NCBI GenBank assembly: GCA_017464815.1
Contig: JAFTYI010000027.1
Span: 1-64,000 of the forward strand
DNA: 64,000 bases
Reading direction: 5' to 3'
Source: Bacteroidaceae bacterium
GTDB taxonomy: Bacteria; Bacteroidota; Bacteroidia; Bacteroidales; Bacteroidaceae
Below, piece after piece: positions 1 to 64,000 of this stretch. A program made the translations under genes and the position numbers. Under the pieces are notes generated by a model that had not been told where the DNA came from, searched no databases, and saw nothing but the letters and a program-made list of their open reading frames with translations. The stretch's first letter is position 1, and each line of letters begins with the position of its first letter.

Positions 1-22
1 AAACCCTAAACCCTAAACCCTA
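1..22. repeat. (AAACCCT)x3 simple repeat
   Basis: Three 7-bp units AAACCCT followed by ACACC lie directly before the first gene. The unit equals the plant-type telomere repeat, but the setting is bacterial and the similarity is probably chance. A looser ccctacaccctacacc stretch occurs near 57330. Confidence 0.6.
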
Positions 23-30
23 CACCTCCC

Positions 31-900
31 ATGTCAATAGCCATACTGATGACCGTACACAACCGGCGAGAAACCACGCTGCGATGCCTGCAACACCTTG
101 CAGACCAAGCATACGGTCGTGGAAACGAAGACGAAGAAGAAGGAAGAGAAGAAGCCGACCAACCCATCCGTTGGCACCTCTACCTCACCGATGACGGATG
201 CACCGACGGAACGGCAAAGGCCGTCAAAGAACTGCTGCAAGAGCGCGTCACCATCATCCAAGGCAACGGCCAGCTCTATTGGAATCGCGGTATGCACATG
301 GCTTGGAAAGCAGCCCGGTCAGTCAGCGACTACGACTTCTACCTTTGGCTCAACGACGACACGATGCTTCACCCCACAGCCATCCGCCACCTGCTCGAAT
401 GTTCACGCATGAAAGCCCATCAAGCCATCATAGCCGGATGCATCTCATCCACCCAACCACCCTACGTCACCACCTATGGCGGCCGCACGCACAAAGGATG
501 GATTTCGTGCAACGGACAGATGCAACCCCTCCGACTGATGCATGGCAATGCCGTGCTCATACCCCGTTATGCCTACCACCGCATAGGCATCAACGACCCC
601 TACTACCGCCACGCCTTCGGCGACTACGACTATGCCCTATCAGCCAAAGCAAAAGGCATCAGCGTCTTCACCACCAGCCATCACATAGGCACGTGCGACG
701 TCAGCAACCAACATCCCGCCTGCTTCAATCCCCGCCTGCCCATCAACCATCGGTTCATGGCCCTTTATGCACCCACCAGCTACTACCATCCCGTTGATGC
801 CTTCCACTTCGACCGCAAGCATAACGGACTTCTCACCGCCCTTGTCCGCTACACCTACCTCCACCTCTCCACCCTCATACCCGCTTGTTGGAGAGGGTAG
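31..900 (+). CDS. Family 2 glycosyltransferase
   Basis: A 289-aa cytosolic GT-A fold transferase that would move a sugar from a nucleotide donor to a surface polysaccharide acceptor. The N-terminus (SIAILMTVHNRR) is the usual GT2 first strand. DDGCTDGT lies at residues 54-61, and LNDDT (107-111) carries the metal-binding Asp pair. The later HAFGDYDY region (about 205) fits the catalytic-base segment. The start at 31 gives a complete N-terminus. An acidic insertion at residues 29-44 (NEDEEEGREEAD) between the first two strands is unusual. A hairpin terminator follows ten bases after the stop, so the gene probably ends a polysaccharide operon lying left of the window. The exact sugar cannot be read from sequence. 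Confidence 0.9.
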   Translation: MSIAILMTVHNRRETTLRCLQHLADQAYGRGNEDEEEGREEADQPIRWHLYLTDDGCTDGTAKAVKELLQERVTIIQGNGQLYWNRGMHMAWKAARSVSDYDFYLWLNDDTMLHPTAIRHLLECSRMKAHQAIIAGCISSTQPPYVTTYGGRTHKGWISCNGQMQPLRLMHGNAVLIPRYAYHRIGINDPYYRHAFGDYDYALSAKAKGISVFTTSHHIGTCDVSNQHPACFNPRLPINHRFMALYAPTSYYHPVDAFHFDRKHNGLLTALVRYTYLHLSTLIPACWRG

Positions 901-909
901 AAACGAAAA

Positions 910-938
910 AAAGAACGTGGGCGAAACCCACGTTCTTT
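910..938 (+). terminator. Hairpin terminator after GT2
   Basis: A perfect 12-bp stem AAAGAACGTGGG / CCCACGTTCTTT with a 5-nt loop (CGAAA). The T-run is short, but the position fits transcription ending after the glycosyltransferase. Confidence 0.7.
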
Positions 939-979
939 CCTGTCATTCATCCGAGGTATGACCGGGTTGTAACTTGAAT

Positions 980-1096
980 GAAAAATCCGCGTTATCCGTG
1001 CCTAAAAAATCAGTGCCGCAGGCTTTTCTGTTCTTCTGTTCTTCTGTCTAAAGAAAACAATCCGTGTCATCCGCGTCATCCGTGCCTAAAAATTAC
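980..1096. repeat. Dispersed CCGCGTCATCCGTG-type repeat, two copies
   Basis: Two copies of an element built from 9-bp steps (AATCCGCGTTATCCGTGCC, then AATCCGTGTCATCCGCG...CCTAAAAA) lie between convergent genes. The same family recurs at 2236-2640, 24349, 52247-52487 and 59971-60071, always between genes. Confidence 0.8.
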
Positions 1097-1581
1097 AGCG
1101 GATTACCACCCGTTCCGCTTCCACCATCATCATCGGTTCCACCTTCATCATCAGCCGAGCCATCCGAAGCCTTCTTCTCATCAACAGCCCAAAGGAACCA
1201 GTCAACCGCCTCGGGCTGCATCGAGCGTGTAGCCACCGACTTGTCGGCGTTGCGAGTCATCTCGGGAACGAAACGAACGCGGATGCTCTTAATCTGCGAT
1301 GGCGAAACCTCCTCCTCAGTCTCCACACCCTGCTTCTGACTGTTGATGGTGTAGCGGAAGCTTCCCAGTCCCTCCAACGAAACACTGCGGCCTTGCGCCA
1401 TGAAGGTGCTCATCACCGCACCCAACTCACTCAGTACAGCCAACGTGTCGCTCAGCGTCACCGTCGAACGGTCGCTCAGAGCCTTACCCAACTGCTTGGT
1501 ACTCACCTGCTTGCCTACCACCACTGCCTGCGGATAGTAAAGCCCGCTCTTCTTCTGCAATCTTGCCTTGTAAAATGCCAT
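1093..1581 (-). CDS. HU-like DNA-binding protein
   Basis: A 162-aa protein of the Bacteroidetes HU/IHF-like family. It should bind DNA as a dimer and shape the nucleoid. The first 120 residues hold the conserved pattern: MAFYKARLQKKSGLYYPQAV, the VSTKQLGKALSDRSTVTLSD helix pair and a SLEGLGSFRYTI beta-arm start. The tail is acidic and Gly-rich (DDEGGTDDDGGSGTGG), as is common in this group. I chose the ATG at 1581 because AGGAG lies 10 nt upstream; an in-frame TTG two codons earlier is less likely. It is divergent from a DUF4248 gene, a pairing often seen at the edge of Bacteroides/Prevotella polysaccharide loci. Confidence 0.88.
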   Translation of the reverse strand: MAFYKARLQKKSGLYYPQAVVVGKQVSTKQLGKALSDRSTVTLSDTLAVLSELGAVMSTFMAQGRSVSLEGLGSFRYTINSQKQGVETEEEVSPSQIKSIRVRFVPEMTRNADKSVATRSMQPEAVDWFLWAVDEKKASDGSADDEGGTDDDGGSGTGGNPL

Positions 1582-1961
1582 AATCAAATTTCTCCTTTTC
1601 TTTTAATTAGTTAAACAAAAAATAAATAAACACTTTTCACACTTCCCGACCCACCTTGTTGTTCATTCCATGAATGAATGCGATTCATTCACCGACTGAA
1701 TGCCGTTCATTCCACGAGTGAATGAGGCCGTTCCATGTTGTCATACAAACACACCGCGCGCACAACGTATCTTTTTGACGTTGTAAAGATACGACATTTT
1801 CCCGACCTCATACGCGCTACACACCGCTACGTAGCGATAAGTTGCGCTGGGAAAAATAAGTCCCTTTAGAAAGAAAACAAGTGTGCAATAATTTTGGAAA
1901 AACGACAAAAAATCCGTACCTTTGTACCATGTTTAACAAATTAGAAGAGAAAAGAACAACA
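1582..1961. repeat. Intergenic region with 22-bp array and palindrome
   Basis: This gap separates the divergent HU-like and DUF4248 genes. It holds a degenerate tandem array at 1661-1727 in which TTCATTC recurs at 1662, 1684 and 1706, exactly 22 bp apart. Each unit is itself nearly palindromic (TTCATTC...GAATGA). At 1766-1793 an inverted repeat CGTATCTTT / AAAGATACG follows. The right end carries the promoter of the DUF4248 gene. Confidence 0.75.
1893..1924 (+). promoter_or_regulatory. Promoter of DUF4248 gene
   Basis: TTTG at 1893-1896 and TAccTTTG at 1917-1924 are separated by 20 bases, matching the Bacteroidetes -33/-7 consensus. Transcription should start near 1931, which rules out the upstream in-frame ATGs at 1881 and 1929. 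Confidence 0.8.
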
Positions 1962-2174
1962 ATGGAAAATCCCCGTACTTATGGCAAAGGCGAGCTTGCC
2001 TCACTTTATGCTCCCAACATTGCTCCATCATCCGCCTGCAAGCGTCTCACAGCATGGATGCTCCATCACCCCACCCTCATGAGCGACCTCCGCCAAACCG
2101 GCTACACCGAGAAGCAACGCACCTTCACACCCCTGCAAGTCCGCCTGATATTCGAAGCCCTTGGTGAGCCGTAA
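1962..2174 (+). CDS. DUF4248 protein
   Basis: A 70-aa protein of the DUF4248 family (MENPRTYGKGELASLYAPN ... FTPLQVRLIFEALGEP). The family is small, helical and common in Bacteroidales, and has no known biochemical role; the fold suggests a helix-turn-helix-like DNA-binding protein, which is inference. The start at 1962 is set by the promoter at 1893-1924. Its divergent neighbour is the HU-like gene, a known pairing. Confidence 0.8.
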   Translation: MENPRTYGKGELASLYAPNIAPSSACKRLTAWMLHHPTLMSDLRQTGYTEKQRTFTPLQVRLIFEALGEP

Positions 2175-2710
2175 TTCAGCTACGAGTGATGAGCTACGAG
2201 CTACGAGTGTGAGCCATGCCGTCTCTTTGATTATTTGGCGCGGATTGCGCGGATAAAAATTGCCATGCGGCACTTGTGATGGCACGCAGATGACGCGGAT
2301 TGGGCAGATGACCGCGGATAAAATTTGCCATGCGGCACTGAAAACAAAGAAAATCCGCGTCATCCGCGTCATCTGCGTCTAAAAAATTGCCATGCCGTCT
2401 CTGTCATCCTGAGGGCACCGAAGGATCTGTGAACGGGAGCAGGAGTAATGAAAAAAGTGGATGCACTAGAGATCCTTCCCTCCGTAAACTCCGTTCAGGA
2501 TGACAAAACGATGGAGGAGGAAAACAATGAAAAATCCGCGTCATCCGCGTCATCTGCGTCTAAAAAATCAACAGAGGAAGAAAACAAGAAAAATCCGCGC
2601 AATCCGCGGAGTTCCCTTGAGCAAAGCGAAAAATCCGCGCCTAAAAAAATGTTTTCAGGTTCATACCGTCCTTGTCATGCTGAGCGAAGCCGAAGCATCT
2701 GTAAGCACAA

Positions 2711-2753
2711 AAAAAGAGGCGTCACACAAGAGGCGGATGTGGTGCCTCTTTTT
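2711..2753 (+). terminator. Terminator-like hairpin
   Basis: A 10-bp stem AAAAAGAGGC / GCCTCTTTTT with the T-run built into the 3' arm. No gene ends just before it; it may insulate the island from the left flank. Confidence 0.45.
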
Positions 2754-2949
2754 CTTTTCTATTAAAATTCCCTATGTCCTAAAACACAGGCTTCACCAAT
2801 TCCACCCGAAGCAATTGGAATAAGACTCGTATAATGTTAAAAAAAACATTTTTTAATATTTTTATTGCGTTATTTGCGAATTATTGCGCAAACAATTGAA
2901 ACAGAGCAATGCAAAATTTCAATAAACAGAAAAATAATCGCAAATATGT

Positions 2950-2997
2950 TTTGTTATCCGTAAGTTTATTTATACCTTTGTGGCGTTGGATAACAAA
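2950..2997 (+). promoter_or_regulatory. Promoter framed by a 10-bp inverted repeat (operator)
   Basis: TTTG at 2950-2953 and TAccTTTG at 2973-2980 (19-base spacing) form the promoter of the next gene. A perfect inverted repeat TTTGTTATCC (2950-2959) / GGATAACAAA (2988-2997) overlaps the -33 element on one side and the expected start site on the other. The geometry suits a dimeric repressor, plausibly the winged-helix protein encoded downstream. Confidence 0.65.
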
Positions 2998-3013
2998 CTA
3001 ATTTTTCTAAGAT

Positions 3014-4063
3014 ATGAAATCACTTAACTACCGACTGTACAACGAGATTGCAAAGGGATTGGATTATACACGAGCCATAGCCTTCAGCATATTGGTCAAG
3101 CAACACGACCTTGTTTCATCAACCGTCAAAGGGTGTACGGTAAACAAACTGCATGAAATGACGGGACTCCATCCCAACACCATCAAAAAACATCTGCTGA
3201 AACTGGCTGAAATGGGCCTGATTGATGAACTCCCGAACAGAAGCATCGTCTTCAAAAGCCTGTCAAACAAGCATGAAAACCGCAATATGCCACCACTGGA
3301 TTTCGACCAGTTCAAGACGCTGACCGAAATCGAATATGCCATCTACACCGTAGCTATTATGGAACGGCTGAAACGAATGAAATATACCGAAGAAAAATGC
3401 AAAGCCCGCTTCAACCCCACGAAAGGCGATGATTTTGAAGCTGCACGCAAGTATTGCCGCAAACACAACATCACCAGACCTTTTCGAAACAACGGACTTT
3501 CATTTGACGGGATGGCTGAAGAACTGAAGATTTCAAGCACCACGGCAGAGGGAATCATCAAATTTGCCGTCAAGCATAACTTCCTCGAGAAGCACAACCG
3601 ACAAATACAAGTACCAAACTGGGATGTGATGAAAAAAATACCGAATGAAGCAGCTTTCCTTGAAACAGTAGGTGCCCACTTCTGCACAAAGAACAATGTC
3701 TATAAGGTGCTTGCAAACGCATACACCATCATCGACCCCAAACTACATAAATACGAAGTGGATGCGACCGACAACAAAGTTGAACTTCCCAAATGGCAGA
3801 CGGCAGAAAACCTACTCCATAAAATCCAATTGGAAAAACAAGACGCAAAGAAAAAGTCCGCGGAAAAAGGCACATCCAAGTCCGCGAAAGCGAAAAAAAT
3901 GGAGAATCAACCTTGCGCGACCATCGAAAATTATGAAAATTTGGGTCAAAATATAAAAAATAAGGTTTTAGATGATGTTTTTACTTCTCAATCACTTGTT
4001 TCTCTACTGTCTGCTCCCTCCGGTCAAGAACAACATCATCCACATGGTAATATTAGTTCATAG
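3014..4063 (+). CDS. Winged-helix protein of mobile-element type
   Basis: A 349-aa protein with a clear winged-helix region at residues 42-75 (VNKLHEMTGLHPNTIKKHLLKL) and a second helix-turn-helix-like stretch near 165-192 (MAEELKISSTTAEGIIKF). A Lys-rich linker (about 275-300, AKKKSAEKGTSKSAKAKK) leads to a low-complexity tail. Similar proteins occur in Bacteroides plasmids, phages and integrative elements as replication or regulatory proteins; I cannot assign a specific one. Its promoter lies within an inverted repeat, which suggests autoregulation. It opens the AT-rich island, but no integrase or relaxase lies nearby. Confidence 0.6.
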   Translation: MKSLNYRLYNEIAKGLDYTRAIAFSILVKQHDLVSSTVKGCTVNKLHEMTGLHPNTIKKHLLKLAEMGLIDELPNRSIVFKSLSNKHENRNMPPLDFDQFKTLTEIEYAIYTVAIMERLKRMKYTEEKCKARFNPTKGDDFEAARKYCRKHNITRPFRNNGLSFDGMAEELKISSTTAEGIIKFAVKHNFLEKHNRQIQVPNWDVMKKIPNEAAFLETVGAHFCTKNNVYKVLANAYTIIDPKLHKYEVDATDNKVELPKWQTAENLLHKIQLEKQDAKKKSAEKGTSKSAKAKKMENQPCATIENYENLGQNIKNKVLDDVFTSQSLVSLLSAPSGQEQHHPHGNISS

Positions 4064-4319
4064 AAAGTGAAGACAAGAGAGGAAGACAAGAAACAAGATT
4101 GAAGCAAATGCTAAGCAAATGCACGAGCAATACTACAAGAATACGCGACGTATAACAAACGTATAACACAGTTATAGCGTTGTTATCGCTTTGCGACAGA
4201 AAGAGAGGGGTGAACTTTGGTTCATACCCCTTGGCATCATTCTGCCAACCCCTTGGTATTTTCATCACACCCCCTCTTTTCTATTTTGTCAGTGCTTCCA
4301 ATTTTTCCTGTAAAAACCT
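4064..4319 (+). other. Intergenic region with nested hairpins at 4200-4279
   Basis: No gene. Two CGTATAACA direct repeats lie at about 4150-4168. From 4200 to 4279 the RNA could form an outer stem (AAAGAGAGGGGTGA with TCACACCCCCTCTTTT) around two hairpins, GGGGTGAAC/GTTCATACCCC and TTGGCA/TGCCAA. This may be the 3' end signal of the winged-helix transcript or part of the regulation of the next unit. Confidence 0.4.
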
Positions 4320-4350
4320 TTTGCCGTTCCAAAAATGTTTTTTACCTTTG
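4320..4350 (+). promoter_or_regulatory. Promoter of the leader RNA / helicase operon
   Basis: TTTG at 4320-4323 and TAccTTTG at 4343-4350 are 19 bases apart, a good Bacteroidetes promoter. Transcription should begin near 4357, about 247 bases before the helicase start codon. Confidence 0.8.
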
Positions 4351-4356
4351 TCGTGC

Positions 4357-4588
4357 CGTTAGGTGCCAAGTGCATCTTTCGGAGACATATAGGAATGCGT
4401 TCGTATGTTCTAAGTTGACAAATCACCACACCGTTAACTTGAATTTTAGAATATGAAAGGAGCGCGATTCCCTTTGGTCGTCGTATCTTAACCGATATAA
4501 CGCCAAGGGTGAGTTGCATTCATATCTTTAATTCAAGGTTTGTGGTGAACCCGTCAGCAAAGATATATCAGAGTGGCTCACCTTTTTT
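4357..4588 (+). ncRNA. Structured leader RNA with competing terminator
   Basis: A long leader that folds, by hand, into one rod. The closing stem is TCACCACA (4423-4430) with TGTGGTGA (4541-4548). It is followed inward by CTTGAATT (4438-4445)/AATTCAAG (4530-4537), ATATGAA (4451-4457)/TTCATAT (4519-4525), CCCTTTGG (4470-4477)/CCAAGGG (4503-4509), and an apical CGTcGTATC/GATATaACG hairpin with a 6-nt loop. A terminator stem GGTGAACC (4544-4551)/GGCTCACC (4575-4582) followed by six T (4583-4588) uses bases 4544-4548 of the closing stem, so the two folds exclude each other. The helicase ATG is 15 bases after the T-run. It may be an attenuator or riboswitch-like leader, or a free small RNA. I recognise no known family. 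Confidence 0.65.
4575..4588 (+). terminator. Intrinsic terminator before helicase operon
   Basis: The 3' arm GGCTCACC pairs with GGTGAACC (4544-4551; seven of eight pairs) and is followed directly by TTTTTT. It lies inside the transcript between promoter and first start codon, so read-through would be needed for helicase expression. Confidence 0.6.
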
Positions 4589-4603
4589 GTATGTCTTAAT
4601 CCC

Positions 4604-7213
4604 ATGAAAACAGTTTTGTGCCAAAAGGGCCATAATCGGCACATAGAAGAATTGCTGTATATGAATACACAAACATTCGGTTATAATATGTTGAATGACA
4701 CTAATAAAGTGCAATCATTCATTGAATCTGTTGGTTTCCGCATGTGTTCCAAACGTACTGAACCCGCACGTGAAGCACGTTTTTCCTCATATGACGATGC
4801 CGGATTCTCGAAACGTTCAAAAGATTTCTTGAAGAGTAGAAATATTTCATCCCTTTGGACACATCAGTTCAATGCCATTGTTGAAGCCAAAAAGGGGAAC
4901 AATGTTTGTGTTACCACTTCGACAAGTTCGGGCAAAACGGAGATATTTCAAGTCTCAGCCATTGAAGTGTTGGAAAAGAACCCGAAAGCTAAGGTTTTGG
5001 CAGTGTATCCCATGAAAGCACTGAATAGGCAACAGGTCGAACGTTGGGAAAAAACGGGTTATAGTGTCGGTAAGATTGATGGTGACAATACTGGCAATGA
5101 CGAACGAAAAGCTATTTTGGACAATAATCAAATTGTCGTTATGACACCTGATGTCATACATGCTTTCTTATTGGGACGTTTGAATGATTCAAATATAGGA
5201 AGTTGCATAAGGAATTTTATAAAGAACATATCCCTTGTTATCATAGATGAACTTCATCTGTACAAAGGTGTTTTTGGCACAAATTCGGCTTATTTGTTCC
5301 GAAGATTGAACAATGTCCATCGTCTGTTGCGCAAAAACGATCAATTCCCCCAATATATTGCTGCATCAGCAACCTTGCCCAATGCTGCGGAACATTCTTT
5401 TAATATAACAGGAGTAAACGGTTTCGTTGAAATAGGAATAGAACAAGATGCATCACCCGCAGCAGAAAAGACCTTCTTTTATGTAGATGTACCTGATGCG
5501 CCAAAGAACAGTGGTTCGGATTTGGTTCTTTCACTCGTCAATGCTTTTGCAAAAGTGGAGAATGCCAAAAGCATCACATTTGTCGAAAGCCGTCAGCGAA
5601 CTGGCGAAATGGCCATACAAAGCAATCCTGAATCAGGCATATTCCCCTACCGTGCAGGATATGAAAAAGACACAATAGATAAAATAACCGAAAGTCTTCA
5701 TAAGGGCAACTTCAAGGGAGTTGTAAGTACAAGTGCGTTGGAAATAGGCATAGACATTGATGGCTTGAACATTGCTATCATTGCAGATATGCCACACGAC
5801 AAGAACAGCTACCAACAGCGTATCGGCCGTGTGGGACGATTTGGGTGTAACAAGAGTTATGTCATTATTGTACGCACTGGCTCATTCGCCTCTCAATTGC
5901 TATTTGAAAAGTTCGACTATGACATTGACAAAGTTTTGCCCGACTATGAACCCGCCTTATATTTGGAGGACGAAAGTGTGCAGAACATCCATGCTTTTTG
6001 CCATGTTGGAGACCATGACAACTGCGAATATAGCCAATGGAAAGGAAATGTAACCCAAAATAGGAAGTTTGAGTATACAGACTGTTTCCCCGCATCTTTT
6101 GCCAAACTCTGCCAAGAGGTGTTGTCCGGACAAACTACACGCAGTTATGATGATATTACTTCCGAAAGCCCACACCATGATTATCCATTACGGTTTTTTG
6201 GAAAACAATATGACATCGTTGCAGCACCAAACGAGAAGAACACAATACCCCGTGAGCGAATAAACCGAGAAATGGTTGCAACAGAAGGATATGTAGGAGC
6301 CGTCAGAAATACCATGATTGGGAAGGTGGCCATGAAGGAACGTATTGTGAAAGTAGATAATATCAAAGGTGAAATTTGGGCAAAAAAGGAATATAACCAT
6401 TTCTTGACGACACAAGCAAACCACAGAAAGATATTGATACCCAACTTCAAGAAAGAATATAGGAATGGAACGGTTTATTATGATAGCACCAAGGTTTACA
6501 ATATGAGGGTAAGGGAGTTTCATAATATTTTTGGGTTTTATGAAAAGAAAAATGGCGAGAAGTTTTACCATCAATATGAACACGTTTTTCAGATGCCCGA
6601 ATTTGTAACGACAGGAACCATCATTTTTCATCCATCATTCAATAAGTCGGGAGTGAAGATTAACGATATTGCAAAAATATTATTCGAAACATTCCTGCAA
6701 AGGAAAGCCTTTGACAGAAACGACATCGAACACATTGGTACCAAATTGTTCAACAGTAATGAAGAACTAAAAATGAATGACAGGTTTGTTGCACTCTATG
6801 ACATCAAATCGTTGAACATAACAAGTCGAATCATAGATGACAGATTGATGAAGGACTTGTTCGGCTATCTGCATGACTACAAAGACATCATAGCACCTAC
6901 TATATGCCCCAATGTAAACAATGAAACAATGAAAGCTATAGAAGACTTGTGTTTGAGCATCATTAAGAACAAAGCAGACATTGCTTATAAGGAGCTCGGC
7001 AATGAGTACTTCTATAAATGCGGCACGGAAGTGTGGTATTTGAAGGAAACAGATGGTGAGGATGAAGAGTATGAAAGAATCCACGCGATATATGTAGGAA
7101 ATGGGAATTGCATCAACACCTGCGTCCTAATGCTCAATAACAGTTTCATTCCCAATGTGCCAATTGACAGGATTGAAGCGACAGAAAATACAGAATACGA
7201 ACGAATTGATTAG
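4604..7213 (+). CDS. Superfamily 2 DEAD/DEAH-box helicase (YprA/MrfA-like core)
   Basis: An 869-aa helicase. The core occupies residues 80-420: WTHQ (Q motif, 85-88), TSTSSGKT (Walker A, 105-112), YPMKALNRQQ (motif Ia, 135-144), DELH (motif II, 215-218), SATLPN (motif III, 255-260), FVESRQRTG (motif IV, about 326), STSALEIGID (motif V, 375-384) and QQRIGRVGR (motif VI, 404-412). The core resembles the YprA/MrfA repair-helicase group. The remaining 450 residues are unfamiliar and lack an obvious four-Cys cluster of the DUF1998 type. The start is uncertain; ATG at 4661 (residue 20) is possible. It ends eight bases before the next gene, so the two are co-transcribed. Helicases with large unknown partners in AT-rich islands are often phage-defence genes; that role is inference. 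Confidence 0.85.
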   Translation: MKTVLCQKGHNRHIEELLYMNTQTFGYNMLNDTNKVQSFIESVGFRMCSKRTEPAREARFSSYDDAGFSKRSKDFLKSRNISSLWTHQFNAIVEAKKGNNVCVTTSTSSGKTEIFQVSAIEVLEKNPKAKVLAVYPMKALNRQQVERWEKTGYSVGKIDGDNTGNDERKAILDNNQIVVMTPDVIHAFLLGRLNDSNIGSCIRNFIKNISLVIIDELHLYKGVFGTNSAYLFRRLNNVHRLLRKNDQFPQYIAASATLPNAAEHSFNITGVNGFVEIGIEQDASPAAEKTFFYVDVPDAPKNSGSDLVLSLVNAFAKVENAKSITFVESRQRTGEMAIQSNPESGIFPYRAGYEKDTIDKITESLHKGNFKGVVSTSALEIGIDIDGLNIAIIADMPHDKNSYQQRIGRVGRFGCNKSYVIIVRTGSFASQLLFEKFDYDIDKVLPDYEPALYLEDESVQNIHAFCHVGDHDNCEYSQWKGNVTQNRKFEYTDCFPASFAKLCQEVLSGQTTRSYDDITSESPHHDYPLRFFGKQYDIVAAPNEKNTIPRERINREMVATEGYVGAVRNTMIGKVAMKERIVKVDNIKGEIWAKKEYNHFLTTQANHRKILIPNFKKEYRNGTVYYDSTKVYNMRVREFHNIFGFYEKKNGEKFYHQYEHVFQMPEFVTTGTIIFHPSFNKSGVKINDIAKILFETFLQRKAFDRNDIEHIGTKLFNSNEELKMNDRFVALYDIKSLNITSRIIDDRLMKDLFGYLHDYKDIIAPTICPNVNNETMKAIEDLCLSIIKNKADIAYKELGNEYFYKCGTEVWYLKETDGEDEEYERIHAIYVGNGNCINTCVLMLNNSFIPNVPIDRIEATENTEYERID

Positions 7214-7221
7214 TCTTCTAT

Positions 7222-9906
7222 ATGATAAAAATCAAAGAAATATCGGAAGGGAAATACACTCTGACACGTAAAGATAGGATGTTACCAGGGATATACCATA
7301 AAATAGAGAGGGTTGCAGAAAACAGCAATTTTTATTGTTTATGGTCAGACAAAAAACATTTCTGCCTGTATGATGCAAAATCCAATCGATATGCATTGAA
7401 AAGCAGTACACTCTCCGATGCACAAACTTTTTCGCGCATCGAATATTACTCCGAAGAATCGCAGTCGTTCGTTGCGTATCGGAGCGACATGAAGTATGCT
7501 CATATCATTTATGAAGACGGAACATTTGAGTCACAGACATTCAAGTATGTTGGAGCAGAAAAGAATGGACTAAGACCTGTTCAGGATTTTAAGAACAAAT
7601 GGTATTACTATGACACCACGGAACGGAAACGCATAAAGAAAACCCGACACGGCATACAATTAGGAACAGAAGGGCGGCTGGGTGAAATGTTCTCTACGGG
7701 TGAATATGTTGTTTATTACACACCCAAGAAATTGCGTATATTCGCTTCCGTGAATGATACAACAATCAAGTCGCGAGACTACTTTGAATCAATAGAGGAA
7801 ATAGAAGGCAGATTCTTTATCGGAAAGCTCTATGCAAAAAATGTATATACCATTATAAAAGATTACCATATAATAACGCCTATCGGATATTATACGAGTA
7901 TGCCGCAATACATCAAGGAACACAACTTGTTTATTGCAATGAAAGGCAGTTCTTGGTGTGTGATATATCCCAATGGAAAAGAAATACAAAATTATCAATG
8001 GACGGATGATTGCTTTTTCTTTACCAAGAAGTATGTTTTTAATAAGAAAAAGGAATCTTCTTATTGGAAAATATTCAACAGAGAAAATGGACAGGAAGTC
8101 ATTACAAGGTGGAAGAATATAAGACTGTATAATGAAGCGTTTTTTGTCGACACAGAGGCCGAAAGTATGAAAAGGATATCTGATGAAGACATAGAAAAAG
8201 AGACCAATGACTACATTAAATTGTTACAAGGGAACAAGCCGCAAACAATGCCTCATGCCACAAAGACTATTGCAATAAGTACGGAAGAAACAGCTAAAAC
8301 ATCTGCCACAAATCCAACTCCTACAATTGAAAATACTGTTCGCAAAAAGGGAACAAACGATATTGGGGAAACAATGGTTTGTGATAGCTTGCCCGAAAGA
8401 ATAGACTATTATGTATTTGTAAGGCATTTCTCCTCCAAGAACCAGTTTTTAAGTTCAACCGTAAATTGTGAGAATATCAGGGGAGTTGCTTATATTGCAT
8501 GGTTCATTCGTGAAGAAAATACGTTTTGTATTACGGAATCAAGAAGAACCAAAGTACACAAATTGTTATATGTCAGAAGAAATATATTAGAAATAAAATC
8601 GTTATGGAATTGTTCTGTACGTTTTTCTTTCTTATATCCTATAACATTAAATAATTTGCCCAACATTATAAAAGGTCAAACGGCAGAAGGACTTCTGTGT
8701 GATTTTGTAAAAAGAAAGCTAATCAAAACAGAAAATAAGAAGAAAGCTCCAACAACATTTATAACTATGAAGACTGATAGTACCTCGTCAAATGAAGACT
8801 TAAAGGATGCCATAATTTTGGTTGACGATGTTGAGTTTATTGATAGTAATCGTTTTTATTACCCTAACGCTTCAAGTAGTCAAATCATCAACCAACAAAA
8901 TGTATGTTGGCTAATATGGAAAGATTATTCAATAATTCTGACCAAGGTAGAAGCGAATTGTACATATAGAATCGTTTTTAAGATAGAAAATGACAATCGC
9001 GCAAAAATGCTTATAAAGAATATGAATATGAGCAGGCTATTCAACAGATTTATATTCTGTAAAGAAGGAGTACTAACACGTGGAGGACTCATTGATTCTT
9101 TATATGAAATATTGTCAGAACAATCCCTATTAAAGAAAGGAGCAAGAATAACAAGAAACGTAAATATCACGAAACCTAAAACAGAAATAAAAGTCTCAGA
9201 AGCAACAAAAGAGACAACAGCTAAAGATAGTAAAAAAGAAGTCCATCCACCTCAAATTGTAAACCCTATGACCAAACTTCAAGAACTTTATGAAACCCGC
9301 GAAAAGCTACAGAGCTTAGGAATAGAACCCAATGCTGACCTCGAAAGACAATTGGCCGCTTTGGAAGAAGATTTCATTAGAACTGAAATAGTGCCAAAAA
9401 TGGAAGAAACCGTTGAACCTGTGTTAAAACAAGTGAAACGGGAACTTGTATTTGTCCTTGAATATCATCCGGAAGAAGGGGTGCACGTACAGCTTTCACG
9501 GAAAAGAAATGAAGTGGTAAATGCTGTATTAGAAGAGAAAAGAACGGTTTCTCCCCAAACAATTGAACCAATATCAAATAGTTCATTACAAAAATTACGT
9601 GTTACATTTCCTGATGGAGAGGTAATTTACGAACGTTGGGTGATTGAAACATTAGGCAAAACCATTATCAAGTTGGGAATCCAAAAGGTGGCCAATGTCT
9701 GTGATTTTAACATGGGCTCTTCATTGTTACATCCAGCTGGCATTAGCCTTGTTTCAAAAGTGTACGATTCCAAATATGGAGTTTATCAACGGCCATTAGA
9801 AGGTGAATGGTTGCTGTTTTCAAACTCAAATACACTCACCAAAAAACGACAAATAGAGTATCTTGCCAAAGCCCTTGGAGTAAGATTGACGGTTGAGATT
9901 GTATGA
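7222..9906 (+). CDS. Large unknown protein of the helicase operon (WG-like N-terminus, MTKLQEL module)
   Basis: An 894-aa protein of unknown function with no signal peptide. Residues 1-330 are rich in short beta-strands with repeated aromatic turns, like WG-repeat or beta-propeller proteins. Two similar blocks (about 390-500 and 520-650) may be an internal duplication. From Met683 to the end a separate module begins (MTKLQELYETREKLQSLG); its first 80 residues recur almost unchanged at the N-terminus of the next gene. The C-terminal 100 residues (VTFPDGEVIYERW...ISLVSKVYD) form a compact domain resembling one I recall from Bacteroidetes hypothetical proteins. Because the next gene starts at the matching Met, this protein probably arose by fusing an N-terminal gene onto a MTKLQEL gene. 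It probably works with the helicase. Confidence 0.6.
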   Translation: MIKIKEISEGKYTLTRKDRMLPGIYHKIERVAENSNFYCLWSDKKHFCLYDAKSNRYALKSSTLSDAQTFSRIEYYSEESQSFVAYRSDMKYAHIIYEDGTFESQTFKYVGAEKNGLRPVQDFKNKWYYYDTTERKRIKKTRHGIQLGTEGRLGEMFSTGEYVVYYTPKKLRIFASVNDTTIKSRDYFESIEEIEGRFFIGKLYAKNVYTIIKDYHIITPIGYYTSMPQYIKEHNLFIAMKGSSWCVIYPNGKEIQNYQWTDDCFFFTKKYVFNKKKESSYWKIFNRENGQEVITRWKNIRLYNEAFFVDTEAESMKRISDEDIEKETNDYIKLLQGNKPQTMPHATKTIAISTEETAKTSATNPTPTIENTVRKKGTNDIGETMVCDSLPERIDYYVFVRHFSSKNQFLSSTVNCENIRGVAYIAWFIREENTFCITESRRTKVHKLLYVRRNILEIKSLWNCSVRFSFLYPITLNNLPNIIKGQTAEGLLCDFVKRKLIKTENKKKAPTTFITMKTDSTSSNEDLKDAIILVDDVEFIDSNRFYYPNASSSQIINQQNVCWLIWKDYSIILTKVEANCTYRIVFKIENDNRAKMLIKNMNMSRLFNRFIFCKEGVLTRGGLIDSLYEILSEQSLLKKGARITRNVNITKPKTEIKVSEATKETTAKDSKKEVHPPQIVNPMTKLQELYETREKLQSLGIEPNADLERQLAALEEDFIRTEIVPKMEETVEPVLKQVKRELVFVLEYHPEEGVHVQLSRKRNEVVNAVLEEKRTVSPQTIEPISNSSLQKLRVTFPDGEVIYERWVIETLGKTIIKLGIQKVANVCDFNMGSSLLHPAGISLVSKVYDSKYGVYQRPLEGEWLLFSNSNTLTKKRQIEYLAKALGVRLTVEIV
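9268..9507 (+). repeat. Duplicated module, copy 1
   Basis: About 240 bp encoding MTKLQELYETREKL...GVHVQLSRKR inside the 894-aa gene. It is matched by 9956-10195 with few changes at either DNA or protein level. Confidence 0.9.
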
Positions 9907-9955
9907 ATACAACATACTAAATTGAACAGTGAAATAACTATCAGACTTTATACCT

Positions 9956-10195
9956 ATGACCAAACTGCAAGAACTCTACGAAACCCGCGAAAAGCTACAG
10001 AGCTTAGGGATAGAACCCAATGATGACCTCAAAAGACAATTGGCCGCTTTGGAAGAAGAGATTGTTAAAAGTGAAATAGTACCAAAAATGAAAGAAACCG
10101 TTGAACCTGTATTGAAACAAGTGAAACGGGAACTTGTATTCATTATTGAATATCATCCGGAAGAAGGGGTACACGTACAGCTTTCACGAAAAAGA
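9956..10195 (+). repeat. Duplicated module, copy 2
   Basis: The second copy of the 240-bp module, starting at the ATG of the 251-aa gene. It matches 9268-9507. Confidence 0.9.
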
Positions 10196-10711
10196 AGTGT
10201 TGTTGATGAGTCACCTCAAAAGATAGGAAAAGTGAAAACCTGTACGTATGCCAAAGAAACGAATACACATAAAAGTGAATTAGAACCGCGTGGCCAAAGA
10301 ATAAAAGAAGATATTTTCTTGCAAGACAAGAAGCTTGATTGGTCTTTACTGACAAATGGTGTGACATTAGTAAACCAATGTTATGATATAATTCTTAAGC
10401 AGTTAGGTTGGGACATAAAGGTCGGTGAAATAAAAGATGTAAAAATACATATTGGTAAAGAAAGCTTTGACGCACGATTCCATTTTCAAAATTATGACAA
10501 TAGAGTGAATGATATCATGCAGATAAGGTATTCGCCCGGCCTCCCGATTGCGACCAAACTTCAGCACATATTCCATGACTTATATCAGAAGTTAGAGCGT
10601 GAACGTCTTAACAAGGAAAAAGGGTTGAAAACTGAAAAAATTGAAATCGACAGATATATCCATATTTATGCCACCACGACCCCTTATGTATTTCGGTTCG
10701 TTGTGGTATAA
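9956..10711 (+). CDS. Unknown protein with MTKLQEL module and LQIRYS-like domain
   Basis: A 251-aa protein starting 49 bases after the previous stop. Residues 1-80 copy residues 683-762 of the upstream protein. The C-terminal part (SLLTNGVTLVNQC...NDIMQIRYSPGLPIATKLQHIF) resembles, from memory, an accessory domain of HNH-type restriction endonucleases in defence islands (motif DIxQIRYS); this is weak evidence. There is no signal peptide or membrane segment. The shared module suggests both proteins bind the same partner, perhaps the helicase or a common ligand. Confidence 0.55.
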   Translation: MTKLQELYETREKLQSLGIEPNDDLKRQLAALEEEIVKSEIVPKMKETVEPVLKQVKRELVFIIEYHPEEGVHVQLSRKRSVVDESPQKIGKVKTCTYAKETNTHKSELEPRGQRIKEDIFLQDKKLDWSLLTNGVTLVNQCYDIILKQLGWDIKVGEIKDVKIHIGKESFDARFHFQNYDNRVNDIMQIRYSPGLPIATKLQHIFHDLYQKLERERLNKEKGLKTEKIEIDRYIHIYATTTPYVFRFVVV

Positions 10712-10769
10712 AAAACTGAAAAAGAGACAAATTCCCGCATTGTTTAACAACTAAAAATGAAAAAGAATT

Positions 10770-10844
10770 ATGATGTTTGCTATTTGTGTAATGATTTGGT
10801 TACTTGGCGATGTGTTCGGCTACATGACTGGACATGGTGATTGA
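10770..10844 (+). CDS. Possible 24-aa hydrophobic peptide
   Basis: A short reading frame after the helicase operon encodes a peptide starting MMFAICVMIWLLGDVFGY, a likely single membrane span with a small polar tail (MTGHGD). A purine-rich stretch (aaaaagaa) precedes the ATG. An overlapping 27-codon frame starts at 10757. The hydrophobic pattern is suggestive, but length and composition give no proof of expression. Confidence 0.25.
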   Translation: MMFAICVMIWLLGDVFGYMTGHGD

Positions 10845-10862
10845 GAGAATGACAGTTTGTTT

Positions 10863-10963
10863 CTTCCCCCACCTCCCACTTCATCACCACTTTGAAGCAA
10901 AAAACGGAGTTTGGGGAAGTCTCTCTGTATATATACATCATCCCTTAGAAACAAAAAACAGGG
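10863..10963. repeat. Direct repeat A, left copy
   Basis: About 100 bp (CTTCCCCCACCTCCCAC ... TTAGAAACAAAAAACAGGG) repeated at 11596-11693 with small indels. The two copies bracket the DUF3791-like gene pair. Confidence 0.85.
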
Positions 10964-10969
10964 TGGATT

Positions 10970-11200
10970 TTACCCCATTTTTCCCGTTTCAAGTTCTGTT
11001 TCCAGGTATTCGTAAATGTAGGCTGTACTTTGGGTGTAAAGTCCGTTATGCGTTTCGGTAAGTCGGGCATAAGTGTCGGAGGTATAGAGGGTGCGAAGGG
11101 CTTCATGCATATCCATGTGACGCTCTTCCATCAAAAGCATGACAAGCTCTTTCGAGATGTTCTCTATCATCCAGTTCTGTTGTTCGCGGGTTATCGTCAT
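10970..11200 (-). CDS. Small DUF3791-partner protein
   Basis: A 76-aa protein (MTITREQQNWMIENISKE...NGLYTQSTAYIYEYLETEL). It resembles the small helical proteins that sit with DUF3791 genes in Bacteroidales, often upstream of a DUF3990 ADP-ribosyltransferase-like gene. No DUF3990 gene is present here. The ATG at 11200 follows the stop of the upstream gene by 22 bases; longer in-frame extensions run back into that gene and are unlikely. The function is unknown. Confidence 0.6.
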   Translation of the reverse strand: MTITREQQNWMIENISKELVMLLMEERHMDMHEALRTLYTSDTYARLTETHNGLYTQSTAYIYEYLETELETGKMG

Positions 11201-11222
11201 AATAGTGGTTTCAACGAGAGTT

Positions 11223-11447
11223 TCATGCCAATGCTCCTCCTTTCCGATGGCAATAGGCAGTGAGGTCTTCGATGACATCCTCAAACGAAAAGGTGTGTTC
11301 CACGTTGTAGAAACGATCAATGAAGTCGATACCTTGGTATCGTTCCAGGTAGCGATAGGCTTGCATGGTTGTCAATGAGTGTGCCGCAGCAAAGTCACCG
11401 ACAATGGCAATGATGTATTCTATCTTGTTTTTTGTATGCTCGCTCAT
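11223..11447 (-). CDS. DUF3791 protein
   Basis: A 74-aa helical protein matching the DUF3791 pattern (IIAIVGDFAAAHSLTTMQAYRYL ... FEDVIEDLTAYCHRKGGAL). These proteins are thought to pair with DUF3990 toxins, which makes an antitoxin-like role plausible but unproven. A minus-strand -7 element TAaaTTTG lies at 11485-11478. With its downstream partner it is flanked by 100-bp direct repeats, and the usual third gene is missing, so this looks like a cassette remnant. Confidence 0.7.
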   Translation of the reverse strand: MSEHTKNKIEYIIAIVGDFAAAHSLTTMQAYRYLERYQGIDFIDRFYNVEHTFSFEDVIEDLTAYCHRKGGALA

Positions 11448-11850
11448 ATCTTTTTTGTTTCAAACAATCGAACGCTGCAAATTTACGCTTTGTTTTTGAG
11501 TTTTCCAATATTTTGTCCGCTTTCCTTTCACTTGTCCTTTGTTTTTCTTCACAAAAGAGGACTTTGCATGATGGCGACTTACGCCTACCATCCAACTTCC
11601 CCCACCTCCCACCTTCACCACTTTGAAGTGAAAACGGAAAGTGTGGGGAAGTCTCTCTGTATATACATCATCCCTTAGAAACAAAAAACAGGGCGTTTCT
11701 TTGAATTCCTTCATTTGGCGCGTTTTTGTTCCTTATATATACTCTCCTAAAAACAAAAAAGTACCGTTGTCGCTTTGCTGTCGCATTTGCGATTGAAAGA
11801 GAGTTGTGTATGTTTCTTTAACCTCTTGTTGCTCGGAAAATGTTGTTTGC
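11448..11850. repeat. Intergenic region with direct repeat A, right copy
   Basis: No gene. Contains the promoter of the DUF3791 gene, the right copy of direct repeat A (11596-11693), one copy of TTCCTTCATTTGGCGCGTTT (11707-11726; two more at 13150-13190) and a weaker third echo of the repeat end (TCCTAAAAACAAAAAA near 11745). Confidence 0.75.
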
Positions 11851-12141
11851 CTACACGGCTACCATGTCCTCTCCTTCTTTCATGACACCGATAATGTTTG
11901 TACCGAGTGCTACGGAGATTTTGGATAGTGTGGCCAACGTAAGGTTATGCGTACCAGAAAGCCAACGGCTGACCTCCGTTTCACTCTTCCCCATCAAACG
12001 GGCAAAGTCCTTTTGTGTCATTCCTCTTGATTCAAGAATATCGTAAATGCGGTTAGCTATGCCGACGGACAGTTCCATCTGCTTTTTCATCTCGGATGAG
12101 ATTGTTCCGCGAATTTCGTTCATGATGGCATTCGTTTTCAT
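11851..12141 (-). CDS. XRE-family antitoxin (HigA-like)
   Basis: A 96-aa protein with a Cro/C1 helix-turn-helix at residues 41-63 (MTQKDFARLMGKSETEVSRWLSG) and the HNLTLATLSKISVALG continuation typical of HigA-like antitoxins. It should neutralise the toxin encoded 24 bases upstream and repress the shared promoter at 12683-12676. The toxin-first gene order is typical of HigBA systems. Confidence 0.85.
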   Translation of the reverse strand: MKTNAIMNEIRGTISSEMKKQMELSVGIANRIYDILESRGMTQKDFARLMGKSETEVSRWLSGTHNLTLATLSKISVALGTNIIGVMKEGEDMVAV

Positions 12142-12165
12142 AAGGCTGTCTTCTGTCTTTAATCG

Positions 12166-12645
12166 TTACTCTTCTATTGTAAAAGATAATTCACCCAAAA
12201 GTCGGGTGCCTGTGACAACAATTTCCTTGCAACGTTCCCGTTGTTTGATTTGAATGTCTATTTTTTGCAAAGTCTGCACACATCTGTGCAGATTCTCGTC
12301 CTCTTGGTATGTGGCTGTAGCTTTCAGCCCTCCATTCCCCAATATGAGTACTTTGGATTGGATATTCAACAAATAGAGTCTCAGAAAAGTTGTTTCAAGG
12401 TGTGAAGGCAGAGCCATTACCCTATCCCGTTTTGTTCCTTCATAACGGAAATGCCGGTCGGCCGCACCGTCACGTTTTATAATGTCGAGACGATAAACCA
12501 ACTGGCGTACATCATTCGGATGTGTATCCTTGTATTCAAGAAGAAACTTTTCAAACTCGGAATAGTTTTCCCCTTCAAAATGTGGTGAATAAAGGCTTAC
12601 TTTTTCTCCGTCTTCCAACAACTCAATAAACAAATTTCTTTCCAT
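12166..12645 (-). CDS. RelE/HigB-like toxin
   Basis: A 159-aa protein of a Bacteroidetes family found directly upstream of XRE antitoxins. The central block (RRDG-like KRDGAADRHFRYEGTKRDRVMALP...LRLYLLNIQSKVLILGNGGLK) matches the strand-rich core of RelE/HigB-type mRNA interferases, with the basic residues needed for RNA cleavage. It probably cleaves mRNA at the ribosome when freed from its antitoxin. I chose ATG at 12645 because AAGGA lies just upstream and a -7 element (TAtaTTTG, 12683-12676) rules out the earlier Met at 12678. Confidence 0.7.
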   Translation of the reverse strand: MERNLFIELLEDGEKVSLYSPHFEGENYSEFEKFLLEYKDTHPNDVRQLVYRLDIIKRDGAADRHFRYEGTKRDRVMALPSHLETTFLRLYLLNIQSKVLILGNGGLKATATYQEDENLHRCVQTLQKIDIQIKQRERCKEIVVTGTRLLGELSFTIEE

Positions 12646-12806
12646 AATCTGTTCCTTGTATAGATTATATTCGCGCAAATATACACATATAAGTTTATTC
12701 TTCTTGCCTATAAGCTGTTAGAACTTTCATTATTTATATATATTTAACACTTTAAGCCACACTGTAGGACGTCTTTTTGTGCTTACAACCAAAAACGCCG
12801 TGTTTC

Positions 12807-12838
12807 TTTGGAAAAGCGGAGGAAAGGGTGTATCTTTG
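12807..12838 (+). promoter_or_regulatory. Promoter of orphan antitoxin
   Basis: TTTG (12807-12810) and TAtcTTTG (12831-12838) are 20 bases apart. This excludes the in-frame ATG at 12808 and supports ATG 12877. Confidence 0.75.
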
Positions 12839-12876
12839 CGGCATTGAACGGAAAAATAAAAGAAAGCAGTCAGTGT

Positions 12877-13137
12877 ATGGAAACAGTATCATTGAATGGT
12901 GGAAGGATGAGCAGCAATATCTATTGGAATATGATGAAGGGACTTAGCAGCGACATTAAGTTGGAACTGATAAGCAGACTCTCCGCGTCGTTGGTGACAT
13001 CCAACGAGGCGAAAGTAGAGACAAACGTACCATGGACCATTCAGTTGGCCGGACGTTGGCATGACAGCCGAAGCACTGAAGACATCCTCAGTGACATTCG
13101 CGAGAGCAGGACTTCTAACCGTGAGATAGAGCTATGA
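12877..13137 (+). CDS. Orphan VapB-like antitoxin
   Basis: An 86-aa protein whose C-terminal half (WTIQLAGRWHDSRSTEDILSDIRESRTSNREIEL) matches the toxin-wrapping tail of Bacteroidetes VapB-type antitoxins. The usual PIN-domain VapC toxin should start directly after it, but the gene is followed by a tandem repeat and no PIN reading frame. It is therefore an orphan, perhaps left after toxin loss at the repeat. The start is set by the promoter at 12807-12838. Confidence 0.55.
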   Translation: METVSLNGGRMSSNIYWNMMKGLSSDIKLELISRLSASLVTSNEAKVETNVPWTIQLAGRWHDSRSTEDILSDIRESRTSNREIEL

Positions 13138-13140
13138 CAC

Positions 13141-13186
13141 GCGTTTCCGTTCCTTCATTTGGCGCGTTTCCGTTCCTTCATTTGGC
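13141..13186. repeat. 23-bp tandem repeat, two copies
   Basis: Two adjacent units of GCGTTTCCGTTCCTTCATTT plus GGC directly follow the orphan antitoxin stop. A related copy occurs at 11707-11726. The rest of the 13138-13405 gap holds only the next gene's promoter (TAccTTTG at 13320-13327). Confidence 0.8.
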
Positions 13187-13405
13187 GGAGTTCAAAAAGG
13201 CTTTAGCCAAATGTTGCAGCCGAAGCGGGAAGGGTTCACCTTGTCAGCTAATTCGGGGAAAAATCTGCTTACATGAAACAAATGCCGCAATTCGTGCTGA
13301 TTATCTAAAAAAGAATGATTACCTTTGCTGCAACTAATTACCATTAATAACTTATTGAGGGGGAAGCAATATCCTGCCTCAAAAAAATCTGATTGTCATT
13401 GAAAG

Positions 13406-16400
13406 ATGAAAACAAAAAAGATGAAAACAACTGCGTTGGCCGTAGCCGTGGCTATGGCAACGGCCGTGTCGGCTTTGGCACAGACAGGTAGTGAATCCAC
13501 TTTCAAAAAGTGGGCATTGACACCGCCTATGGGATAGAACTCGTGGAACTGCTTCGGACCTACCGTTGTGGAGGATGAGGTGAAACAGAACGCCGACTAC
13601 ATGGCTACGAAACTGGCGGCTTATGGTTGGGAGTATGTGGTAGTGGACATCCGCTGGTTTGTGGAGAACGACAAAGCGGGCGGATATAACCAAACAAATC
13701 CCATCTACGTGTATGACGAATATGGCCGATATACTCCGGCATTGAACCGTTTTCCTTCGGCGGCAAATGGTGTGGGCTTCAAGGCTTTGGCAGACTATGT
13801 TCACAGCAAGGGACTGAAGTTTGGCATACACCTGATGCGCGGACTGCCCAAGGTGGCTGCTGAGAAGAAACTGCCTGTCAAAGGCACCAACGGCATCACG
13901 TGTGACATGATTTGCAACAACGACTCGGCCTGCACTTGGCTGCGCGACAACTACAAGGTGGATTGCACCAAGCCGGGTGCACAGGAATACTACAACTCGT
14001 GTTTCGACCTCTATGCACAGTGGGGAGTGGACTTTGTGAAAATTGATGACTTGGCACGTCCTTATCACACGGGCGAGATTGAGATGATACGCGAAGCCAT
14101 CAACCAATGCGGACGGCCTATCGTGCTTAGCATCTCACCGGGTGAAACCCCGTTGAGTGAGGTGGAACATGTGAAGGAGCATGCTAACATGTGGCGCACG
14201 GTGGATGACTTTTGGGACAATTGGAGCCAATTGAACTACCAGTTCCAGGTGTGTGCAAAATGGGCGCCTCACATTGAACCGGGTACTTGGCCCGATGCTG
14301 ACATGCTGCCACTGGGAAAAATCAGCATTCGTGGCGAGCGTGGCAGTGAACGTTGGACTCAGTTCACACGCGACGAACAATATACGATGATGAACCTCTG
14401 GACCATCTTCAAAAGTCCGTTGATGTTTGGCGGACATATGCCCGAAAACGATGCTGCCACTGATTCGTTGCTGACCAACCGCGAGGTGCTCTACATGCAT
14501 CACTACTCGATGAACAACCGCGAGGTGAGCAACCAGGACAACAAGGTGATGTGGAGTGCTGATGACCCTGCCAATGGCGACAAGTTTGTGGCTCTCTTCA
14601 ACTTGGGTGGCTCGGAATATGTCAACCCCAAGAATGTGTTGTGGCGCAGCGGAACTATTTCGTATCTGACCACAGGCTATGCCACTAACGTGGAGGTGGA
14701 GATACCTGAAGGAAGCAGCGAACTGGCTTTGGTGGCTACGGATGGTGGTGACGGATACGACTGTGACCATGCTGACTGGATAAACCCCATCGTCACACTG
14801 AAGGATGGTTCGACCATTGACTTGACCGACCGCAAATACTTGCGCGGAACGTGTGGATGGGGAAGCATCGCTGTTGACAAGAACATCAATGGCGGCACAC
14901 TCTCCATCAACGGCACGCAATACAGCAACGGATTTGCCACTCATGCCAACTCCATCCTGCTCTTCAGTCTGCCCGAAGGTGCTGTGAAGTTCACTGCCTT
15001 TGCAGGCATTGACAACACGGGTAGCGACCAAGGAAGCAAGTCGTCGGTTGAATTCATGGTGTTCAACGAAGACCCAACCTTGCGCACCGAAACCACTGAC
15101 CAATGGAGCGGCGGAAACGTGACTATCAAGATTGACCCCACCAAACAGGCGGGTTACAGCGGATTCATAGGACGCGAAGCTGGCATACAGCAAAGCACCG
15201 TAGAGGCTGACATCACTGGTGCCAAGAAACTCTATCTGGTGGTGACAAATGGTGGTGACAACTTGAGCTATGACCATGCCGACTGGGCTAACCCCGTACT
15301 TGTTGACAAGAATGGTAACGAAACTTCGCTGACCGAGATTGCTTGGGATGCCAACCCCGTGAACGGATGGAACGCACCCCAACTGAACAAGAATAACGAC
15401 GGAAACACCATGACCATAGGCGGAACGGCTTACGAGAAGGGATTCGGAGTGAACGCACCATCCATGCTTACCTTCACCCTGCCTGAAGGACACGAATACG
15501 TGGCTTTCAAGTCGGTTGTAGGACATGACGACGACGTGTTGAACGCTCCATCAGGCGCAACCATGGAATTCCGCATCTTTACCCAAGACCCCACTCCCGA
15601 CAGTGAAGCTGCCGTTGCACTCGACTTGACAAAATTGGGCTTTACAGCCGAACAAGAATGCCGCATCACCGAAATGTGGAAGGGCATTGACATGGGTACG
15701 TTCAAAGGTAGTGACTTTGCTCCCACCCTGCGTTCACATGCCAGCGGACTTTACCGTGTGACTCCACTGGGTCGGACCGAAGGAGCTTCAGTAAGCTTGT
15801 CTTGCACTGAACAGGATGCAGCGAACAAAGAATTGCAAATCAATGTCTCTGACGCCTCAACCGAAGGCGGTTACGTGCAACTGCTCTGCAACGGCAAAGT
15901 GCTGAGTGTGCAGGCATTGAAGGCCGACGGAAGTGCCACTTATGACTACAGCGACCTTTATGCCGGAAGCTACACCTTTCAAGCCCTTTATAGCGGAACC
16001 ACCACAACGGCCAGTGCCACGTCCGAGGAACTTACCATCACCGTAGAAGGTGAAGCCGAAGACCTTAGCGGACTGCAATCGCGACTGAACCTGTTGGTGG
16101 AAGAGGCAAAGACCGTTGACCCTGTTACCGTAGCAGGCGTACTGCGTACCCCATTGGCCAAAGCTATTGAAGAGGCACAACCCGTTGAAGGAAAGGACAA
16201 AGCGGCTTTGGAGACTGCCATCACCAACTTGCAAGAGGCACTGGATGCAGCCCGACTGAGCATCAGCAGCATGAACGCCTTGCAAAGTGCCATCGACGAA
16301 GCCACCTCATTCATAAACATGCTGGCCGACAACGAAGGAAAGACTGCATTGGAAGCTGGCATCAACAAGGCTACCCAAGTGCATACGGCCGAAGCCTCAA

Positions 16401-17197
16401 CCTTGGACGACATCAAGCAAGCAGCAACCGAACTGCTTACCCTCGTATCAACCACAAAGAAAACGGCACAACCCATTGAGGGAGCATGCATCGAGATGAC
16501 GGAGTTTCTCGTAAACCCCAGCTTCGAGAACAAGACAACAGGATGGTCGGTTGCCAAGCAAGTGAGCGGATGGGAATCGTTTGACACATGGAGCGACCGC
16601 CCTGCAGTGGATGGCACCTTCTTTGTCAGCCTCTGTTATCAGGATATTACCAGCATAGACATGTATCAGAACATAAGCGGCCTGCAAGCCGGAACCTACA
16701 CCATAAAGGCCAGCTTGCGCAACACGGACGGTGCTGACTTCCTGACCGACCAACGCATCTATGCCGAAGCAGGAAACAACCTCTATGAATCGGACAAACT
16801 GACTACCGTGAGTGGCGACAACAACAACGATTGGACAACATTCACACTGAGCGACGTGACATTGGAAGAGGGAGAAACCCTTCGCCTTGGTGCCCGCTCA
16901 ACGGGTACAGGCTCCAGCACAAAAGGATGGTTTCAAGCCGATGACTTCCGCCTCTATTATTGGGGAAAGAAGGTTGTGGATGGCATAGAGAATGCAACTG
17001 CTGATGAAGCATCCCACCCCAACGTAACCGCCACAGACGGCGGCATACTGGTTCAAATTGCACAAGCCGAAGAGATTGCCGTATATGGACTTGACGGCGC
17101 ACTGGTAAAGAAAACCCGCTTGACAGCAGGCACACACTTCATGCCTCTCTCCACAGGAAAATACATCGTGGGCGGACAAGTGGTGATTGTGAAATAA
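13406..17197 (+). pseudogene. GH27-type glycosidase with in-frame amber codon
   Basis: A 1263-codon reading frame interrupted only by TAG at 13535-13537 (codon 44). The stop replaces the first Trp of the GH27 signature: PPMG[stop]NSWNCFGP. Upstream is an intact signal peptide (ending SALAQ). Downstream are the catalytic domain (nucleophile Asp214 in KIDD, acid/base in RTVDDFWDNW near 267), two NPCBM-type sugar-binding domains (DHADW motifs), a helical FIVAR-like region, a CBM-like beta-sandwich (NPSFENKTTGW) and a T9SS-like tail (VYGLDGALVKK...YIVGG). It would be an exported alpha-galactosidase or related enzyme. The remaining 1219 codons are open, so the lesion is recent, an assembly error, or suppressed. 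Translation could restart at 13568, but that product would lack the signal peptide. Confidence 0.85.
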
Positions 17198-17235
17198 GAG
17201 TGCACCCACCCTACCACTTATACCACAAAACAGAA

Positions 17236-17277
17236 GGGACGCATCAGCCAAAACGGCCAATGCGTCCCTATTTTTTT
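17236..17277 (+). terminator. Terminator after GH27 gene
   Basis: A 9-bp stem GGGACGCAT (17236-17244) / ATGCGTCCC (17260-17268) followed by TATTTTTTT: a classic intrinsic terminator. Confidence 0.85.
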
Positions 17278-17334
17278 AGTAGTGTCCGCTAAAAACTTTT
17301 ACGGTTATGCAGGCTTCACGGTTCATGCAGCCTC

Positions 17335-17354
17335 TGTCATCTTGAGCGAAGCCG
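17335..17354. repeat. TGTCATCTTGAGCGAAGCCG element
   Basis: A copy of the widespread intergenic TGTCATnnTGAGCGAAGC element also seen at 2402 and 2673. Confidence 0.6.
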
Positions 17355-17389
17355 ACTATGTTCAACACATGACAGAGACCGTCAGTAAA

Positions 17390-17429
17390 AAAAAACAAAA
17401 AAGGAACCCTCATGATTAAGGATTCCTTT
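17390..17429 (-). terminator. Terminator of the tRNA-Asp transcript
   Basis: On the minus strand an AAAGGAATCC / GGGTTCCTTT hairpin is followed by a long T-run (17402-17386), just after the tRNA-Asp pair. Confidence 0.7.
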
Positions 17430-17435
17430 ACTTTG

Positions 17436-17509
17436 CGGTGCGTACGGGACTCGAACCCGTGACCCCATGCGTGACAGGCATGTATTCTAACCAACTGAAC
17501 TAACGCACC
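17436..17509 (-). tRNA. tRNA-Asp (GTC)
   Basis: Cloverleaf readable on the minus strand: acceptor GGTGCGT/ACGCACC with discriminator G, anticodon loop CTGTCAC giving GTC, and T-loop GGTTCGAGTCC. It lies in tandem with an identical copy upstream. Confidence 0.95.
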
Positions 17510-17534
17510 TCATTATGAAAACTAATAAAAGAGG

Positions 17535-17608
17535 CGGTGCGTACGGGACTCGAACCCGTGACCCCATGCGTGACAGGCATGTATTCTAACCAACTGAACT
17601 AACGCACC
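17535..17608 (-). tRNA. tRNA-Asp (GTC), second copy
   Basis: Identical to the copy at 17436-17509 and 26 bases upstream of it in transcription; the two probably share one precursor. Confidence 0.95.
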
Positions 17609-17856
17609 AGTTTATCTCTTTTTCAATCTGTAGTCACCACACTGGCAACTGCATCTCTCTCGATTGCGGGTGCAAAGGTACTGCTTTTTTTCAATATGAC
17701 AAACTTTTCGGCATCTTTTTTATAAGGAAAATACGAGGTTATTCCTAACCGTTTGATTCTTAGCTTACTTTTTTCTTCAAAAAAATAGAGGTGCAGAGTT
17801 GCGGCATTACGGATAAAAGCGTACCTTTGTGGCCTGCAAACCTTTTATTGGGAAAT

Positions 17857-18792
17857 ATGGATGTAGCTTGTAGTACCGACAGCAATTACCTGAAGTATGC
17901 CATCACGATGCTGCTTTCCCTCTTTGACCACCATCAAGGAGAGGAGGTGCGTATCCACTTGTTGGCCGATGGGTTGACGGATGACGAAGTTGACAAGGTG
18001 CGTTGCGTGGTTGAAGGGCATGGAGCCAAACTGATGGTCTATGCCGTTGATGGTGATTACTTGGGCACGTTGGTACAGGGGTGTTACGGATACATCACTC
18101 CCACGACTTATGCACGATTGTTCCTGCCTGACTTGTTGCCGCAAGAGGTCAAGCGGGTTATCTATCTCGACTGTGATTTGCTGGTGCTTGACTCGCTACT
18201 ACCCTTGTGGGAATATCCATTGAAGGAGACACATGAGGTGGGTGCCGTGGAGGACAGTTGTTGTGCCAACCCGACTTACTACAGCCGCTTGCATCTTTCG
18301 CCCGAAGAGCATCGTTACTTCAATGCCGGAGTGTTGCTCATCAACCTTGAAGCTTGGCGAAAGGGGGACTTTGTGAAACGGGCTTTGGAACTGCTGCATA
18401 GCAACTCGTTGCCGCTCGACTATGCCGACCAAGATGTGTTGAACGTGCTTTGCGTGGGACGAACCACTTACCTACCCTTCCGCTACAACTTACAGGAGGC
18501 TATGCTGCGTCGCTATGTTCCCGAAATCAGTGATGAATCGCGAAGGTTGATTGTCGAGAGTCTGCCTTGCCCGGCCATCATTCATTTCACCTACTTGCTG
18601 AAACCGTGGAACTACGTGTCGTTCCACCCCTATCGCCGTCATTTCTACCATTACTTTGACCAGACTGATTGGAAGGGTGAACGTCCCTCTCCTACCTTCA
18701 AACAACGATTGTGGCGTCTCATGTGGCGCATAGGTGCTGCCATTGGCAAGGTGAACACTTACTGGCCACTTCCTGAGCATTTACGGATGTAG
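17857..18792 (+). CDS. Family 8 glycosyltransferase
   Basis: A 311-aa GT-A fold retaining transferase of the LgtC/GT8 type. It starts MDVACSTDSNYLKYA (donor-site strand), has the metal-binding DCD at residues 105-107 (YLDCDLLV), and HRYFNAGVLLINLEAWR, NxxDQDVLN and HFTYLLKPWN typical of the family. It should add a hexose to lipopolysaccharide or another surface glycan in the cytoplasm. I chose ATG 17857 because a -7 element (TAccTTTG, 17822-17829) lies just upstream and excludes the earlier frame start at 17791. It stands alone, ended by a terminator at 18856. Confidence 0.9.
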   Translation: MDVACSTDSNYLKYAITMLLSLFDHHQGEEVRIHLLADGLTDDEVDKVRCVVEGHGAKLMVYAVDGDYLGTLVQGCYGYITPTTYARLFLPDLLPQEVKRVIYLDCDLLVLDSLLPLWEYPLKETHEVGAVEDSCCANPTYYSRLHLSPEEHRYFNAGVLLINLEAWRKGDFVKRALELLHSNSLPLDYADQDVLNVLCVGRTTYLPFRYNLQEAMLRRYVPEISDESRRLIVESLPCPAIIHFTYLLKPWNYVSFHPYRRHFYHYFDQTDWKGERPSPTFKQRLWRLMWRIGAAIGKVNTYWPLPEHLRM

Positions 18793-18855
18793 GAAGGAAT
18801 AGAGAATAGAAGAAGAAAAGAGAATAGAAGAAAAAAAGAGAAGAAGAAAAAAAGA

Positions 18856-18890
18856 AGAAGCCTTACGACGTATCGCAAGGCTTCTCTGCT
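18856..18890 (+). terminator. Terminator after GT8
   Basis: AGAAGCCTT (18856-18864) / AAGGCTTCT (18877-18885) followed by a T-rich stretch. It is preceded by an unusual GA-rich AGAAGAAAAA tract from 18800. Confidence 0.75.
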
Positions 18891-18897
18891 TTTTGGG

Positions 18898-18972
18898 GGT
18901 GACTAGTGGGATTCGAACCCACGACATTCAGAACCACAATCTGACGCTCTAACCGACTGAACTATAGTCACC
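18898..18972 (-). tRNA. tRNA-His (GTG)
   Basis: Minus-strand cloverleaf with anticodon GTG in the loop ATTGTGGTT, acceptor GTGACTA/TAGTCAC, discriminator C and the extra G-1 encoded at 18972, as expected for tRNA-His. Confidence 0.95.
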
Positions 18973-19048
18973 ATGTACAAGGCTTTTCTCTAAAAGCGCT
19001 GCAAAGGTACGGCTAATTCCTGAAACATGCAAACTTTAGAGAGAGTTT

Positions 19049-20173
19049 TTACTTAAAAAAATACTCTTCAATTCCTATGTTGTTCTTTTTGAAGAGATTG
19101 CGTGCACTCTGCAAAAACCGGTCGAGACGGCTTTGTTCGGCATCGTTGAGGGTTGAAGGCGGATTGGCTGCGGGGTAAAGCAGGTAATTGCCTGCCCCTT
19201 CTCGCAACGTAGGACGCGAAGTCCACACCAGGCTATAGGAGCAATCGGCCAAAGCGGTGATGTGACCAATGCGCTTCAATTCGAGCTTTACCATAGCACC
19301 GCCATCGGTGTTGGGAGCCGACATGTTGGAAATGTAGTTTCCCAAAGAATAGACTACGAGATGACGGGCTGCGGTATATTCATCGGGACGAACTTCCATT
19401 GGTTGGAGCACATGGGGATGACCACCTATCACATGGTCAACACCGTTGGCTATGAGCCAATCGGCCATCTGACGTTCCTGATGCTCGGGAAGCAGGCGAT
19501 ACTCTACGCCCCAATGCATGCAGGCGATGATGACATCAGCTTTTAATTCGCGGGCTTTGGCTACGTCCTTCAATATCTGTTCTTTGTCGATGTAGTTGAC
19601 CACGTTGGGTTCCTTCACTTGAATGCCGTTGGTTGCATAGGTGTAGCTGAGAAGGGCTATACGGAATCCATTCTTCCGGATGATAAGCGGATAGAGGCTT
19701 TCGCGCGCGTTCTTATCTATATAAGTACCAGCGTATGGAATTTGGAGAGAATCAAGCATGTGGATGGTGCGCTCAAGTCCACGTTTTCCACGGTCGAGAC
19801 AATGGTTGTTAGCGGTGAGCAGGACATCAAAGCCAGCCTCCTTGATGGCTTGAGCATAAGCATCGGGAGCACTGAACTGGGGATAACCACGATAAGGACG
19901 GCCGGCAAGGGTAACTTCGAGGTTAGCTATGGCCACATCGGCCCGACTGACTTCGTCTTTGACATATTGAAAGCAGGGTGTGTAGTCATACGTTCCATCC
20001 GATTGGCGGGCAGCATCAATCTGTCCTTGATGTTGCATCAAGTCGCCGGCAAAAAGCAAGGTGATGCGCCCAAACTCTTGAGCAGAAAGAGCAATAGGGA
20101 AGAAAAAGAAAAGGGATAGAAAAAAGAAGACCCTCCCCTTTACCCCTCCCTCTATGGAGGGGAGTAGATACAT
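19049..20173 (-). CDS. CapA-family metallophosphatase-like protein
   Basis: A secreted or periplasmic CapA (PGA_cap) family protein with a calcineurin-like fold: LLFAGDLMQHQGQ, VAIANLEVTL, LLTANNHCLDRG, VIACMHWGVEY and DHVIGGHPHVLQP carry the metal ligands in order. Family members act in poly-gamma-glutamate capsule systems, but many stand-alone bacterial copies have no known substrate. The N-terminus is odd: a repeat element (see 20125) encodes MYLLPSIEGGVKGR before a hydrophobic signal-like stretch (FFFLSLFFFFPIALSAQ). ATG 20173 is my choice; several in-frame ATGs lie upstream to 20227. Confidence 0.82.
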   Translation of the reverse strand: MYLLPSIEGGVKGRVFFFLSLFFFFPIALSAQEFGRITLLFAGDLMQHQGQIDAARQSDGTYDYTPCFQYVKDEVSRADVAIANLEVTLAGRPYRGYPQFSAPDAYAQAIKEAGFDVLLTANNHCLDRGKRGLERTIHMLDSLQIPYAGTYIDKNARESLYPLIIRKNGFRIALLSYTYATNGIQVKEPNVVNYIDKEQILKDVAKARELKADVIIACMHWGVEYRLLPEHQERQMADWLIANGVDHVIGGHPHVLQPMEVRPDEYTAARHLVVYSLGNYISNMSAPNTDGGAMVKLELKRIGHITALADCSYSLVWTSRPTLREGAGNYLLYPAANPPSTLNDAEQSRLDRFLQSARNLFKKNNIGIEEYFFK

Positions 20174-20272
20174 TTTGTCATAAACAAAAGAGATAAAGAC
20201 TTTATACATAAAAGACACTTTATACATTCTACTTCCCTCCCATAAAGGAGGAGTAAGGGAGAGGGGGCCGTT
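20125..20272. repeat. Two inverted copies of a CCCTCC...GGGAGGGGTAAGGG element
   Basis: Copy R1 (about 20130-20168) and copy R2 (20229-20272) are in opposite orientation; R3 lies at 21228-21267. The core is a short hairpin CTTCCCTC...GAGGGG followed by GTAAGGGGGAGGGTC. R1 forms part of the 5' end of the capA-like gene. Confidence 0.7.
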
Positions 20273-20275
20273 GTT

Positions 20276-21157
20276 TTACTTATATATCTCCTTTTTGCCT
20301 GCAAGAAGCGTGTTCTTCATGAGCGAACAAATGGTCATAGGACCTACGCCACCAGGCACAGGAGTGATGTAGCTGCACTTCTCGGCCACTTCATCAAAGA
20401 GCACGTCACCAGTGAGTTTGAAGCCACTCTTGCGTGTTGCATCAGGCACACGGGTTGTGCCTACGTCGATGATGACAGCTCCCTCCTTCACCATGTCGGC
20501 CTTCACGAAATTGGGTTGACCAAGGGCTGCAATGATAATGTCTGCTTCGCGACACTCCTTAACAAGGTCTTTGCTACGGCTATGACACACGGTGACGGTG
20601 GCGTCGCCCGGATAAGCCTTCTGCATCATCAGGCTTGCCATAGGCTTACCCACGATGTTGCTGCGTCCGAGGACTACACACTTCTTTCCCTGTGTCTCGA
20701 TGTTGTAGCGTTTCAGCAATTCAAGGATTCCGTTCGGTGTGGCTGAAATGTAGCAGGGAAGACCTATGCTCATGCGGCCCACGTTGATGGGATGGAAACC
20801 GTCGACATCCTTGCGATAGTCAATGGTTTCGATAACCTTCTGTTCGCTGATGTGCTTGGGCAGGGGAAGTTGCACGATGAAACCGTCTACGTCGGCATCC
20901 TCGTTCAGTTCGCGCACCTTGGCAAGCAGTTCGTCCTCGGTGACATCGGCCTCATAGCGGATAAGGCTCGACTTGAATCCACACACTTCGCATGCCTTCA
21001 CTTTGGCTGCTACATACGTTTCACTTCCTCCATCGTGACCTACCAGGATGGCAGCCAAGTGAGGACGCTTGCCACCCTTGGCCACAATGTCGGCCACTTC
21101 GGCAGCTATCTCTTGCTTCACCTGTTCGGCGATAGCTTTTCCGTCAATCAGTTGCAT
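20276..21157 (-). CDS. folD: Methylenetetrahydrofolate dehydrogenase / cyclohydrolase
   Basis: A 293-aa FolD. It interconverts 5,10-methylene-, methenyl- and 10-formyl-tetrahydrofolate with NADP in the cytoplasm, feeding purine and fMet synthesis. Visible motifs: [13 protein letters not shown] (catalytic Lys region), [38 protein letters not shown] (nucleotide-binding) and [11 protein letters not shown]. The length is normal. ATG 21157 begins the conserved [14 protein letters not shown]; longer frames add unconserved residues. Confidence 0.97.
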
Positions 21158-21227
21158 AATTCTATGGTTATCGGACCTCATCCCAACCTTCTCCAAGGGG
21201 AAGGAGCAGAATGATTAGCAAAGCTAT

Positions 21228-21267
21228 CTACTTCCCTCACTTGGGAGGGGTAAGGGGGAGGGTCCTT
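21228..21267. repeat. CTTCCCTC...GGGAGGGGTAAGGG element, copy R3
   Basis: The third copy of the element described at 20125, between the thioredoxin-like gene end and folD, in the same orientation as R2. A short CTTCTCC/GGGGAAGG hairpin precedes it near 21190. Confidence 0.7.
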
Positions 21268-21275
21268 TTTTTTAT

Positions 21276-22343
21276 TTATTTTCCAAACATGAATTTCTCT
21301 ACCGTGGGTTGCATGTTTGCTCCACGCAAGTTGGTGCGGTCGAGGATTGTACCATCGGGACCAATGAGCATGATGCAAGGAATACCCTGTACGCCATAGA
21401 GTTTGGTTGCCGTTTCGTTGGAGTCGATAATCTGGGGCCAAGTAATCTTTTCGGTTTCCATGGCAGGTGCCAAGTTCTCCAGCTTGTCCCACACGTAGAT
21501 GCCAAGCACGGTCAAGCCCTTGTTCTTATAGAGGTTATAGACGTTGGCCAAGTTGGGTATCTCGCGTTTGCAGGGGCCACACCAGCTTGCCCACATGTCA
21601 ACGAGCACATAGTTGCCCTTGCCTACGTAATCAGAGAGAGAGACGGGATTACCATTGATGTCGGTTCCTTTGATGTCAACATAAGGCTGGCCGACGGCGG
21701 TTGCTTTCTGAGTTTCAAGCGTGCTCTTTGTTTTTGACACACGTTGAGTAGCAAGCAAGCAGGGGCCAAAGCTGTTCATCAGCTCCAATTGCTCATCGGC
21801 ATTCATGACGCTCATGAACTGGGTGAGGACATAACCCACCACATCATTCTTGTGACCTTCGTAAGCATTCAGGACTTCTTGTTTGAAACGAGGTTTCCAC
21901 TCGTTTTCATAGATGGCATTCCACTCTTCACGGCCACCTTCAAAGGCCTCGTATGCCTTGTAATAGTCGGAATTCACACTATCTATCAAGGCTACGACGC
22001 GGGTAAGTTCATCGTTCAAAGGAGAACCCGATGAATTGCCATCGTCAGCAATGACAATGTTGCCATTTTCCAATGCGAATACGACCTTGATTTTCTTGCC
22101 ATCGAAGGAAACACCTGCTACGATAGCCGAGTCAGCCTTCCCTTCAAAAGTAAACGAAGCGCCATCAACGACTGTGCTATCCACTACCACGTTTTTGTCG
22201 ACATCCATAATGTAAATGGTCTGTCCGTTCATGGTTGAATCGGGCAATGCAGCCGTCACCGTGTAACTTGCCGGGGCTGAAGAACAAGCGACAAACATGG
22301 CCATCATGCCAAGTGCGCTCAATGTGAACAAATTCTTTTTCAT
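21276..22343 (-). CDS. TlpA-like thiol-disulfide lipoprotein
   Basis: A 355-aa lipoprotein (lipobox MFVAC, Cys20). The N-terminal half is a DUF4369-like beta domain (28-100), followed by a helical segment and then an AhpC/TSA-TlpA thioredoxin domain from about 215 with the redox site WCGPC (Cys255, Cys258) and a cis-Pro region (GIPCIMLIGPDG). It probably keeps envelope protein thiols reduced. Bacteroidales encode many paralogues, so the client cannot be named. Its closeness to folD and ffh is positional only. Confidence 0.9.
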   Translation of the reverse strand: MKKNLFTLSALGMMAMFVACSSAPASYTVTAALPDSTMNGQTIYIMDVDKNVVVDSTVVDGASFTFEGKADSAIVAGVSFDGKKIKVVFALENGNIVIADDGNSSGSPLNDELTRVVALIDSVNSDYYKAYEAFEGGREEWNAIYENEWKPRFKQEVLNAYEGHKNDVVGYVLTQFMSVMNADEQLELMNSFGPCLLATQRVSKTKSTLETQKATAVGQPYVDIKGTDINGNPVSLSDYVGKGNYVLVDMWASWCGPCKREIPNLANVYNLYKNKGLTVLGIYVWDKLENLAPAMETEKITWPQIIDSNETATKLYGVQGIPCIMLIGPDGTILDRTNLRGANMQPTVEKFMFGK

Positions 22344-22374
22344 AATCTTTGAGAGTTTATTGGATTTTTATTGA

Positions 22375-23745
22375 TTATCTTCTGAAACCACCCATACCGG
22401 GCATACCGGGCATTTTAGGCATTTTGCCCATCATCTTGCTCATGTTGCTGCCGGTAATCATCTTCATCATCTTGCGCGTCTGGTCAAACTGCTTGATGAG
22501 GCGGTTCACCTCCTGGAGGTCCGTACCACTACCCTTGGCAATGCGGTTACGACGGCTTCCGTTCAGGATTTCGGGGTTGGTGCGTTCCTTCGGAGTCATC
22601 GAGTAGATGATGGCTTCGATGCTCTTGAATGCATCGTCGTCGATGTCGATGTCCTTGATGGCTTTGCCCACACCGGGAATCATGGCTGCAAGGTCCTTGA
22701 TGTTACCCATCTTCTTGATTTGCTGGATTTGTCCGAGGAAGTCGTTGAAGTCAAACTGGTTCTTCTGAATCTTCTTCTGAAGGCGCTTGGCCTCCTCTTC
22801 ATCAAACTGCTCCTGGGCACGTTCAACAAGCGAAACGATGTCACCCATACCCAAAATGCGGTCGGCCATACGCGAAGGATGAAACTGGTCGATGGCTTCC
22901 ATCTTCTCGCCCGTACCGACAAACTTGATGGGCTTGTTCACCACCGTGCGGATGCTGAGAGCCGCACCACCACGAGTGTCACCATCGAGCTTGGTGAGGA
23001 CAACGCCATCAAAGTCGAGCCGTTCGTTGAATTCCTTAGCAGTGTTCACGGCATCCTGACCCGTCATGGAGTCAACCACGAAAAGGGTCTCTGAAGGATT
23101 GATGGCCTCCTTGATAGCGGCAATCTCCTGCATCATCTGCTCATCAATTGCCAATCGGCCGGCGGTGTCGACGATAACCACGTCGTATCCCTTCGCCTTG
23201 GCCTCGCGGATGGCATTTTGGGCAATCTCCACCGGATTCTTGTTCTCCAGCTCCATATACACGGGCACACCAATCTGCTCGCCAAGCACACGCAACTGCT
23301 CGATAGCGGCCGGACGATAGACGTCGCACGCGGTCAACAGGGGGCGACGGTTCTTCTTCGTCTTCAGCATCAAGGCCAACTTGCCCGAGAAGGTAGTCTT
23401 ACCCGAACCTTGAAGACCCGACATCAGGATGACGGCCGGTTGACCCGTCTGTCCCTTCACATTGATTTCGGCCGTTTCACCACCCATCAACAGGGCCAGT
23501 TCATCGTGCACAATCTTCACCATCAACTGGCTGGGTTTCACGGCGGTGAGCACATTCTGACCCAAGGCTTTCTGCTTCACCGTGTCGGTAAAGGTCTTGG
23601 CCACCTTATAGTTGACGTCGGCATCAAGCAATGCCTTGCGCACATCCTTCAAAGTTTCTGATACGTTGACTTCGGTGATTTTACCTTCACCCTTCAGGAT
23701 TTTGAACGAGCGTTCGAGCCGTTCGCTAAGATTTTCAAACAACAT
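22375..23745 (-). CDS. ffh: Signal recognition particle protein Ffh
   Basis: A 456-aa SRP54 GTPase that, with SRP RNA, targets nascent membrane proteins to FtsY and SecYEG. The N domain (1-85) is followed by the G domain with GLQGSGKTT (110-118), DVYRPAA, DTAGR and TKLDGDTRGGAA. The C-terminal M domain ends in Met/Gly-rich MPKMPGMPGMGG. The length is standard. A minus-strand -7 element TActTTTG lies at 23836-23829. Confidence 0.98.
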   Translation of the reverse strand: MLFENLSERLERSFKILKGEGKITEVNVSETLKDVRKALLDADVNYKVAKTFTDTVKQKALGQNVLTAVKPSQLMVKIVHDELALLMGGETAEINVKGQTGQPAVILMSGLQGSGKTTFSGKLALMLKTKKNRRPLLTACDVYRPAAIEQLRVLGEQIGVPVYMELENKNPVEIAQNAIREAKAKGYDVVIVDTAGRLAIDEQMMQEIAAIKEAINPSETLFVVDSMTGQDAVNTAKEFNERLDFDGVVLTKLDGDTRGGAALSIRTVVNKPIKFVGTGEKMEAIDQFHPSRMADRILGMGDIVSLVERAQEQFDEEEAKRLQKKIQKNQFDFNDFLGQIQQIKKMGNIKDLAAMIPGVGKAIKDIDIDDDAFKSIEAIIYSMTPKERTNPEILNGSRRNRIAKGSGTDLQEVNRLIKQFDQTRKMMKMITGSNMSKMMGKMPKMPGMPGMGGFRR

Positions 23746-24245
23746 ACTTGTGTCCTATCTAAAATAATCTGTTTATAAAATACTGCTTCATCGGCGGGCA
23801 TCCCCACCTTATTATATATTTGAAGGTGCAAAAGTACAAAAAATCGTTGGAATAATCGACAGATTTCAAAAGAATAATGCGACGACCTCCATGAAAAGCC
23901 ATAAAAGAAACGCACACGTGCCTTGTCCCCTCATCATTCACCCGTTCATGCCCATTGCACCACTGGGTCCCGTTCATCCCAAAGCTAAGCTTCGTTCATC
24001 CCAGGGCCAAGCTTCATTCATCCTTGGGATAAGCTTCGTTCACTCTAGGAATGTATCCCATTCATTCTAGGACTGTATCACGTTCATTCTAGGATTGTAT
24101 CCCGTTCATTGCACGACTGAATGAAGCGCCAAACACACAGGGTTGCACGAAAATCCGTCAGAATAAGATTGTCTCCTCAAAAAAAACTCCTCGTATCTTT
24201 GTCCAGATAAAAAATCTGTTGTACATTTGCACCACCAAACGGAAA
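23746..24245. repeat. Intergenic region with seven-unit 22-bp tandem array
   Basis: Besides the ffh promoter, this gap holds a strict-period degenerate array. Units begin (c/t)GTTCAT or CATTCAT at 23971, 23993, 24015, 24037, 24059, 24081 and 24103, each exactly 22 bp apart; a looser unit precedes at 23943. The first three end in AAGCTT, the next three in TGTATCC or TGTATCA, and the last matches the array at 1661 (GTTCATTGCACGACTGAATG). There are no spacers, so it is not a CRISPR array. Confidence 0.85.
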
Positions 24246-24332
24246 GGAAAGATGCCGGAGTGGTCGATCGGGCCGCACTCGAAATGCGGTGAACGGGCAA
24301 CTGTTCCCAGGGTTCGAATCCCTGTCTTTCCG
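24246..24332 (+). tRNA. tRNA-Ser (CGA)
   Basis: An 87-nt class II tRNA: acceptor GGAAAGA/TCTTTCC with discriminator G, anticodon loop CTCGAAA giving CGA, a long variable arm (GAACGGGCAACTGTTC) and T-loop GGTTCGAATCC. Confidence 0.95.
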
Positions 24333-24348
24333 CTATTTCATTCTTGAT

Positions 24349-24377
24349 AGGCACGGATTGCACGGATTACACGGATT
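24349..24377. repeat. Dispersed CACGGATTACACGGATT repeat
   Basis: One copy of the GGCACGGATTGCACGGATT family in three 9-bp steps, between tRNA-Ser and the phosphatase gene. Confidence 0.75.
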
Positions 24378-24435
24378 CATTTTTTGCCATGTACATCAGC
24401 GGAATCGGTGCCTAACGTTTTTTATTTGCAAAAGC

Positions 24436-24900
24436 ATGGAGAAGAAGAAGATTCTGTTCATTTGCCTTGGAAACATCTGCCGCTCGTGCACGGCTGAGGA
24501 GATAATGCGCCAGCTGGTGATTCGCGAAGGACGCGAAAGGGAGTTTGTGCTCGACTCGGCAGGCATACTGAGCTACCATCAGGGAGAACTGCCCGATAGC
24601 CGCATGAGGATGCATGCCGCCCGAAGAGGCTACAACCTGACACACCGCTCGCGACCGGTCACGACGGAGGATTTCTATGAATTCGACCTGATTGTAGCCA
24701 TGGACGAACGCAACGTGGATGACTTGCGCGAACGTGCTCCTGGCTTGGAGGAAGAGAAGAAAATTGTGCGCATGACCGACTACCTGCAAAACCGTGTGGC
24801 CGACCATGTCCCCGACCCCTACTATGGCGGAGCTTCGGGCTTTGAAAATGTGCTTGACATTCTGGAAGATGCCTGCGAAGGGTTACTGAAGAGCCTTTAA
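24436..24900 (+). CDS. Low-molecular-weight protein tyrosine phosphatase
   Basis: A 154-aa LMW-PTP. The phosphate loop is CLGNICRS (Cys10, Arg16) and the general acid Asp127 sits in DPYYGG. The usual Pro after CRS is Cys18. It may dephosphorylate a tyrosine autokinase that controls polysaccharide export, as relatives do, though no such kinase is in the window. ATG 24436 starts the conserved KKKILFICLGN; the longer frame runs back through the tRNA. Its end overlaps the maf gene by 18 bases tail to tail. Confidence 0.9.
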   Translation: MEKKKILFICLGNICRSCTAEEIMRQLVIREGREREFVLDSAGILSYHQGELPDSRMRMHAARRGYNLTHRSRPVTTEDFYEFDLIVAMDERNVDDLRERAPGLEEEKKIVRMTDYLQNRVADHVPDPYYGGASGFENVLDILEDACEGLLKSL

Positions 24901-25461
24901 CTCCCTGTAAAGTCTTTGTACGGGCAATCCCATCACGTTGAAGTAGGAGCCTTCGATGCGCTCGACACCGATGAAGCCTATCCACTCCTGCACACCGTAT
25001 GAACCTGCCTTATCCATAGGTCGGTAGTGGCTTACGTAATACTTTATCTCTTCCTCAGTAAGTGTTGCAAATGTCACTTGCGACACGGAAGCAAAACTTT
25101 TCTTAAAAGCAGTAGTGGCAAGGGTTACACCCGTAATCACTTGATGCGTATGCCCTGAAAGGTTGCGCAACATTTGACAGGCTTCCTCCTCATCAGCAGG
25201 TTTACCAAGTACCTGTCCGTCGAGCCACACGATGGTGTCGGCCGTAATCAGCAACTCATTGTCTTTCAAAGCATCCAAATAAGCAGAAGCCTTTTTGGAT
25301 GAAATATACACGGGGATTTCCTCGCCCTGCAATGTTTCGGGATAGGATTCATCAATACCCGGCAAAGTGCGCACTTCGTAATCGAGGCCCAATCCGCTCA
25401 GCAACTCTCTCCGACGAGGCGAATTGCTGGCAAGGATGATATGATAATCAAGTTTCAGCAT
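24883..25461 (-). CDS. maf: Maf-family nucleotide pyrophosphatase
   Basis: A 192-aa Maf/HAM1-type protein that hydrolyses non-canonical or excess dTTP/UTP-type nucleotides in the cytoplasm. Motifs: LASNSPRRRELL (substrate loop), ISSKKA, TADTIVWLDGQVLGKP and DKAGSYGVQEWIG. The length is normal. It is the last gene of a minus-strand run nitroreductase-DUF2520-kdsC-maf; the DUF2520-kdsC-maf order recurs in Bacteroidales. It overlaps the convergent phosphatase gene by 18 bases. Confidence 0.93.
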   Translation of the reverse strand: MLKLDYHIILASNSPRRRELLSGLGLDYEVRTLPGIDESYPETLQGEEIPVYISSKKASAYLDALKDNELLITADTIVWLDGQVLGKPADEEEACQMLRNLSGHTHQVITGVTLATTAFKKSFASVSQVTFATLTEEEIKYYVSHYRPMDKAGSYGVQEWIGFIGVERIEGSYFNVMGLPVQRLYRELKALQ

Positions 25462-25498
25462 AAATAAAAAAAATTAAGGAGAGTGAGGGTCTTGGTTT

Positions 25499-26017
25499 TT
25501 ACCAACCAAAGGCTTCGCGCCCATCCATCCACTTGCCTTGTGCCTTCAGCACCTGTTCGATGACGTCGCGTCCACATCCGTTTCCACCCTTGCGATGGGA
25601 GATGTAGAGCGAGATGTCCTTTATCTCAGGAGCGGCATCGGCCGGACAGACGGGACATCCACAAAGGCGCATCACCTCGTAGTCGGGAATGTCGTCGCCC
25701 ATGTACATCACCTCCTCGGGACGAAGGTTGTACTTCTCCATCAGTTGGTCATACTCCTTCACCTTGATGGAGCATCCGAGAAAGACATCTTTCAAGCCAA
25801 GGCCTTCGTAGCGCACTCGGATGGCTTCGGTCTTTCCACCCGTTATAACGGCCACAATCAACCCCTTCTTTACCGCCAGTTGCAAGGCATAGCCATCCTT
25901 GATGTTAGCCGTGCGCATGGGGTCGCCATTGGAAGCAAGGGTTATCGTCTCGGCACTCAACACACCATCCACGTCGAAAATGATGGCACGTATCTTGGTC
26001 AGGTCATAGTTTATCAT
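25499..26017 (-). CDS. kdsC: 3-deoxy-D-manno-octulosonate 8-phosphatase
   Basis: A 172-aa HAD-type C0 phosphatase that releases phosphate from KDO-8-P for lipopolysaccharide inner-core synthesis. The nucleophile motif is FDVDGVL (Asp15, Asp17). [11 protein letters not shown] is motif II, with K in KVKEYDQL and [10 protein letters not shown] as motif [16 protein letters not shown] is the KdsC tail. ATG 26017 follows the DUF2520 stop by 16 bases. Upstream in-frame Mets lie inside the neighbour. Confidence 0.93.
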
Positions 26018-26033
26018 AAATTCGCGTACTCTC

Positions 26034-26834
26034 CTATCTGCATTTATTTCCGTTTGTCTTCTCATTAATCTCCGCATTGATTACCCGGCTCGTCAGTTCA
26101 TACAATTGCTGATAGAGCGAATGCCCGTCGAGCATGGCCAAATGCTTGTCAATCACATTCCGGTCGTAGCGCACGGCAGGCCCCGTCTGTGCCTCAACAG
26201 GATGCAACACGTGTACCTTACGCGCCGTTTCGTCAATCAATGGAAGCATGACTTCAAAGGAAAGCCCATGCTCCTCCAACAAGCGGGCCGAAGCGTTGTA
26301 CATCGCATTGGTAAAGTTGCAGGCAAAGACGGCCGACAGGTGCAAATAACGGCGTTGCTCGGAGTCGGCCTCATACACCCGATGGCTCACCGAAGAGGCT
26401 ATATCGCGAAGGATATCCATCTCCATCTTACCCGAAGCCTCAAGGAAGAAGGGAATCTCCGTGAAATCCACCTCACGCGCCTTGCTGAACGTCTGCATGG
26501 GATAAAGCACACCATAGTGCCGCAACCCATAGCCGGGCCAAATGCTCATGGGCACACTTCCAGCCGTGTGTACCCACAAAGCCTGACTACGCCCGTCGAG
26601 CAGAGTGGGAAGCACCTCGTCCAGTGCCGAATCCTTCAACGCCACAATGTAGAGTTGGGCATCGGTCACCACCTCCTCAAGATGGCTCACTCCCCTACTC
26701 CCTAACCTTACGGCAAGGGCATCGGCCGACTCTTGCGTGCGGCTATAGACCTGGCACACCGTGTGTCCGGCCTTCACGAGAGCACCTCCTAAATTGGTGG
26801 CAAGGTTTCCGGCTCCGACTAATGCTATTCTCAT
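26034..26834 (-). CDS. DUF2520 Rossmann-fold protein
   Basis: A 266-aa protein with an N-terminal NAD(P)-binding fold ([21 protein letters not shown]) and the C-terminal helical DUF2520 domain. It resembles 6-phosphogluconate-dehydrogenase-like or F420-dependent NADP reductases, but its substrate is unknown. Its start overlaps the nitroreductase stop by four bases (ATGA), so the two are translationally coupled, and it precedes kdsC and maf. Confidence 0.9.
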
Positions 26835-27364
26835 GCTCTGTACTTATTGATATGCACCTTTTCCCATTGCAAGTTCTCTTCATCAAAGGGCTTGCGCTCT
26901 TGCCCCTTATGACCTACGGCAATGATGGAGAGCACTTGCAATTGCAGGGGGATGTCCAACAGTTCGTGCACCACTTCATTGGCCGAAATGCCATCGGCCG
27001 TATAGCGTTCGCGCACTTGAACCCAGCAGCTTCCCAACCCCAAGTCTTCGGCTTGAAGCTGAATCATAAGCGAGGCAACAGAGGCATCCTCAATCCACAC
27101 GTCGCTCACCATCGGGTCGGCCATCACAACGATTGCCAACGGTGCACCAGCAATCAATCCGGCACCAGCCTCCTTGCATTGCGACAGGCGCTGAAGCATC
27201 TCCTTGTCATCCACCACCACAAATTGCCATCCGTTCGAGCGCTTGCTCGAGGGCGACATCAAGGCTGCACGCAAAAGGAGTTCAACCTGTTCCTTAGTCA
27301 ACTCTTCATCGGTAAACTTGCGCGTACTACGGCGCAATCGTATCAATTCACTGAAATTTTCCAT
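26831..27364 (-). CDS. Nitroreductase-family FMN oxidoreductase
   Basis: A 177-aa nitroreductase. LIRLRRSTRKFTDEEL (FMN phosphate contacts), SPSSKRSNGWQFVVV, DASVASLMIQLQAEDLGLGSCWV and a C-terminal GHKGQERKP are typical. It reduces nitro compounds or quinones with NAD(P)H; the natural substrate is unknown. It is first in the operon with DUF2520, kdsC and maf. Confidence 0.9.
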   Translation of the reverse strand: MENFSELIRLRRSTRKFTDEELTKEQVELLLRAALMSPSSKRSNGWQFVVVDDKEMLQRLSQCKEAGAGLIAGAPLAIVVMADPMVSDVWIEDASVASLMIQLQAEDLGLGSCWVQVRERYTADGISANEVVHELLDIPLQLQVLSIIAVGHKGQERKPFDEENLQWEKVHINKYRA

Positions 27365-27400
27365 ACGATGTTTCTATAACTTATTTCTTCTTCGTAAAAC

Positions 27401-27436
27401 TCCCAGACGCGAGAGTTTTTTCTTCCGCGTCTGGGA
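27401..27436 (-). terminator. Terminator between DUF362 and nitroreductase genes
   Basis: An 11-bp perfect stem TCCCAGACGCG (27401-27411) / CGCGTCTGGGA (27426-27436) with a T-rich flank on the minus strand, downstream of the DUF362 gene. Confidence 0.75.
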
Positions 27437-27468
27437 AAAATATTTTTCAGGTAGGGAAAAAATCCACC

Positions 27469-28578
27469 TTATTCATCAATACTCACCAACTCATACTTTT
27501 TCGAGCCAAGGCCTATCTTTTCGGCATGGTCGATAGTGTGTGTGCCATGGCGTTTCTTGATACGCTCGAGCAAAGGACCATTGTCGTTGCCCTCTTCAGG
27601 TTTCACCTGAGTCACAAGGTCGATGCAAGCCTGGTCGAGAGCCACAGGATCAACCGACGCCAAAATGCCGATATCCTTCAAGAGCGGTGCGGCAGGATAA
27701 GCGTTGCAATCACAATCGATGGACATGTTGTTCATCACATTGATGTAAAGGATGCGCTCGCCATTTCCAAAGTAATAATGAACGGATTGTGCAGCCGCAG
27801 CCATCGATTCAAGAAATCCCATCTGATTGCCGATGTGTCCCCACATTTCGTTCACATTATCAGTCACTCCAGCCGAGTGGATATAAGCCTTGCCGGACGC
27901 CGAAGCTACACCGATTGACTGGTTCTTCAACACACCGCCAAAGCCTCCCATCTCGTGTCCCTTGAAATGGGCGAGGTTAATCATGAAGTCGTAATTCTGA
28001 AGGTTGGCACCCACGATGTTATGCTTGATGTGAGTCGTATCCTTCACCGGGATAATCAAGTCGCCGGCCGAATCCATAATATCCACGTTGGCAATGTCGA
28101 AGAAGCCATGTTCACGGGCAGCCTCAAGGTGAGCATCCGTTGTGTTACGACGTCCTCCGTATGCGGCATTACACTCCACAATCGTGCCGTTCACCTTCTG
28201 CACCAAGTCCTTGATGAGCTCGGGCTTCAGATAGTTACGTTTGTGGTCGGGAGCATGTTGAACCTCCGGCTTCTTGTCGCTCGCCTTCTTGCCTACGGCG
28301 GCAAGAGCCTTCTCCATCTCTTCGGCCGACATCTGTGCCTGTCCCTTCTTACGACCAGGTTCACCAGTACTTATCTTCACGGCCACACGCCCCGTTGCCG
28401 GACGACCAAGCGCCTCGTACACCTTCACCAACCCCTCGGGCGAAATATCAGTAGTCATGTACACTTTAGGAGTCTCCAACTCATCCTTGCCATTAGAGTA
28501 CCCACACAAAATTCCAATCACAAAAGCAACACAACCCAGTGCTGCAACAATAAATTTTCTCTTATTCATAGTTTCCAT
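27469..28578 (-). CDS. DUF362 protein
   Basis: A 369-aa protein with an N-terminal membrane anchor or signal (FIVAALGCVAFVIGILCGYS) and a DUF362 domain: VAVKISTGEPG, NAAYGGRRNTTDAHLEAAREHGF, NLAHFKGHEMGGFGGVLKNQSIG and ASVDPVALDQACIDLV. DUF362 proteins are often fused to ferredoxin domains; this one has none. The enzymatic role is unknown. ATG 28569 (three codons later) is an equal start choice. Confidence 0.85.
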   Translation of the reverse strand: METMNKRKFIVAALGCVAFVIGILCGYSNGKDELETPKVYMTTDISPEGLVKVYEALGRPATGRVAVKISTGEPGRKKGQAQMSAEEMEKALAAVGKKASDKKPEVQHAPDHKRNYLKPELIKDLVQKVNGTIVECNAAYGGRRNTTDAHLEAAREHGFFDIANVDIMDSAGDLIIPVKDTTHIKHNIVGANLQNYDFMINLAHFKGHEMGGFGGVLKNQSIGVASASGKAYIHSAGVTDNVNEMWGHIGNQMGFLESMAAAAQSVHYYFGNGERILYINVMNNMSIDCDCNAYPAAPLLKDIGILASVDPVALDQACIDLVTQVKPEEGNDNGPLLERIKKRHGTHTIDHAEKIGLGSKKYELVSIDE

Positions 28579-28734
28579 ACTTTATCTTCTGTCTTTGAGC
28601 GGCAAAGATAGGGAAAAGTAATGAGAAACCCCACCTCTTCGTAACTTTTATTCATTTTTTCATCCCACAAACATACGTTTCGCCGATTTTCTCCGTTCTA
28701 ATGGAGTTATAATTAAAGAAAAATAGAGAGAGGT

Positions 28735-31152
28735 ATGACCAATCTGCGTGCAACGCTTGCACTTATTCTATTCTATATATGCACCCTCGGAAGTTGGGCA
28801 CAAGTGGCGGATGATGGCGGACAAAGAACGGCCGTCATCTACGGCACCATCACCGATGATGAGCACCAACCCATTGAGATTGCCAACGTGAAGGTGGAGG
28901 GACAGATGGCCGGCACGGTGAGCGACCTGGAGGGAAATTACTCGGTGACGGTGCAAAGCGAGGATAGCGTGGTGCTGACCTTCTCGATGATTGGATACCA
29001 GACACGCAAGCGCACACTGAAAAAGCCCCAAGGAAAAGTGCGACTGAACGTGGTGCTTCCCGCCTCGGACTATGCGCTCGAGGGGGTGACTATCAAGGAG
29101 ATGCGCCGACAGACGGGACAGAACGTTTTCATCCAAAGCGAGCAGGCCAAGCTGATGCCTACGGCCACGGGCAATGCAGTGGAAGAGCTGATTGCCACCC
29201 AAGCCGGCGTGAGCAGCCACAACGAACTGAGCTCGCAATACAACGTGCGCGGTGGCAGCTTCGACGAGAACAGCGTCTATGTCAACGGTGTCGAGATATA
29301 CCGCCCCCTGCTTGTCCGCTCAGGACAACAGGAGGGACTCAGCTTCATCAACCCCGATATGGTGGAGAGCATCAACTTCTCCTCCGGCGGATTCGAAGCA
29401 AAGTACGGCGACAAGATGTCCTCCGTGCTCGACATCCAATACAAGCGTCCCAAGAAGTTCGAGGCCACGGCACAAGCAAGTCTGTTAGGCGCAGGAGCCT
29501 ACGTGGGATTCTCTACCAAGACGTTCAGCATGATGAACAGCATCCGCTACAAGACAAACAAGGCACTCGTAGGCACCATGGACACCGAAGCAGAGTATGA
29601 CCCCAGTTTCACCGATTACCAGACGGCCATCAGCTGGACACCAAACAAGCGGTGGGAGGTGGGATTTATCGGAAACTTTTCACAAAACAAATACCACTTC
29701 ATTCCCCAAAACCGCGAGACAAAATTTGGCACAATGAACGACGTACGCTCCTTCAAGGTCTACTTCGACGGACAGGAGCGCGACCTCTTCCGCACCTGGT
29801 TCGGAGCCTTGAGCGCAACGCGCCACATCAATCCCCGAAACAGCATCAGTCTGCAAGCCTCGGCCTTCCACACTAAGGAAGAGGTGACCTTTGACATACA
29901 GGGCGAATACTGGCTGGATGCCGAAACGGAGAACGAAAGTCTGGGCGTCGGCACCTACATGGAGCATGCCCGCAACTACCTGAGCGGAAACATGCAGACA
30001 TACGCCCTGAAAGGCAAACACGACCTGCTGAGCGGCCATCGCCTGACATGGGGAACGGAGCTTCGCAAGGAGGCGTTCAAAGAGCGTTCACGCGAATGGG
30101 AGATGCGCGACTCAGCCGGCTACTCTCTTCCCCATCAAAACGACAAGTTAGAACTCATCTACAGCCTCAACCATCCGGAGCAGGAAATCAGCAGTACCCG
30201 CATCTCTGCCTACCTGCAGGACACCTACCGCATGACCTCTTCCCTTGGCCTGTGGACTCTCAACGCCGGCCTCCGTGCCGCCTGGTGGAGTTGGAATAAA
30301 GAGCTGATTGTCAATCCACGAGCCAGCCTCGGCCTCGTCCCCGCCTTCAACGACGACTTCACCTTCCGTTTCGCCACTGGGCTCTATTATCAAGCACCTT
30401 TTTATAAGGAATTCCGCGACACCACCACCGTCGACGGAGTGACCACCGTGACGTTGAACAAGGACATCAAGTCGCAGCGCTCCATCCACTTTGTCCTCGC
30501 TGGCGACTACAAGTTCCGCATGCTCGACCGCAACTTCAAGTTCACCGCCGAGGTATATTACAAACTGCTCTCCAACCTCGTCCCCTACAACGTCGACAAC
30601 GTGCGCATCAGCTACTACGGCGAAAACCTCTCCCGCGGATACGCCACCGGTATCGACCTCAAACTCTTCGGCGAGTTTGTCCCTGGCACCGATTCGTGGA
30701 TTACCTGCTCCATCATGCAGACCGAAGAGAAAATCCACGGCCAGTGGCTACCCCGCCCCACTGACCAACGACTGAACCTCTCGCTCTTCTTCACCGACTA
30801 TTTTCCCAATACCGACCGTTGGAAGATGAGCCTGCGTGCCAACTATGCCGACGGACTCCCCTTCGGACCACCACATAGCGGACGCGAGTCGCACATCTTT
30901 CGCGCACCGGCCTACAAGCGGGTCGACATAGGTATGTCCTACCGCCTTCTCAACAACGAAGAGCGTGACCACCGCACCGGCCTCGCCCAACACTTCCGCA
31001 ACATTTGGTTGGGCGTGGATGCACTCAACCTCTTCGATTTCAAGAACATCAACTCCTACTACTGGATTACCGACGTCAACGGCCACCAGTCAGCCATCCC
31101 CAACTACCTGACGGGACGCCAGTTTAACCTTCGCGTGCTGTGTGAGTTCTGA
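28735..31152 (+). CDS. TonB-dependent receptor
   Basis: An 805-aa outer-membrane protein. A signal peptide (ending GSWAQ) is followed by a carboxypeptidase-like regulatory domain (about 33-110, YGTITDDEHQPIEIANVKVEG...GNYSVTV), a plug with QYNVRGGSFDENSVYVNGVE and a 22-strand-type barrel ending in an aromatic strand (NLRVLCEF). It imports a substrate with energy from TonB/ExbBD. No SusD partner is adjacent, so it is more likely a siderophore, vitamin or peptide receptor than a glycan one; the ligand is unknown. Confidence 0.92.
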   Translation: MTNLRATLALILFYICTLGSWAQVADDGGQRTAVIYGTITDDEHQPIEIANVKVEGQMAGTVSDLEGNYSVTVQSEDSVVLTFSMIGYQTRKRTLKKPQGKVRLNVVLPASDYALEGVTIKEMRRQTGQNVFIQSEQAKLMPTATGNAVEELIATQAGVSSHNELSSQYNVRGGSFDENSVYVNGVEIYRPLLVRSGQQEGLSFINPDMVESINFSSGGFEAKYGDKMSSVLDIQYKRPKKFEATAQASLLGAGAYVGFSTKTFSMMNSIRYKTNKALVGTMDTEAEYDPSFTDYQTAISWTPNKRWEVGFIGNFSQNKYHFIPQNRETKFGTMNDVRSFKVYFDGQERDLFRTWFGALSATRHINPRNSISLQASAFHTKEEVTFDIQGEYWLDAETENESLGVGTYMEHARNYLSGNMQTYALKGKHDLLSGHRLTWGTELRKEAFKERSREWEMRDSAGYSLPHQNDKLELIYSLNHPEQEISSTRISAYLQDTYRMTSSLGLWTLNAGLRAAWWSWNKELIVNPRASLGLVPAFNDDFTFRFATGLYYQAPFYKEFRDTTTVDGVTTVTLNKDIKSQRSIHFVLAGDYKFRMLDRNFKFTAEVYYKLLSNLVPYNVDNVRISYYGENLSRGYATGIDLKLFGEFVPGTDSWITCSIMQTEEKIHGQWLPRPTDQRLNLSLFFTDYFPNTDRWKMSLRANYADGLPFGPPHSGRESHIFRAPAYKRVDIGMSYRLLNNEERDHRTGLAQHFRNIWLGVDALNLFDFKNINSYYWITDVNGHQSAIPNYLTGRQFNLRVLCEF

Positions 31153-31235
31153 TATGGTGACTTACCTAAAGTAGAAAAGCCACGAAGTATAACTCTTCGC
31201 AGCTTATTCTAACATTACGATTGGCAAACTGAGTA

Positions 31236-32483
31236 CTAATTTACCCGTTTCCCTTTGCTATTAATGATTATCCCCTGAGGATGACACAAATACAAGTCTT
31301 TTGCCACAGCCTCAATCCATTCATAATCTGGCGGCGTAATGCGTCTACCACTTTTGTCCATCAAACCATAATAATCAGCATTGCCACACCTAACCATATA
31401 CATCTGACAATCAGCCACGGCATGTATCATGCATTCATCAAAGCCATCATTCGATTCGTATGGACGCAACTCCATTGTCGGATAGCTCATAATCGATATT
31501 TCATCAATCACAAAATTAACAAGCACATTTCCGTCATAATCAAACCGCTTGGCCGTATGATTCTTGTAACAAACTTCTACGACATCTTCCGTCACAGCAA
31601 TCTTTACCTTATCCGTAGCAAACAGAGTATCTAGCTCTGCCGAGAACAAACCGAAAGAATCCCCCTTCCGAACCTTCCACAAACCGTAGCAATTCCAAAT
31701 CCAGTCATACTCAGGAAGAATCGCCCAATTACCTTGCCGATCAATCAGTCCCACTTTTTCATCAGATGAATTTTTCACCTCACAATACCCATTCTTAAAA
31801 GCATATATTGGCTCTTCGCCCACCACTTCAAAATCCCTATCTATCACCACCTGTCCCGAATGGTCAATAAACAGCAATTCCCCATCCTTCTCCACCGCTG
31901 CAATCCTTTCCAAATTTATTTTCTCTACACTCACGCAAGCATATCCCAATCCTTCTATGCGGATAGCTACGACTGGTTTGTTCTCTTCTATTTGGCTCAA
32001 CTCCCCTTCAAGGCCCTTCATGGGTCCCCTAACGATACGGACCTTATCACCAATCTTCAGATTATTCACAATCGACACTTTTGCATCTGCATTATCCAAA
32101 AGAAATTTGAGCCTTTCAATCTGTTCATCAGGAATAGGCGTCGCCAACTCTTTTACCCCAGGATAGGTAACAAACTTATGAATAAAAGAGTGTCTACGAA
32201 AATCGTCCTCTTCAGTTTTAGCAAGCCGCACAAATACAATCATTGGAATTACAACCCTCTCGATATTCTTTCTTCGGTCGCTCCATTGATGTACCTCCTT
32301 CTGGACTGGAACATAATTTTTAATTCCGAGTTTATCTAATTTGGCTGCTACCTTTTTCTCACAATTCATCTGAACAATGGCTGCCAACCAACGTTTTGGA
32401 CACGCTTCGCGGTCGCTTGTCCCATTGACAAACGATTTTTCAAGACTAGAATCAACTTCCATGCAATTGTTTTCCATGTCCAT
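31236..32483 (-). CDS. NusG/UpxY-like antiterminator fused to WG repeats
   Basis: A protein of about 415 aa. After a short N-terminal extension, a NusG N-terminal domain (KRWLAAIVQMNCEKKVAAKLDKLG...FVRLAKTEEDD) and a KOW motif (LKIGDKVRIVRGPMKGLEG) match the UpxY class, which allows RNA polymerase to read through long polysaccharide operons. The C-terminal 210 residues are WG-like repeats (FIDHSGQVVID, KVGLIDRQGNWAILPEYDWI, SGRRITPPDYEWI), an unusual fusion. No capsule operon lies downstream. The frame extends to a TTG at 32537; I prefer ATG 32483, after GAGAGAGAA. Confidence 0.75.
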   Translation of the reverse strand: MDMENNCMEVDSSLEKSFVNGTSDREACPKRWLAAIVQMNCEKKVAAKLDKLGIKNYVPVQKEVHQWSDRRKNIERVVIPMIVFVRLAKTEEDDFRRHSFIHKFVTYPGVKELATPIPDEQIERLKFLLDNADAKVSIVNNLKIGDKVRIVRGPMKGLEGELSQIEENKPVVAIRIEGLGYACVSVEKINLERIAAVEKDGELLFIDHSGQVVIDRDFEVVGEEPIYAFKNGYCEVKNSSDEKVGLIDRQGNWAILPEYDWIWNCYGLWKVRKGDSFGLFSAELDTLFATDKVKIAVTEDVVEVCYKNHTAKRFDYDGNVLVNFVIDEISIMSYPTMELRPYESNDGFDECMIHAVADCQMYMVRCGNADYYGLMDKSGRRITPPDYEWIEAVAKDLYLCHPQGIIINSKGKRVN

Positions 32484-33192
32484 TTCTCTCTCACTCAAAT
32501 GGGTACCCTGTCCCAATTTACGCGAATGATGCTCCAAAATTATTATTTTTAATTTAATACACCAAACATTTTTTAAGGAATTAATGGAAACATGTTATAA
32601 AACATAAAAATAGACACAAACACCCTGTGAAGGGAGCATCCAGATGCACCCTTCACAGTATCTACGTGTGTATCAATGGATTAGCGAAGATCGGTGTGAA
32701 GGGTGCGAAGATTAGCCTTCACCGTATTTTGCTATGCGTCAGTGGATTGGAAGGGGTGTGAAGGCTGTGAAGGATGTTTTTAGAATAAGGATTAGAACTG
32801 TTAATTCGGTTTGGGGAAGTGTAAAGACTTCCAGTAGGAAGTCTAAAAGAAGTGTCTACCAATATCGTTAATGAAACAGAAAACGTCTACTGAAATCAGG
32901 AAAAGACACAGGAAAAGACACAAGGTTGTCGCATTCTCTTCAACCATACAACTTCAATGGGAAAGTATCTTAGGATAAATCAGCAAGTATCTTAGGATAA
33001 ATCGGCAAGTATCTTAGGATACTTTGCCTTTTATCGTAAGATACGAACGATGAGTGCGAAAGATTTAAATCTTCAGCGCTCATCGTCCGTATCTTACGAC
33101 GCGATTGAATATACGACGTGAGACATAACACTATAGAGGATTCTCATGCATACTATAGAGCTTCACGGCGTAAACTATATAGTATCACGGCA
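32484..33192. repeat. 709-bp intergenic region with hairpins and 22-bp arrays
   Basis: Holds several structures. A hairpin at 32625-32658 has stem CTGTGAAGGGaGCAT / ATGCaCCCTTCACAG; TGTGAAGG motifs recur to 32790. A 22-bp array AAGTATCTTAGGATAAATC starts at 32963, 32985 and 33007. A 66-bp palindrome spans 33034-33099 (29 of 33 pairs, no loop). A second 22-bp array has ACTATA at 33130, 33152 and 33174. The same mix of elements, inverted, occurs at 57180-57450. Confidence 0.8.
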
Positions 33193-34485
33193 TCACTTCA
33201 CCACCAGCGTGCCGCCCGTGCGGTTGTCGGTGCCTTTGACCACGAGGGGGGTGGCATCGGTGCTTGCCACGGTGAGGGTGATGGTGCCATCGGTCTGAGT
33301 GAAATCACGGTCGGCACGGATGCCTACGCAGTCGGTGCCGTCGGCGGCATAGGTCTTGCCGCTGATGTTCATGTCTACGGTTGTACCACGGAAATGGAGG
33401 AAACCGCCGTTGAGGACGGTGTCGGTGGTCTTGCTGCACCGCTTGGCACGGATGCCTTTGCATCCGTCGGCTTTGACATCCATCCGGATATGTCCGCCAT
33501 CGAAATAGGCGGTGTGATTGGTGCGGATGCCTTCGCTGAGCGGACTGTTGACGGTGATGTTGACGTCACCATCGGTCATGTAGATGATGCTGTCGCACTT
33601 CAAGCCGGTGCCATCGGTGGCCGATACGTTGAGGTTGAGCACACCGCCCTTGATAATCATGCAACCGTAGTCGTCGGCATCAATGCAGTCGCTGCCGGCA
33701 TTGTTCACGGTGATGATGCCGCCGTTTATCTGGAAGTGGCTGTTGTCGTCGTTCTGTTTTCCCTTGCCGCAATGGATGCCGTCGCTGACGGCTCCCAAGA
33801 TGTTCACCACGCCGGTGGATTTCTTGAATTGCAGATACTCCTTGGCACAGATGGCATGCTTGGTGTTGCCGGTGACGTTGAGCGTGCCGCCACCCTCGAA
33901 CTCGGGATGTCCCTCGGTGTAGAATGCGCCTTTGTGAGTGCCATTCTTTCCGTCGGCCAGGGTGTTGACCGTGCCCTCCTTGAGGATGACTCCGATGCGT
34001 TTGCCACACTCTACGTCGATGGCCGGCCCATTGGGATTGGTCAGGGTGAGGCCTGCCAACTCCACAGTGAGTTTGTAGTCACCATTGATGATGAGCGAAC
34101 CATTGTCAGAAGTTCCTGAAACGGAGTAGAGATACTCCTCGGAGAGGGTGGTCGAGGTCAGTGTGACCACGGCTCCATTGATGCTGTAGGTCACTCCCTT
34201 GACATTGGCCGTCATGCTGACTGTGGCAGAGGTGCCATTGAACAGGATGTCAATGCGCGGAAACAGCGGTTCGGCAAAGGTGATGGAGTCGATGTCTTCC
34301 AACTCGTATGTCCTGTGGTTGCCTATGCTCACTTCAAGACCGTCGGCAGAGAAGCGGATGTCGTCCGTAGAAGCGACTTCGTAGACATCGTAATCGAAAC
34401 CTTCGCACACATAAATCTGCTGCTGTGCCTGAGCCATTGTGGCAAACAGGGCAAGCGAGAGGATAGAAAGTATCAGTTTTTTCAT
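33193..34485 (-). CDS. Secreted DUF4353 carbohydrate-binding-type protein
   Basis: A 430-aa exported protein (signal peptide ending ATMAQA). Residues 80-430 match the DUF4353 repeat fold, a right-handed beta-helix rich in DGIHCGKGK, SDCIDADDYG, GTGLKCDSI, SEGIRTN and KGIRAKR turns. The family often sits with CotH and VTC proteins in surface or biofilm loci. It is the last of five genes on one strand (VTC, DUF4956, barrel, T9SS-tail protein, this), only seven bases after the previous stop. Its ligand is unknown. Confidence 0.8.
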   Translation of the reverse strand: MKKLILSILSLALFATMAQAQQQIYVCEGFDYDVYEVASTDDIRFSADGLEVSIGNHRTYELEDIDSITFAEPLFPRIDILFNGTSATVSMTANVKGVTYSINGAVVTLTSTTLSEEYLYSVSGTSDNGSLIINGDYKLTVELAGLTLTNPNGPAIDVECGKRIGVILKEGTVNTLADGKNGTHKGAFYTEGHPEFEGGGTLNVTGNTKHAICAKEYLQFKKSTGVVNILGAVSDGIHCGKGKQNDDNSHFQINGGIITVNNAGSDCIDADDYGCMIIKGGVLNLNVSATDGTGLKCDSIIYMTDGDVNITVNSPLSEGIRTNHTAYFDGGHIRMDVKADGCKGIRAKRCSKTTDTVLNGGFLHFRGTTVDMNISGKTYAADGTDCVGIRADRDFTQTDGTITLTVASTDATPLVVKGTDNRTGGTLVVK

Positions 34486-34492
34486 ACAGCCG

Positions 34493-34963
34493 TCACTTTT
34501 TAATCACCTTAAACGTCAATCCATCAACATTCACCACATACAATCCGCTGCGAAGTCCGCCAAGGTCAACGGATGAACCGACAAGCTGCCCCTGCATCAC
34601 CATTGCTCCGGTGGCGTTGTAAACACGCACGAGGGCGTCCTGTGGTGCATCAAGCTGCAACACCTCGCCCACCCACTTGTAAGAGGGAAGGCTGACATCC
34701 GCCGGATTGATGCCGGCAGCCACGGTGGGCGTGCAGATGTACATCCGGTCGACCGTAGCAATAGGGATATAGGCCGTGGTGCCATCCTTCTTGGTCAGCA
34801 CCACCTGACCGTTCTGAAATGTCATTTTCTGCAACGTGGGCACACTCCATGAGAGGGTTTCGCCCGCAGCAGGTTGCACGTACAGGTGGTTGTCTTCGGC
34901 CTTCGCCACCATTTGTGTGATGGCCAGTGCCATGGAAAGTAACAGTATCTTTTTCATCGTCAT
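34493..34963 (-). CDS. Small secreted protein with T9SS tail
   Basis: A 156-aa protein with a signal peptide (MALAITQMVAKA), a short beta-rich part (VQPAAGETLSWSVPTLQKMTF) and a C-terminal T9SS type A-like sorting tail (VRVYNATGAMVMQGQL...LRSGLYVVNVDG). The first 60 residues resemble the equivalent part of the downstream DUF4353 protein (LEDIDSITFAEP versus LQKMTFQNGQVV). It is probably a cell-surface partner of that operon. The start may be the second ATG, two codons in. Confidence 0.7.
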   Translation of the reverse strand: MTMKKILLLSMALAITQMVAKAEDNHLYVQPAAGETLSWSVPTLQKMTFQNGQVVLTKKDGTTAYIPIATVDRMYICTPTVAAGINPADVSLPSYKWVGEVLQLDAPQDALVRVYNATGAMVMQGQLVGSSVDLGGLRSGLYVVNVDGLTFKVIKK

Positions 34964-34972
34964 TTGCTCTGG

Positions 34973-35833
34973 TTAGAACTTTATTTTATACCCCATTCCC
35001 AGCATGTGACCATTGGGTTCGTCATCGTCGTCCTCGGTCTGGAAGCGGTAATAAAGGGTGAACTTATGCTTCTTGTTGATGGTGTAGTCGGCTCCCACGG
35101 TGTATTTCCATTTGTTGGCCGTGTAGTTGAGTCCACACCCGTAGTCAACGGCTGCAAAGGGGTTGAGGGGAATGCCCTTGACATTATACTCGACAGTAAA
35201 CTTCGAACGGAGGACGAAGCGGTCCTTCGCGTCGACGGACTTCAAGTCGTTTTTCACCTTGTAGTGGCTTCCCTCGACGTCGTCGTCCTCATCATAGCGA
35301 TACTCCAACTGATTGATTGAATCCTCGCTGCAATAGTGGTTGTACTGCACTGTTTCCTTCAGTTGGAACGACCAACGCTTTGAGGGGGAATACTCGGCAG
35401 AGAGGCCCAACGAAGTGCGGTGGCGATTGCGCCAATAGCGTTCGTTGACGTTGTATTCGTCGATGCTGATTGTCCCCAGATTCGGATCATTCCAATCAAC
35501 CGCTTCCACCGTTCCTTTGTACTTCGTCTCCTCCATCTTCTGATTCCACATATACTCGTAGCCGGCGCTCACTTTCATGTCGAACTTCTTCGTATTGAAG
35601 AACTTGTAGGAGAGCTCGCCTCCGAGGACGTAGCGCTCGATGCGCTGCGAATTATCCTGCGTGCGCAAGTTGCCTTCAACGCTCAATTCCAACTCGGGCA
35701 GCAGTTCCTTCTCTGCACCCAGTGAGATGTCGAGACCAAAGTCGTCGTCCACATCAAAACTTTGTGCCACAGCCACCGCAGAGGTACACACGACGGCCAG
35801 TGCCAACATGGTTATTTTCTTTATCATACGCAT
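34973..35833 (-). CDS. DUF2490-like outer-membrane beta-barrel
   Basis: A 286-aa protein with signal peptide (ALAVVCTSAVAVAQ), alternating amphipathic strands with aromatic girdles (ERYVLGGELSYKFFNT, MKVSAGYEYMWNQK, FTLYYRFQTE) and a final strand MLGMGYKIKF that fits BAM recognition. It is likely a 10-14 strand barrel. In this operon it may secrete or anchor the product of the VTC/DUF4956 pair. The stop is nine bases before the next start. Confidence 0.78.
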   Translation of the reverse strand: MRMIKKITMLALAVVCTSAVAVAQSFDVDDDFGLDISLGAEKELLPELELSVEGNLRTQDNSQRIERYVLGGELSYKFFNTKKFDMKVSAGYEYMWNQKMEETKYKGTVEAVDWNDPNLGTISIDEYNVNERYWRNRHRTSLGLSAEYSPSKRWSFQLKETVQYNHYCSEDSINQLEYRYDEDDDVEGSHYKVKNDLKSVDAKDRFVLRSKFTVEYNVKGIPLNPFAAVDYGCGLNYTANKWKYTVGADYTINKKHKFTLYYRFQTEDDDDEPNGHMLGMGYKIKF

Positions 35834-35841
35834 TCCTTATA

Positions 35842-36498
35842 TTATCTACCCGGTTTCGGGAAGTTGAACAAGCCGTTGACAGAGTTCCCTCGGTCGCCCT
35901 CGTAGAAGACCTTCACCATGGCGATGTCCTTCAAAAAGTCCACAGCTCCCACCTCGAAGCGGATGATGGGGAATCCCAAGCGCTTCTCCAAGTCGGCCTT
36001 CATTTCGTCGTAATGGTCGGGCGTAATCAGCTCTATGCGGTCATACTTGACCAATTTCTCTGACACATGCTTGATCCAGGGGATGTCCTCAAACAACCAG
36101 ATGAAGCAGATGAAGAGACAGTTAGTGAGAATCAGCTCGGCATAGGTCAGCGTGACGGCCAAGGCATTGATGACCGACACGGCAATGAGGATGAACAGGT
36201 AGGTCATCTCACGCACGGGCATCTGCTCCGTCCGGTAACGGATAATGCCGAAGATGGCAAAAAGTCCCAAGGCGAAGCCGACCTTAATCTTCACACTTCC
36301 CAGCAGGAATATCATGAAGAAGATGCTCAAGCTGATGAGGGCAAAGGTGAAGTAATAGTCGCGACGCTGGCTCTTGGGATAATAGAGCTTGTGAATGATG
36401 AATCCACAGAAAATCAAGTTGATAGCAAGGTGCAGCAACAACTGTCCCATGCTGGCGGCATCAACCATCGGAGTGTCAAAGAGTTCAAGTTCTTCCAT
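35842..36498 (-). CDS. DUF4956 membrane protein
   Basis: A 218-aa inner-membrane protein with four hydrophobic spans in the first 130 residues (LLLHLAINLIFCGFIIHKL, YFTFALISLSIFFMIFLLG, VGFALGLFAIFGIIRYRTE, YLFILIAVSVINALAV) and a cytosolic C-terminal domain. IIRYRTEQMPVREMTYLF is the family signature. DUF4956 proteins are almost always next to VTC-type polyphosphate polymerases, as here, and probably form the membrane channel or anchor for them. Confidence 0.88.
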   Translation of the reverse strand: MEELELFDTPMVDAASMGQLLLHLAINLIFCGFIIHKLYYPKSQRRDYYFTFALISLSIFFMIFLLGSVKIKVGFALGLFAIFGIIRYRTEQMPVREMTYLFILIAVSVINALAVTLTYAELILTNCLFICFIWLFEDIPWIKHVSEKLVKYDRIELITPDHYDEMKADLEKRLGFPIIRFEVGAVDFLKDIAMVKVFYEGDRGNSVNGLFNFPKPGR

Positions 36499-36533
36499 AG
36501 GAATTATTTAATTATGAATTATTAATTATCTGT

Positions 36534-37298
36534 TTATGAGTTTTTGAATGGTACATCGTAATCGACGCGACACATTTTGTTAATCATCCGCAGGCGGGGC
36601 TTGAAGCGGTTTTGTTTCAATCCGCCATCGGTCAGGGCCATACCCATGCAATATTTGCTGAATCCCGAGGGCTGTATGCGCAACTGGCGAAGCAGCTCCA
36701 GGATGGGCGAAAAGGTCTGTCCGTCGCGCTTCAGTTCGATGATGACAAGGCCTTCCAGGCAACACACCTGATTGGTGGTGAAGTTGTGGAAGCGCAGATT
36801 GGTGTCAATCGTCAGCCGCTCGGTCATGTTGCGGTTGACCAAGGTGATACGCGTAAATCGGTTCTCAATGCGGTTCATCAGCCGGTCAGGAGCATAATGC
36901 AGGTGCGAAGCGATGAAGTCGGTGTGTCCGTCCTTCTCGCCCACGGCACACTCCACCCGCTTCTTGGCGGTGCGTCCCTTGTTGTTCTTGTTCTTCACCT
37001 CCAGGAAAGAGACTCCCGAATGCTCGTAGGCACGGATGCGGATCTTCTGCCGCGTCTTTCGCCCACGCAGATGCTCCAGATACATGTCGTACCGGTCGGT
37101 GTCGTAATAAAGTGTGTAGTAGGGCATGTTGCGCCGTCCGTCAATCTCCTGCACCCAATATTGCTCACGCGCCATCTCCAACAGGCGGACGAGCTTGGGC
37201 AACGTTGTCACATACTTCGTGTCAATGCGATTCATCAGACGCACTGCCTTCATCTGTTCCAACGAAACGGGTGTATAAGACTGCAATATTTTTTCCAT
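36534..37298 (-). CDS. VTC-domain polyphosphate polymerase-like protein
   Basis: A 254-aa VTC tunnel-domain protein. Basic residues lining the tunnel are visible in order: RLMNRIDTKYVT, YYTLYYDTDR, KTRQKIRIRAYEHSG, FLEVKNKNNKGRTAKKRVE, ENRFTRITLVNRN, TERLTIDTNLRF and VIIELKRDG (catalytic-glutamate strand). Eukaryotic VTC makes polyphosphate from ATP; bacterial members with DUF4956 are uncharacterised but predicted to make polyphosphate or a related polymer. ATG 37298 is preferred over the TTG at 37307. It is first in the five-gene operon. Confidence 0.85.
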   Translation of the reverse strand: MEKILQSYTPVSLEQMKAVRLMNRIDTKYVTTLPKLVRLLEMAREQYWVQEIDGRRNMPYYTLYYDTDRYDMYLEHLRGRKTRQKIRIRAYEHSGVSFLEVKNKNNKGRTAKKRVECAVGEKDGHTDFIASHLHYAPDRLMNRIENRFTRITLVNRNMTERLTIDTNLRFHNFTTNQVCCLEGLVIIELKRDGQTFSPILELLRQLRIQPSGFSKYCMGMALTDGGLKQNRFKPRLRMINKMCRVDYDVPFKNS

Positions 37299-37429
37299 GG
37301 TAGGCAAAAAAGTTTTTTCAGGTTACAAAGAAAAAGAAAAAAGATTAAATAGAAAAATTTATTCCGTAAATATTACGTCTTTCTCTACTAAATAGACAAA
37401 TATTCAAAGAAATGAGACATTTCCCTACC

Positions 37430-39259
37430 CTATCCCCACACTTTCATCTGGCAATGGCGGCAATCAAACTCCAAACGGAAACGGCGACCGTCGGCGGAAA
37501 CAATATAATAAGGTTCGCGGAAAGGCGACGTCTTCCGATGGTGCAGGGGGCACCACCCCATGCTGTAACGGAGGCAGTGGCGACAGGTCATCACCACCTG
37601 TTCGCCCTCGGGCTTGCGGGCTTCAAAGGCCGGTTGGATGTCCGTCACCCCATGGGCGCGGTAAAAGGCTTCGGCTTCGCGATTCATCACATTACCCATA
37701 TAAGTCAAGCGGTGTGTGGGGAAAGGATGATTCTCCTTCCCTACCCTTACGGGCAGACGGCGGTGATTGATGCGGCGGGCACTGAGGAGCAACTCCACCA
37801 CCCGACGGCGCCACTCGGCCACCACCGATGAGGGGATAAACCAATTGTCCGTCCATTCAATCTTCAAATCAACCAATTCAAACGGGGTATTTCCTAATTT
37901 GCCAAGTTGCGTGCGCAGGTTTTCGGTTTGCGATGTGCGGGCCGTCTCCTTTTTATACTCTACAGCCATGCTCACGGCAATATCGTCCTCATCCGTCAGC
38001 GTCAGCGAGAAGCCGAAGGGAGTTTCGCCCAACAGCGCCTCCACACGGATGCGGCGCTCGGCCGACTTGCGCGAAAGCTGTTGTTCAAACTTCTGGTCGA
38101 AATTGCGGAAAATCTTCGTGCGGGGCATCAGTCGCGGCGGCATCTCCTGCGGAAAGAGGCGGTTGCCATCCACCCGATTGACGCGGAAACCCTGCAGACG
38201 CCCCACGTTGTCGATGTAACAAAGGCCATCGCCATTGTTGAAGGGCTTGATGCCCGCCACGGTGAAACTGTTTCCTCGCACCTCCTTCACGGTGCCCATT
38301 GCCTCGCCCAACGACTTGGGGGTGTCGAACGAAAAGATGTCCGGCGTGCGTCCCTCCAAGAAGTAGTGGGTAAATCCGCGATTGAAACTCTTGTCCGGCT
38401 GAGGAGTGAACTCCAAAGCCACCCGTCCCGACGAAGCCCGGCGATACTCCTTCCGACGCTTGATAACCGCATCGAGTTGCCTGCGATAATAGGCCACCAC
38501 ATTCTTCACATAGGTCACATCCTTCAGCCGCCCCTCAATCTTCAGCGACGAGGCTCCGGCGTCCAGCAACTGCTCCAGGCGGTCACTCTGATTCAGGTCT
38601 TTCAGCGAAAGCAGGTGTTTGTCGCGCGCTATCACCCGCCCTTCGGCATCCTCCATCGTGAAGGCCAGCCGACAGAACTGGGCACACTCACCACGATTGG
38701 CACTGCGCCCATAGCAGGCTTCGGAGACATAGCACTGTCCGCTATAGCTCACGCAAAGGGCACCGTGGACAAACACTTCCAGCGGTGTCTGCGGCACAGC
38801 TTGATGAATCTTAGAAATTTCTTCGAGCGACAATTCGCGGGCAAGCACCACCTGGGTGAATCCCGCCTCGGAGAGGAACTGTACCTTCTCCACCGAACGG
38901 TTGTCCATCTGCGTACTGGCATGCAGGGCGATGGGCGGCAAGTTCATGCGGGCGATGGCCATGTCCTGCACGATGAGGGCATCCACCCCTGCGTCGTAGA
39001 GTTGCCATATCATCCGCTCCGTCTCGTCCAGTTCATCATTGCGCAAGATGGTGTTCACCGTCACATAGACACGTGCGCCAAACAGGTGGGCATAGTCGGC
39101 CAGTGTCCGTATATCATTCACCGAGTTTCCTGCCGACGCACGCGCACCGAATCGCGGCGCACCAATATAGACAGCATCAGCACCGTGGTCGATGGCCGCG
39201 ATGCCACACTCCAAGTTCTTGGCCGGAGCAAGCAGTTCGATAGGACGTTGGTGAAGCAT
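37430..39259 (-). CDS. U32-family peptidase-like protein (RlhA-like)
   Basis: A 609-aa protein with the U32 domain (IELLAPAKNLECGIAAIDHGADAVYIG, EVFVHGALCVSYSGQCYVSEACYGRSANRGECAQFCR, ASSLKIEGRLK) and a C-terminal DUF3656-type half with Cys motifs (MTCRHCLRY, FDCRHCQ). The closest studied relative by architecture is E. coli RlhA, needed for hydroxylation of 23S rRNA C2501; others mature or degrade proteins. The Cys set suggests an Fe-S cluster. Confidence 0.88.
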   Translation of the reverse strand: MLHQRPIELLAPAKNLECGIAAIDHGADAVYIGAPRFGARASAGNSVNDIRTLADYAHLFGARVYVTVNTILRNDELDETERMIWQLYDAGVDALIVQDMAIARMNLPPIALHASTQMDNRSVEKVQFLSEAGFTQVVLARELSLEEISKIHQAVPQTPLEVFVHGALCVSYSGQCYVSEACYGRSANRGECAQFCRLAFTMEDAEGRVIARDKHLLSLKDLNQSDRLEQLLDAGASSLKIEGRLKDVTYVKNVVAYYRRQLDAVIKRRKEYRRASSGRVALEFTPQPDKSFNRGFTHYFLEGRTPDIFSFDTPKSLGEAMGTVKEVRGNSFTVAGIKPFNNGDGLCYIDNVGRLQGFRVNRVDGNRLFPQEMPPRLMPRTKIFRNFDQKFEQQLSRKSAERRIRVEALLGETPFGFSLTLTDEDDIAVSMAVEYKKETARTSQTENLRTQLGKLGNTPFELVDLKIEWTDNWFIPSSVVAEWRRRVVELLLSARRINHRRLPVRVGKENHPFPTHRLTYMGNVMNREAEAFYRAHGVTDIQPAFEARKPEGEQVVMTCRHCLRYSMGWCPLHHRKTSPFREPYYIVSADGRRFRLEFDCRHCQMKVWG

Positions 39260-39267
39260 ATCTTTTC

Positions 39268-39443
39268 AATAAGGAGTTAAAGGAGTTAGAGGGGTTAGAG
39301 GAGTTAGAGGAGCTACCAGCCCTGCAGGCTTAGGAGTTAAAGCCAATAGTCCGTACTTTGAAACTGCACATTTGGCTTAGCAGGCCAAAGCCTGCGATAA
39401 CTCCTTTAACTCCTAACGAAGTGATAACTCCTTTAACTCCTTA
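39268..39443. repeat. Inverted 9-bp GGAGTTAAA repeat tracts
   Basis: From 39268 about five units of GGAGTTA(A/G)A run in series; at 39399-39443 the complement (TAACTCCTTTAACTCC) runs twice. The two tracts could pair into a long stem. The same unit repeats seven times before the kinase gene at 50572. Confidence 0.8.
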
Positions 39444-39453
39444 TTAAATCCCA

Positions 39454-40371
39454 TTATTTAATCTCATTAATATCAAACGGAGTCTCCTGATACACATAGT
39501 AGTTCAACCAATTCTGGAAGAACAGATTGGCATGGGCACGCCAGCGCACCAAGGGACCCTTCGCGGGGTCATTGTCGCGGTAGTAGTTCACAGGCATTTC
39601 GATGGGCAGCCCCTTATCGAGGTCGCGACGGTACTCCGTGTCGAGCGTCAGAGGCGAATACTCCGAATGGCCGGTGACGAAGATTTCCCTTCCGCCACGT
39701 GCCATCACCATGTACACGCCCGACTCGTCCGACTCCGAAATCAAGTCCAACTCCTTCACCTTCAGGATATCCTCGCGATGCACCTCGGTGTGGCGGCTAT
39801 GCGGCACGTAGAACACATCGTCGAACCCACGGAAGATGGGCAACAGAGGATTGTTCGTGTGGTGGGCAAAGATGCCGAACATCTTCTTGTCCAGCTTATA
39901 CTTGGGCACACCGTAGTGGTAGTAAAGCCCCGCCTGCGCCGCCCAACATATATATAAGGTGGAGGTCACATGCGTGCGTGCCCAGCGGAAGATGTCCGAG
40001 ATTTCGTCCCAATAGGCCACCTCCTCAAAGTCCATGTGCTCCACGGGCGCACCAGTGATAATCATGCCGTCGAACTTCTCGTCGCGCATCAGTTCAAAGT
40101 CGCGATAAAACGCCTTCATGTGCTCCACGGGCGTATTCTTCGACGTGTGGCTCTTCACCTTCATGAACGAGATTTCCAGCTGCAACGGTGTGTTCGACAG
40201 CAGGCGGATGAGGTCCGTCTCCGTCGTAATCTTCAGCGGCATCAGGTTCAGCACCACGATGCGCAACGGACGGATGTCCTGCTGCGTGGCACGCGAGTTG
40301 TCAATCACAAAGATATTTTCCTGCTTCAGCAGTTCAATCGCTGGCAGTTTATCAGGCAAATTCAGTGGCAT
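39454..40371 (-). CDS. metA: Homoserine O-acyltransferase (MetA), probably acetyl-CoA type
   Basis: A 305-aa MetA that acylates L-homoserine in methionine synthesis. The nucleophile is Cys142 (YICWAAQAG), with HSRHTEV and GHSEYSP downstream carrying the catalytic His/Glu area. Residue 111, just after GAPV, is Glu; in studied MetA enzymes Glu here favours acetyl-CoA and Gly favours succinyl-CoA, so the product is predicted to be O-acetylhomoserine. ATG 40371 follows AGGAG by a good distance. A minus-strand -7 element TAagTTTG lies at 40449-40442. A small hairpin GTGGG/CCCAC (40396-40416) sits in the leader; I see no SAM riboswitch. Confidence 0.92.
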   Translation of the reverse strand: MPLNLPDKLPAIELLKQENIFVIDNSRATQQDIRPLRIVVLNLMPLKITTETDLIRLLSNTPLQLEISFMKVKSHTSKNTPVEHMKAFYRDFELMRDEKFDGMIITGAPVEHMDFEEVAYWDEISDIFRWARTHVTSTLYICWAAQAGLYYHYGVPKYKLDKKMFGIFAHHTNNPLLPIFRGFDDVFYVPHSRHTEVHREDILKVKELDLISESDESGVYMVMARGGREIFVTGHSEYSPLTLDTEYRRDLDKGLPIEMPVNYYRDNDPAKGPLVRWRAHANLFFQNWLNYYVYQETPFDINEIK

Positions 40372-40596
40372 GTGTTTTCTCCTTTTTAGTAAACCGTGGG
40401 AATTTATAGAACCCACCTTTATTCAGTTGGCGAAGGTAGTACAAACTTAGCGGAATACAAAATAAAAACGGAATTATTTTAGGGAAACACACCTTTTCGA
40501 GCAACTAACAACATTACCTGTCGGTGTGATTTGAGATGATTCGCACAACAAACGGTATTTTTTTGAGGTCATTTCGACAAAAAAAGGCTTTTTTAC

Positions 40597-40627
40597 TTTG
40601 TTTGTTAAATGGTAATTTATAATTTTG
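40597..40627 (+). promoter_or_regulatory. Promoter of first AAA_14 gene
   Basis: TTTG (40597-40600) and TAatTTTG (40620-40627) are 19 bases apart, 50 bases before the ATG. Confidence 0.75.
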
Positions 40628-40678
40628 TCCCGTTTTGTAAGATCTCACTTAACAAACCACCCAAAATAACAAACCAAT

Positions 40679-41959
40679 ATGGCCATATCAAGAAATGTAC
40701 TACGACAAGTCATGCTCGACAATCAGAAAGACATTGAGCAATATGAAATCTTCTATAGGGATTTTGATTTGGATTCTTTCCCCCTACAGGTCTTTGTCGG
40801 TGTACGCCGATCGGGTAAATCATATCTCCTTTTCCAAAAAATCCACAAAATGCTCAATGAAGGACATGATTGGTCGGATATGCTATACATTGATTTTGAA
40901 GATACACGCCTTGATGGTTTCACGGCAGAAGACTTCAATCTTATTCTTGAATGCCACCAAGAGATATACGGCAAACGGCCCATGTTGTTCCTTGACGAAA
41001 TACAGAATATAGAGGGTTGGCAGAAGTTTGCCCGCAACCTTGCTGATAAAAAGTACAGTGTATTCATCACAGGCAGCAATGCTAAAATGCTTTCCCGCGA
41101 AATCATGTCAGATTTGGGAGGAAGGTATCTTCCTGTCGAGGTTTATCCTCTGAGTTTCAAGGAATACCTCTCCTATACCCAAGTGCCATTCGATGAATTG
41201 TCGTTAACAGCCACGGAATCAAAGGCTCTGTTTATGAACGCTTATCAGAAGTATATGCTTTGGGGTGGATTACCAGAATCAGTCAATCTGTCTGTCAGAA
41301 GGGCTTACCTGTCAAGTGTGTATCAGAAGATATATCTTGGCGACATTGTACAACGTAACGGAATATCCAATCCCAAATTGCTCCAATTGCTGATAAAAAA
41401 GATGGCAGAGAGCGTAATGCAACCCATTTCTTACACCCGTCTGTCAAAAATACTGTCCAGCGTTGCCGGGCGAATCAGCGTCCCCACCGTATCAAACTAT
41501 GTAGGACATGCCGAGGACGCCTGGCTGGTGTTGCGTTTGAGAAATATCGCATCCGCCTTTACTGAAAAAGAGAGTGTCTGCAAATACTATTTCATCGACA
41601 ACGGTCTATTGACCCTTCAATTGCTGAATGCCGATACTATCCTTTTGGAAAATATTGTTGCACTGTCACTGTTCCGTAAATACGGACACGATTTGGACAA
41701 TGAACGCGTATATTTCTATAATGCCAATGTTGAGATTGACTTCTATGTGCCGGAAGAGGAACTTGCCATACAGGCTACCTATTCCATTACTGACGAACAA
41801 ACTAAAATTCGTGAAGTCGGTGCACTTACAAAATTACCCAATGTCTATCCGTGTCGTCGGCGCATGATAATTACTTATGACGAAGAAGGCATTATAACAG
41901 ATGCACATGGAAGTATTGAAATCATTCCATGTTGGAAGTGGTTGTTGAGCTGCATATAA
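40679..41959 (+). CDS. AAA_14/DUF4143 ATP-binding protein
   Basis: A 426-aa ATPase of the large Bacteroidales AAA_14 + DUF4143 family. Walker A GVRRSGKSYLL is at about 41-51, followed by Walker B-like LFLDEIQNIEGW, sensor FITGSNAKMLSRE, PLSFKEYL, and a C-terminal DUF4143 half with a nuclease-like VYFYNANVEIDFYVPEE segment. The function is unknown; copies are often mobile or defence-associated. A paralogue lies at 48501. The two share the domain order but are diverged and in opposite orientation. Confidence 0.88.
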   Translation: MAISRNVLRQVMLDNQKDIEQYEIFYRDFDLDSFPLQVFVGVRRSGKSYLLFQKIHKMLNEGHDWSDMLYIDFEDTRLDGFTAEDFNLILECHQEIYGKRPMLFLDEIQNIEGWQKFARNLADKKYSVFITGSNAKMLSREIMSDLGGRYLPVEVYPLSFKEYLSYTQVPFDELSLTATESKALFMNAYQKYMLWGGLPESVNLSVRRAYLSSVYQKIYLGDIVQRNGISNPKLLQLLIKKMAESVMQPISYTRLSKILSSVAGRISVPTVSNYVGHAEDAWLVLRLRNIASAFTEKESVCKYYFIDNGLLTLQLLNADTILLENIVALSLFRKYGHDLDNERVYFYNANVEIDFYVPEEELAIQATYSITDEQTKIREVGALTKLPNVYPCRRRMIITYDEEGIITDAHGSIEIIPCWKWLLSCI

Positions 41960-42007
41960 CCAAATCCGTAGTCAAAAAAAACAACCATTTCGAATATCAA
42001 AGGAAAA

Positions 42008-42044
42008 CGGGCAACCTTTGCACTTAGGATGCATCGGTTGCCCG
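42008..42044. terminator. Convergent terminator
   Basis: A 9-bp stem CGGGCAACC (42008-42016) / GGTTGCCCG (42036-42044) lies between the ends of convergent genes. Confidence 0.7.
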
Positions 42045-42079
42045 CCGTCTCATGCTTATGAAGACTTATTTATATCCAT

Positions 42080-45000
42080 TTACTTTACGAGAACCTTTCT
42101 TCCCTGTATCAGATAGATGCCCTTCTGCAAACCTTCAAGCGAGGTGGCAGCCTGCTTCACCTGTCGGCCGGTGAGGTCGTAAATGTCGGCTGGCCATTGA
42201 GTCATGTCTGCCTCGACATCTTCAATGCCATCGGCCTTGCACACAACCCGGCAAGTCGCGGTCACTCCACTGCCATCGTTGGCTGTGGCTGTAATGATGG
42301 CTACTCCACCCTTCACAGCTGTCACCATTCCATTGGCATCCACCGTTATGGAACTTTCGTTCGATGACGACCAAGTGACACTGCGGTTCTCTGCATTGTA
42401 GGGCACTGCATAAGCTGTCAGTTCCAATGTGTTACCCACTTCAAGAATAGCAGACTTTTCATTGAGAATAATGGATGTCACCAGAATCGGTTTCAACGTG
42501 TAATCGGTTCCCAAGTAGTAGAGTTCAAAGTTGTCGAAGATGGTCCAATCCTGATGAGATGCAACCTCTTTCTTCACACCCAAGCGCAAGGTACCGTCGG
42601 TCACCTTCACCACCAATTCGTTGTGATACAGCCCTTCGCTGAAGAATGCCGATGCACCATCCATACCTTGCGGTACGTAGCCGATAGAGGTTGTCGTATA
42701 GTTTCCTTCCGGTGCTTCACCGCTCTTGGCATCAGCCACGATAGACTTCAGCGGAGTGGCAGCATCGTTACCATACAGGTAAGCATTCAACTCCGGCGTA
42801 CCGGCAGCATACTGCTCGGCTGCAACAGAGGCATCATTTCCATCACTGCCTATGCGGTAATATCCCTGTGCGCTCAATCTGTAATAGCCGTTAGGCAAGT
42901 TTGTCACTTCCTGATATACATCAAAGGGAGCTTCATTCCATTTTTCGGCATTCTTGTTTGAATCCCATCCACCGATAGCAGGTCCACCTTGCCAACCACC
43001 GATATTGGGGTCATTACGGCTGAAATCTGCCGCCTGGATGTAGAAGGTAGCATCCACGGGATTGCTTTCCGTAGCTCCAGTCAGTGCCGCTTCCATCTCT
43101 GCACGGGTTACCAACTGCCACTGTGCATTGGGTTGTGTGGCATCAGTAAGCGTACCGGTCAGGATGGTGGAAACGCCGTCGTATCCCCAGTAGTTAGCGC
43201 CGTCGAGAGACATGGCATAGACACCCTCGGCTGATTCTGTTATAATCCATTCGGCAGCCTCTGCATCCACGTAACCGTTGCTACCCAAATAGTGGTTGGT
43301 TTCACTATTAGCAATGTGTGTATCGATGAGGAACTTTCCATTCTCCGTATTGTAAAGAGTCACCTTTATACCATGCTTGCCCAACGAAGCACGTGTACCC
43401 CAATCGTTGGCTCCCACGAGGAATTTTCCGCTGGCCACGTTCTTCATGTAATAGTCACCCTCGGAGATGGACACTTTGGGTTGCTCCTTAGCTGTAACCT
43501 TTGCAATCACGTCAGCCAACTCCACACGCGTGCCAGCAGCAGTAGAGAACATAATGTTCTTCAACGTAATCTCATATTCTCCAATGAAATCTTCGGCAGC
43601 ACTCACAGTAAAATGGATAAAGTCTCCACTTTTACCCGAGAAACAAGCATTGGTCAACGATGCACTCAACAAGCGAAGTGAGCCGTCATCTTGCACAGCT
43701 GACGAAAATGTGTGGTCATCCACGCGTTCTTCATTGAATGTGAAGTTTGGCTTTCCCTTCTTTTGTTCAATGGTCAATCCTGCGGGTACGGTAATATCGA
43801 ATTGAAAAGCAACATAATTGTCTGCCACTTCACTTTCAAACTGAATGGCGAGTTCCTTGGTTTCACCTGCCACAATCTCAAAGTCGCTCAAGTAGAATTT
43901 ATCGTTGGTTACAACTTCTTTGGCCTTAACGGTCACAGCGCAAATGGCGCTCTTGTCGCCTGCCTTGGCGGTGATGGTAGCAGAACCTGCCTTTACGGCG
44001 GTAACGACTCCATTAGTCACGGTTGCCACAGAGGCATCAGAGGTTGTCCATGTCACCGTCTTGTCTGTTGCGTTGTCGGGAGCGACAGTTGCTACAAGAG
44101 TAACAGTTTCTCCTTCGGTCAGCTCGGCTGTAGTCTTGTCGAGAGTAATGCCTGTAACGGAAATTACCTTGGCGCTCACGGCGATGGTGCAAGTAGCACT
44201 CTTGTCGCCTGCCTTGGCGGTGATGGTAGCATTACCTGCCTTTACGGCGGTAACGACTCCATTAGTCACGGTTGCAACAGAGGCATCAGAGGTTGTCCAT
44301 GTCACCGTCTTGTCCGTTGCGTTGTCGGGAGCGACAGTGGCTACAAGGGTAACAGTTTCTCCTTCGGTCAGCACGGCTGTAGTCTTGTCAAGGGTGATGC
44401 CTGTAACGGAAATAACTTTGGCGTTCACGGCGATGGTGCAAGTAGCACTCTTGTCGCCTGCCTTGGCGGTGATGGTAGCATTACCTGCCTTTACGGCGGT
44501 AACCACTCCATTAGTCACGGTTGCCACAGAGGCATCAGAGGTTGTCCATGTCACCGTCTTGTCCGTTGCGTTGTCAGGAGCAACGGTGGCTACAAGGGTC
44601 ACACTTTCTCCTTCGGTCAGTTCGGCAGTTGATTTGTCCAAAGTGATACCGGTGACGGCTACAGTCGGGTCTTCTGCAGCTGGTCCTGTAACCTTTGTTG
44701 TTACGTCAGCCAACTCCGTGCGTGAGCCATCGGCGGTGGAGAACATAATGTTCTTGAACGCCAGTTCGTGATTGCCGGTGAAATCTTCTGCAGCAGTTAC
44801 CGAAAAGAGGATGAAGTCACCCGTTTTCTCCCAAAAACTAGCATTAGTCAACGAAGCACTCAACACACGCAGAGCACCATCGGCTTGGGTAGCCGACGAG
44901 AAAGTATGATCGTCCATGCGGTCAGCATTGAAGGTGAAGTTGGGCTTCCCCTTCTTCTGTACGATGGTCAACCCTTCGGGCACATAGAGGTCAAACTGGA

Positions 45001-45208
45001 ACGCCACATAGTTCAGTTGCGACGGGTCAGCACTGTTCACATTGTCCGTCTCGAACTGGATGGCAAGCTGTTTTGTCTCACCTGCAGCAATCTCAAAGTC
45101 CGACAGATAAAACTTATCCTCGGCATTCACATGTGTTGCCACACCTAGCAGGGCGGCAATCATGGCCGCTCTTACGAGCAGCCACGATTTTATTCGATTA
45201 GTCTTCAT
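42080..45208 (-). CDS. Secreted cohesin-like/Big_2 repeat protein with T9SS tail
   Basis: A 1042-aa surface protein. After the signal peptide (VATHVNA) there is a cohesin-like domain (31-175), three nearly identical 83-residue Big_2 Ig-like repeats (about 183-431), a second copy of the cohesin-like domain (about 435-580, again starting DKFYLSDFEI), a beta-trefoil-like part (DYYMKNVASGKFLVG, about 590-720), a jelly-roll CBM-like domain (about 730-930), a fourth Big_2 and a T9SS tail (IYDLTGRQVKQ...KGIYLIQGRKVLVK). It probably binds glycans or dockerin-bearing partners such as the next two genes; that interaction is inference. Confidence 0.8.
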   Translation of the reverse strand: MKTNRIKSWLLVRAAMIAALLGVATHVNAEDKFYLSDFEIAAGETKQLAIQFETDNVNSADPSQLNYVAFQFDLYVPEGLTIVQKKGKPNFTFNADRMDDHTFSSATQADGALRVLSASLTNASFWEKTGDFILFSVTAAEDFTGNHELAFKNIMFSTADGSRTELADVTTKVTGPAAEDPTVAVTGITLDKSTAELTEGESVTLVATVAPDNATDKTVTWTTSDASVATVTNGVVTAVKAGNATITAKAGDKSATCTIAVNAKVISVTGITLDKTTAVLTEGETVTLVATVAPDNATDKTVTWTTSDASVATVTNGVVTAVKAGNATITAKAGDKSATCTIAVSAKVISVTGITLDKTTAELTEGETVTLVATVAPDNATDKTVTWTTSDASVATVTNGVVTAVKAGSATITAKAGDKSAICAVTVKAKEVVTNDKFYLSDFEIVAGETKELAIQFESEVADNYVAFQFDITVPAGLTIEQKKGKPNFTFNEERVDDHTFSSAVQDDGSLRLLSASLTNACFSGKSGDFIHFTVSAAEDFIGEYEITLKNIMFSTAAGTRVELADVIAKVTAKEQPKVSISEGDYYMKNVASGKFLVGANDWGTRASLGKHGIKVTLYNTENGKFLIDTHIANSETNHYLGSNGYVDAEAAEWIITESAEGVYAMSLDGANYWGYDGVSTILTGTLTDATQPNAQWQLVTRAEMEAALTGATESNPVDATFYIQAADFSRNDPNIGGWQGGPAIGGWDSNKNAEKWNEAPFDVYQEVTNLPNGYYRLSAQGYYRIGSDGNDASVAAEQYAAGTPELNAYLYGNDAATPLKSIVADAKSGEAPEGNYTTTSIGYVPQGMDGASAFFSEGLYHNELVVKVTDGTLRLGVKKEVASHQDWTIFDNFELYYLGTDYTLKPILVTSIILNEKSAILEVGNTLELTAYAVPYNAENRSVTWSSSNESSITVDANGMVTAVKGGVAIITATANDGSGVTATCRVVCKADGIEDVEADMTQWPADIYDLTGRQVKQAATSLEGLQKGIYLIQGRKVLVK
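43914..44660. repeat. 249-bp tandem repeat, three copies (Big_2)
   Basis: Three near-identical 249-bp units encode the 83-residue Ig-like repeats. Near identity at DNA level means copy number can change by recombination; assemblers may also miscount it. Confidence 0.85.
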
Positions 45209-45240
45209 ATCGTATACCTTATAATTATATATGTACTACA

Positions 45241-46662
45241 TTACTTCACTACCACCTTCTTGCCATTCATCAGATAAATGCCCTTTTGCAAGCCTTCAGT
45301 AGAGGTTACATTCTCTCTCACCAAACGGCCACAGAGGTCGTAGATATTGGTAGAAGTTGCATTTTTCTCAATTCCGTGGATACCTGTAGCACCAGTGCGA
45401 GTGATTTCGGCATCGGCCACGCTCACCAATGCACCACCGCGAGTTACCACACAGGCATTGGTCAGGTTGATAGTGGCGGCCTCATCGGCAGAGACGCTCA
45501 CGCTCAACAGTTGGTCACCCTGGAAGAGTTCGTTGGTCAACGATGTCACAATGACGCGCACCACACCGTCGTCCATCAAGCGGAAGGCCACTGCATGGTT
45601 GCTTTCAGCTGTCACTTGGATGTCGTCGAGGCTTACGCCCTCGGGCAAAGTCATGTCGAACTGCATAGCCACATAGTTGGCAGCATTTGTCACGTTCATG
45701 TTGAAGCCTGCTTCAGTATCGGCAACATTCAGAGACTCCTGCATCATGTTGCGAGTGGTCAACACATTGGCCGTACTGATACCCAGTACTGAATTGATGA
45801 CCTGCACCACATCGTCAACCAATATCTGTCCGTCGGCATTCATGTCGGCTGCGGCAAACAGGAAGTTGTCGGCTGTAATGCCCAAAGCTCCGTTGATGGT
45901 CAGCACCACGTCGTCCACGGCTATCAATCCGTCGTTGTTCACGTCGGCAGGGGTGTATCCAGGTTTCACAGTCACCATGCAAGTGTCACTCTTGCCTCCA
46001 GCCTCAACAACTATGTCAACCACGCCTTCCGCTATAGCTGTCACAAGACCATTACTGTCCACTGTAGCAATGTTCTTATCGCTGCTGCTCCATGTTCGCT
46101 CTTGGTTGGTAGCACCTTTAGGTAATGCTATGCTAGTGAGAGTCAATGTGTCGCCAACAGCGAGTGTGGCGGTCTCTTGCGTTACAACTATATTTCTGAC
46201 GGGCAATGCAGTCATGGGAACAACAACATTATTGCACATTTGGCTGACAGCATCCACCGACGAAGTGCGTATGGTGTGCAGGCGCATTTCACCATCCTGA
46301 GCTCCATCAGCAACGGTTAAGGGGAAAGACAACAAGGTTCCATTCGAGAGTGTCGTCTGTCCTAGACTGTAGAATATAATAAGGTAGTCGCCCGAAGCGA
46401 GCGGATTCACACTCATTTCATGGTAGGTGGTTGCCCCCCCCCGTTCAATACCATAATCACCACTATTCTCTTTAAGAGTAAATCCTTCGGGTAGAGAAAG
46501 GTTCATCTGAAGAGCTGTTATATCCTTAGCATCTTCTATACTGACTATAACCCTGTTTGTACCTACAAAGGTCCCGTAATAATCAACCGTAATAGACTGT
46601 GCTGTTGCGACAATCGTAATCAACGATAAAGCAACAATAATACTTAATATTCTTTGTTTCAT
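45241..46662 (-). CDS. Secreted cohesin-like/Big_2/dockerin protein
   Basis: A 473-aa exported protein (signal ending IVATAQ): a cohesin-like domain (about 24-150), a Big_2 domain (about 158-232), a type I dockerin pair (ADVNNDGLIAVDDVVLTIN and DMNADGQILVDDVVQVIN, Ca-binding Asp/Asn loops, about 238-295), a second cohesin-like domain (about 320-430) and a T9SS tail (IYDLCGRLVREN...KGIYLMNGKKVVVK). Having both cohesin-like and dockerin modules, it could act as a scaffold. It lies 32 bases before the related 1042-aa gene in transcription order. Confidence 0.8.
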   Translation of the reverse strand: MKQRILSIIVALSLITIVATAQSITVDYYGTFVGTNRVIVSIEDAKDITALQMNLSLPEGFTLKENSGDYGIERGGATTYHEMSVNPLASGDYLIIFYSLGQTTLSNGTLLSFPLTVADGAQDGEMRLHTIRTSSVDAVSQMCNNVVVPMTALPVRNIVVTQETATLAVGDTLTLTSIALPKGATNQERTWSSSDKNIATVDSNGLVTAIAEGVVDIVVEAGGKSDTCMVTVKPGYTPADVNNDGLIAVDDVVLTINGALGITADNFLFAAADMNADGQILVDDVVQVINSVLGISTANVLTTRNMMQESLNVADTEAGFNMNVTNAANYVAMQFDMTLPEGVSLDDIQVTAESNHAVAFRLMDDGVVRVIVTSLTNELFQGDQLLSVSVSADEAATINLTNACVVTRGGALVSVADAEITRTGATGIHGIEKNATSTNIYDLCGRLVRENVTSTEGLQKGIYLMNGKKVVVK

Positions 46663-46703
46663 ATTTTTTCGTCTCTTAATTAATAGATATTATCATCTAA
46701 ATA

Positions 46704-47627
46704 TTATTCTTCTGTTTCATCATACCCAAATTCAAAAACTCCAAAACCACTACTAAATGGATTTTGAGATTTATATACATAATGACCTGGTATTGATTCA
46801 TCTACAACCTCAAATGACATTGTGCTATATGCATTTAAATTAAGGTCTCTTACTTTTATAGACTTTACACTATTGGGGACTAACAAGTACGCCCATCCTT
46901 TTTCCATCTTTTCCGGTGTCAATGAATTCATCAATTCATAGACAGGTGGTGCAAGTGTTGTATAATTGTCAGGAGTTATTTTAGGGTCTGTTGGATTAGC
47001 GAGTGTTCCTCCATTTTCTGTATAATAATAATAGTATTCAGCAGGTCCAACGCTTCCATTGTCGGTCATTATCTTGATTACCGAAGCAATGTCAGCCACA
47101 TCCACCACTTCATCACCGTTGACATCGCCTTTCAATGATGATGCTATTGGAGTATTATATTCAAATTCGAGTAATAGGGGCGCATTTGCGCCACAATTAC
47201 CTGTTGTTTTATATACTGTATGTCCAGGAATTGATATTGAATTTTCTATTTGATATGAATCTTCTGACCAAAATCCCAATCCAGGCTGTTGTATTTTCAT
47301 AGATGTAACAGCGTCGGGGACTAATATGTACATATAGCCAAATCTTTCAGTCTTATATTCTTTTGATGCCAACAAAGTATCAGACGTTTCTGCTAATGAT
47401 TCATAATTATCAGCTGTAATTGCAGTTTGACCAGTATAGTAATAGTAGAGTCCGTCAATGCCTCCGGCCTCTTGCATAATTCCAATGATGGACTCAATGT
47501 CCTGCTCATTCACCACGCCATCTTCGTTCACGTCGCCATTGGTTTGCGCATAACCGACTGCACAAAACAGCAGCGTAAAGGCAGCTAATAAAGTAACAAT
47601 TCTTGTTTTCATTTTTTTCATTTTCAT
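46704..47627 (-). CDS. Secreted dockerin-repeat protein
   Basis: A 307-aa exported protein (signal ending CAVGYAQ). It has two dockerin-like half pairs (GDVNEDGVVNEQDIESIIGIM at about 31 and GDVNGDEVVDVADIASVIKIM at about 167), each followed by a similar beta domain (ITADNYESLAETSDTLL / ITPDNYTTLAPPVYELM), so the protein is an internal tandem duplication. It lacks a T9SS tail and ends in acidic DETEE. It probably docks onto cohesin-like domains of its two operon neighbours. The start may be Met3 or Met6. Confidence 0.7.
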   Translation of the reverse strand: MKMKKMKTRIVTLLAAFTLLFCAVGYAQTNGDVNEDGVVNEQDIESIIGIMQEAGGIDGLYYYYTGQTAITADNYESLAETSDTLLASKEYKTERFGYMYILVPDAVTSMKIQQPGLGFWSEDSYQIENSISIPGHTVYKTTGNCGANAPLLLEFEYNTPIASSLKGDVNGDEVVDVADIASVIKIMTDNGSVGPAEYYYYYTENGGTLANPTDPKITPDNYTTLAPPVYELMNSLTPEKMEKGWAYLLVPNSVKSIKVRDLNLNAYSTMSFEVVDESIPGHYVYKSQNPFSSGFGVFEFGYDETEE

Positions 47628-48500
47628 ACAATAATTTATTAAGGTTCAATATTATTCCTCCTTTTTGCCTGCAAATATATCCCTTTATACGGACATCTTA
47701 TTGGTCCATTTTAGTCCATTTTAAGAGAGAGGCGCAATTTGTTTGCAAATATAGGGAATTAAAGGGACACTTTTACCCCCCCCTGTTAAAAATCGTTAAA
47801 TAAATAGTAATTAATGCATCATCAACCATGCATAGGTCTGCAGTATGGAAGTACAGGCATGGAGTATGGAAGCGTAGACATGGAGTATGGAAGCGTAGAC
47901 ATGGAGTATGGAAGCGTAGACGTACGGAATGAATCCTGTGTGAAGACTTTCATGAAAGAGTTGTCAACATTCCTTTATCCGCTTTGTAAACAAACAGAAA
48001 AACGGCACTCCTCTCCCACCCTTAGCCTTGGGATAAGGTGGGCTTAGCCTTGGGATGATGTCACCTCAACCCAAGGCTGAGTATCAACCATTTATGGCGC
48101 GATTGAAATTTTGCTCGTTTTTCGGGCGAAAGAAAACTTGTGTGCATACAGGCGATTCTCGCGCGGTCGGTTTTTGCATAAATATACACCCGCTGTATAT
48201 TTATACATTTTCCGGTCGGGAAAATCAAGCAAAAACCTCCTTTTCCCTACCCTTTAGCCGCTAAGGTGTCGAGAGGTCAGCCGCTGACCACTTGAGAGGA
48301 CACGGGCTAACCGCCGGACACCTTAGCCGCTGACCACTTGAGAGGAGACGGGCTGACCACTTTGCGCCTTACCTCGCCCCCTCACCTTCATATTGTATAT
48401 ATATGCAATTATGCGCCCCTCATGAGGGTGTCCCTTTCAACAAAATAGGGATGAAATAGAGGTGCGGGATTTGTTACCGCCTGACGTCAATGATTTTTTC
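47628..48500. repeat. 873-bp intergenic region with three different tandem arrays
   Basis: No convincing gene. It holds four 21-bp units (GAGTATGGAAGCGTAGACAT type) from 47841 to 47924; two 22-bp units starting CTTAGCCTTGGGAT at 48021 and 48043 with an inverted relative at about 48065; and five 23-bp units at 48256-48370 alternating AGCCGCTGACCACTTGAGAG and ACGGGCTAACCGCCGGACAC. The rest is AT-rich with the promoter region of the dockerin gene. Confidence 0.8.
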
Positions 48501-49748
48501 CTACTCCTCAAGCATCCATTTCCAAACGGGCTTGACGCATATCTGAATGCCGTCAATGGTCAATTCGCTTTCTTCATCAAGAGTAAGAATGTTGTTCACC
48601 GTTTGATGCACCTTAGCCACTTCCAACAGACCTGCAATTTCGCGATTCTTTGTCTCCTCCCTATCCATTTCCAATGTCACTTGATAGGCTTCAGTCAGTG
48701 TTGTGCCTTGGCGTACAACAAAGTCGCATTCTCCATTTTCTGCATAATAAAAGACATTTTTCCCTCGCCGTTTCAGTTCTATAAACACGATGTTCTCAAG
48801 CAATATACCAAGATTCATGGTCGGATTAAAACCGATTTTGTTGATGATAGCATTGTCTATCAAATAAATCTTCTTTGGAGTAGCCGACTGTGTCTTCAAC
48901 GAAGGTGCATAACGGGCTATCTGAAACAACAAATACGTAGCTTCGACACATTGAAGGTAGTTCTTGACTGTCTCTGGATGTTTGACCCCGATAATTCTAC
49001 CGATGGAGGTATAAGAATGTCGCTTGGAGGCATTACTCGCCAAATAGTGCATCATTTCAAGAATTTCACGTTCACTGACCAAGCGGTTGCGTTGCAACAC
49101 ATCCCTATAGATGATGCTGTCATAAAGAGCTGAAAGATATTCCATCGATTTGTTTTGCAAATAAGCCGGAAATCCTCCATCGGACATATAGGTATTGAAA
49201 TGGGCCAACAGTTCCGAATGACCAACAGTGGAAAACATCTTGCGATTATCAAGTTCGTATCCGATGAGGCTCAAATATTCACGGAAAGAAAAAGGATAGA
49301 GTTCTACTTGTATATAACGGCCTGTCAGATGAGTTCCCAATTCACGACTGAGCATATTGGCATTTGAACCGGTAATAAAAATCTTGTTACCAGCATCATA
49401 CAGACGACGGACGAAACGTTCCCATCCTACGACATTCTGTATCTCATCAAAATAGTAAGTGTGCTGCACGCCAAACAATTCAATAAAGCACTCTTGCAAA
49501 ATCTGAAAATCATCGACCGAGAAATTAATCAGACGCTCGTCGTCGAAATTAAAAAAATAGTCACGCTCAACCATCTTTTCCCTAAACTGCTGCAACAACA
49601 CGGATTTGCCACATCTTCTAACACCAGAAACAACTACGATTTCCTTCATCGACAACCATTTGTCGTCAATCTTCCGCAGGACATCCATTTGCGGACGAAT
49701 TTCCTGTTGATCAACGATTACCTTTTTTATTAAAGTCTTTGAAACCAT
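48501..49748 (-). CDS. AAA_14/DUF4143 ATP-binding protein, second copy
   Basis: A 415-aa protein with Walker A VSGVRRCGKSVLL, Walker B-like TYYFDEIQNVVGW, FITGSNANMLSRE, PFSFREYLS and a C-terminal DUF4143 half with the nuclease-like VFYYAENGECDFVV. It shares its family with 40679-41959, but the two are clearly diverged. A minus-strand -7 element TAtcTTTG (49791-49784) fixes the start at ATG 49748. Three evenly spaced palindromes lie upstream (49801-49879), suggesting tight control. Confidence 0.88.
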   Translation of the reverse strand: MVSKTLIKKVIVDQQEIRPQMDVLRKIDDKWLSMKEIVVVSGVRRCGKSVLLQQFREKMVERDYFFNFDDERLINFSVDDFQILQECFIELFGVQHTYYFDEIQNVVGWERFVRRLYDAGNKIFITGSNANMLSRELGTHLTGRYIQVELYPFSFREYLSLIGYELDNRKMFSTVGHSELLAHFNTYMSDGGFPAYLQNKSMEYLSALYDSIIYRDVLQRNRLVSEREILEMMHYLASNASKRHSYTSIGRIIGVKHPETVKNYLQCVEATYLLFQIARYAPSLKTQSATPKKIYLIDNAIINKIGFNPTMNLGILLENIVFIELKRRGKNVFYYAENGECDFVVRQGTTLTEAYQVTLEMDREETKNREIAGLLEVAKVHQTVNNILTLDEESELTIDGIQICVKPVWKWMLEE

Positions 49749-49800
49749 AACAAATGCTTTAGTCACTAATCTGATAAACGGTGCAAAGATAGGAAAAACT

Positions 49801-49879
49801 TTCATTCCCAATGAATATTTTTACAGAAAATCTTCATTACGAATGAATATTTTCCCAAAAATCATTCATCAGCAATGAA
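49801..49879. promoter_or_regulatory. Three palindromic operators spaced 32 bp
   Basis: TTCATNNNNNATGAA occurs at 49801-49815, 49833-49847 and 49865-49879, exactly 32 bp (three helical turns) apart. They are just upstream of the -7 element of the AAA_14 gene and about 100 bp from the divergent regulator promoter. The half-site also appears in the arrays at 1661 and 24103. Confidence 0.75.
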
Positions 49880-49972
49880 GTATGCGGCTATAATTCAAGC
49901 AAACGCATTGGTCCTTTTTAGTCCATTTTCGCATTTTAGCGGTGCAAGCATCGTTTATCGGCAAATAAGTGT

Positions 49973-49980
49973 TATCTTTG
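49973..49980 (+). promoter_or_regulatory. -7 element of regulator-kinase operon
   Basis: TAtcTTTG at 49973-49980, 24 bases before ATG 50004. It excludes the longer frame starting at 49875. Confidence 0.65.
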
Positions 49981-50003
49981 CCCGACAATTCAGAAAAGAA
50001 ACA

Positions 50004-50561
50004 ATGGAAGAGAAACTGGAACTTTTGCGCGCCAAGGTGGAAAAGAGCGTGGGACGAACGATGAAGACACCGCGCGACTTTGACTTCTTGGTGGCACGCG
50101 CGTATGCCCTGACCAAGGTACACATCAGCCCGACAACGCTGAAGCGCCTATGGGGCTACCTGAAGAGCGAACAGGGACACACACCGCAGGTACACACCCT
50201 CAACATCCTGGCGCAAGTGGCGGGACACAAGGACTGGGCAACCTTTGCACAGGCTGCGGAGATGCACGCCGAAAGCGACTTCATCAACAACGAGTGCCTG
50301 AGTGCCTCGGCGCTTATCAAGGGCGACCGGGTGCGTCTGCTGTGGGCACCCGACAGGGATGTGACCATCCGCTACGAGGGGCTGGACATGTTCACCGTCG
50401 TGGAGTCGGTGAACAGCAAGCTGAGCCAGGGCGACACCTTCCATTGCAACCATTTCATCAGTGGCGAGCCGCTGCATCTGCATTGCTTGGTACACGAGGG
50501 GGGAAGCCCCACCAACTATGTGTGTGGGCGCATCAATGGCGTTACGTTCAGGAAGATATAG
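50004..50561 (+). CDS. Prevotella-type regulator-like protein
   Basis: A 185-aa protein. The N-terminal 80 residues (LRAKVEKSVGRTMKTPRDFDFL...ISPTTLKRLWGYLK...HTLNILAQVAGHKDWATF) match a helical, HTH-like family common in Prevotella near surface or signalling genes. The C-terminal 80 residues form a small beta domain (GDRVRLLWAPDRDVTIRYEG...FHCNHFISGEPL). It has no signal peptide. It lies 79 bases before the kinase gene, and both probably share a promoter, so it may regulate or receive signals from the kinase. No molecular function is established. Confidence 0.6.
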   Translation: MEEKLELLRAKVEKSVGRTMKTPRDFDFLVARAYALTKVHISPTTLKRLWGYLKSEQGHTPQVHTLNILAQVAGHKDWATFAQAAEMHAESDFINNECLSASALIKGDRVRLLWAPDRDVTIRYEGLDMFTVVESVNSKLSQGDTFHCNHFISGEPLHLHCLVHEGGSPTNYVCGRINGVTFRKI

Positions 50562-50571
50562 TTTGATGTGA

Positions 50572-50634
50572 GGAGTTAAAGGAGTTAAAGGAGTTAAAGG
50601 AGTTAGAGAAGTTAGAGAAGTTAAAGGAGTTAAA
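50572..50634 (+). repeat. Seven 9-bp GGAGTTAAA units before the kinase ATG
   Basis: Seven perfect-register 9-bp units (GGAGTTAAA, GGAGTTAGA, GAAGTTAGA variants) end six bases before ATG 50641. The last GGAG is placed like a ribosome-binding site, so unit number could alter translation. Confidence 0.85.
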
Positions 50635-50640
50635 TAGATT

Positions 50641-52239
50641 ATGGAAGAAGCATCCGTAGTTGCCCCCATAGGCAACGAAGAGGTGTTTGACCGCATCGAG
50701 CCGCTGGACAACCATGGCGGCACGTCGAACTCCTACCTCGTGTGCATCAACGGGCAGCAGTTCTTCATGAAGCAGCTGAAGGCTGAATACGTGAACAACC
50801 CGCGCTACCGCGTGATGTTCATGAAAGAGTTCTGCAAGGGAGAGGAAATCAACCATCCCCACATCGTCAGCTACAAGGAGACGGGCGTGAATGCCGACGG
50901 CCCCTACATACTGATGGAATACCTGACGGGCGACACCGTGGCAAAGAGGTTGGAGGAGAATCCGGCCTACTTCTGCAACAAGGCAAACTTGGACAGGTTC
51001 TTCACCCAACTGTTGCAGGGATTGAAGTGTCTGCACGAAAACCACATCGTCTATTGCGACCTGAAGCCTGAGAACATCATGCTCACCCGCATCAACAACG
51101 ATGTGAAGATTCTCGACCTCGGTTTCTGCGAAACGGACGACTATGCCTTCACGGCCGGAATGACCAAGAGTTTCTCGGCTCCCGAACAACAACAGAAGGA
51201 GCGAAACGAGCTGGACGAGCGCACCGACATCTATGCCGTGGGACGCCTGATGGAGCACATCGAGGAGAAGACGGGCAAGCACCTTCCCTACCCCTACCGT
51301 CACGTGATGAAGCGTTGCATAGAGAAGGAGAAAACAAAACGCTACAAGAGTGCAGAAGAGGTAGCCAAGGCACTGAAGCGCGACAGGAGGATTGTGTGGA
51401 CACTGATAGCAGCCCTCGTGATAGCAACATGTGGATGGCTGTACGTGGAAGACCAGAATGACTTGACTGGCAAGACCTTCACGTTAAACGGATTGCACTA
51501 CACCATCATCTCGGAAGACAGTGCCACCTGCATGGTGACAGGCAGAGACCCCAACATGGCCCGCGATGACCAAACGGGAGACATCAACCTCTACATAATG
51601 GAATACATAGAAGTCAAGGGCAGAACCTTTCGGACCATTGAAATTGCCGACGGAGCTTTTTACGAAGATGGCGAAGTGGCCAGTGTCTATCTGCCCACCA
51701 CGTTGAAGAAGATTGGAGAGAATGCCTTCTTCCGCGACACGTTGCTGGCCTCAGTGAATCTGCCGGAGGGATTGACCGAGTTGGAAAGCAAATGTTTCTT
51801 CCAGACAGGCATCCAAAGTGTGAAACTACCCAAAAGCCTAAAAAGCATGGGCGGTTCCCCCTTTGCCATCTGCCGGAATCTGAAGAGCATCATCATCCCC
51901 GAGGGTATCAAAGAGCTGAACCTCGACTGCTTTGCCCGATGTGAAAATTTGGAGAGCATCAAACTGCCCTCCACACTGGAAGCCATCAAACGAGGTGCAT
52001 TTTGGGAATGCCGAAGTCTGAAGGAGATAACCATCCCCGCCACGGTCCACACCATCGGTGAATATGTCTTCTACTATTGCGACAGCCTGAAGCACGTCTA
52101 TAACCATGCCCCCGAGCCGCAACCGCTGTCTGTCATCTTCAACCGTCGGGACGTCACCATCCACGTGCCCGCCGCCTCGGTGGAGAAGTACCGCGAAGCC
52201 GAGCATTGGCGCAACTTCACCATCGTGGGGGATTTGTAG
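50641..52239 (+). CDS. Membrane Ser/Thr kinase with BspA-like LRR ectodomain
   Basis: A 532-aa single-span receptor-like protein. Residues 17-250 are a Hanks-type kinase: Lys44 (FFMKQLK), Glu63, catalytic YCDLKPEN (138-145; HRD is YCD), Mg-binding DLG (159-161) and SAPEQ (179-183). One membrane span follows at 251-268. The outer part (about 330-520) carries BspA-type LRR_5 repeats (SVNLPEGLTELESKCF, SIKLPSTLEAIKRGAF, ITIPATVHTIGEYVF). The core residues suggest it is active. It could sense an extracellular ligand and phosphorylate cytosolic proteins. The Gly-rich loop is weak (NHGGTSNSYLV). Confidence 0.85.
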   Translation: MEEASVVAPIGNEEVFDRIEPLDNHGGTSNSYLVCINGQQFFMKQLKAEYVNNPRYRVMFMKEFCKGEEINHPHIVSYKETGVNADGPYILMEYLTGDTVAKRLEENPAYFCNKANLDRFFTQLLQGLKCLHENHIVYCDLKPENIMLTRINNDVKILDLGFCETDDYAFTAGMTKSFSAPEQQQKERNELDERTDIYAVGRLMEHIEEKTGKHLPYPYRHVMKRCIEKEKTKRYKSAEEVAKALKRDRRIVWTLIAALVIATCGWLYVEDQNDLTGKTFTLNGLHYTIISEDSATCMVTGRDPNMARDDQTGDINLYIMEYIEVKGRTFRTIEIADGAFYEDGEVASVYLPTTLKKIGENAFFRDTLLASVNLPEGLTELESKCFFQTGIQSVKLPKSLKSMGGSPFAICRNLKSIIIPEGIKELNLDCFARCENLESIKLPSTLEAIKRGAFWECRSLKEITIPATVHTIGEYVFYYCDSLKHVYNHAPEPQPLSVIFNRRDVTIHVPAASVEKYREAEHWRNFTIVGDL

Positions 52240-52626
52240 AGAGTTTTTTAGGCACGGATTACACGGATAAATTGGCTATGGCTAAGTTCAACCCTATTCT
52301 ATCAAGTGTTCGATAAAAGGGGAGGTATATCAAAATGCTCTCTTTTCATTTTTCAGACGCGGATGACGCGGATAACGCAGATAAATTAACTATGCCGACT
52401 CGCTTCGCTACTATGGCTATGGCCATCGCCAACAGCCATCGTTTATAAAAAATCCGCGTCATCCGCGTTATCTGCGTCTAAAAAGTTAGTTATGACACAC
52501 CCTACTGAACCCGATTAATCTCGAATTCACGTTAAAATATTCCCGTTTTTCCTTGGAAAAGTGGCAAAAGCACGTTACTTTTGCACGAAAATGGTTTTTG
52601 CCCCATTAACAAGAAAAAACTAAGAC
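52240..52626. repeat. Intergenic region with inverted dispersed repeats
   Basis: No gene. Holds GGCACGGATTACACGGAT (52249-52267) and a head-to-head pair, GACGCGGATGACGCGGATAA (52358-) and ATCCGCGTCATCCGCG (52448-), which could form a hairpin, with ATGGCTATGG/CCATCGCCAACAGCCA motifs between them. Confidence 0.75.
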
Positions 52627-55155
52627 ATGAAGAGACAGATTACTCTCGCGTTGTTGGCGGTTGCGTCTGCATTGGCAACCGTGGCGCAAACGACATTCCG
52701 ATACAGTGACAAGCAGTTGAAGAGCGACTCGCACACGTGGCTGGTGAACCCGCGGGCGACAAAGGCCGAGGTACAGAGCGGCACGGTGTTCCGCACGGTG
52801 CGGGAGGCCATGCTGGCCGCGGACAGCATCCAGCTGACGGTGTTCGACGAGGTGTTCACCCAGGAGCGTCCGCTCCACATCTACATCACCCCGTGGGTCT
52901 ATTGGATGGACGACCCCGACGACCCGGCCGAGCGACGGCCGAAGCAGGGCGACAATGTGCCCTTCGGACTGAAGGTGGAGATGAGCCACACGCGCCTTAT
53001 CGGCCTGAGCGACAACGCCGCCCACACCATCCTTGCCTGTAACCGCGGACAGACGCAGGGGGCGGTGGGAAACTTCACCATGCTGCACCTGACGGGCGAA
53101 AACATCACGTTTGAGAACCTTACCCTCGGAAACTATTGCAACGTCGACCTGGTCTATGAGCCGGACACGACGCTGAACCGCAAGCGACGGGCCGATGCCA
53201 TCGTGCAAGCCCAGCTGGCTTTCTGCCACGGCGACCGCGTGGTGGCGCGCAACTGCCGATTCATCAGCCGCCTGAACACCTGCCCTCTGGTGGGCGCACG
53301 GCGCACATTCTTCGAGAACTGCTACTTCGAGTGTACCGACGATGCTTTGTGCGGCACGGGTGTACACCTCAACTGCCGCTTCACGCTCTTCAGCGGAAAG
53401 CCCTTCTACAGCACACAGAGCACGGGTGCCGTCTTCCTGAACTGCGACCTCCACGCCCTGACCGAGGGTCCGCAATACCTGACAAAGGTGGGCAGCCCCG
53501 TGACGATGGTCGATTGTCGCTGGACAAGCAGTCAGCCCGACCTGCAGATAAACTGGACACCCACGCCCACCGACGACCTGCGCTGTTACCAGCATAACCT
53601 GACACTGAACGGCGCCCCTCTGCTCATCGACTCCGGGCGGCCCCATTTGGGCATCGGCCTGACGGGAAAGCCCCTGCTGGAGGCCTTCCGCCTGACCCTG
53701 CCCAAGAGCCTGTTCACCATGGGTGCCACGGGCGACACGGTGGTCTACAACCTGCGCAACCTGTTGGGCGGCACGGACGACTGGAACCCCGCCCGTCAGC
53801 CGGACTTCCTGAAAAGTTGCGGCGGAAAGGCGGTGGGGTTGACAATGAACCTGCGCAGGGCCAACATCGAGACGGGGAAAGAGCCGCTGACCCTGAAGGC
53901 TTCGCGCATGGCTTTCGGTGAACGCCCCGACTTCGACCTCCCCGCGAAAGGGCTGCATTGGCAGGTGGTTGGCGAAAATCCCGCCTGTGTGAAGCTGGAC
54001 ACTTTGCCCGACGGCTGCCTGCAAGTGACTCCCGACAACCAAGGCGAGGAGCCGCTGAAGGCCACCATCGTGGCCACCGACCCGACAGGGCTGGAGGCGG
54101 CCTGTGTGCTGACTGTGCATCCTAGCGAACTGCCACCGCCCGACTTCATCCGCCAACCCACGCTGGTGCGGGAAGGGGACACGCTGCGGGTGGACTACGA
54201 ACTGGACCTTCAAGGCCGCGCCGACCACTCCCTCATCACCTGGCACCGCTGTACGGGGCCTAATGGCGAGGGAGACATACAGGTGGCCACATCGCACTAC
54301 CCCGACCGTCCGATGCGCACCTATCCGCTGACGGCCGCCGACAATGGCTACTACCTGCGCGCCGTCGTTGCCCCCAAGAATCCGAGAAGCCCCGTGGGAA
54401 CCATCACGGCACTGGGCTTCGGCGAGCCTGTGCAGACTAACCAGGCGCGTATCAACCGCATCCATACCCACTTCGAAGACATCCCCACCACACGCCAGAC
54501 GGCTATCCATCCGGGATTCTGGACAGTGGATGCCCACAAGCCTGCCGACACCGAGGAGTACGACTGGGCACCCTCGCCCTTCGGCGACCCGTGGTTCTTT
54601 GGCGAAGGGGTGGACGGTGCCGCCGGCTTCTACGGGCTAATGCAGGGCACACGCGGAGCACGCCTGCTCTACACTCCCCTGCCCCGCGAATACGGCAACA
54701 TGCGGCTGACCCTCGACGTGGTGCCCTGCAAGCCAGCCGGACAGGGCTTCGGCAGTGCCACGGGGCAGTACATGGATGTCTACATCAAGATGGACACCCG
54801 CACCCTGACGGGCTATGCCCTGCGCATCGTCCGCACCACCCGCCACGACCGCGCCGTGGAGTTCATGCTGATGAAGTATACCGACGGAGTGGCCACCGCC
54901 ATCACCCCCTCCGTTGCCTCGAACTGCTACCGCAAGGGATGCGTCATCCGCATGAGAGTGGAGGGCGACACCCTCAGCGCCACGGTGAAAAACGTGCTGC
55001 CCCTGCCCAAGCCGACCCAGCCCGACGTGGTGCGCGAGGTGAACCTGTCGGCCGTCATCGAGGCCAACACCTTCGGCGGCATCGGCGTGCAACACACGGG
55101 ATCGACGGGAGCCAGTGCCACGATGCTGAGGGGGCTGAAAGTGGATTGGGAATGA
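52627..55155 (+). CDS. Secreted pectinesterase-like beta-helix protein
   Basis: An 842-aa exported protein (signal ending ALATVAQ). Residues 40-330 form a right-handed beta-helix of the carbohydrate esterase 8 type: TVREAMLAADS, RPLHIYITPWVY, ENITFENLTLGNYC, QAQLAFCHGDRVVARNCRFIS, NCYFECTDDALCG and GAVFLNCDLH. The expected pectinesterase catalytic Asp pair is not clear, so activity is uncertain. Later parts include an Ig-like segment (about 500-590) and a C-terminal lectin-like sandwich (about 650-840). There is no T9SS tail. The gene is GC-rich compared with its neighbours. Confidence 0.7.
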   Translation: MKRQITLALLAVASALATVAQTTFRYSDKQLKSDSHTWLVNPRATKAEVQSGTVFRTVREAMLAADSIQLTVFDEVFTQERPLHIYITPWVYWMDDPDDPAERRPKQGDNVPFGLKVEMSHTRLIGLSDNAAHTILACNRGQTQGAVGNFTMLHLTGENITFENLTLGNYCNVDLVYEPDTTLNRKRRADAIVQAQLAFCHGDRVVARNCRFISRLNTCPLVGARRTFFENCYFECTDDALCGTGVHLNCRFTLFSGKPFYSTQSTGAVFLNCDLHALTEGPQYLTKVGSPVTMVDCRWTSSQPDLQINWTPTPTDDLRCYQHNLTLNGAPLLIDSGRPHLGIGLTGKPLLEAFRLTLPKSLFTMGATGDTVVYNLRNLLGGTDDWNPARQPDFLKSCGGKAVGLTMNLRRANIETGKEPLTLKASRMAFGERPDFDLPAKGLHWQVVGENPACVKLDTLPDGCLQVTPDNQGEEPLKATIVATDPTGLEAACVLTVHPSELPPPDFIRQPTLVREGDTLRVDYELDLQGRADHSLITWHRCTGPNGEGDIQVATSHYPDRPMRTYPLTAADNGYYLRAVVAPKNPRSPVGTITALGFGEPVQTNQARINRIHTHFEDIPTTRQTAIHPGFWTVDAHKPADTEEYDWAPSPFGDPWFFGEGVDGAAGFYGLMQGTRGARLLYTPLPREYGNMRLTLDVVPCKPAGQGFGSATGQYMDVYIKMDTRTLTGYALRIVRTTRHDRAVEFMLMKYTDGVATAITPSVASNCYRKGCVIRMRVEGDTLSATVKNVLPLPKPTQPDVVREVNLSAVIEANTFGGIGVQHTGSTGASATMLRGLKVDWE

Positions 55156-55195
55156 AGGTAGGCTGCACCTCGAAATAAAAAATAAATGAATTTAT

Positions 55196-55227
55196 TTTGT
55201 TCTTCTCTCGGTTTGCACTACCTTTGC
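55196..55227 (+). promoter_or_regulatory. Promoter of LuxR-type regulator
   Basis: TTTG (55196-55199) and TAccTTTG (55220-55227) are 20 bases apart, 24 bases before ATG 55252. Confidence 0.8.
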
Positions 55228-55251
55228 CCCACATATTGAAAAGATGAACTG

Positions 55252-55842
55252 ATGACTAAGACGAACCACCAGCCTGAATTTGCCATCATCGACCCCAACA
55301 CGTTCAGTCAAATGGGGTTGAAGGAACTGCTGACAAGCCTCATCCCACAGGTGACGGTGCGCTGCTTCAACACATTCGCCCAGCTGATGGACGACACGCC
55401 GGAGATGTTTGCCCACTACTTTGTGGCCGCCCCCATCGTGTTGGAGCACACGGCCTTTTTTCTCGAACGCAAAAGGCGGAGCATCGTGTTGGTGAATGGC
55501 GGCAGCAACACGTTCAACGCCTTTCACACCCTGGACACGTCGCTCCCCGAAAAGGAACTGGTGCGTGCCCTGCTGAATCTGCACGAGGGCGGACATGCCC
55601 ACAGCCCCCACCCCGATGCAAAGGCGGCTGACAACTTCCGCCTGTCGCCCCGCGAAGTGGAGGTGTTGGTGCTCATCGTGCGCGGATACATCAACAAGGA
55701 GATTGCCGAACAACTCAACATCAGCCTCACCACGGTCATTACCCACCGGAAAAACATTACCGAGAAACTGGGCATACGCTCCGTGTCGGGCCTCACCGTG
55801 TATGCTGTAATGAACGGGCTTGTGGAGGCGAATCAGATTTAG
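55252..55842 (+). CDS. LuxR-type regulator with degenerate receiver
   Basis: A 196-aa protein. The C-terminal HTH (about 128-190, LSPREVEVLVLIVRGYINKEIAEQLNISLTTVITHRKNI) is a standard LuxR/NarL domain. The N-terminal 110 residues have receiver-like hydrophobic strands, but the acidic pair (IIDPNTF instead of DDH) and the phosphorylation-site Asp (FVAAPIV) are missing, so phosphorylation control is unlikely. It has its own promoter and precedes a clostripain-type protease by 46 bases; it may control that gene. Confidence 0.85.
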   Translation: MTKTNHQPEFAIIDPNTFSQMGLKELLTSLIPQVTVRCFNTFAQLMDDTPEMFAHYFVAAPIVLEHTAFFLERKRRSIVLVNGGSNTFNAFHTLDTSLPEKELVRALLNLHEGGHAHSPHPDAKAADNFRLSPREVEVLVLIVRGYINKEIAEQLNISLTTVITHRKNITEKLGIRSVSGLTVYAVMNGLVEANQI

Positions 55843-55888
55843 GAAAAAGCCATCAACCATCGCTCCCCCATAAATATAAGAAAATGAA

Positions 55889-57154
55889 ATGAAGAATAAG
55901 AACAGAAAACATAGCAATAATTTTTTCCCCGTCTGGAAAAAAGTTTTTTTAGGTCTGGCAATAATTTTGTCGGGTGTAATGGCATCTTGTGGCGACGACG
56001 ACAGGATAAAGCAGCCACAGCCCCTCGTGCCCCCTACACCTCCACCCACGCAGACACTGCTGATGTACATGCCGTGGTCGACCAACCTGACCAGCTACTT
56101 CAAGATAAACATTGCCGACATGGAAGAGGCCGTGGCCGAGGGCATCCTCGAGCATGAACGGGTGGTGGTGTTTCTGGCCACAAGCCCCACGAAAGCATCG
56201 ATGTTTGAACTGACCTACGACGCTGCCAACGGAGCCTGCGTGCGCCAGACACTGAAGGAGTATGAAAACCACCCATGCACCACGGCCGAGGGCATCGCCG
56301 CCATCCTAAGCGACATGAAAACCTTTGCCCCTGCCGACATCTATTCGATGACCATTGGCGGACACGGCTTGGGATGGTTGCCCGTGCAGAAGGCCACCAC
56401 CGCGTCGGCCAAGGCATCGGCCCCATCGTCGTCGGCCCCCACTTACCATTGGGAAGTGCCGGGCGAACACCTGACACGCTACTTCGGCGGCACCACTGCC
56501 AACCACCAGACCGACATCGTCACACTGGCCGAAGCCATTGAAAGCGTGGGCATCGTGATGGAGTACATCCTCTTCGACGACTGCTACATGTCCAACGTCG
56601 AAGTGGCCTACGACCTGCGCCACGTCACCCGTCACCTCATCGCCTCCACCTGCGAAGTGATGGCCTACGGAATGCCCTACCACCCCATGGCCAAGCACCT
56701 GTTAGGAGAAATCAACTACGACAGCATCGGCCAGACATTCCACCGCTTCTACATGGACTACTCCATGCCCTGTGGCACCATCGCCACCACAGTGACCTCC
56801 GAACTGGACAGCCTGGCAACGCTGATGCGCGAAATCAACACCCGCCACACGTGGTCTCCCCTGATGAACGACTCGTTGCAACACCTCGACGGCTACTCGC
56901 CCCACCTCTTCTACGACCTGGCTGACTACACGTCGCGCCTCTGCACCGACACCCTTCTCTCCGCCCGCTTCACCCAACAACTGGAGCGTGCCGTGCCGGC
57001 CACATCCCGCACCCACACCCCCACCTTCTATTCGATGTACACCGGTAGGGAGATGCCCATCAACACCTTCTGTGGCCTCACCATCAGCGACCCCAGCACC
57101 CACAGGCTGGCCACCCCAAAGAGCGAAACAAACTGGTATAAGGCGACGCATTAA
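55889..57154 (+). CDS. Clostripain-type (C11) lipoprotein protease
   Basis: A 421-aa lipoprotein (lipobox GVMASC, Cys34). The peptidase C11 fold is shown by TLLMYMPWSTNL, the catalytic His159 in TIGGHGLGW and the catalytic Cys232 in ILFDDCYMSNVEVAY, then STCEVMAYGMPY. These proteases cut after basic residues; some activate fragipain-type toxins in Bacteroides. A Pro/Thr-rich linker follows the lipid anchor, and a Ser/Ala-rich insertion (170-184) sits after the His loop. The ATG follows the regulator stop by 46 bases. Confidence 0.9.
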   Translation: MKNKNRKHSNNFFPVWKKVFLGLAIILSGVMASCGDDDRIKQPQPLVPPTPPPTQTLLMYMPWSTNLTSYFKINIADMEEAVAEGILEHERVVVFLATSPTKASMFELTYDAANGACVRQTLKEYENHPCTTAEGIAAILSDMKTFAPADIYSMTIGGHGLGWLPVQKATTASAKASAPSSSAPTYHWEVPGEHLTRYFGGTTANHQTDIVTLAEAIESVGIVMEYILFDDCYMSNVEVAYDLRHVTRHLIASTCEVMAYGMPYHPMAKHLLGEINYDSIGQTFHRFYMDYSMPCGTIATTVTSELDSLATLMREINTRHTWSPLMNDSLQHLDGYSPHLFYDLADYTSRLCTDTLLSARFTQQLERAVPATSRTHTPTFYSMYTGREMPINTFCGLTISDPSTHRLATPKSETNWYKATH

Positions 57155-57956
57155 GGAGTGCGTATAGTGTGACACCTCATCGTGTATAAGATATGCCCGA
57201 AAGATACTAATGTTAAGCGCTGAAGATCCGTATCTTCCGGCCTTAACATCCGTATCTTCAAGCCTCATCGACCGTATGTCAAACAGCTATCGCCAACAGC
57301 CATAGCCAACAGCCATAGCCCCAAAACCACCTCCCTACACCCTACACCATAATCCCAAAAACACCCTTCACAGCCTTCACAGCCTCGTAACCCACTGACC
57401 CCCAACCGCTTTCTGTGAAGGCACGCCCATTCACGACCCTTCACAGGCTTCTACAATGCCCCAACACAGCGAAAATCCACCCCCTACTACCATCAAAAGC
57501 TGTAATCATATCCGGGAGGTTACAACTACAAAGAAAACACTTACCTATGTGGTTATCAACACTTTGCAAACCCCATTCCATTCCAATAAAAGGACGGGAC
57601 AAAATAGAGGAAAGCTTTTTTAACTATTTATTATCACGTCTCTATATGTTGAGAACCTATATCTTCCTTGCCGCCGAGCCGCTTATATACGCGAAAAGGT
57701 TGTAACGAGTGCGCATGCATAGGTTAAATGATTTTAACTTATGCGTGCGCACGTGTTACTGCCTATTTCACGCGATAGGCGGCTCGGCGGCAAGCGGTGA
57801 GGGAGGACTCCCAAAAAAACGGTTGCTAACACACGAAGTTTATGGTAAAACGAGAATATTACACCATAAATCACTTATAATCGGGATTATTTTCGTATCT
57901 TTGCGCGGATTTATGCAAAAGCACGAAACAAATAATTAAATCACATAACAAAGTAA
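57155..57956. repeat. 802-bp intergenic region with palindromes and array
   Basis: Contains a 58-bp palindrome (57201-57258; arms of 27 with 22 pairs), a 22-bp array with CCGTAT at 57228, 57250 and 57272, 13-bp GCCATAGCCAACA repeats (to about 57320), TTCACAGCC repeats (57365-57450) and the large 128-bp palindrome at 57667-57794. The dsbD promoter (-7 TAtcTTTG, 57896-57903) lies at its end. No gene is credible. Confidence 0.8.
57667..57794. repeat. 128-bp imperfect palindrome
   Basis: Outer arms CTTGCCGCCGAGCCGC (57667-57682) and its exact complement (57779-57794) enclose 19-nt mismatched segments and inner arms GTAACGAGTGCGCATGCATA... (57702-57728) and its near complement (57733-57759; about 23 of 27 pairs) with a TGAT loop. 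Arms are equal in length, so the whole is symmetrical about 57730.5. Confidence 0.9.
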
Positions 57957-59969
57957 ATGAAAAGAACGATTGTTTTGACGTACTTGTTTGCGCTCATCGG
58001 CCTACTGCCCATGGTGGCGCAAATGCAGGAACCCATCAAGTTCCAGACTGAGCTGAAAAAGATCTCCGACACGGAGGCTGAACTGGTGTTCAACGCCACC
58101 ATCGATGCCGGATGGCATCTCTATTCGACCGAGCTGCCCGAGGACGGCCCTGTGTCGGCCACCATCAACTTCGACAAGTTGGAGGGTGCCGAACTGGTGG
58201 GCAAACTGACCCCGCAAGGAAAGGTGGTGGAGCACTTCGACAACATGTTTGAGATGACCCTGCGCTACTTTGAAGGGAAAGGAGCCTTCGTGCAGAAGGT
58301 GAAGTTCACCGGTGGTGCATACACGCTGAAGGGCTACCTGCAATATGGTGCCTGCAACGATGAGAACTGCCTGCCCCCGACTGACGTGGAGTTCAGCTAC
58401 ACGGGTGCCGTGGAAGGTGCCGCATCGGTGCCTGCCACCAAGGTAAAGCCTGCTGCACAAGTTGACGAACAGCCCGCCATTGAAGAAGTTGTCACAGAGG
58501 CACCGGCCACCAACGAAGTGGCTGCCAACGCCCTGTGGACACCGGTCATCGACGAACTGGCCGCCTACGGAGAAGCCGAGGAGAGCAGTCCGGCCAACCA
58601 ATCGCTGTGGGTCATCTTCATCACGGGACTGGTAGGCGGATTGGTAGCCCTGTTCACTCCCTGCGTGTGGCCCATCATCCCTATGACGGTGAGCTTCTTC
58701 CTGAAGCGTTCGAAGGACGACAAGAAGAAGGGAATCCGCGACGCATGGCTCTATGGCGCCTCTATTGTGGTTATCTATGTGATTCTGGGATTGGCCGTAA
58801 CACTCATCTTCGGAGCCAGTGCACTGAATGCCCTTTCAACCAATGCCGTGTTCAACATCCTGTTCTTCCTGATGTTGGTGGTGTTTGCCGCATCGTTCTT
58901 CGGTGCGTTTGAAATCACCCTGCCCTCTTCGTGGAGCAATGCAGTTGACAACAAGGCAGAACAGACAACCGGCTTGCTCAGCATCTTCCTGATGGCTTTC
59001 ACGCTGACACTGGTGTCATTCTCATGCACGGGTCCCATCATCGGTTTCCTGCTGGTGGAGGTTTCCACCTCGGGCAACATCATTGGCCCCGCCATCGGCA
59101 TGTTGGGCTTTGCCATTGCTTTGGCTCTGCCCTTCACCCTGTTCGCCATGTTCCCCTCGTGGTTGAAGTCGATGCCCAAGAGCGGCAACTGGATGAATGT
59201 CATCAAGGTGACACTCGGTTTCCTTGAACTGGCCTTTGCGCTGAAGTTCCTCTCGGTGGCCGACCTGGCCTACGGCTGGCACATTCTCGACCGTGAAACC
59301 TTCCTGGCCTTGTGGATTGTCATCTTCGCCCTGCTGGGCTTCTACCTGTTGGGCAAAATCAAGTTCCCGCACGATGAGGAGGAAGACGACAAAGTGGGTG
59401 TCACCCGCTTCTTCCTGGCCATGATTTCATTGGCCTTCGCCGTGTACATGGTACCTGGCCTGTGGGGTGCTCCCTTGCGTGCCATCAGCGCCTTTGCACC
59501 GCCTGCCCACACGCAAGACTTCGTGCTGAACAAGAACGAGATGCAGACCCACTTCCTCGACTACGAAGAGGGTATGGCATACGCCAAGAAGGCAGGCAAG
59601 CCCGTGTTGCTGGACTTCACCGGACACGGATGCGTGAACTGCCGCAAGATGGAGAATGCCGTATGGATTGACCAGAATGTGAAACAGATTATCGACAACG
59701 ACTACGTGTTGATTTCACTCTACGTGGATGAAAAGGCTCCCCTGCCCGAACACATCACTGTGACGGAGAATGGCAAGGAGCGCACCCTGCGTACTGTGGG
59801 CGACAAGTGGAGCTATCTGCAACGCGTGAAGTTCGGTGCCAACGCACAACCGTTCTACGTCCTGGTGGACAACGAGGGTAATCCCTTGAACAAGTCCTAC
59901 TCCTACGACGAGGATGTGGCCAAATACATCGACTTCCTGAAGACCGGATTGAAGAATTATAAGAAGTAA
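57957..59969 (+). CDS. dsbD: Thiol:disulfide interchange protein DsbD
   Basis: A 670-aa inner-membrane protein that carries electrons from cytosolic thioredoxin to the periplasm. The N-terminal domain (24-150, signal ending MVAQ) has Cys133 and Cys138 (CNDENC). A helical membrane part (about 205-510) holds conserved Cys in LFTPCVWPIIPM and SFSCTGPIIG. The C-terminal thioredoxin domain has CVNC (GHGCVNCRKMENAVW). All three Cys pairs are present, so it should be functional. Confidence 0.95.
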   Translation: MKRTIVLTYLFALIGLLPMVAQMQEPIKFQTELKKISDTEAELVFNATIDAGWHLYSTELPEDGPVSATINFDKLEGAELVGKLTPQGKVVEHFDNMFEMTLRYFEGKGAFVQKVKFTGGAYTLKGYLQYGACNDENCLPPTDVEFSYTGAVEGAASVPATKVKPAAQVDEQPAIEEVVTEAPATNEVAANALWTPVIDELAAYGEAEESSPANQSLWVIFITGLVGGLVALFTPCVWPIIPMTVSFFLKRSKDDKKKGIRDAWLYGASIVVIYVILGLAVTLIFGASALNALSTNAVFNILFFLMLVVFAASFFGAFEITLPSSWSNAVDNKAEQTTGLLSIFLMAFTLTLVSFSCTGPIIGFLLVEVSTSGNIIGPAIGMLGFAIALALPFTLFAMFPSWLKSMPKSGNWMNVIKVTLGFLELAFALKFLSVADLAYGWHILDRETFLALWIVIFALLGFYLLGKIKFPHDEEEDDKVGVTRFFLAMISLAFAVYMVPGLWGAPLRAISAFAPPAHTQDFVLNKNEMQTHFLDYEEGMAYAKKAGKPVLLDFTGHGCVNCRKMENAVWIDQNVKQIIDNDYVLISLYVDEKAPLPEHITVTENGKERTLRTVGDKWSYLQRVKFGANAQPFYVLVDNEGNPLNKSYSYDEDVAKYIDFLKTGLKNYKK

Positions 59970-59970
59970 T

Positions 59971-60071
59971 TATTTAGGCGCGGATGACGCGGATTACACG
60001 GAATTATCAGATAATTTAGAAGCATTGATAAAAAAAAGGATCCGTGTCATCCGTGTAATCCGTGCCTAAAA
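59971..60071. repeat. Inverted pair of dispersed CGCGGATGA repeats
   Basis: GGCGCGGATGACGCGGATTA (59973-) and ATCCGTGTCATCCGTGTAAT (60040-) face each other between dsbD and the next gene. They could form a stem-loop of about 90 nt and may act as a terminator-like element. Confidence 0.75.
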
Positions 60072-60084
60072 TTTTGAAACAACC

Positions 60085-61386
60085 ATGCTGACAAAAGACG
60101 AACGCCAACGCATCGTATCCCTGATGAAGCGCGAGGTAGTGCCTGCCATCGGATGCACCGAACCTATTGCTGTAGCCTTGTGTGTGGCACGTGCCACCGA
60201 GCTGTTGGGATGCACTCCCGAGAAGATTTCCTTGCAACTGAGTGCCAACATCCTGAAGAATGCGATGGGTGTGGGCATACCGGGCACAGGCATGATAGGC
60301 CTGCCTATCGCCATAGCCTTAGGCGCCCTCATCGGCAAGTCGGAATACCAACTGGAGGTACTACGCGACTGCACGCCCGAGGCGGTGGAGCGCGGCAAGC
60401 GCTTCATGGACGAGGGACGCATTGCCGTGGCATTGAAGGAGGGCATCAGCGAGAAGCTCTACATCGAGGTGCTTTGCGAAGCTGATGGGCACGAAGCCGA
60501 AGCCATCATCGCCACGGGACATACCCATTTCGTGTACCTGCGTAGTGGCGAGGAGGTGCTACTCGACAACCGCCAACCCAGCACCAGCGAACAAGGCGAC
60601 GAGGAGCAGGATGTCCCCCTGACCCTGCGCAAGGTGTTCGACTTTGCCACCACTGCTCCTCTTGAAGAGATTGATTTCATCCTTGAAGCCCGCCGGCTGA
60701 ACAAGGCGGCCGCCGAAGAGTCGTTTAAGATGGACTATGGTCACGGATTGGGACGCGCCATCCGCGAACCAATGGACACTCCTGTTGTGGGTGACAGCAT
60801 CTTTGCACACATACTGGCTTACACCAGCGGTGCCTGCGACGCCCGCATGGCCGGTGCCATGATTCCCGTGATGAGCAACTCAGGAAGCGGCAACCAGGGC
60901 ATCAGTGCCACCATGCCGGTAGTCATCTATGCCGAAGACACCCACAAGAGCGAGGAGCAAATGGTGCGTGCACTCATCTTGAGCCATCTCACCGTCATCT
61001 ACATCAAGCAGAGTCTGGGACGCCTTTCGGCCCTTTGTGGATGCGTGGTGGCAGCCACGGGAAGCAGTTGTGGCATCACCTACCTGATGGGAGGCACCTA
61101 TGAACAGGTGGCCCACGCGGTGAAGAACATGATTGCCAACATCACCGGCATGATATGCGACGGTGCCAAGCCCAGTTGCGCCATGAAGGTGACGAGCGGC
61201 GTGGCTACGGCCGTCTTCTCGGCCCTGCTGGCCATGCAAAAAAAGTGCGTGACTGCTTTTGAAGGCATCATCGACGAGGATGTGGACCAGTGCATACGCA
61301 ACCTTACCCGCATCGGCTCGCAAGGCATGAATGAAACCGACCGGCTGGTGCTGGACATCATGACGCACAAGACGGGAAGATGTTGA
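60085..61386 (+). CDS. UPF0597 / CyuA-like L-cysteine desulfidase
   Basis: A 433-aa protein of the UPF0597 family (E. coli YhaM/CyuA), related to the serine dehydratase alpha chain. Motifs: VVPAIGCTEPIAVALCVA, NILKNAMGVGIPGTG, SNSGSGNQGISATMPV, CGCVVAATGSSCGITYLMGG and MICDGAKPSCAMKVTSG supply the Cys expected to hold an Fe-S cluster. It should break L-cysteine into pyruvate, ammonia and sulfide anaerobically. The next gene starts 20 bases after, so the two are probably co-transcribed. Confidence 0.88.
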   Translation: MLTKDERQRIVSLMKREVVPAIGCTEPIAVALCVARATELLGCTPEKISLQLSANILKNAMGVGIPGTGMIGLPIAIALGALIGKSEYQLEVLRDCTPEAVERGKRFMDEGRIAVALKEGISEKLYIEVLCEADGHEAEAIIATGHTHFVYLRSGEEVLLDNRQPSTSEQGDEEQDVPLTLRKVFDFATTAPLEEIDFILEARRLNKAAAEESFKMDYGHGLGRAIREPMDTPVVGDSIFAHILAYTSGACDARMAGAMIPVMSNSGSGNQGISATMPVVIYAEDTHKSEEQMVRALILSHLTVIYIKQSLGRLSALCGCVVAATGSSCGITYLMGGTYEQVAHAVKNMIANITGMICDGAKPSCAMKVTSGVATAVFSALLAMQKKCVTAFEGIIDEDVDQCIRNLTRIGSQGMNETDRLVLDIMTHKTGRC

Positions 61387-61406
61387 ATTAAATAAATAAA
61401 AATCAC

Positions 61407-62081
61407 ATGAACAAGGTATCGGAAAACCCTTTCAAAAACCGAACAGGCAACGGAACAAGCGACACGTTGCTAATGGTAGTCACAGCACTGTTTGTAACAC
61501 TGTATCTCACCTCCAACATCATGGCCGTCAAGGTCATTGGTCTGGCAGGACTTTTCTATTTTGATGCAGGTACCATCACATTCCCTTTTGCCTACATGTT
61601 AGGAGACGTAATCACCGAACTATGGGGCTTCCGCACTGCCAAACGTGTCATCTGGCTCACCTTCTTCTGCAACATCCTGCTGGTGGTCTGCACGCAAGTA
61701 GGTGTGTGGCTCCCCTCGCCCGAGTATCTGGGAGAGACGGCCGCAGCCTACAACCACATCTTCAGCTACGTGCCGCGCATTGTGGTGGCTTCGTTGGTGG
61801 GTTTCCTCTTGGGCGAATTGAGCAATGCCTGGCTGATGGAGCGCATCAAGCAATGGACACGAGGACGCCGCTTGTGGGTACGCACCATCGGCAGTTCGGC
61901 CATTGCCTACCTGTTTGACACCGTACCCTTCGTGCTTATCGCATTTTTGGGGACCATCACAACTGAGGAATTGCTTCTGATGCTGGCCTTCCAATACTTT
62001 TCGAAGCTATTGATAGAAAGCGTATTCGGCACCCCCATGGCATATGCCGTGATTCGCGGAATTAACAGGTGGCTGAGATAA
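61407..62081 (+). CDS. Queuosine precursor transporter (YhhQ family)
   Basis: A 224-aa membrane protein with about six spans of the VUT/YhhQ family (LFVTLYLTSNIMAVKVIG, FPFAYMLGDVITELWGFRTAKRVIW, ISAxxxDT-like GSSAIAYLFDTVPFVLIAF). It imports queuine or preQ1-type bases for tRNA queuosine modification, as in E. coli YhhQ. No preQ1 riboswitch is visible in the short spacer. Confidence 0.88.
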   Translation: MNKVSENPFKNRTGNGTSDTLLMVVTALFVTLYLTSNIMAVKVIGLAGLFYFDAGTITFPFAYMLGDVITELWGFRTAKRVIWLTFFCNILLVVCTQVGVWLPSPEYLGETAAAYNHIFSYVPRIVVASLVGFLLGELSNAWLMERIKQWTRGRRLWVRTIGSSAIAYLFDTVPFVLIAFLGTITTEELLLMLAFQYFSKLLIESVFGTPMAYAVIRGINRWLR

Positions 62082-62148
62082 AAAAGGTGAAACAACATGC
62101 TTAATTGCCATTTATTCCTTATATTTGCAGAAAAATAGAATTTAAATC

Positions 62149-64000
62149 ATGAAAAAGAATCTTCTTCTGTTGTTTTTTGCGTTGTTATCCGTCACAGCGT
62201 CTGCGTATAATCTGAAACGTGTCAGTGTACATGATCCTAGCATCGTTTGGGATTCATTGTCCAGCACCTACTACATATTCGGCACTCACCGTGGAGCAGC
62301 CAAGACGACCGACCTGATGAGTTGGACATCGTTCCGCGCTCCGTGGAAAACAGCAAGCAGCAACAATGCTGCCAGCAGTCTGGCCTTCAAGACCCACGAG
62401 ACAAAGACCGTCACCATCGGGGGAGAAGAGGTGGTGTTCGGAAACTTTGACGCACATGCATGGTCGGCCGCATACGGCGACTACAGCATCGACGGTAACC
62501 TGTGGGCACCCGACGTCATCTATAACAAGAAGATGCAGAAGTGGTGTATGTACATGAGTGTCAACGGACCGACGTGGAACTCGTCCATCGTGTTGTTGAC
62601 GGCCGATAAAATCGAAGGGCCATACACCTACCAAGGACCTGTCATTTTCAGCGGATTCTTCAACACCGACAATGCCACCATCACCTACAAGAATACCGAC
62701 CTTGAACTGGTGTTGGGCACACTGGAAAGCCTGCCAAGCAGATACAACCACGGCAAGAACACGGCGTGGGGAGAGACTTGGGGAGACTATATGCCCCACT
62801 GCATCGACCCCTGTGTGTTCTACGATGAAGAGGGGCAATTGTGGATGTCATACGGCTCATGGAGCGGAGGCATCTGGATGCTGAAACTCAACGAGGAGAA
62901 CGGACTTCGCGACTACGACGAGACTTATACACTGACCGGCTCGGGCAAAAACATCACCATCGACCCTTACTTCGGCAAGAAGATAGCAGGTGGATGCTAC
63001 GTGTCGGGCGAAGGTTCTTACATTGAATATGTCAACGGATACTACTTCCTGTTTGTCACCAATGGCGGACTCAGTGCGGCCGAAGGGTATCAGATGCGCA
63101 TGTTCCGCTCAGAGAAGCCCGATGGTCCCTATGTGGATGCGAAAGGGACCAAAGCCATCTACACCAGCTACAAGCTGAACTATGGCCCCAACAGCGACAC
63201 CCGAGGCGTGAATGTGTTCGGAGCCTACGGCGAATGGGGATATACAGCCAAGGGAAACCTGTCGGAACGTGCCCAAGGGCACAACTCCATCATCGCCGCT
63301 GAAGACGGACGCACCTATCTGGTCTATCACACCCGTTTCCAAAATTGGAACGAGTCACATCAGGTGCGTGTCCACCAAGTGTTCCAAAACGAGGACAAAT
63401 GGCTCGTTGTCGCCCCCTTTGAATACACGGGCGAACAGGTGAAGAGCGCCGACATTGACTCTACACAACAGATTGCAACGGAAGAAATTCCCGGTTCGTA
63501 CAAGGTGCTGATACACCGCTATGGACTGGACCATGCCAACAAGAAACTGGGCACTCCCACAGATATCACCTTGAACAAAGACGGCACCATCACTGGTGCA
63601 TACAGCGGCACGTGGAGCATCACCGAAGGCACCTCGTACGCAACCTTCACCCTGGGAGGCATCCAATACAAGGGTGTGTTAGTGGAGCAGACGATGGAAC
63701 CCACTGATGAAACGTGTGTGGCCTTCACGGCCCTATCCAAAGCGGGCATCACCATCTGGGGGTACAAGTATGAAGAAGAGGCGCCCGTGGAGGGAGATTT
63801 CCTGACTGGCATAAAGGGCTACTACCACTTCGACGAAACACCCGTCACGAACCAATACAACGAGTACCAGAAAGCCACCCTCGTGAAAGAGGGAAGCAAC
63901 ACGGTGCCCTCCCTGATGACAGATGCCGCCCGCAAGGGAAAGGTGCTGCACACCAACTTTGGTGCCAGCGGAAATACCAGTCATGCAAAATTCACCAACC
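62149..64000 (+). CDS. GH43-family glycosidase (arabinanase-like), cut by window end
   Basis: At least 617 codons, still open at the window edge. The signal peptide (LLFFALLSVTASA) is followed by a five-bladed GH43 domain: catalytic base Asp29 (HDPSIVWD), Asp220 (HCIDPCVFYD) and acid Glu288 (SGEGSYIEYVNGYYFLF). FGTHRGA and GHNSIIAAEDGRTYLVYHTRF are typical of arabinan-active members. A beta domain (about 440-545, SYKVLIHRYG...GVLVEQ) and the start of a LamG-like lectin domain (KGYYHFDE...GKVLHTNFG) follow. It is probably secreted and acts on arabinan or another plant glycan. A -7 element (TAtaTTTG) lies at 62120-62127. Confidence 0.88.
   Translation, partial: MKKNLLLLFFALLSVTASAYNLKRVSVHDPSIVWDSLSSTYYIFGTHRGAAKTTDLMSWTSFRAPWKTASSNNAASSLAFKTHETKTVTIGGEEVVFGNFDAHAWSAAYGDYSIDGNLWAPDVIYNKKMQKWCMYMSVNGPTWNSSIVLLTADKIEGPYTYQGPVIFSGFFNTDNATITYKNTDLELVLGTLESLPSRYNHGKNTAWGETWGDYMPHCIDPCVFYDEEGQLWMSYGSWSGGIWMLKLNEENGLRDYDETYTLTGSGKNITIDPYFGKKIAGGCYVSGEGSYIEYVNGYYFLFVTNGGLSAAEGYQMRMFRSEKPDGPYVDAKGTKAIYTSYKLNYGPNSDTRGVNVFGAYGEWGYTAKGNLSERAQGHNSIIAAEDGRTYLVYHTRFQNWNESHQVRVHQVFQNEDKWLVVAPFEYTGEQVKSADIDSTQQIATEEIPGSYKVLIHRYGLDHANKKLGTPTDITLNKDGTITGAYSGTWSITEGTSYATFTLGGIQYKGVLVEQTMEPTDETCVAFTALSKAGITIWGYKYEEEAPVEGDFLTGIKGYYHFDETPVTNQYNEYQKATLVKEGSNTVPSLMTDAARKGKVLHTNFGASGNTSHAKFTN

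Follow-up and report, generated by a model that had tools for sequence, protein, structure and literature searches.

A divergent long-form member of a structured leader RNA family, probably a transcription attenuator, ahead of a helicase operon in a Bacteroidaceae genome

The window, a stretch of 64,000 nucleotides of Bacteroidaceae DNA, contains an operon with an open reading frame (ORF) annotated as coding for a DEAD/Helicase_C protein and an ORF coding for an 894-amino-acid (aa) protein, preceded by a putative structured leader RNA at positions 4357 to 4588 (Table 1). The helicase was found in 1 of 301 family genomes (E up to 1e-40), the window's own. Homologues with 50 to 60% identity were present at loci L002 to L005 (Prevotella, Prevotellaceae, Bacteroides, and Bacteroidales), and a distant helicase was present at L006. 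The pairing of the helicase gene with the gene for the second protein, which is WG-like (894 aa in the window and 694 aa in L004), is conserved in L002 to L005, and homologues of a NADAR-like gene occurred in L002, L003, and L004 and in genome G238. The genes at 4604 to 9906 constitute a possible uncharacterized defense-type module; in PADLOC, matches to many helicase models were obtained for the helicase and to no model for the 894-aa protein. A partial gene duplication is seen in the 251-aa ORF at 9956 to 10711, which is a second copy of the C-terminal portion of this protein (53% over 172 aa). Downstream of the operon, small genes on the minus strand (10970 to 12678) matched the PADLOC candidate models PDC-M13C and PDC-M64B/C. 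An HTH-like protein is encoded at 3014 to 4063. Its 71% homologue in L009 likewise stands before a member of the RNA family described below, with an SNF2-type helicase next, so that the context is shared.

Table 1. Features of the leader RNA and the genes behind it (positions in the window)
Feature	Position	Strand	Remarks
Promoter-like sequence	4319..4350	+	-33-like TTTTGCC, 4319-4325; -7-like TACCTTTG, 4343-4350
AGACATA motif near 5' end	4383..4389	+	Common to many members
P2, 5' strand	4392..4413	+	Partner 4446-4471; 20 bp, 20/20 pairs standard; duplex -21.1 kcal/mol
P1, 5' strand (GTTGAC)	4414..4419	+	Partner 4553-4558
P1b, 5' strand (TCACCACA)	4423..4430	+	In P2 loop; partner 4541-4548; covaries in model-found members
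Lower rod, 5' strand	4436..4445	+	Partner 4530-4540; window folding
P2, 3' strand	4446..4471	+	Partner 4392-4413
Upper rod, 5' strand (CCCTTTGG)	4470..4477	+	Partner 4503-4509; proposed antiterminator
Upper rod, 3' strand (CCAAGGG)	4503..4509	+	Overlaps segment A
Segment A1	4505..4517	+	Partner tail 4573-4585, 13 bp; contested by upper rod and tail
Segment A2	4522..4529	+	Partner tail 4559-4566, 8 bp; counterpart helix covaries in relatives (helix 4)
Possible hairpin (GGTT-TGTGGTG-AACC)	4537..4551	+	Loop includes P1b 3' strand
P1, 3' strand (GTCAGC)	4553..4558	+	Partner 4414-4419
Tail	4559..4588	+	A2' 4559-4566, A1' 4573-4585, T-run 4583-4588; proposed intrinsic terminator
DEAD/Helicase_C protein	4604..7213	+	First gene behind leader
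Second gene, 894 aa	7222..9906	+	No Pfam match; homologues beside helicase in L002, L003, L004, L005

Folding of the RNA at 4357 to 4588 gave a minimum free energy of -77.4 kcal/mol, compared to a mean of -52.2 kcal/mol for 200 shuffled sequences (z = -5.55; 0/200 as good). The predicted fold contains a long rod (4414/4423 to 4548/4558), in agreement with the rod that the earlier note on this DNA had placed at 4423 to 4548. The rod's middle helix (4449 to 4457/4519 to 4528) competes with the 20-bp helix P2, whose counterpart is present in relatives. The promoter claimed at 4320 to 4350 corresponds to TTTTGCC and a downstream TACCTTTG, which we take to be a promoter-like sequence of the Bacteroidales type. 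A sigma-70-type consensus scan of positions 3001 to 6000 listed neither the window promoter nor the terminator, and the scan gave no excess of promoter and terminator sites (7 versus 6.0 and 2 versus 3.1 expected). The case for the RNA therefore had to rest on relatives.

The earlier note had recognized no known family, and the Rfam search bore this out: no family reached its gathering score with the window RNA, and at E values up to 5, only two microRNA models matched, far below threshold. Twenty loci, 19 of them with a member of the family, were also searched against Rfam 15 at E values up to 1 and gave only subthreshold matches and tRNA genes elsewhere in the sequence; an HDV-like ribozyme was also considered but is unsupported, with no such match at this cutoff. 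In a BLASTN search of the 301 family genomes, the window aside, a single locus matched in the RNA proper: L008, in G238 (E = 1.5e-12), where the RNA stands before a different operon. Seven further places matched the promoter part only, and some of these were later recognized as sites of members (L011, L015, and L009, the last being one and the same place as L096). A shared 14-base motif occurred at 6 sites in 15 genomes of the genus and at 71 sites in 60 of 399 family genomes, compared to 18 sites for a reversed control pattern. The 55 of these 71 sites that have TCACCAC 61 to 119 nucleotides (nt) upstream form the motif-selected member set. The 16 sites set aside, without TCACCAC in the required range, include L088, a cut member at the same place as a 58-bit model match, and L114, which looks like a damaged member.

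Covariance model searches at E values up to 0.001 found matches in 102 of the 301 family genomes, about a third, and in 13 of 30 genera, with up to six matches per genome; 7 of the 15 genus genomes had a match. At the order level, 11 of 247 genomes matched, each from a different family, one being the window's own. A 16-base piece of the motif was present in 15 viral contigs, 6 of which carry full-length model matches (53 to 148 bits), and the viral-contig members L163 and L167 are alike. An initial gapped pattern had no match among viral contigs, and its sole match across 393 order genomes was the window. Two viral pattern matches were judged by inspection to be chance and had no model match. 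Neither the window leader region nor L111 had a BLAST match among plasmids or phages. Judged by this comparison of relatives, the RNA at 4357 to 4588 belongs to a large structured RNA family without an Rfam match.

Members share a layout in which a P2 hairpin near the 5' end carries the 5' strands of P1 and P1b in its loop, and the 3' strands of P1 and P1b follow the rod. The rod is topped by an apical stem. Its upper 3' strand (segment A) has its complement in the tail, which leads into a T-run. The pairing was examined in alignment A2, which holds 46 of 47 short-form members (L079, which is like L076, was left out) and leaves out the other 8 of the 55 members, namely the window, L018, L093 to L097, and L120. 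In this alignment, the named pairs were kept in 92.9% of 1,374 cells, compared to 83.9% in shuffled alignments and 31 to 49% in slid versions, and G-U pairs were among the pair types kept. Double changes were seen in 19 of 30 pairs (12.6 in shuffled alignments) and in 122 cells (39.3 in shuffled alignments), with permutations that ignore kinship. Helix P1 (helix 1) had double changes in 7/7 pairs, and the helices between segment A and the tail (helices 3 and 4) covaried as well. RNAalifold, run on a first alignment of the 55, recovered part of the fold only.

Alignment-free counts agreed with this picture. P1 of at least 6 bp was present in 52 of the 55 members, and pairing of segment A with the tail (A:tail) exceeded all of 2,000 permutations, which ignore kinship; in a set of 79 members, A:tail of at least 7 bp was present in 74. 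Among 76 model-aligned members, which do not include the window, best stems of at least 5 bp were found for the lower rod in 75 (70 distinct stems), for P1b in 73, and for the P2 region in 71, where the register varies; the best stem is not the expected one in every row. At L018 and L008, the lower-rod helix can form, as judged by eye, with letters changed on both sides. The 55 members were selected on the exact motif, and their invariance in P1b follows from this selection, so that only model-found members inform on this helix. Such members, without the exact motif, covary in P1b: TTACCAC/GTGGTAA in L132, CTACCAC/GTGGTAG in L135, TCGACCAAA/TTTGGTCGA in L146, and TCATCCAAAA/TTTTGGATGA in L149. 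The possible hairpin GGTT/AACC becomes GGCT/AGCC in L127 and L132. Covariation in homologous leaders, on which the earlier note had staked its reading, was therefore found, both in the aligned cells and in the many distinct lower-rod stems. A coding leader peptide was considered and rejected: by eye, the region after the motif is open in some members, and others have in-frame stops and indels.

The window copy is divergent and of the long form. Against model R1, which was built without the window, it scored 26.3 bits (E = 3e-4), a weak match with a rough E value, with L094 and L018 at 19.3 and 18.4 bits, respectively; at whole-genome scale, the window copy fell below the model's reporting threshold. 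The P1, P1b, P2, rod, and A:tail pairings are present in the window copy, in the order that defines the family. Like L018 and L094, it has long insertions and a P2 of much greater length, as judged by eye and, for the window alone, by computation. At whole-genome scale, the model reported only another, strong member in this genome (G000:C11:9670-9856; 92.8 bits), which precedes a frame with, by eye, a lipoprotein-like start.

Comparison with relatives also changed the view of the terminator. The earlier note had proposed a stem of 4544 to 4551 with 4575 to 4582. Its 3' arm and the T's at 4583 to 4588 stood, and bases 4544 to 4548 do lie in both the rod's closing stem and the proposed arm, but the 5' arm did not hold as a conserved feature. 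As a conserved switch, that stem was rejected: its estimated energy was -8.0 kcal/mol, compared to -22.0 kcal/mol for the A:tail duplex (4505 to 4517/4573 to 4585 plus 4522 to 4529/4559 to 4566). In short-form members, the tail letters differ and pair with segment A, and it is the counterpart of the pairing with 4505 to 4529 that is kept and covaries in relatives. T-runs follow the tail in members' sequences. The general idea of a leader with mutually exclusive pairings ahead of an operon, and hence of a regulatory RNA, was well guessed in view of the relatives.

From these features, we infer switching and termination at the RNA level, and the RNA at 4357 to 4588 is likely a transcription attenuator of the helicase operon, although with considerable reservation. 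In the emerging RNA, P2 would form first and the rod second. As long as the rod held segment A, the tail would stay free and transcription would read into the operon. Capture of segment A by the tail would instead place a long stem directly before the T-run and bring about termination. This terminating stem would be held by its loop, in which the P1/P1b 3' strands could pair with the P1/P1b 5' strands of the P2 loop, a contact that would be common to both states, and a ligand, a protein, or another common signal would tip the choice. In folds of growing window transcripts, those ending at 4475 or 4505 had P2, and the rod appeared when the transcript extended to 4550. The estimated energies were -77.4 kcal/mol for the rod state, -60.8 kcal/mol for P2 plus A:tail, and -68.6 kcal/mol for A:tail alone when forced. 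P1 plus P1b had an energy of -18.2 kcal/mol and would add up to this amount to the P2-plus-A:tail state, making the two states similar in estimated energy by a rough addition that leaves loop costs out of account. The attenuator is favored because segment A has two partners, P2 folds before the rod, and the energies are close.

Two observations complicate this mechanism. A local tail hairpin of at least 5 bp was found in 47 of the 55 members; it may be an alternative terminator, and because it can end most short forms, A:tail is perhaps not needed for termination. In the window, the local tail hairpin has just 4 bp. Moreover, P2, P1/P1b, the lower rod, and A:tail could perhaps coexist in one rigid fold, and there would then be no switch. 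Such a fold would suit a passive 5' untranslated module, an mRNA stabilizer or insulator that travels with accessory genes, and the unrelated genes behind the leader, without a shared metabolite, fit this reading, as does the possible coexistence of all conserved helices but the upper rod. Against it, segment A can pair with either of two strands, and such a module would not need a T-run before the start codon; we consider this explanation rather improbable. In members, the apical 5' strand of the rod resembles the tail: its mean score with segment A was 13.2, compared to 9.6 when shuffled (79 members). The test was individually significant (P < 0.05) in 30 of the 79 members and not in 49, including the window, L018, and L094, in which the 20 nt scored do not reach the partner.

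The position of the RNA relative to genes bears on whether it acts on them. A co-oriented ORF came first downstream in 74 of 79 members, starting -24 to 373 nt past the match end as scored by a simple ORF script, and in 68 of these 74 it lay within 90 nt. Of the other five, one was scored as minus strand (L127), three had less than 250 nt of sequence left, and one had no ORF; the L127 score was a script miss, as a plus-strand ATG frame is present. The earlier note had also allowed for a stand-alone partner RNA, and this is less likely because of the co-oriented ORFs. A small RNA of this kind would have its own strong promoter and a constitutive terminator and act in trans, with the gene behind it merely a neighbor. 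The pseudoknotted fold and the T-run after a stem would be expected of it, as would the promoter-like TAnnTTTG found upstream of 50 of the 55 motif-selected members and absent in 5. At a relative, L012:1501-1700, a promoter-like sequence with a similar core stands before a tRNA gene (identified by eye), so that the start of the leader is similar to a promoter for stable RNA in this group. Against this stand the fixed relation to the downstream gene and the fact that related genes keep related leaders in several cases (L063/L087/L092, L100/L101, and L116/L118, with the L063 and L092 leaders 95% identical), although not in L099 and L105, whose proteins are 80% and leaders 64% identical. On balance, a stand-alone RNA is improbable, and a leader acting on the gene behind it is the preferred reading.

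The genes behind the leader were mostly unrelated. Among the first 25 of 45 Pfam families matched by 72 downstream proteins, BspA-type LRR_5 and LRR_8 were the commonest, with five proteins each, and DEAD (3), SNF2 (2), AIPR (1), and T5orf172 (1) were also present. A crude script labeled 49 of the 72 as exported or lipoprotein on the basis of a hydrophobic N terminus. No shared metabolite or pathway emerged among the downstream genes, and none suggested a ligand. A defense-specific RNA, an impression given by the helicase, SNF2, and AIPR neighbors, failed in the larger set, and the helicase and phage theme of the earlier note is unsupported because most genes behind the family are unrelated. 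At the homologous helicase loci, L004 has a leader remnant before a truncated helicase (by eye and by motif; just 13 bits with the model, E = 0.31), and L002, L003, and L005 have no such leader directly ahead of the helicase, L005 having a weak match (18.5 bits) almost 5 kb upstream. As the leader stands before another operon in G238 and, of L002 to L005, only L004 has a remnant, RNA and helicase are separable.

Leaders and genes were further compared at 67 loci, which gave 61 leader pairs with at least 75% identity. The downstream proteins were similar (E up to 0.01) in 10 of these pairs and had no match at E = 0.01 in the other 51; the leaders of L111 and L087, for example, are 93% identical and have no downstream protein match. 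Similar leaders before dissimilar genes, together with the full model matches in viral contigs, are what would also be expected of a DNA-level element, such as a recombination site or a MITE-like insert with a hairpin beside mobile cargo genes. The fixed orientation and short spacing to the ORF, the promoter-like sequence upstream, the retention of G-U pairs, and two-sided changes spread over many stems stand against it and make this explanation very improbable. If the leader is an attenuator, its signal is probably a general cell state and not the product of the controlled gene, because similar leaders precede unrelated genes. The leader is possibly a riboswitch. A tentative extension, which we regard as possible but doubtful, is a riboswitch-like class in which a portable kissing-loop switch with its promoter is attached by Bacteroidales to acquired accessory genes and places them under one common RNA-sensed signal; the cargo would be unrelated, horizontally moving genes, including those for surface lipoproteins, BspA repeats, and defense-type helicases and genes of prophage contigs.

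The family resembles riboswitches and terminator-based attenuators in its 5' leader position, its conserved structured core, its one strand with two partners, and its stem and T-run before the start codon. It differs from them in that the proposed terminating stem is long range, with a loop that holds the conserved core and pairs with an upstream hairpin loop, and in that the genes behind it share no pathway. RNA regulators usually precede genes of one pathway. In T-box and LoaP/UpxY-type antitermination leaders, the leader RNA decides between read-through and termination, as proposed here; the Rfam searches, however, matched neither the window nor the 20 loci to a T-box. The Bacteroidales-1 (RF01693) and Bacteroides-1 (RF01694) RNAs are likewise candidate structured RNAs of the same order, in the parts of their description consulted (PMC2864571), and neither was matched by the window or by the 20 loci, 19 of them with a member (E up to 1). 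A survey of the human microbiome (PMC8040213) likewise presents, in the parts consulted, thousands of structured RNA candidates, some from Bacteroidetes and some ending in terminators; the leader family is not described in those parts and may stand unnamed in the supplementary lists. No description of it was found in the parts consulted of PMC2864571 and PMC7366714 or in the titles and the starts of abstracts of other literature. The leader family has covarying pseudoknots, and the genes behind it have no function in common. Should it prove to be a switch, Bacteroidales would have a large unrecognized layer of gene control, one showing how newly acquired genes, defense-type helicase operons included, come under a common signal.

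Two smaller observations concern individual loci. A small lipoprotein family recurs behind the leader at L111, L124, L163, L166, and L167, on bacterial and viral contigs, with the similarity measured for L111 and L124 and judged by eye for the others. At L064, a second, diverged member (68 bits) lies at 4201 to 4360 on the minus strand, less than 2 kb from the first.
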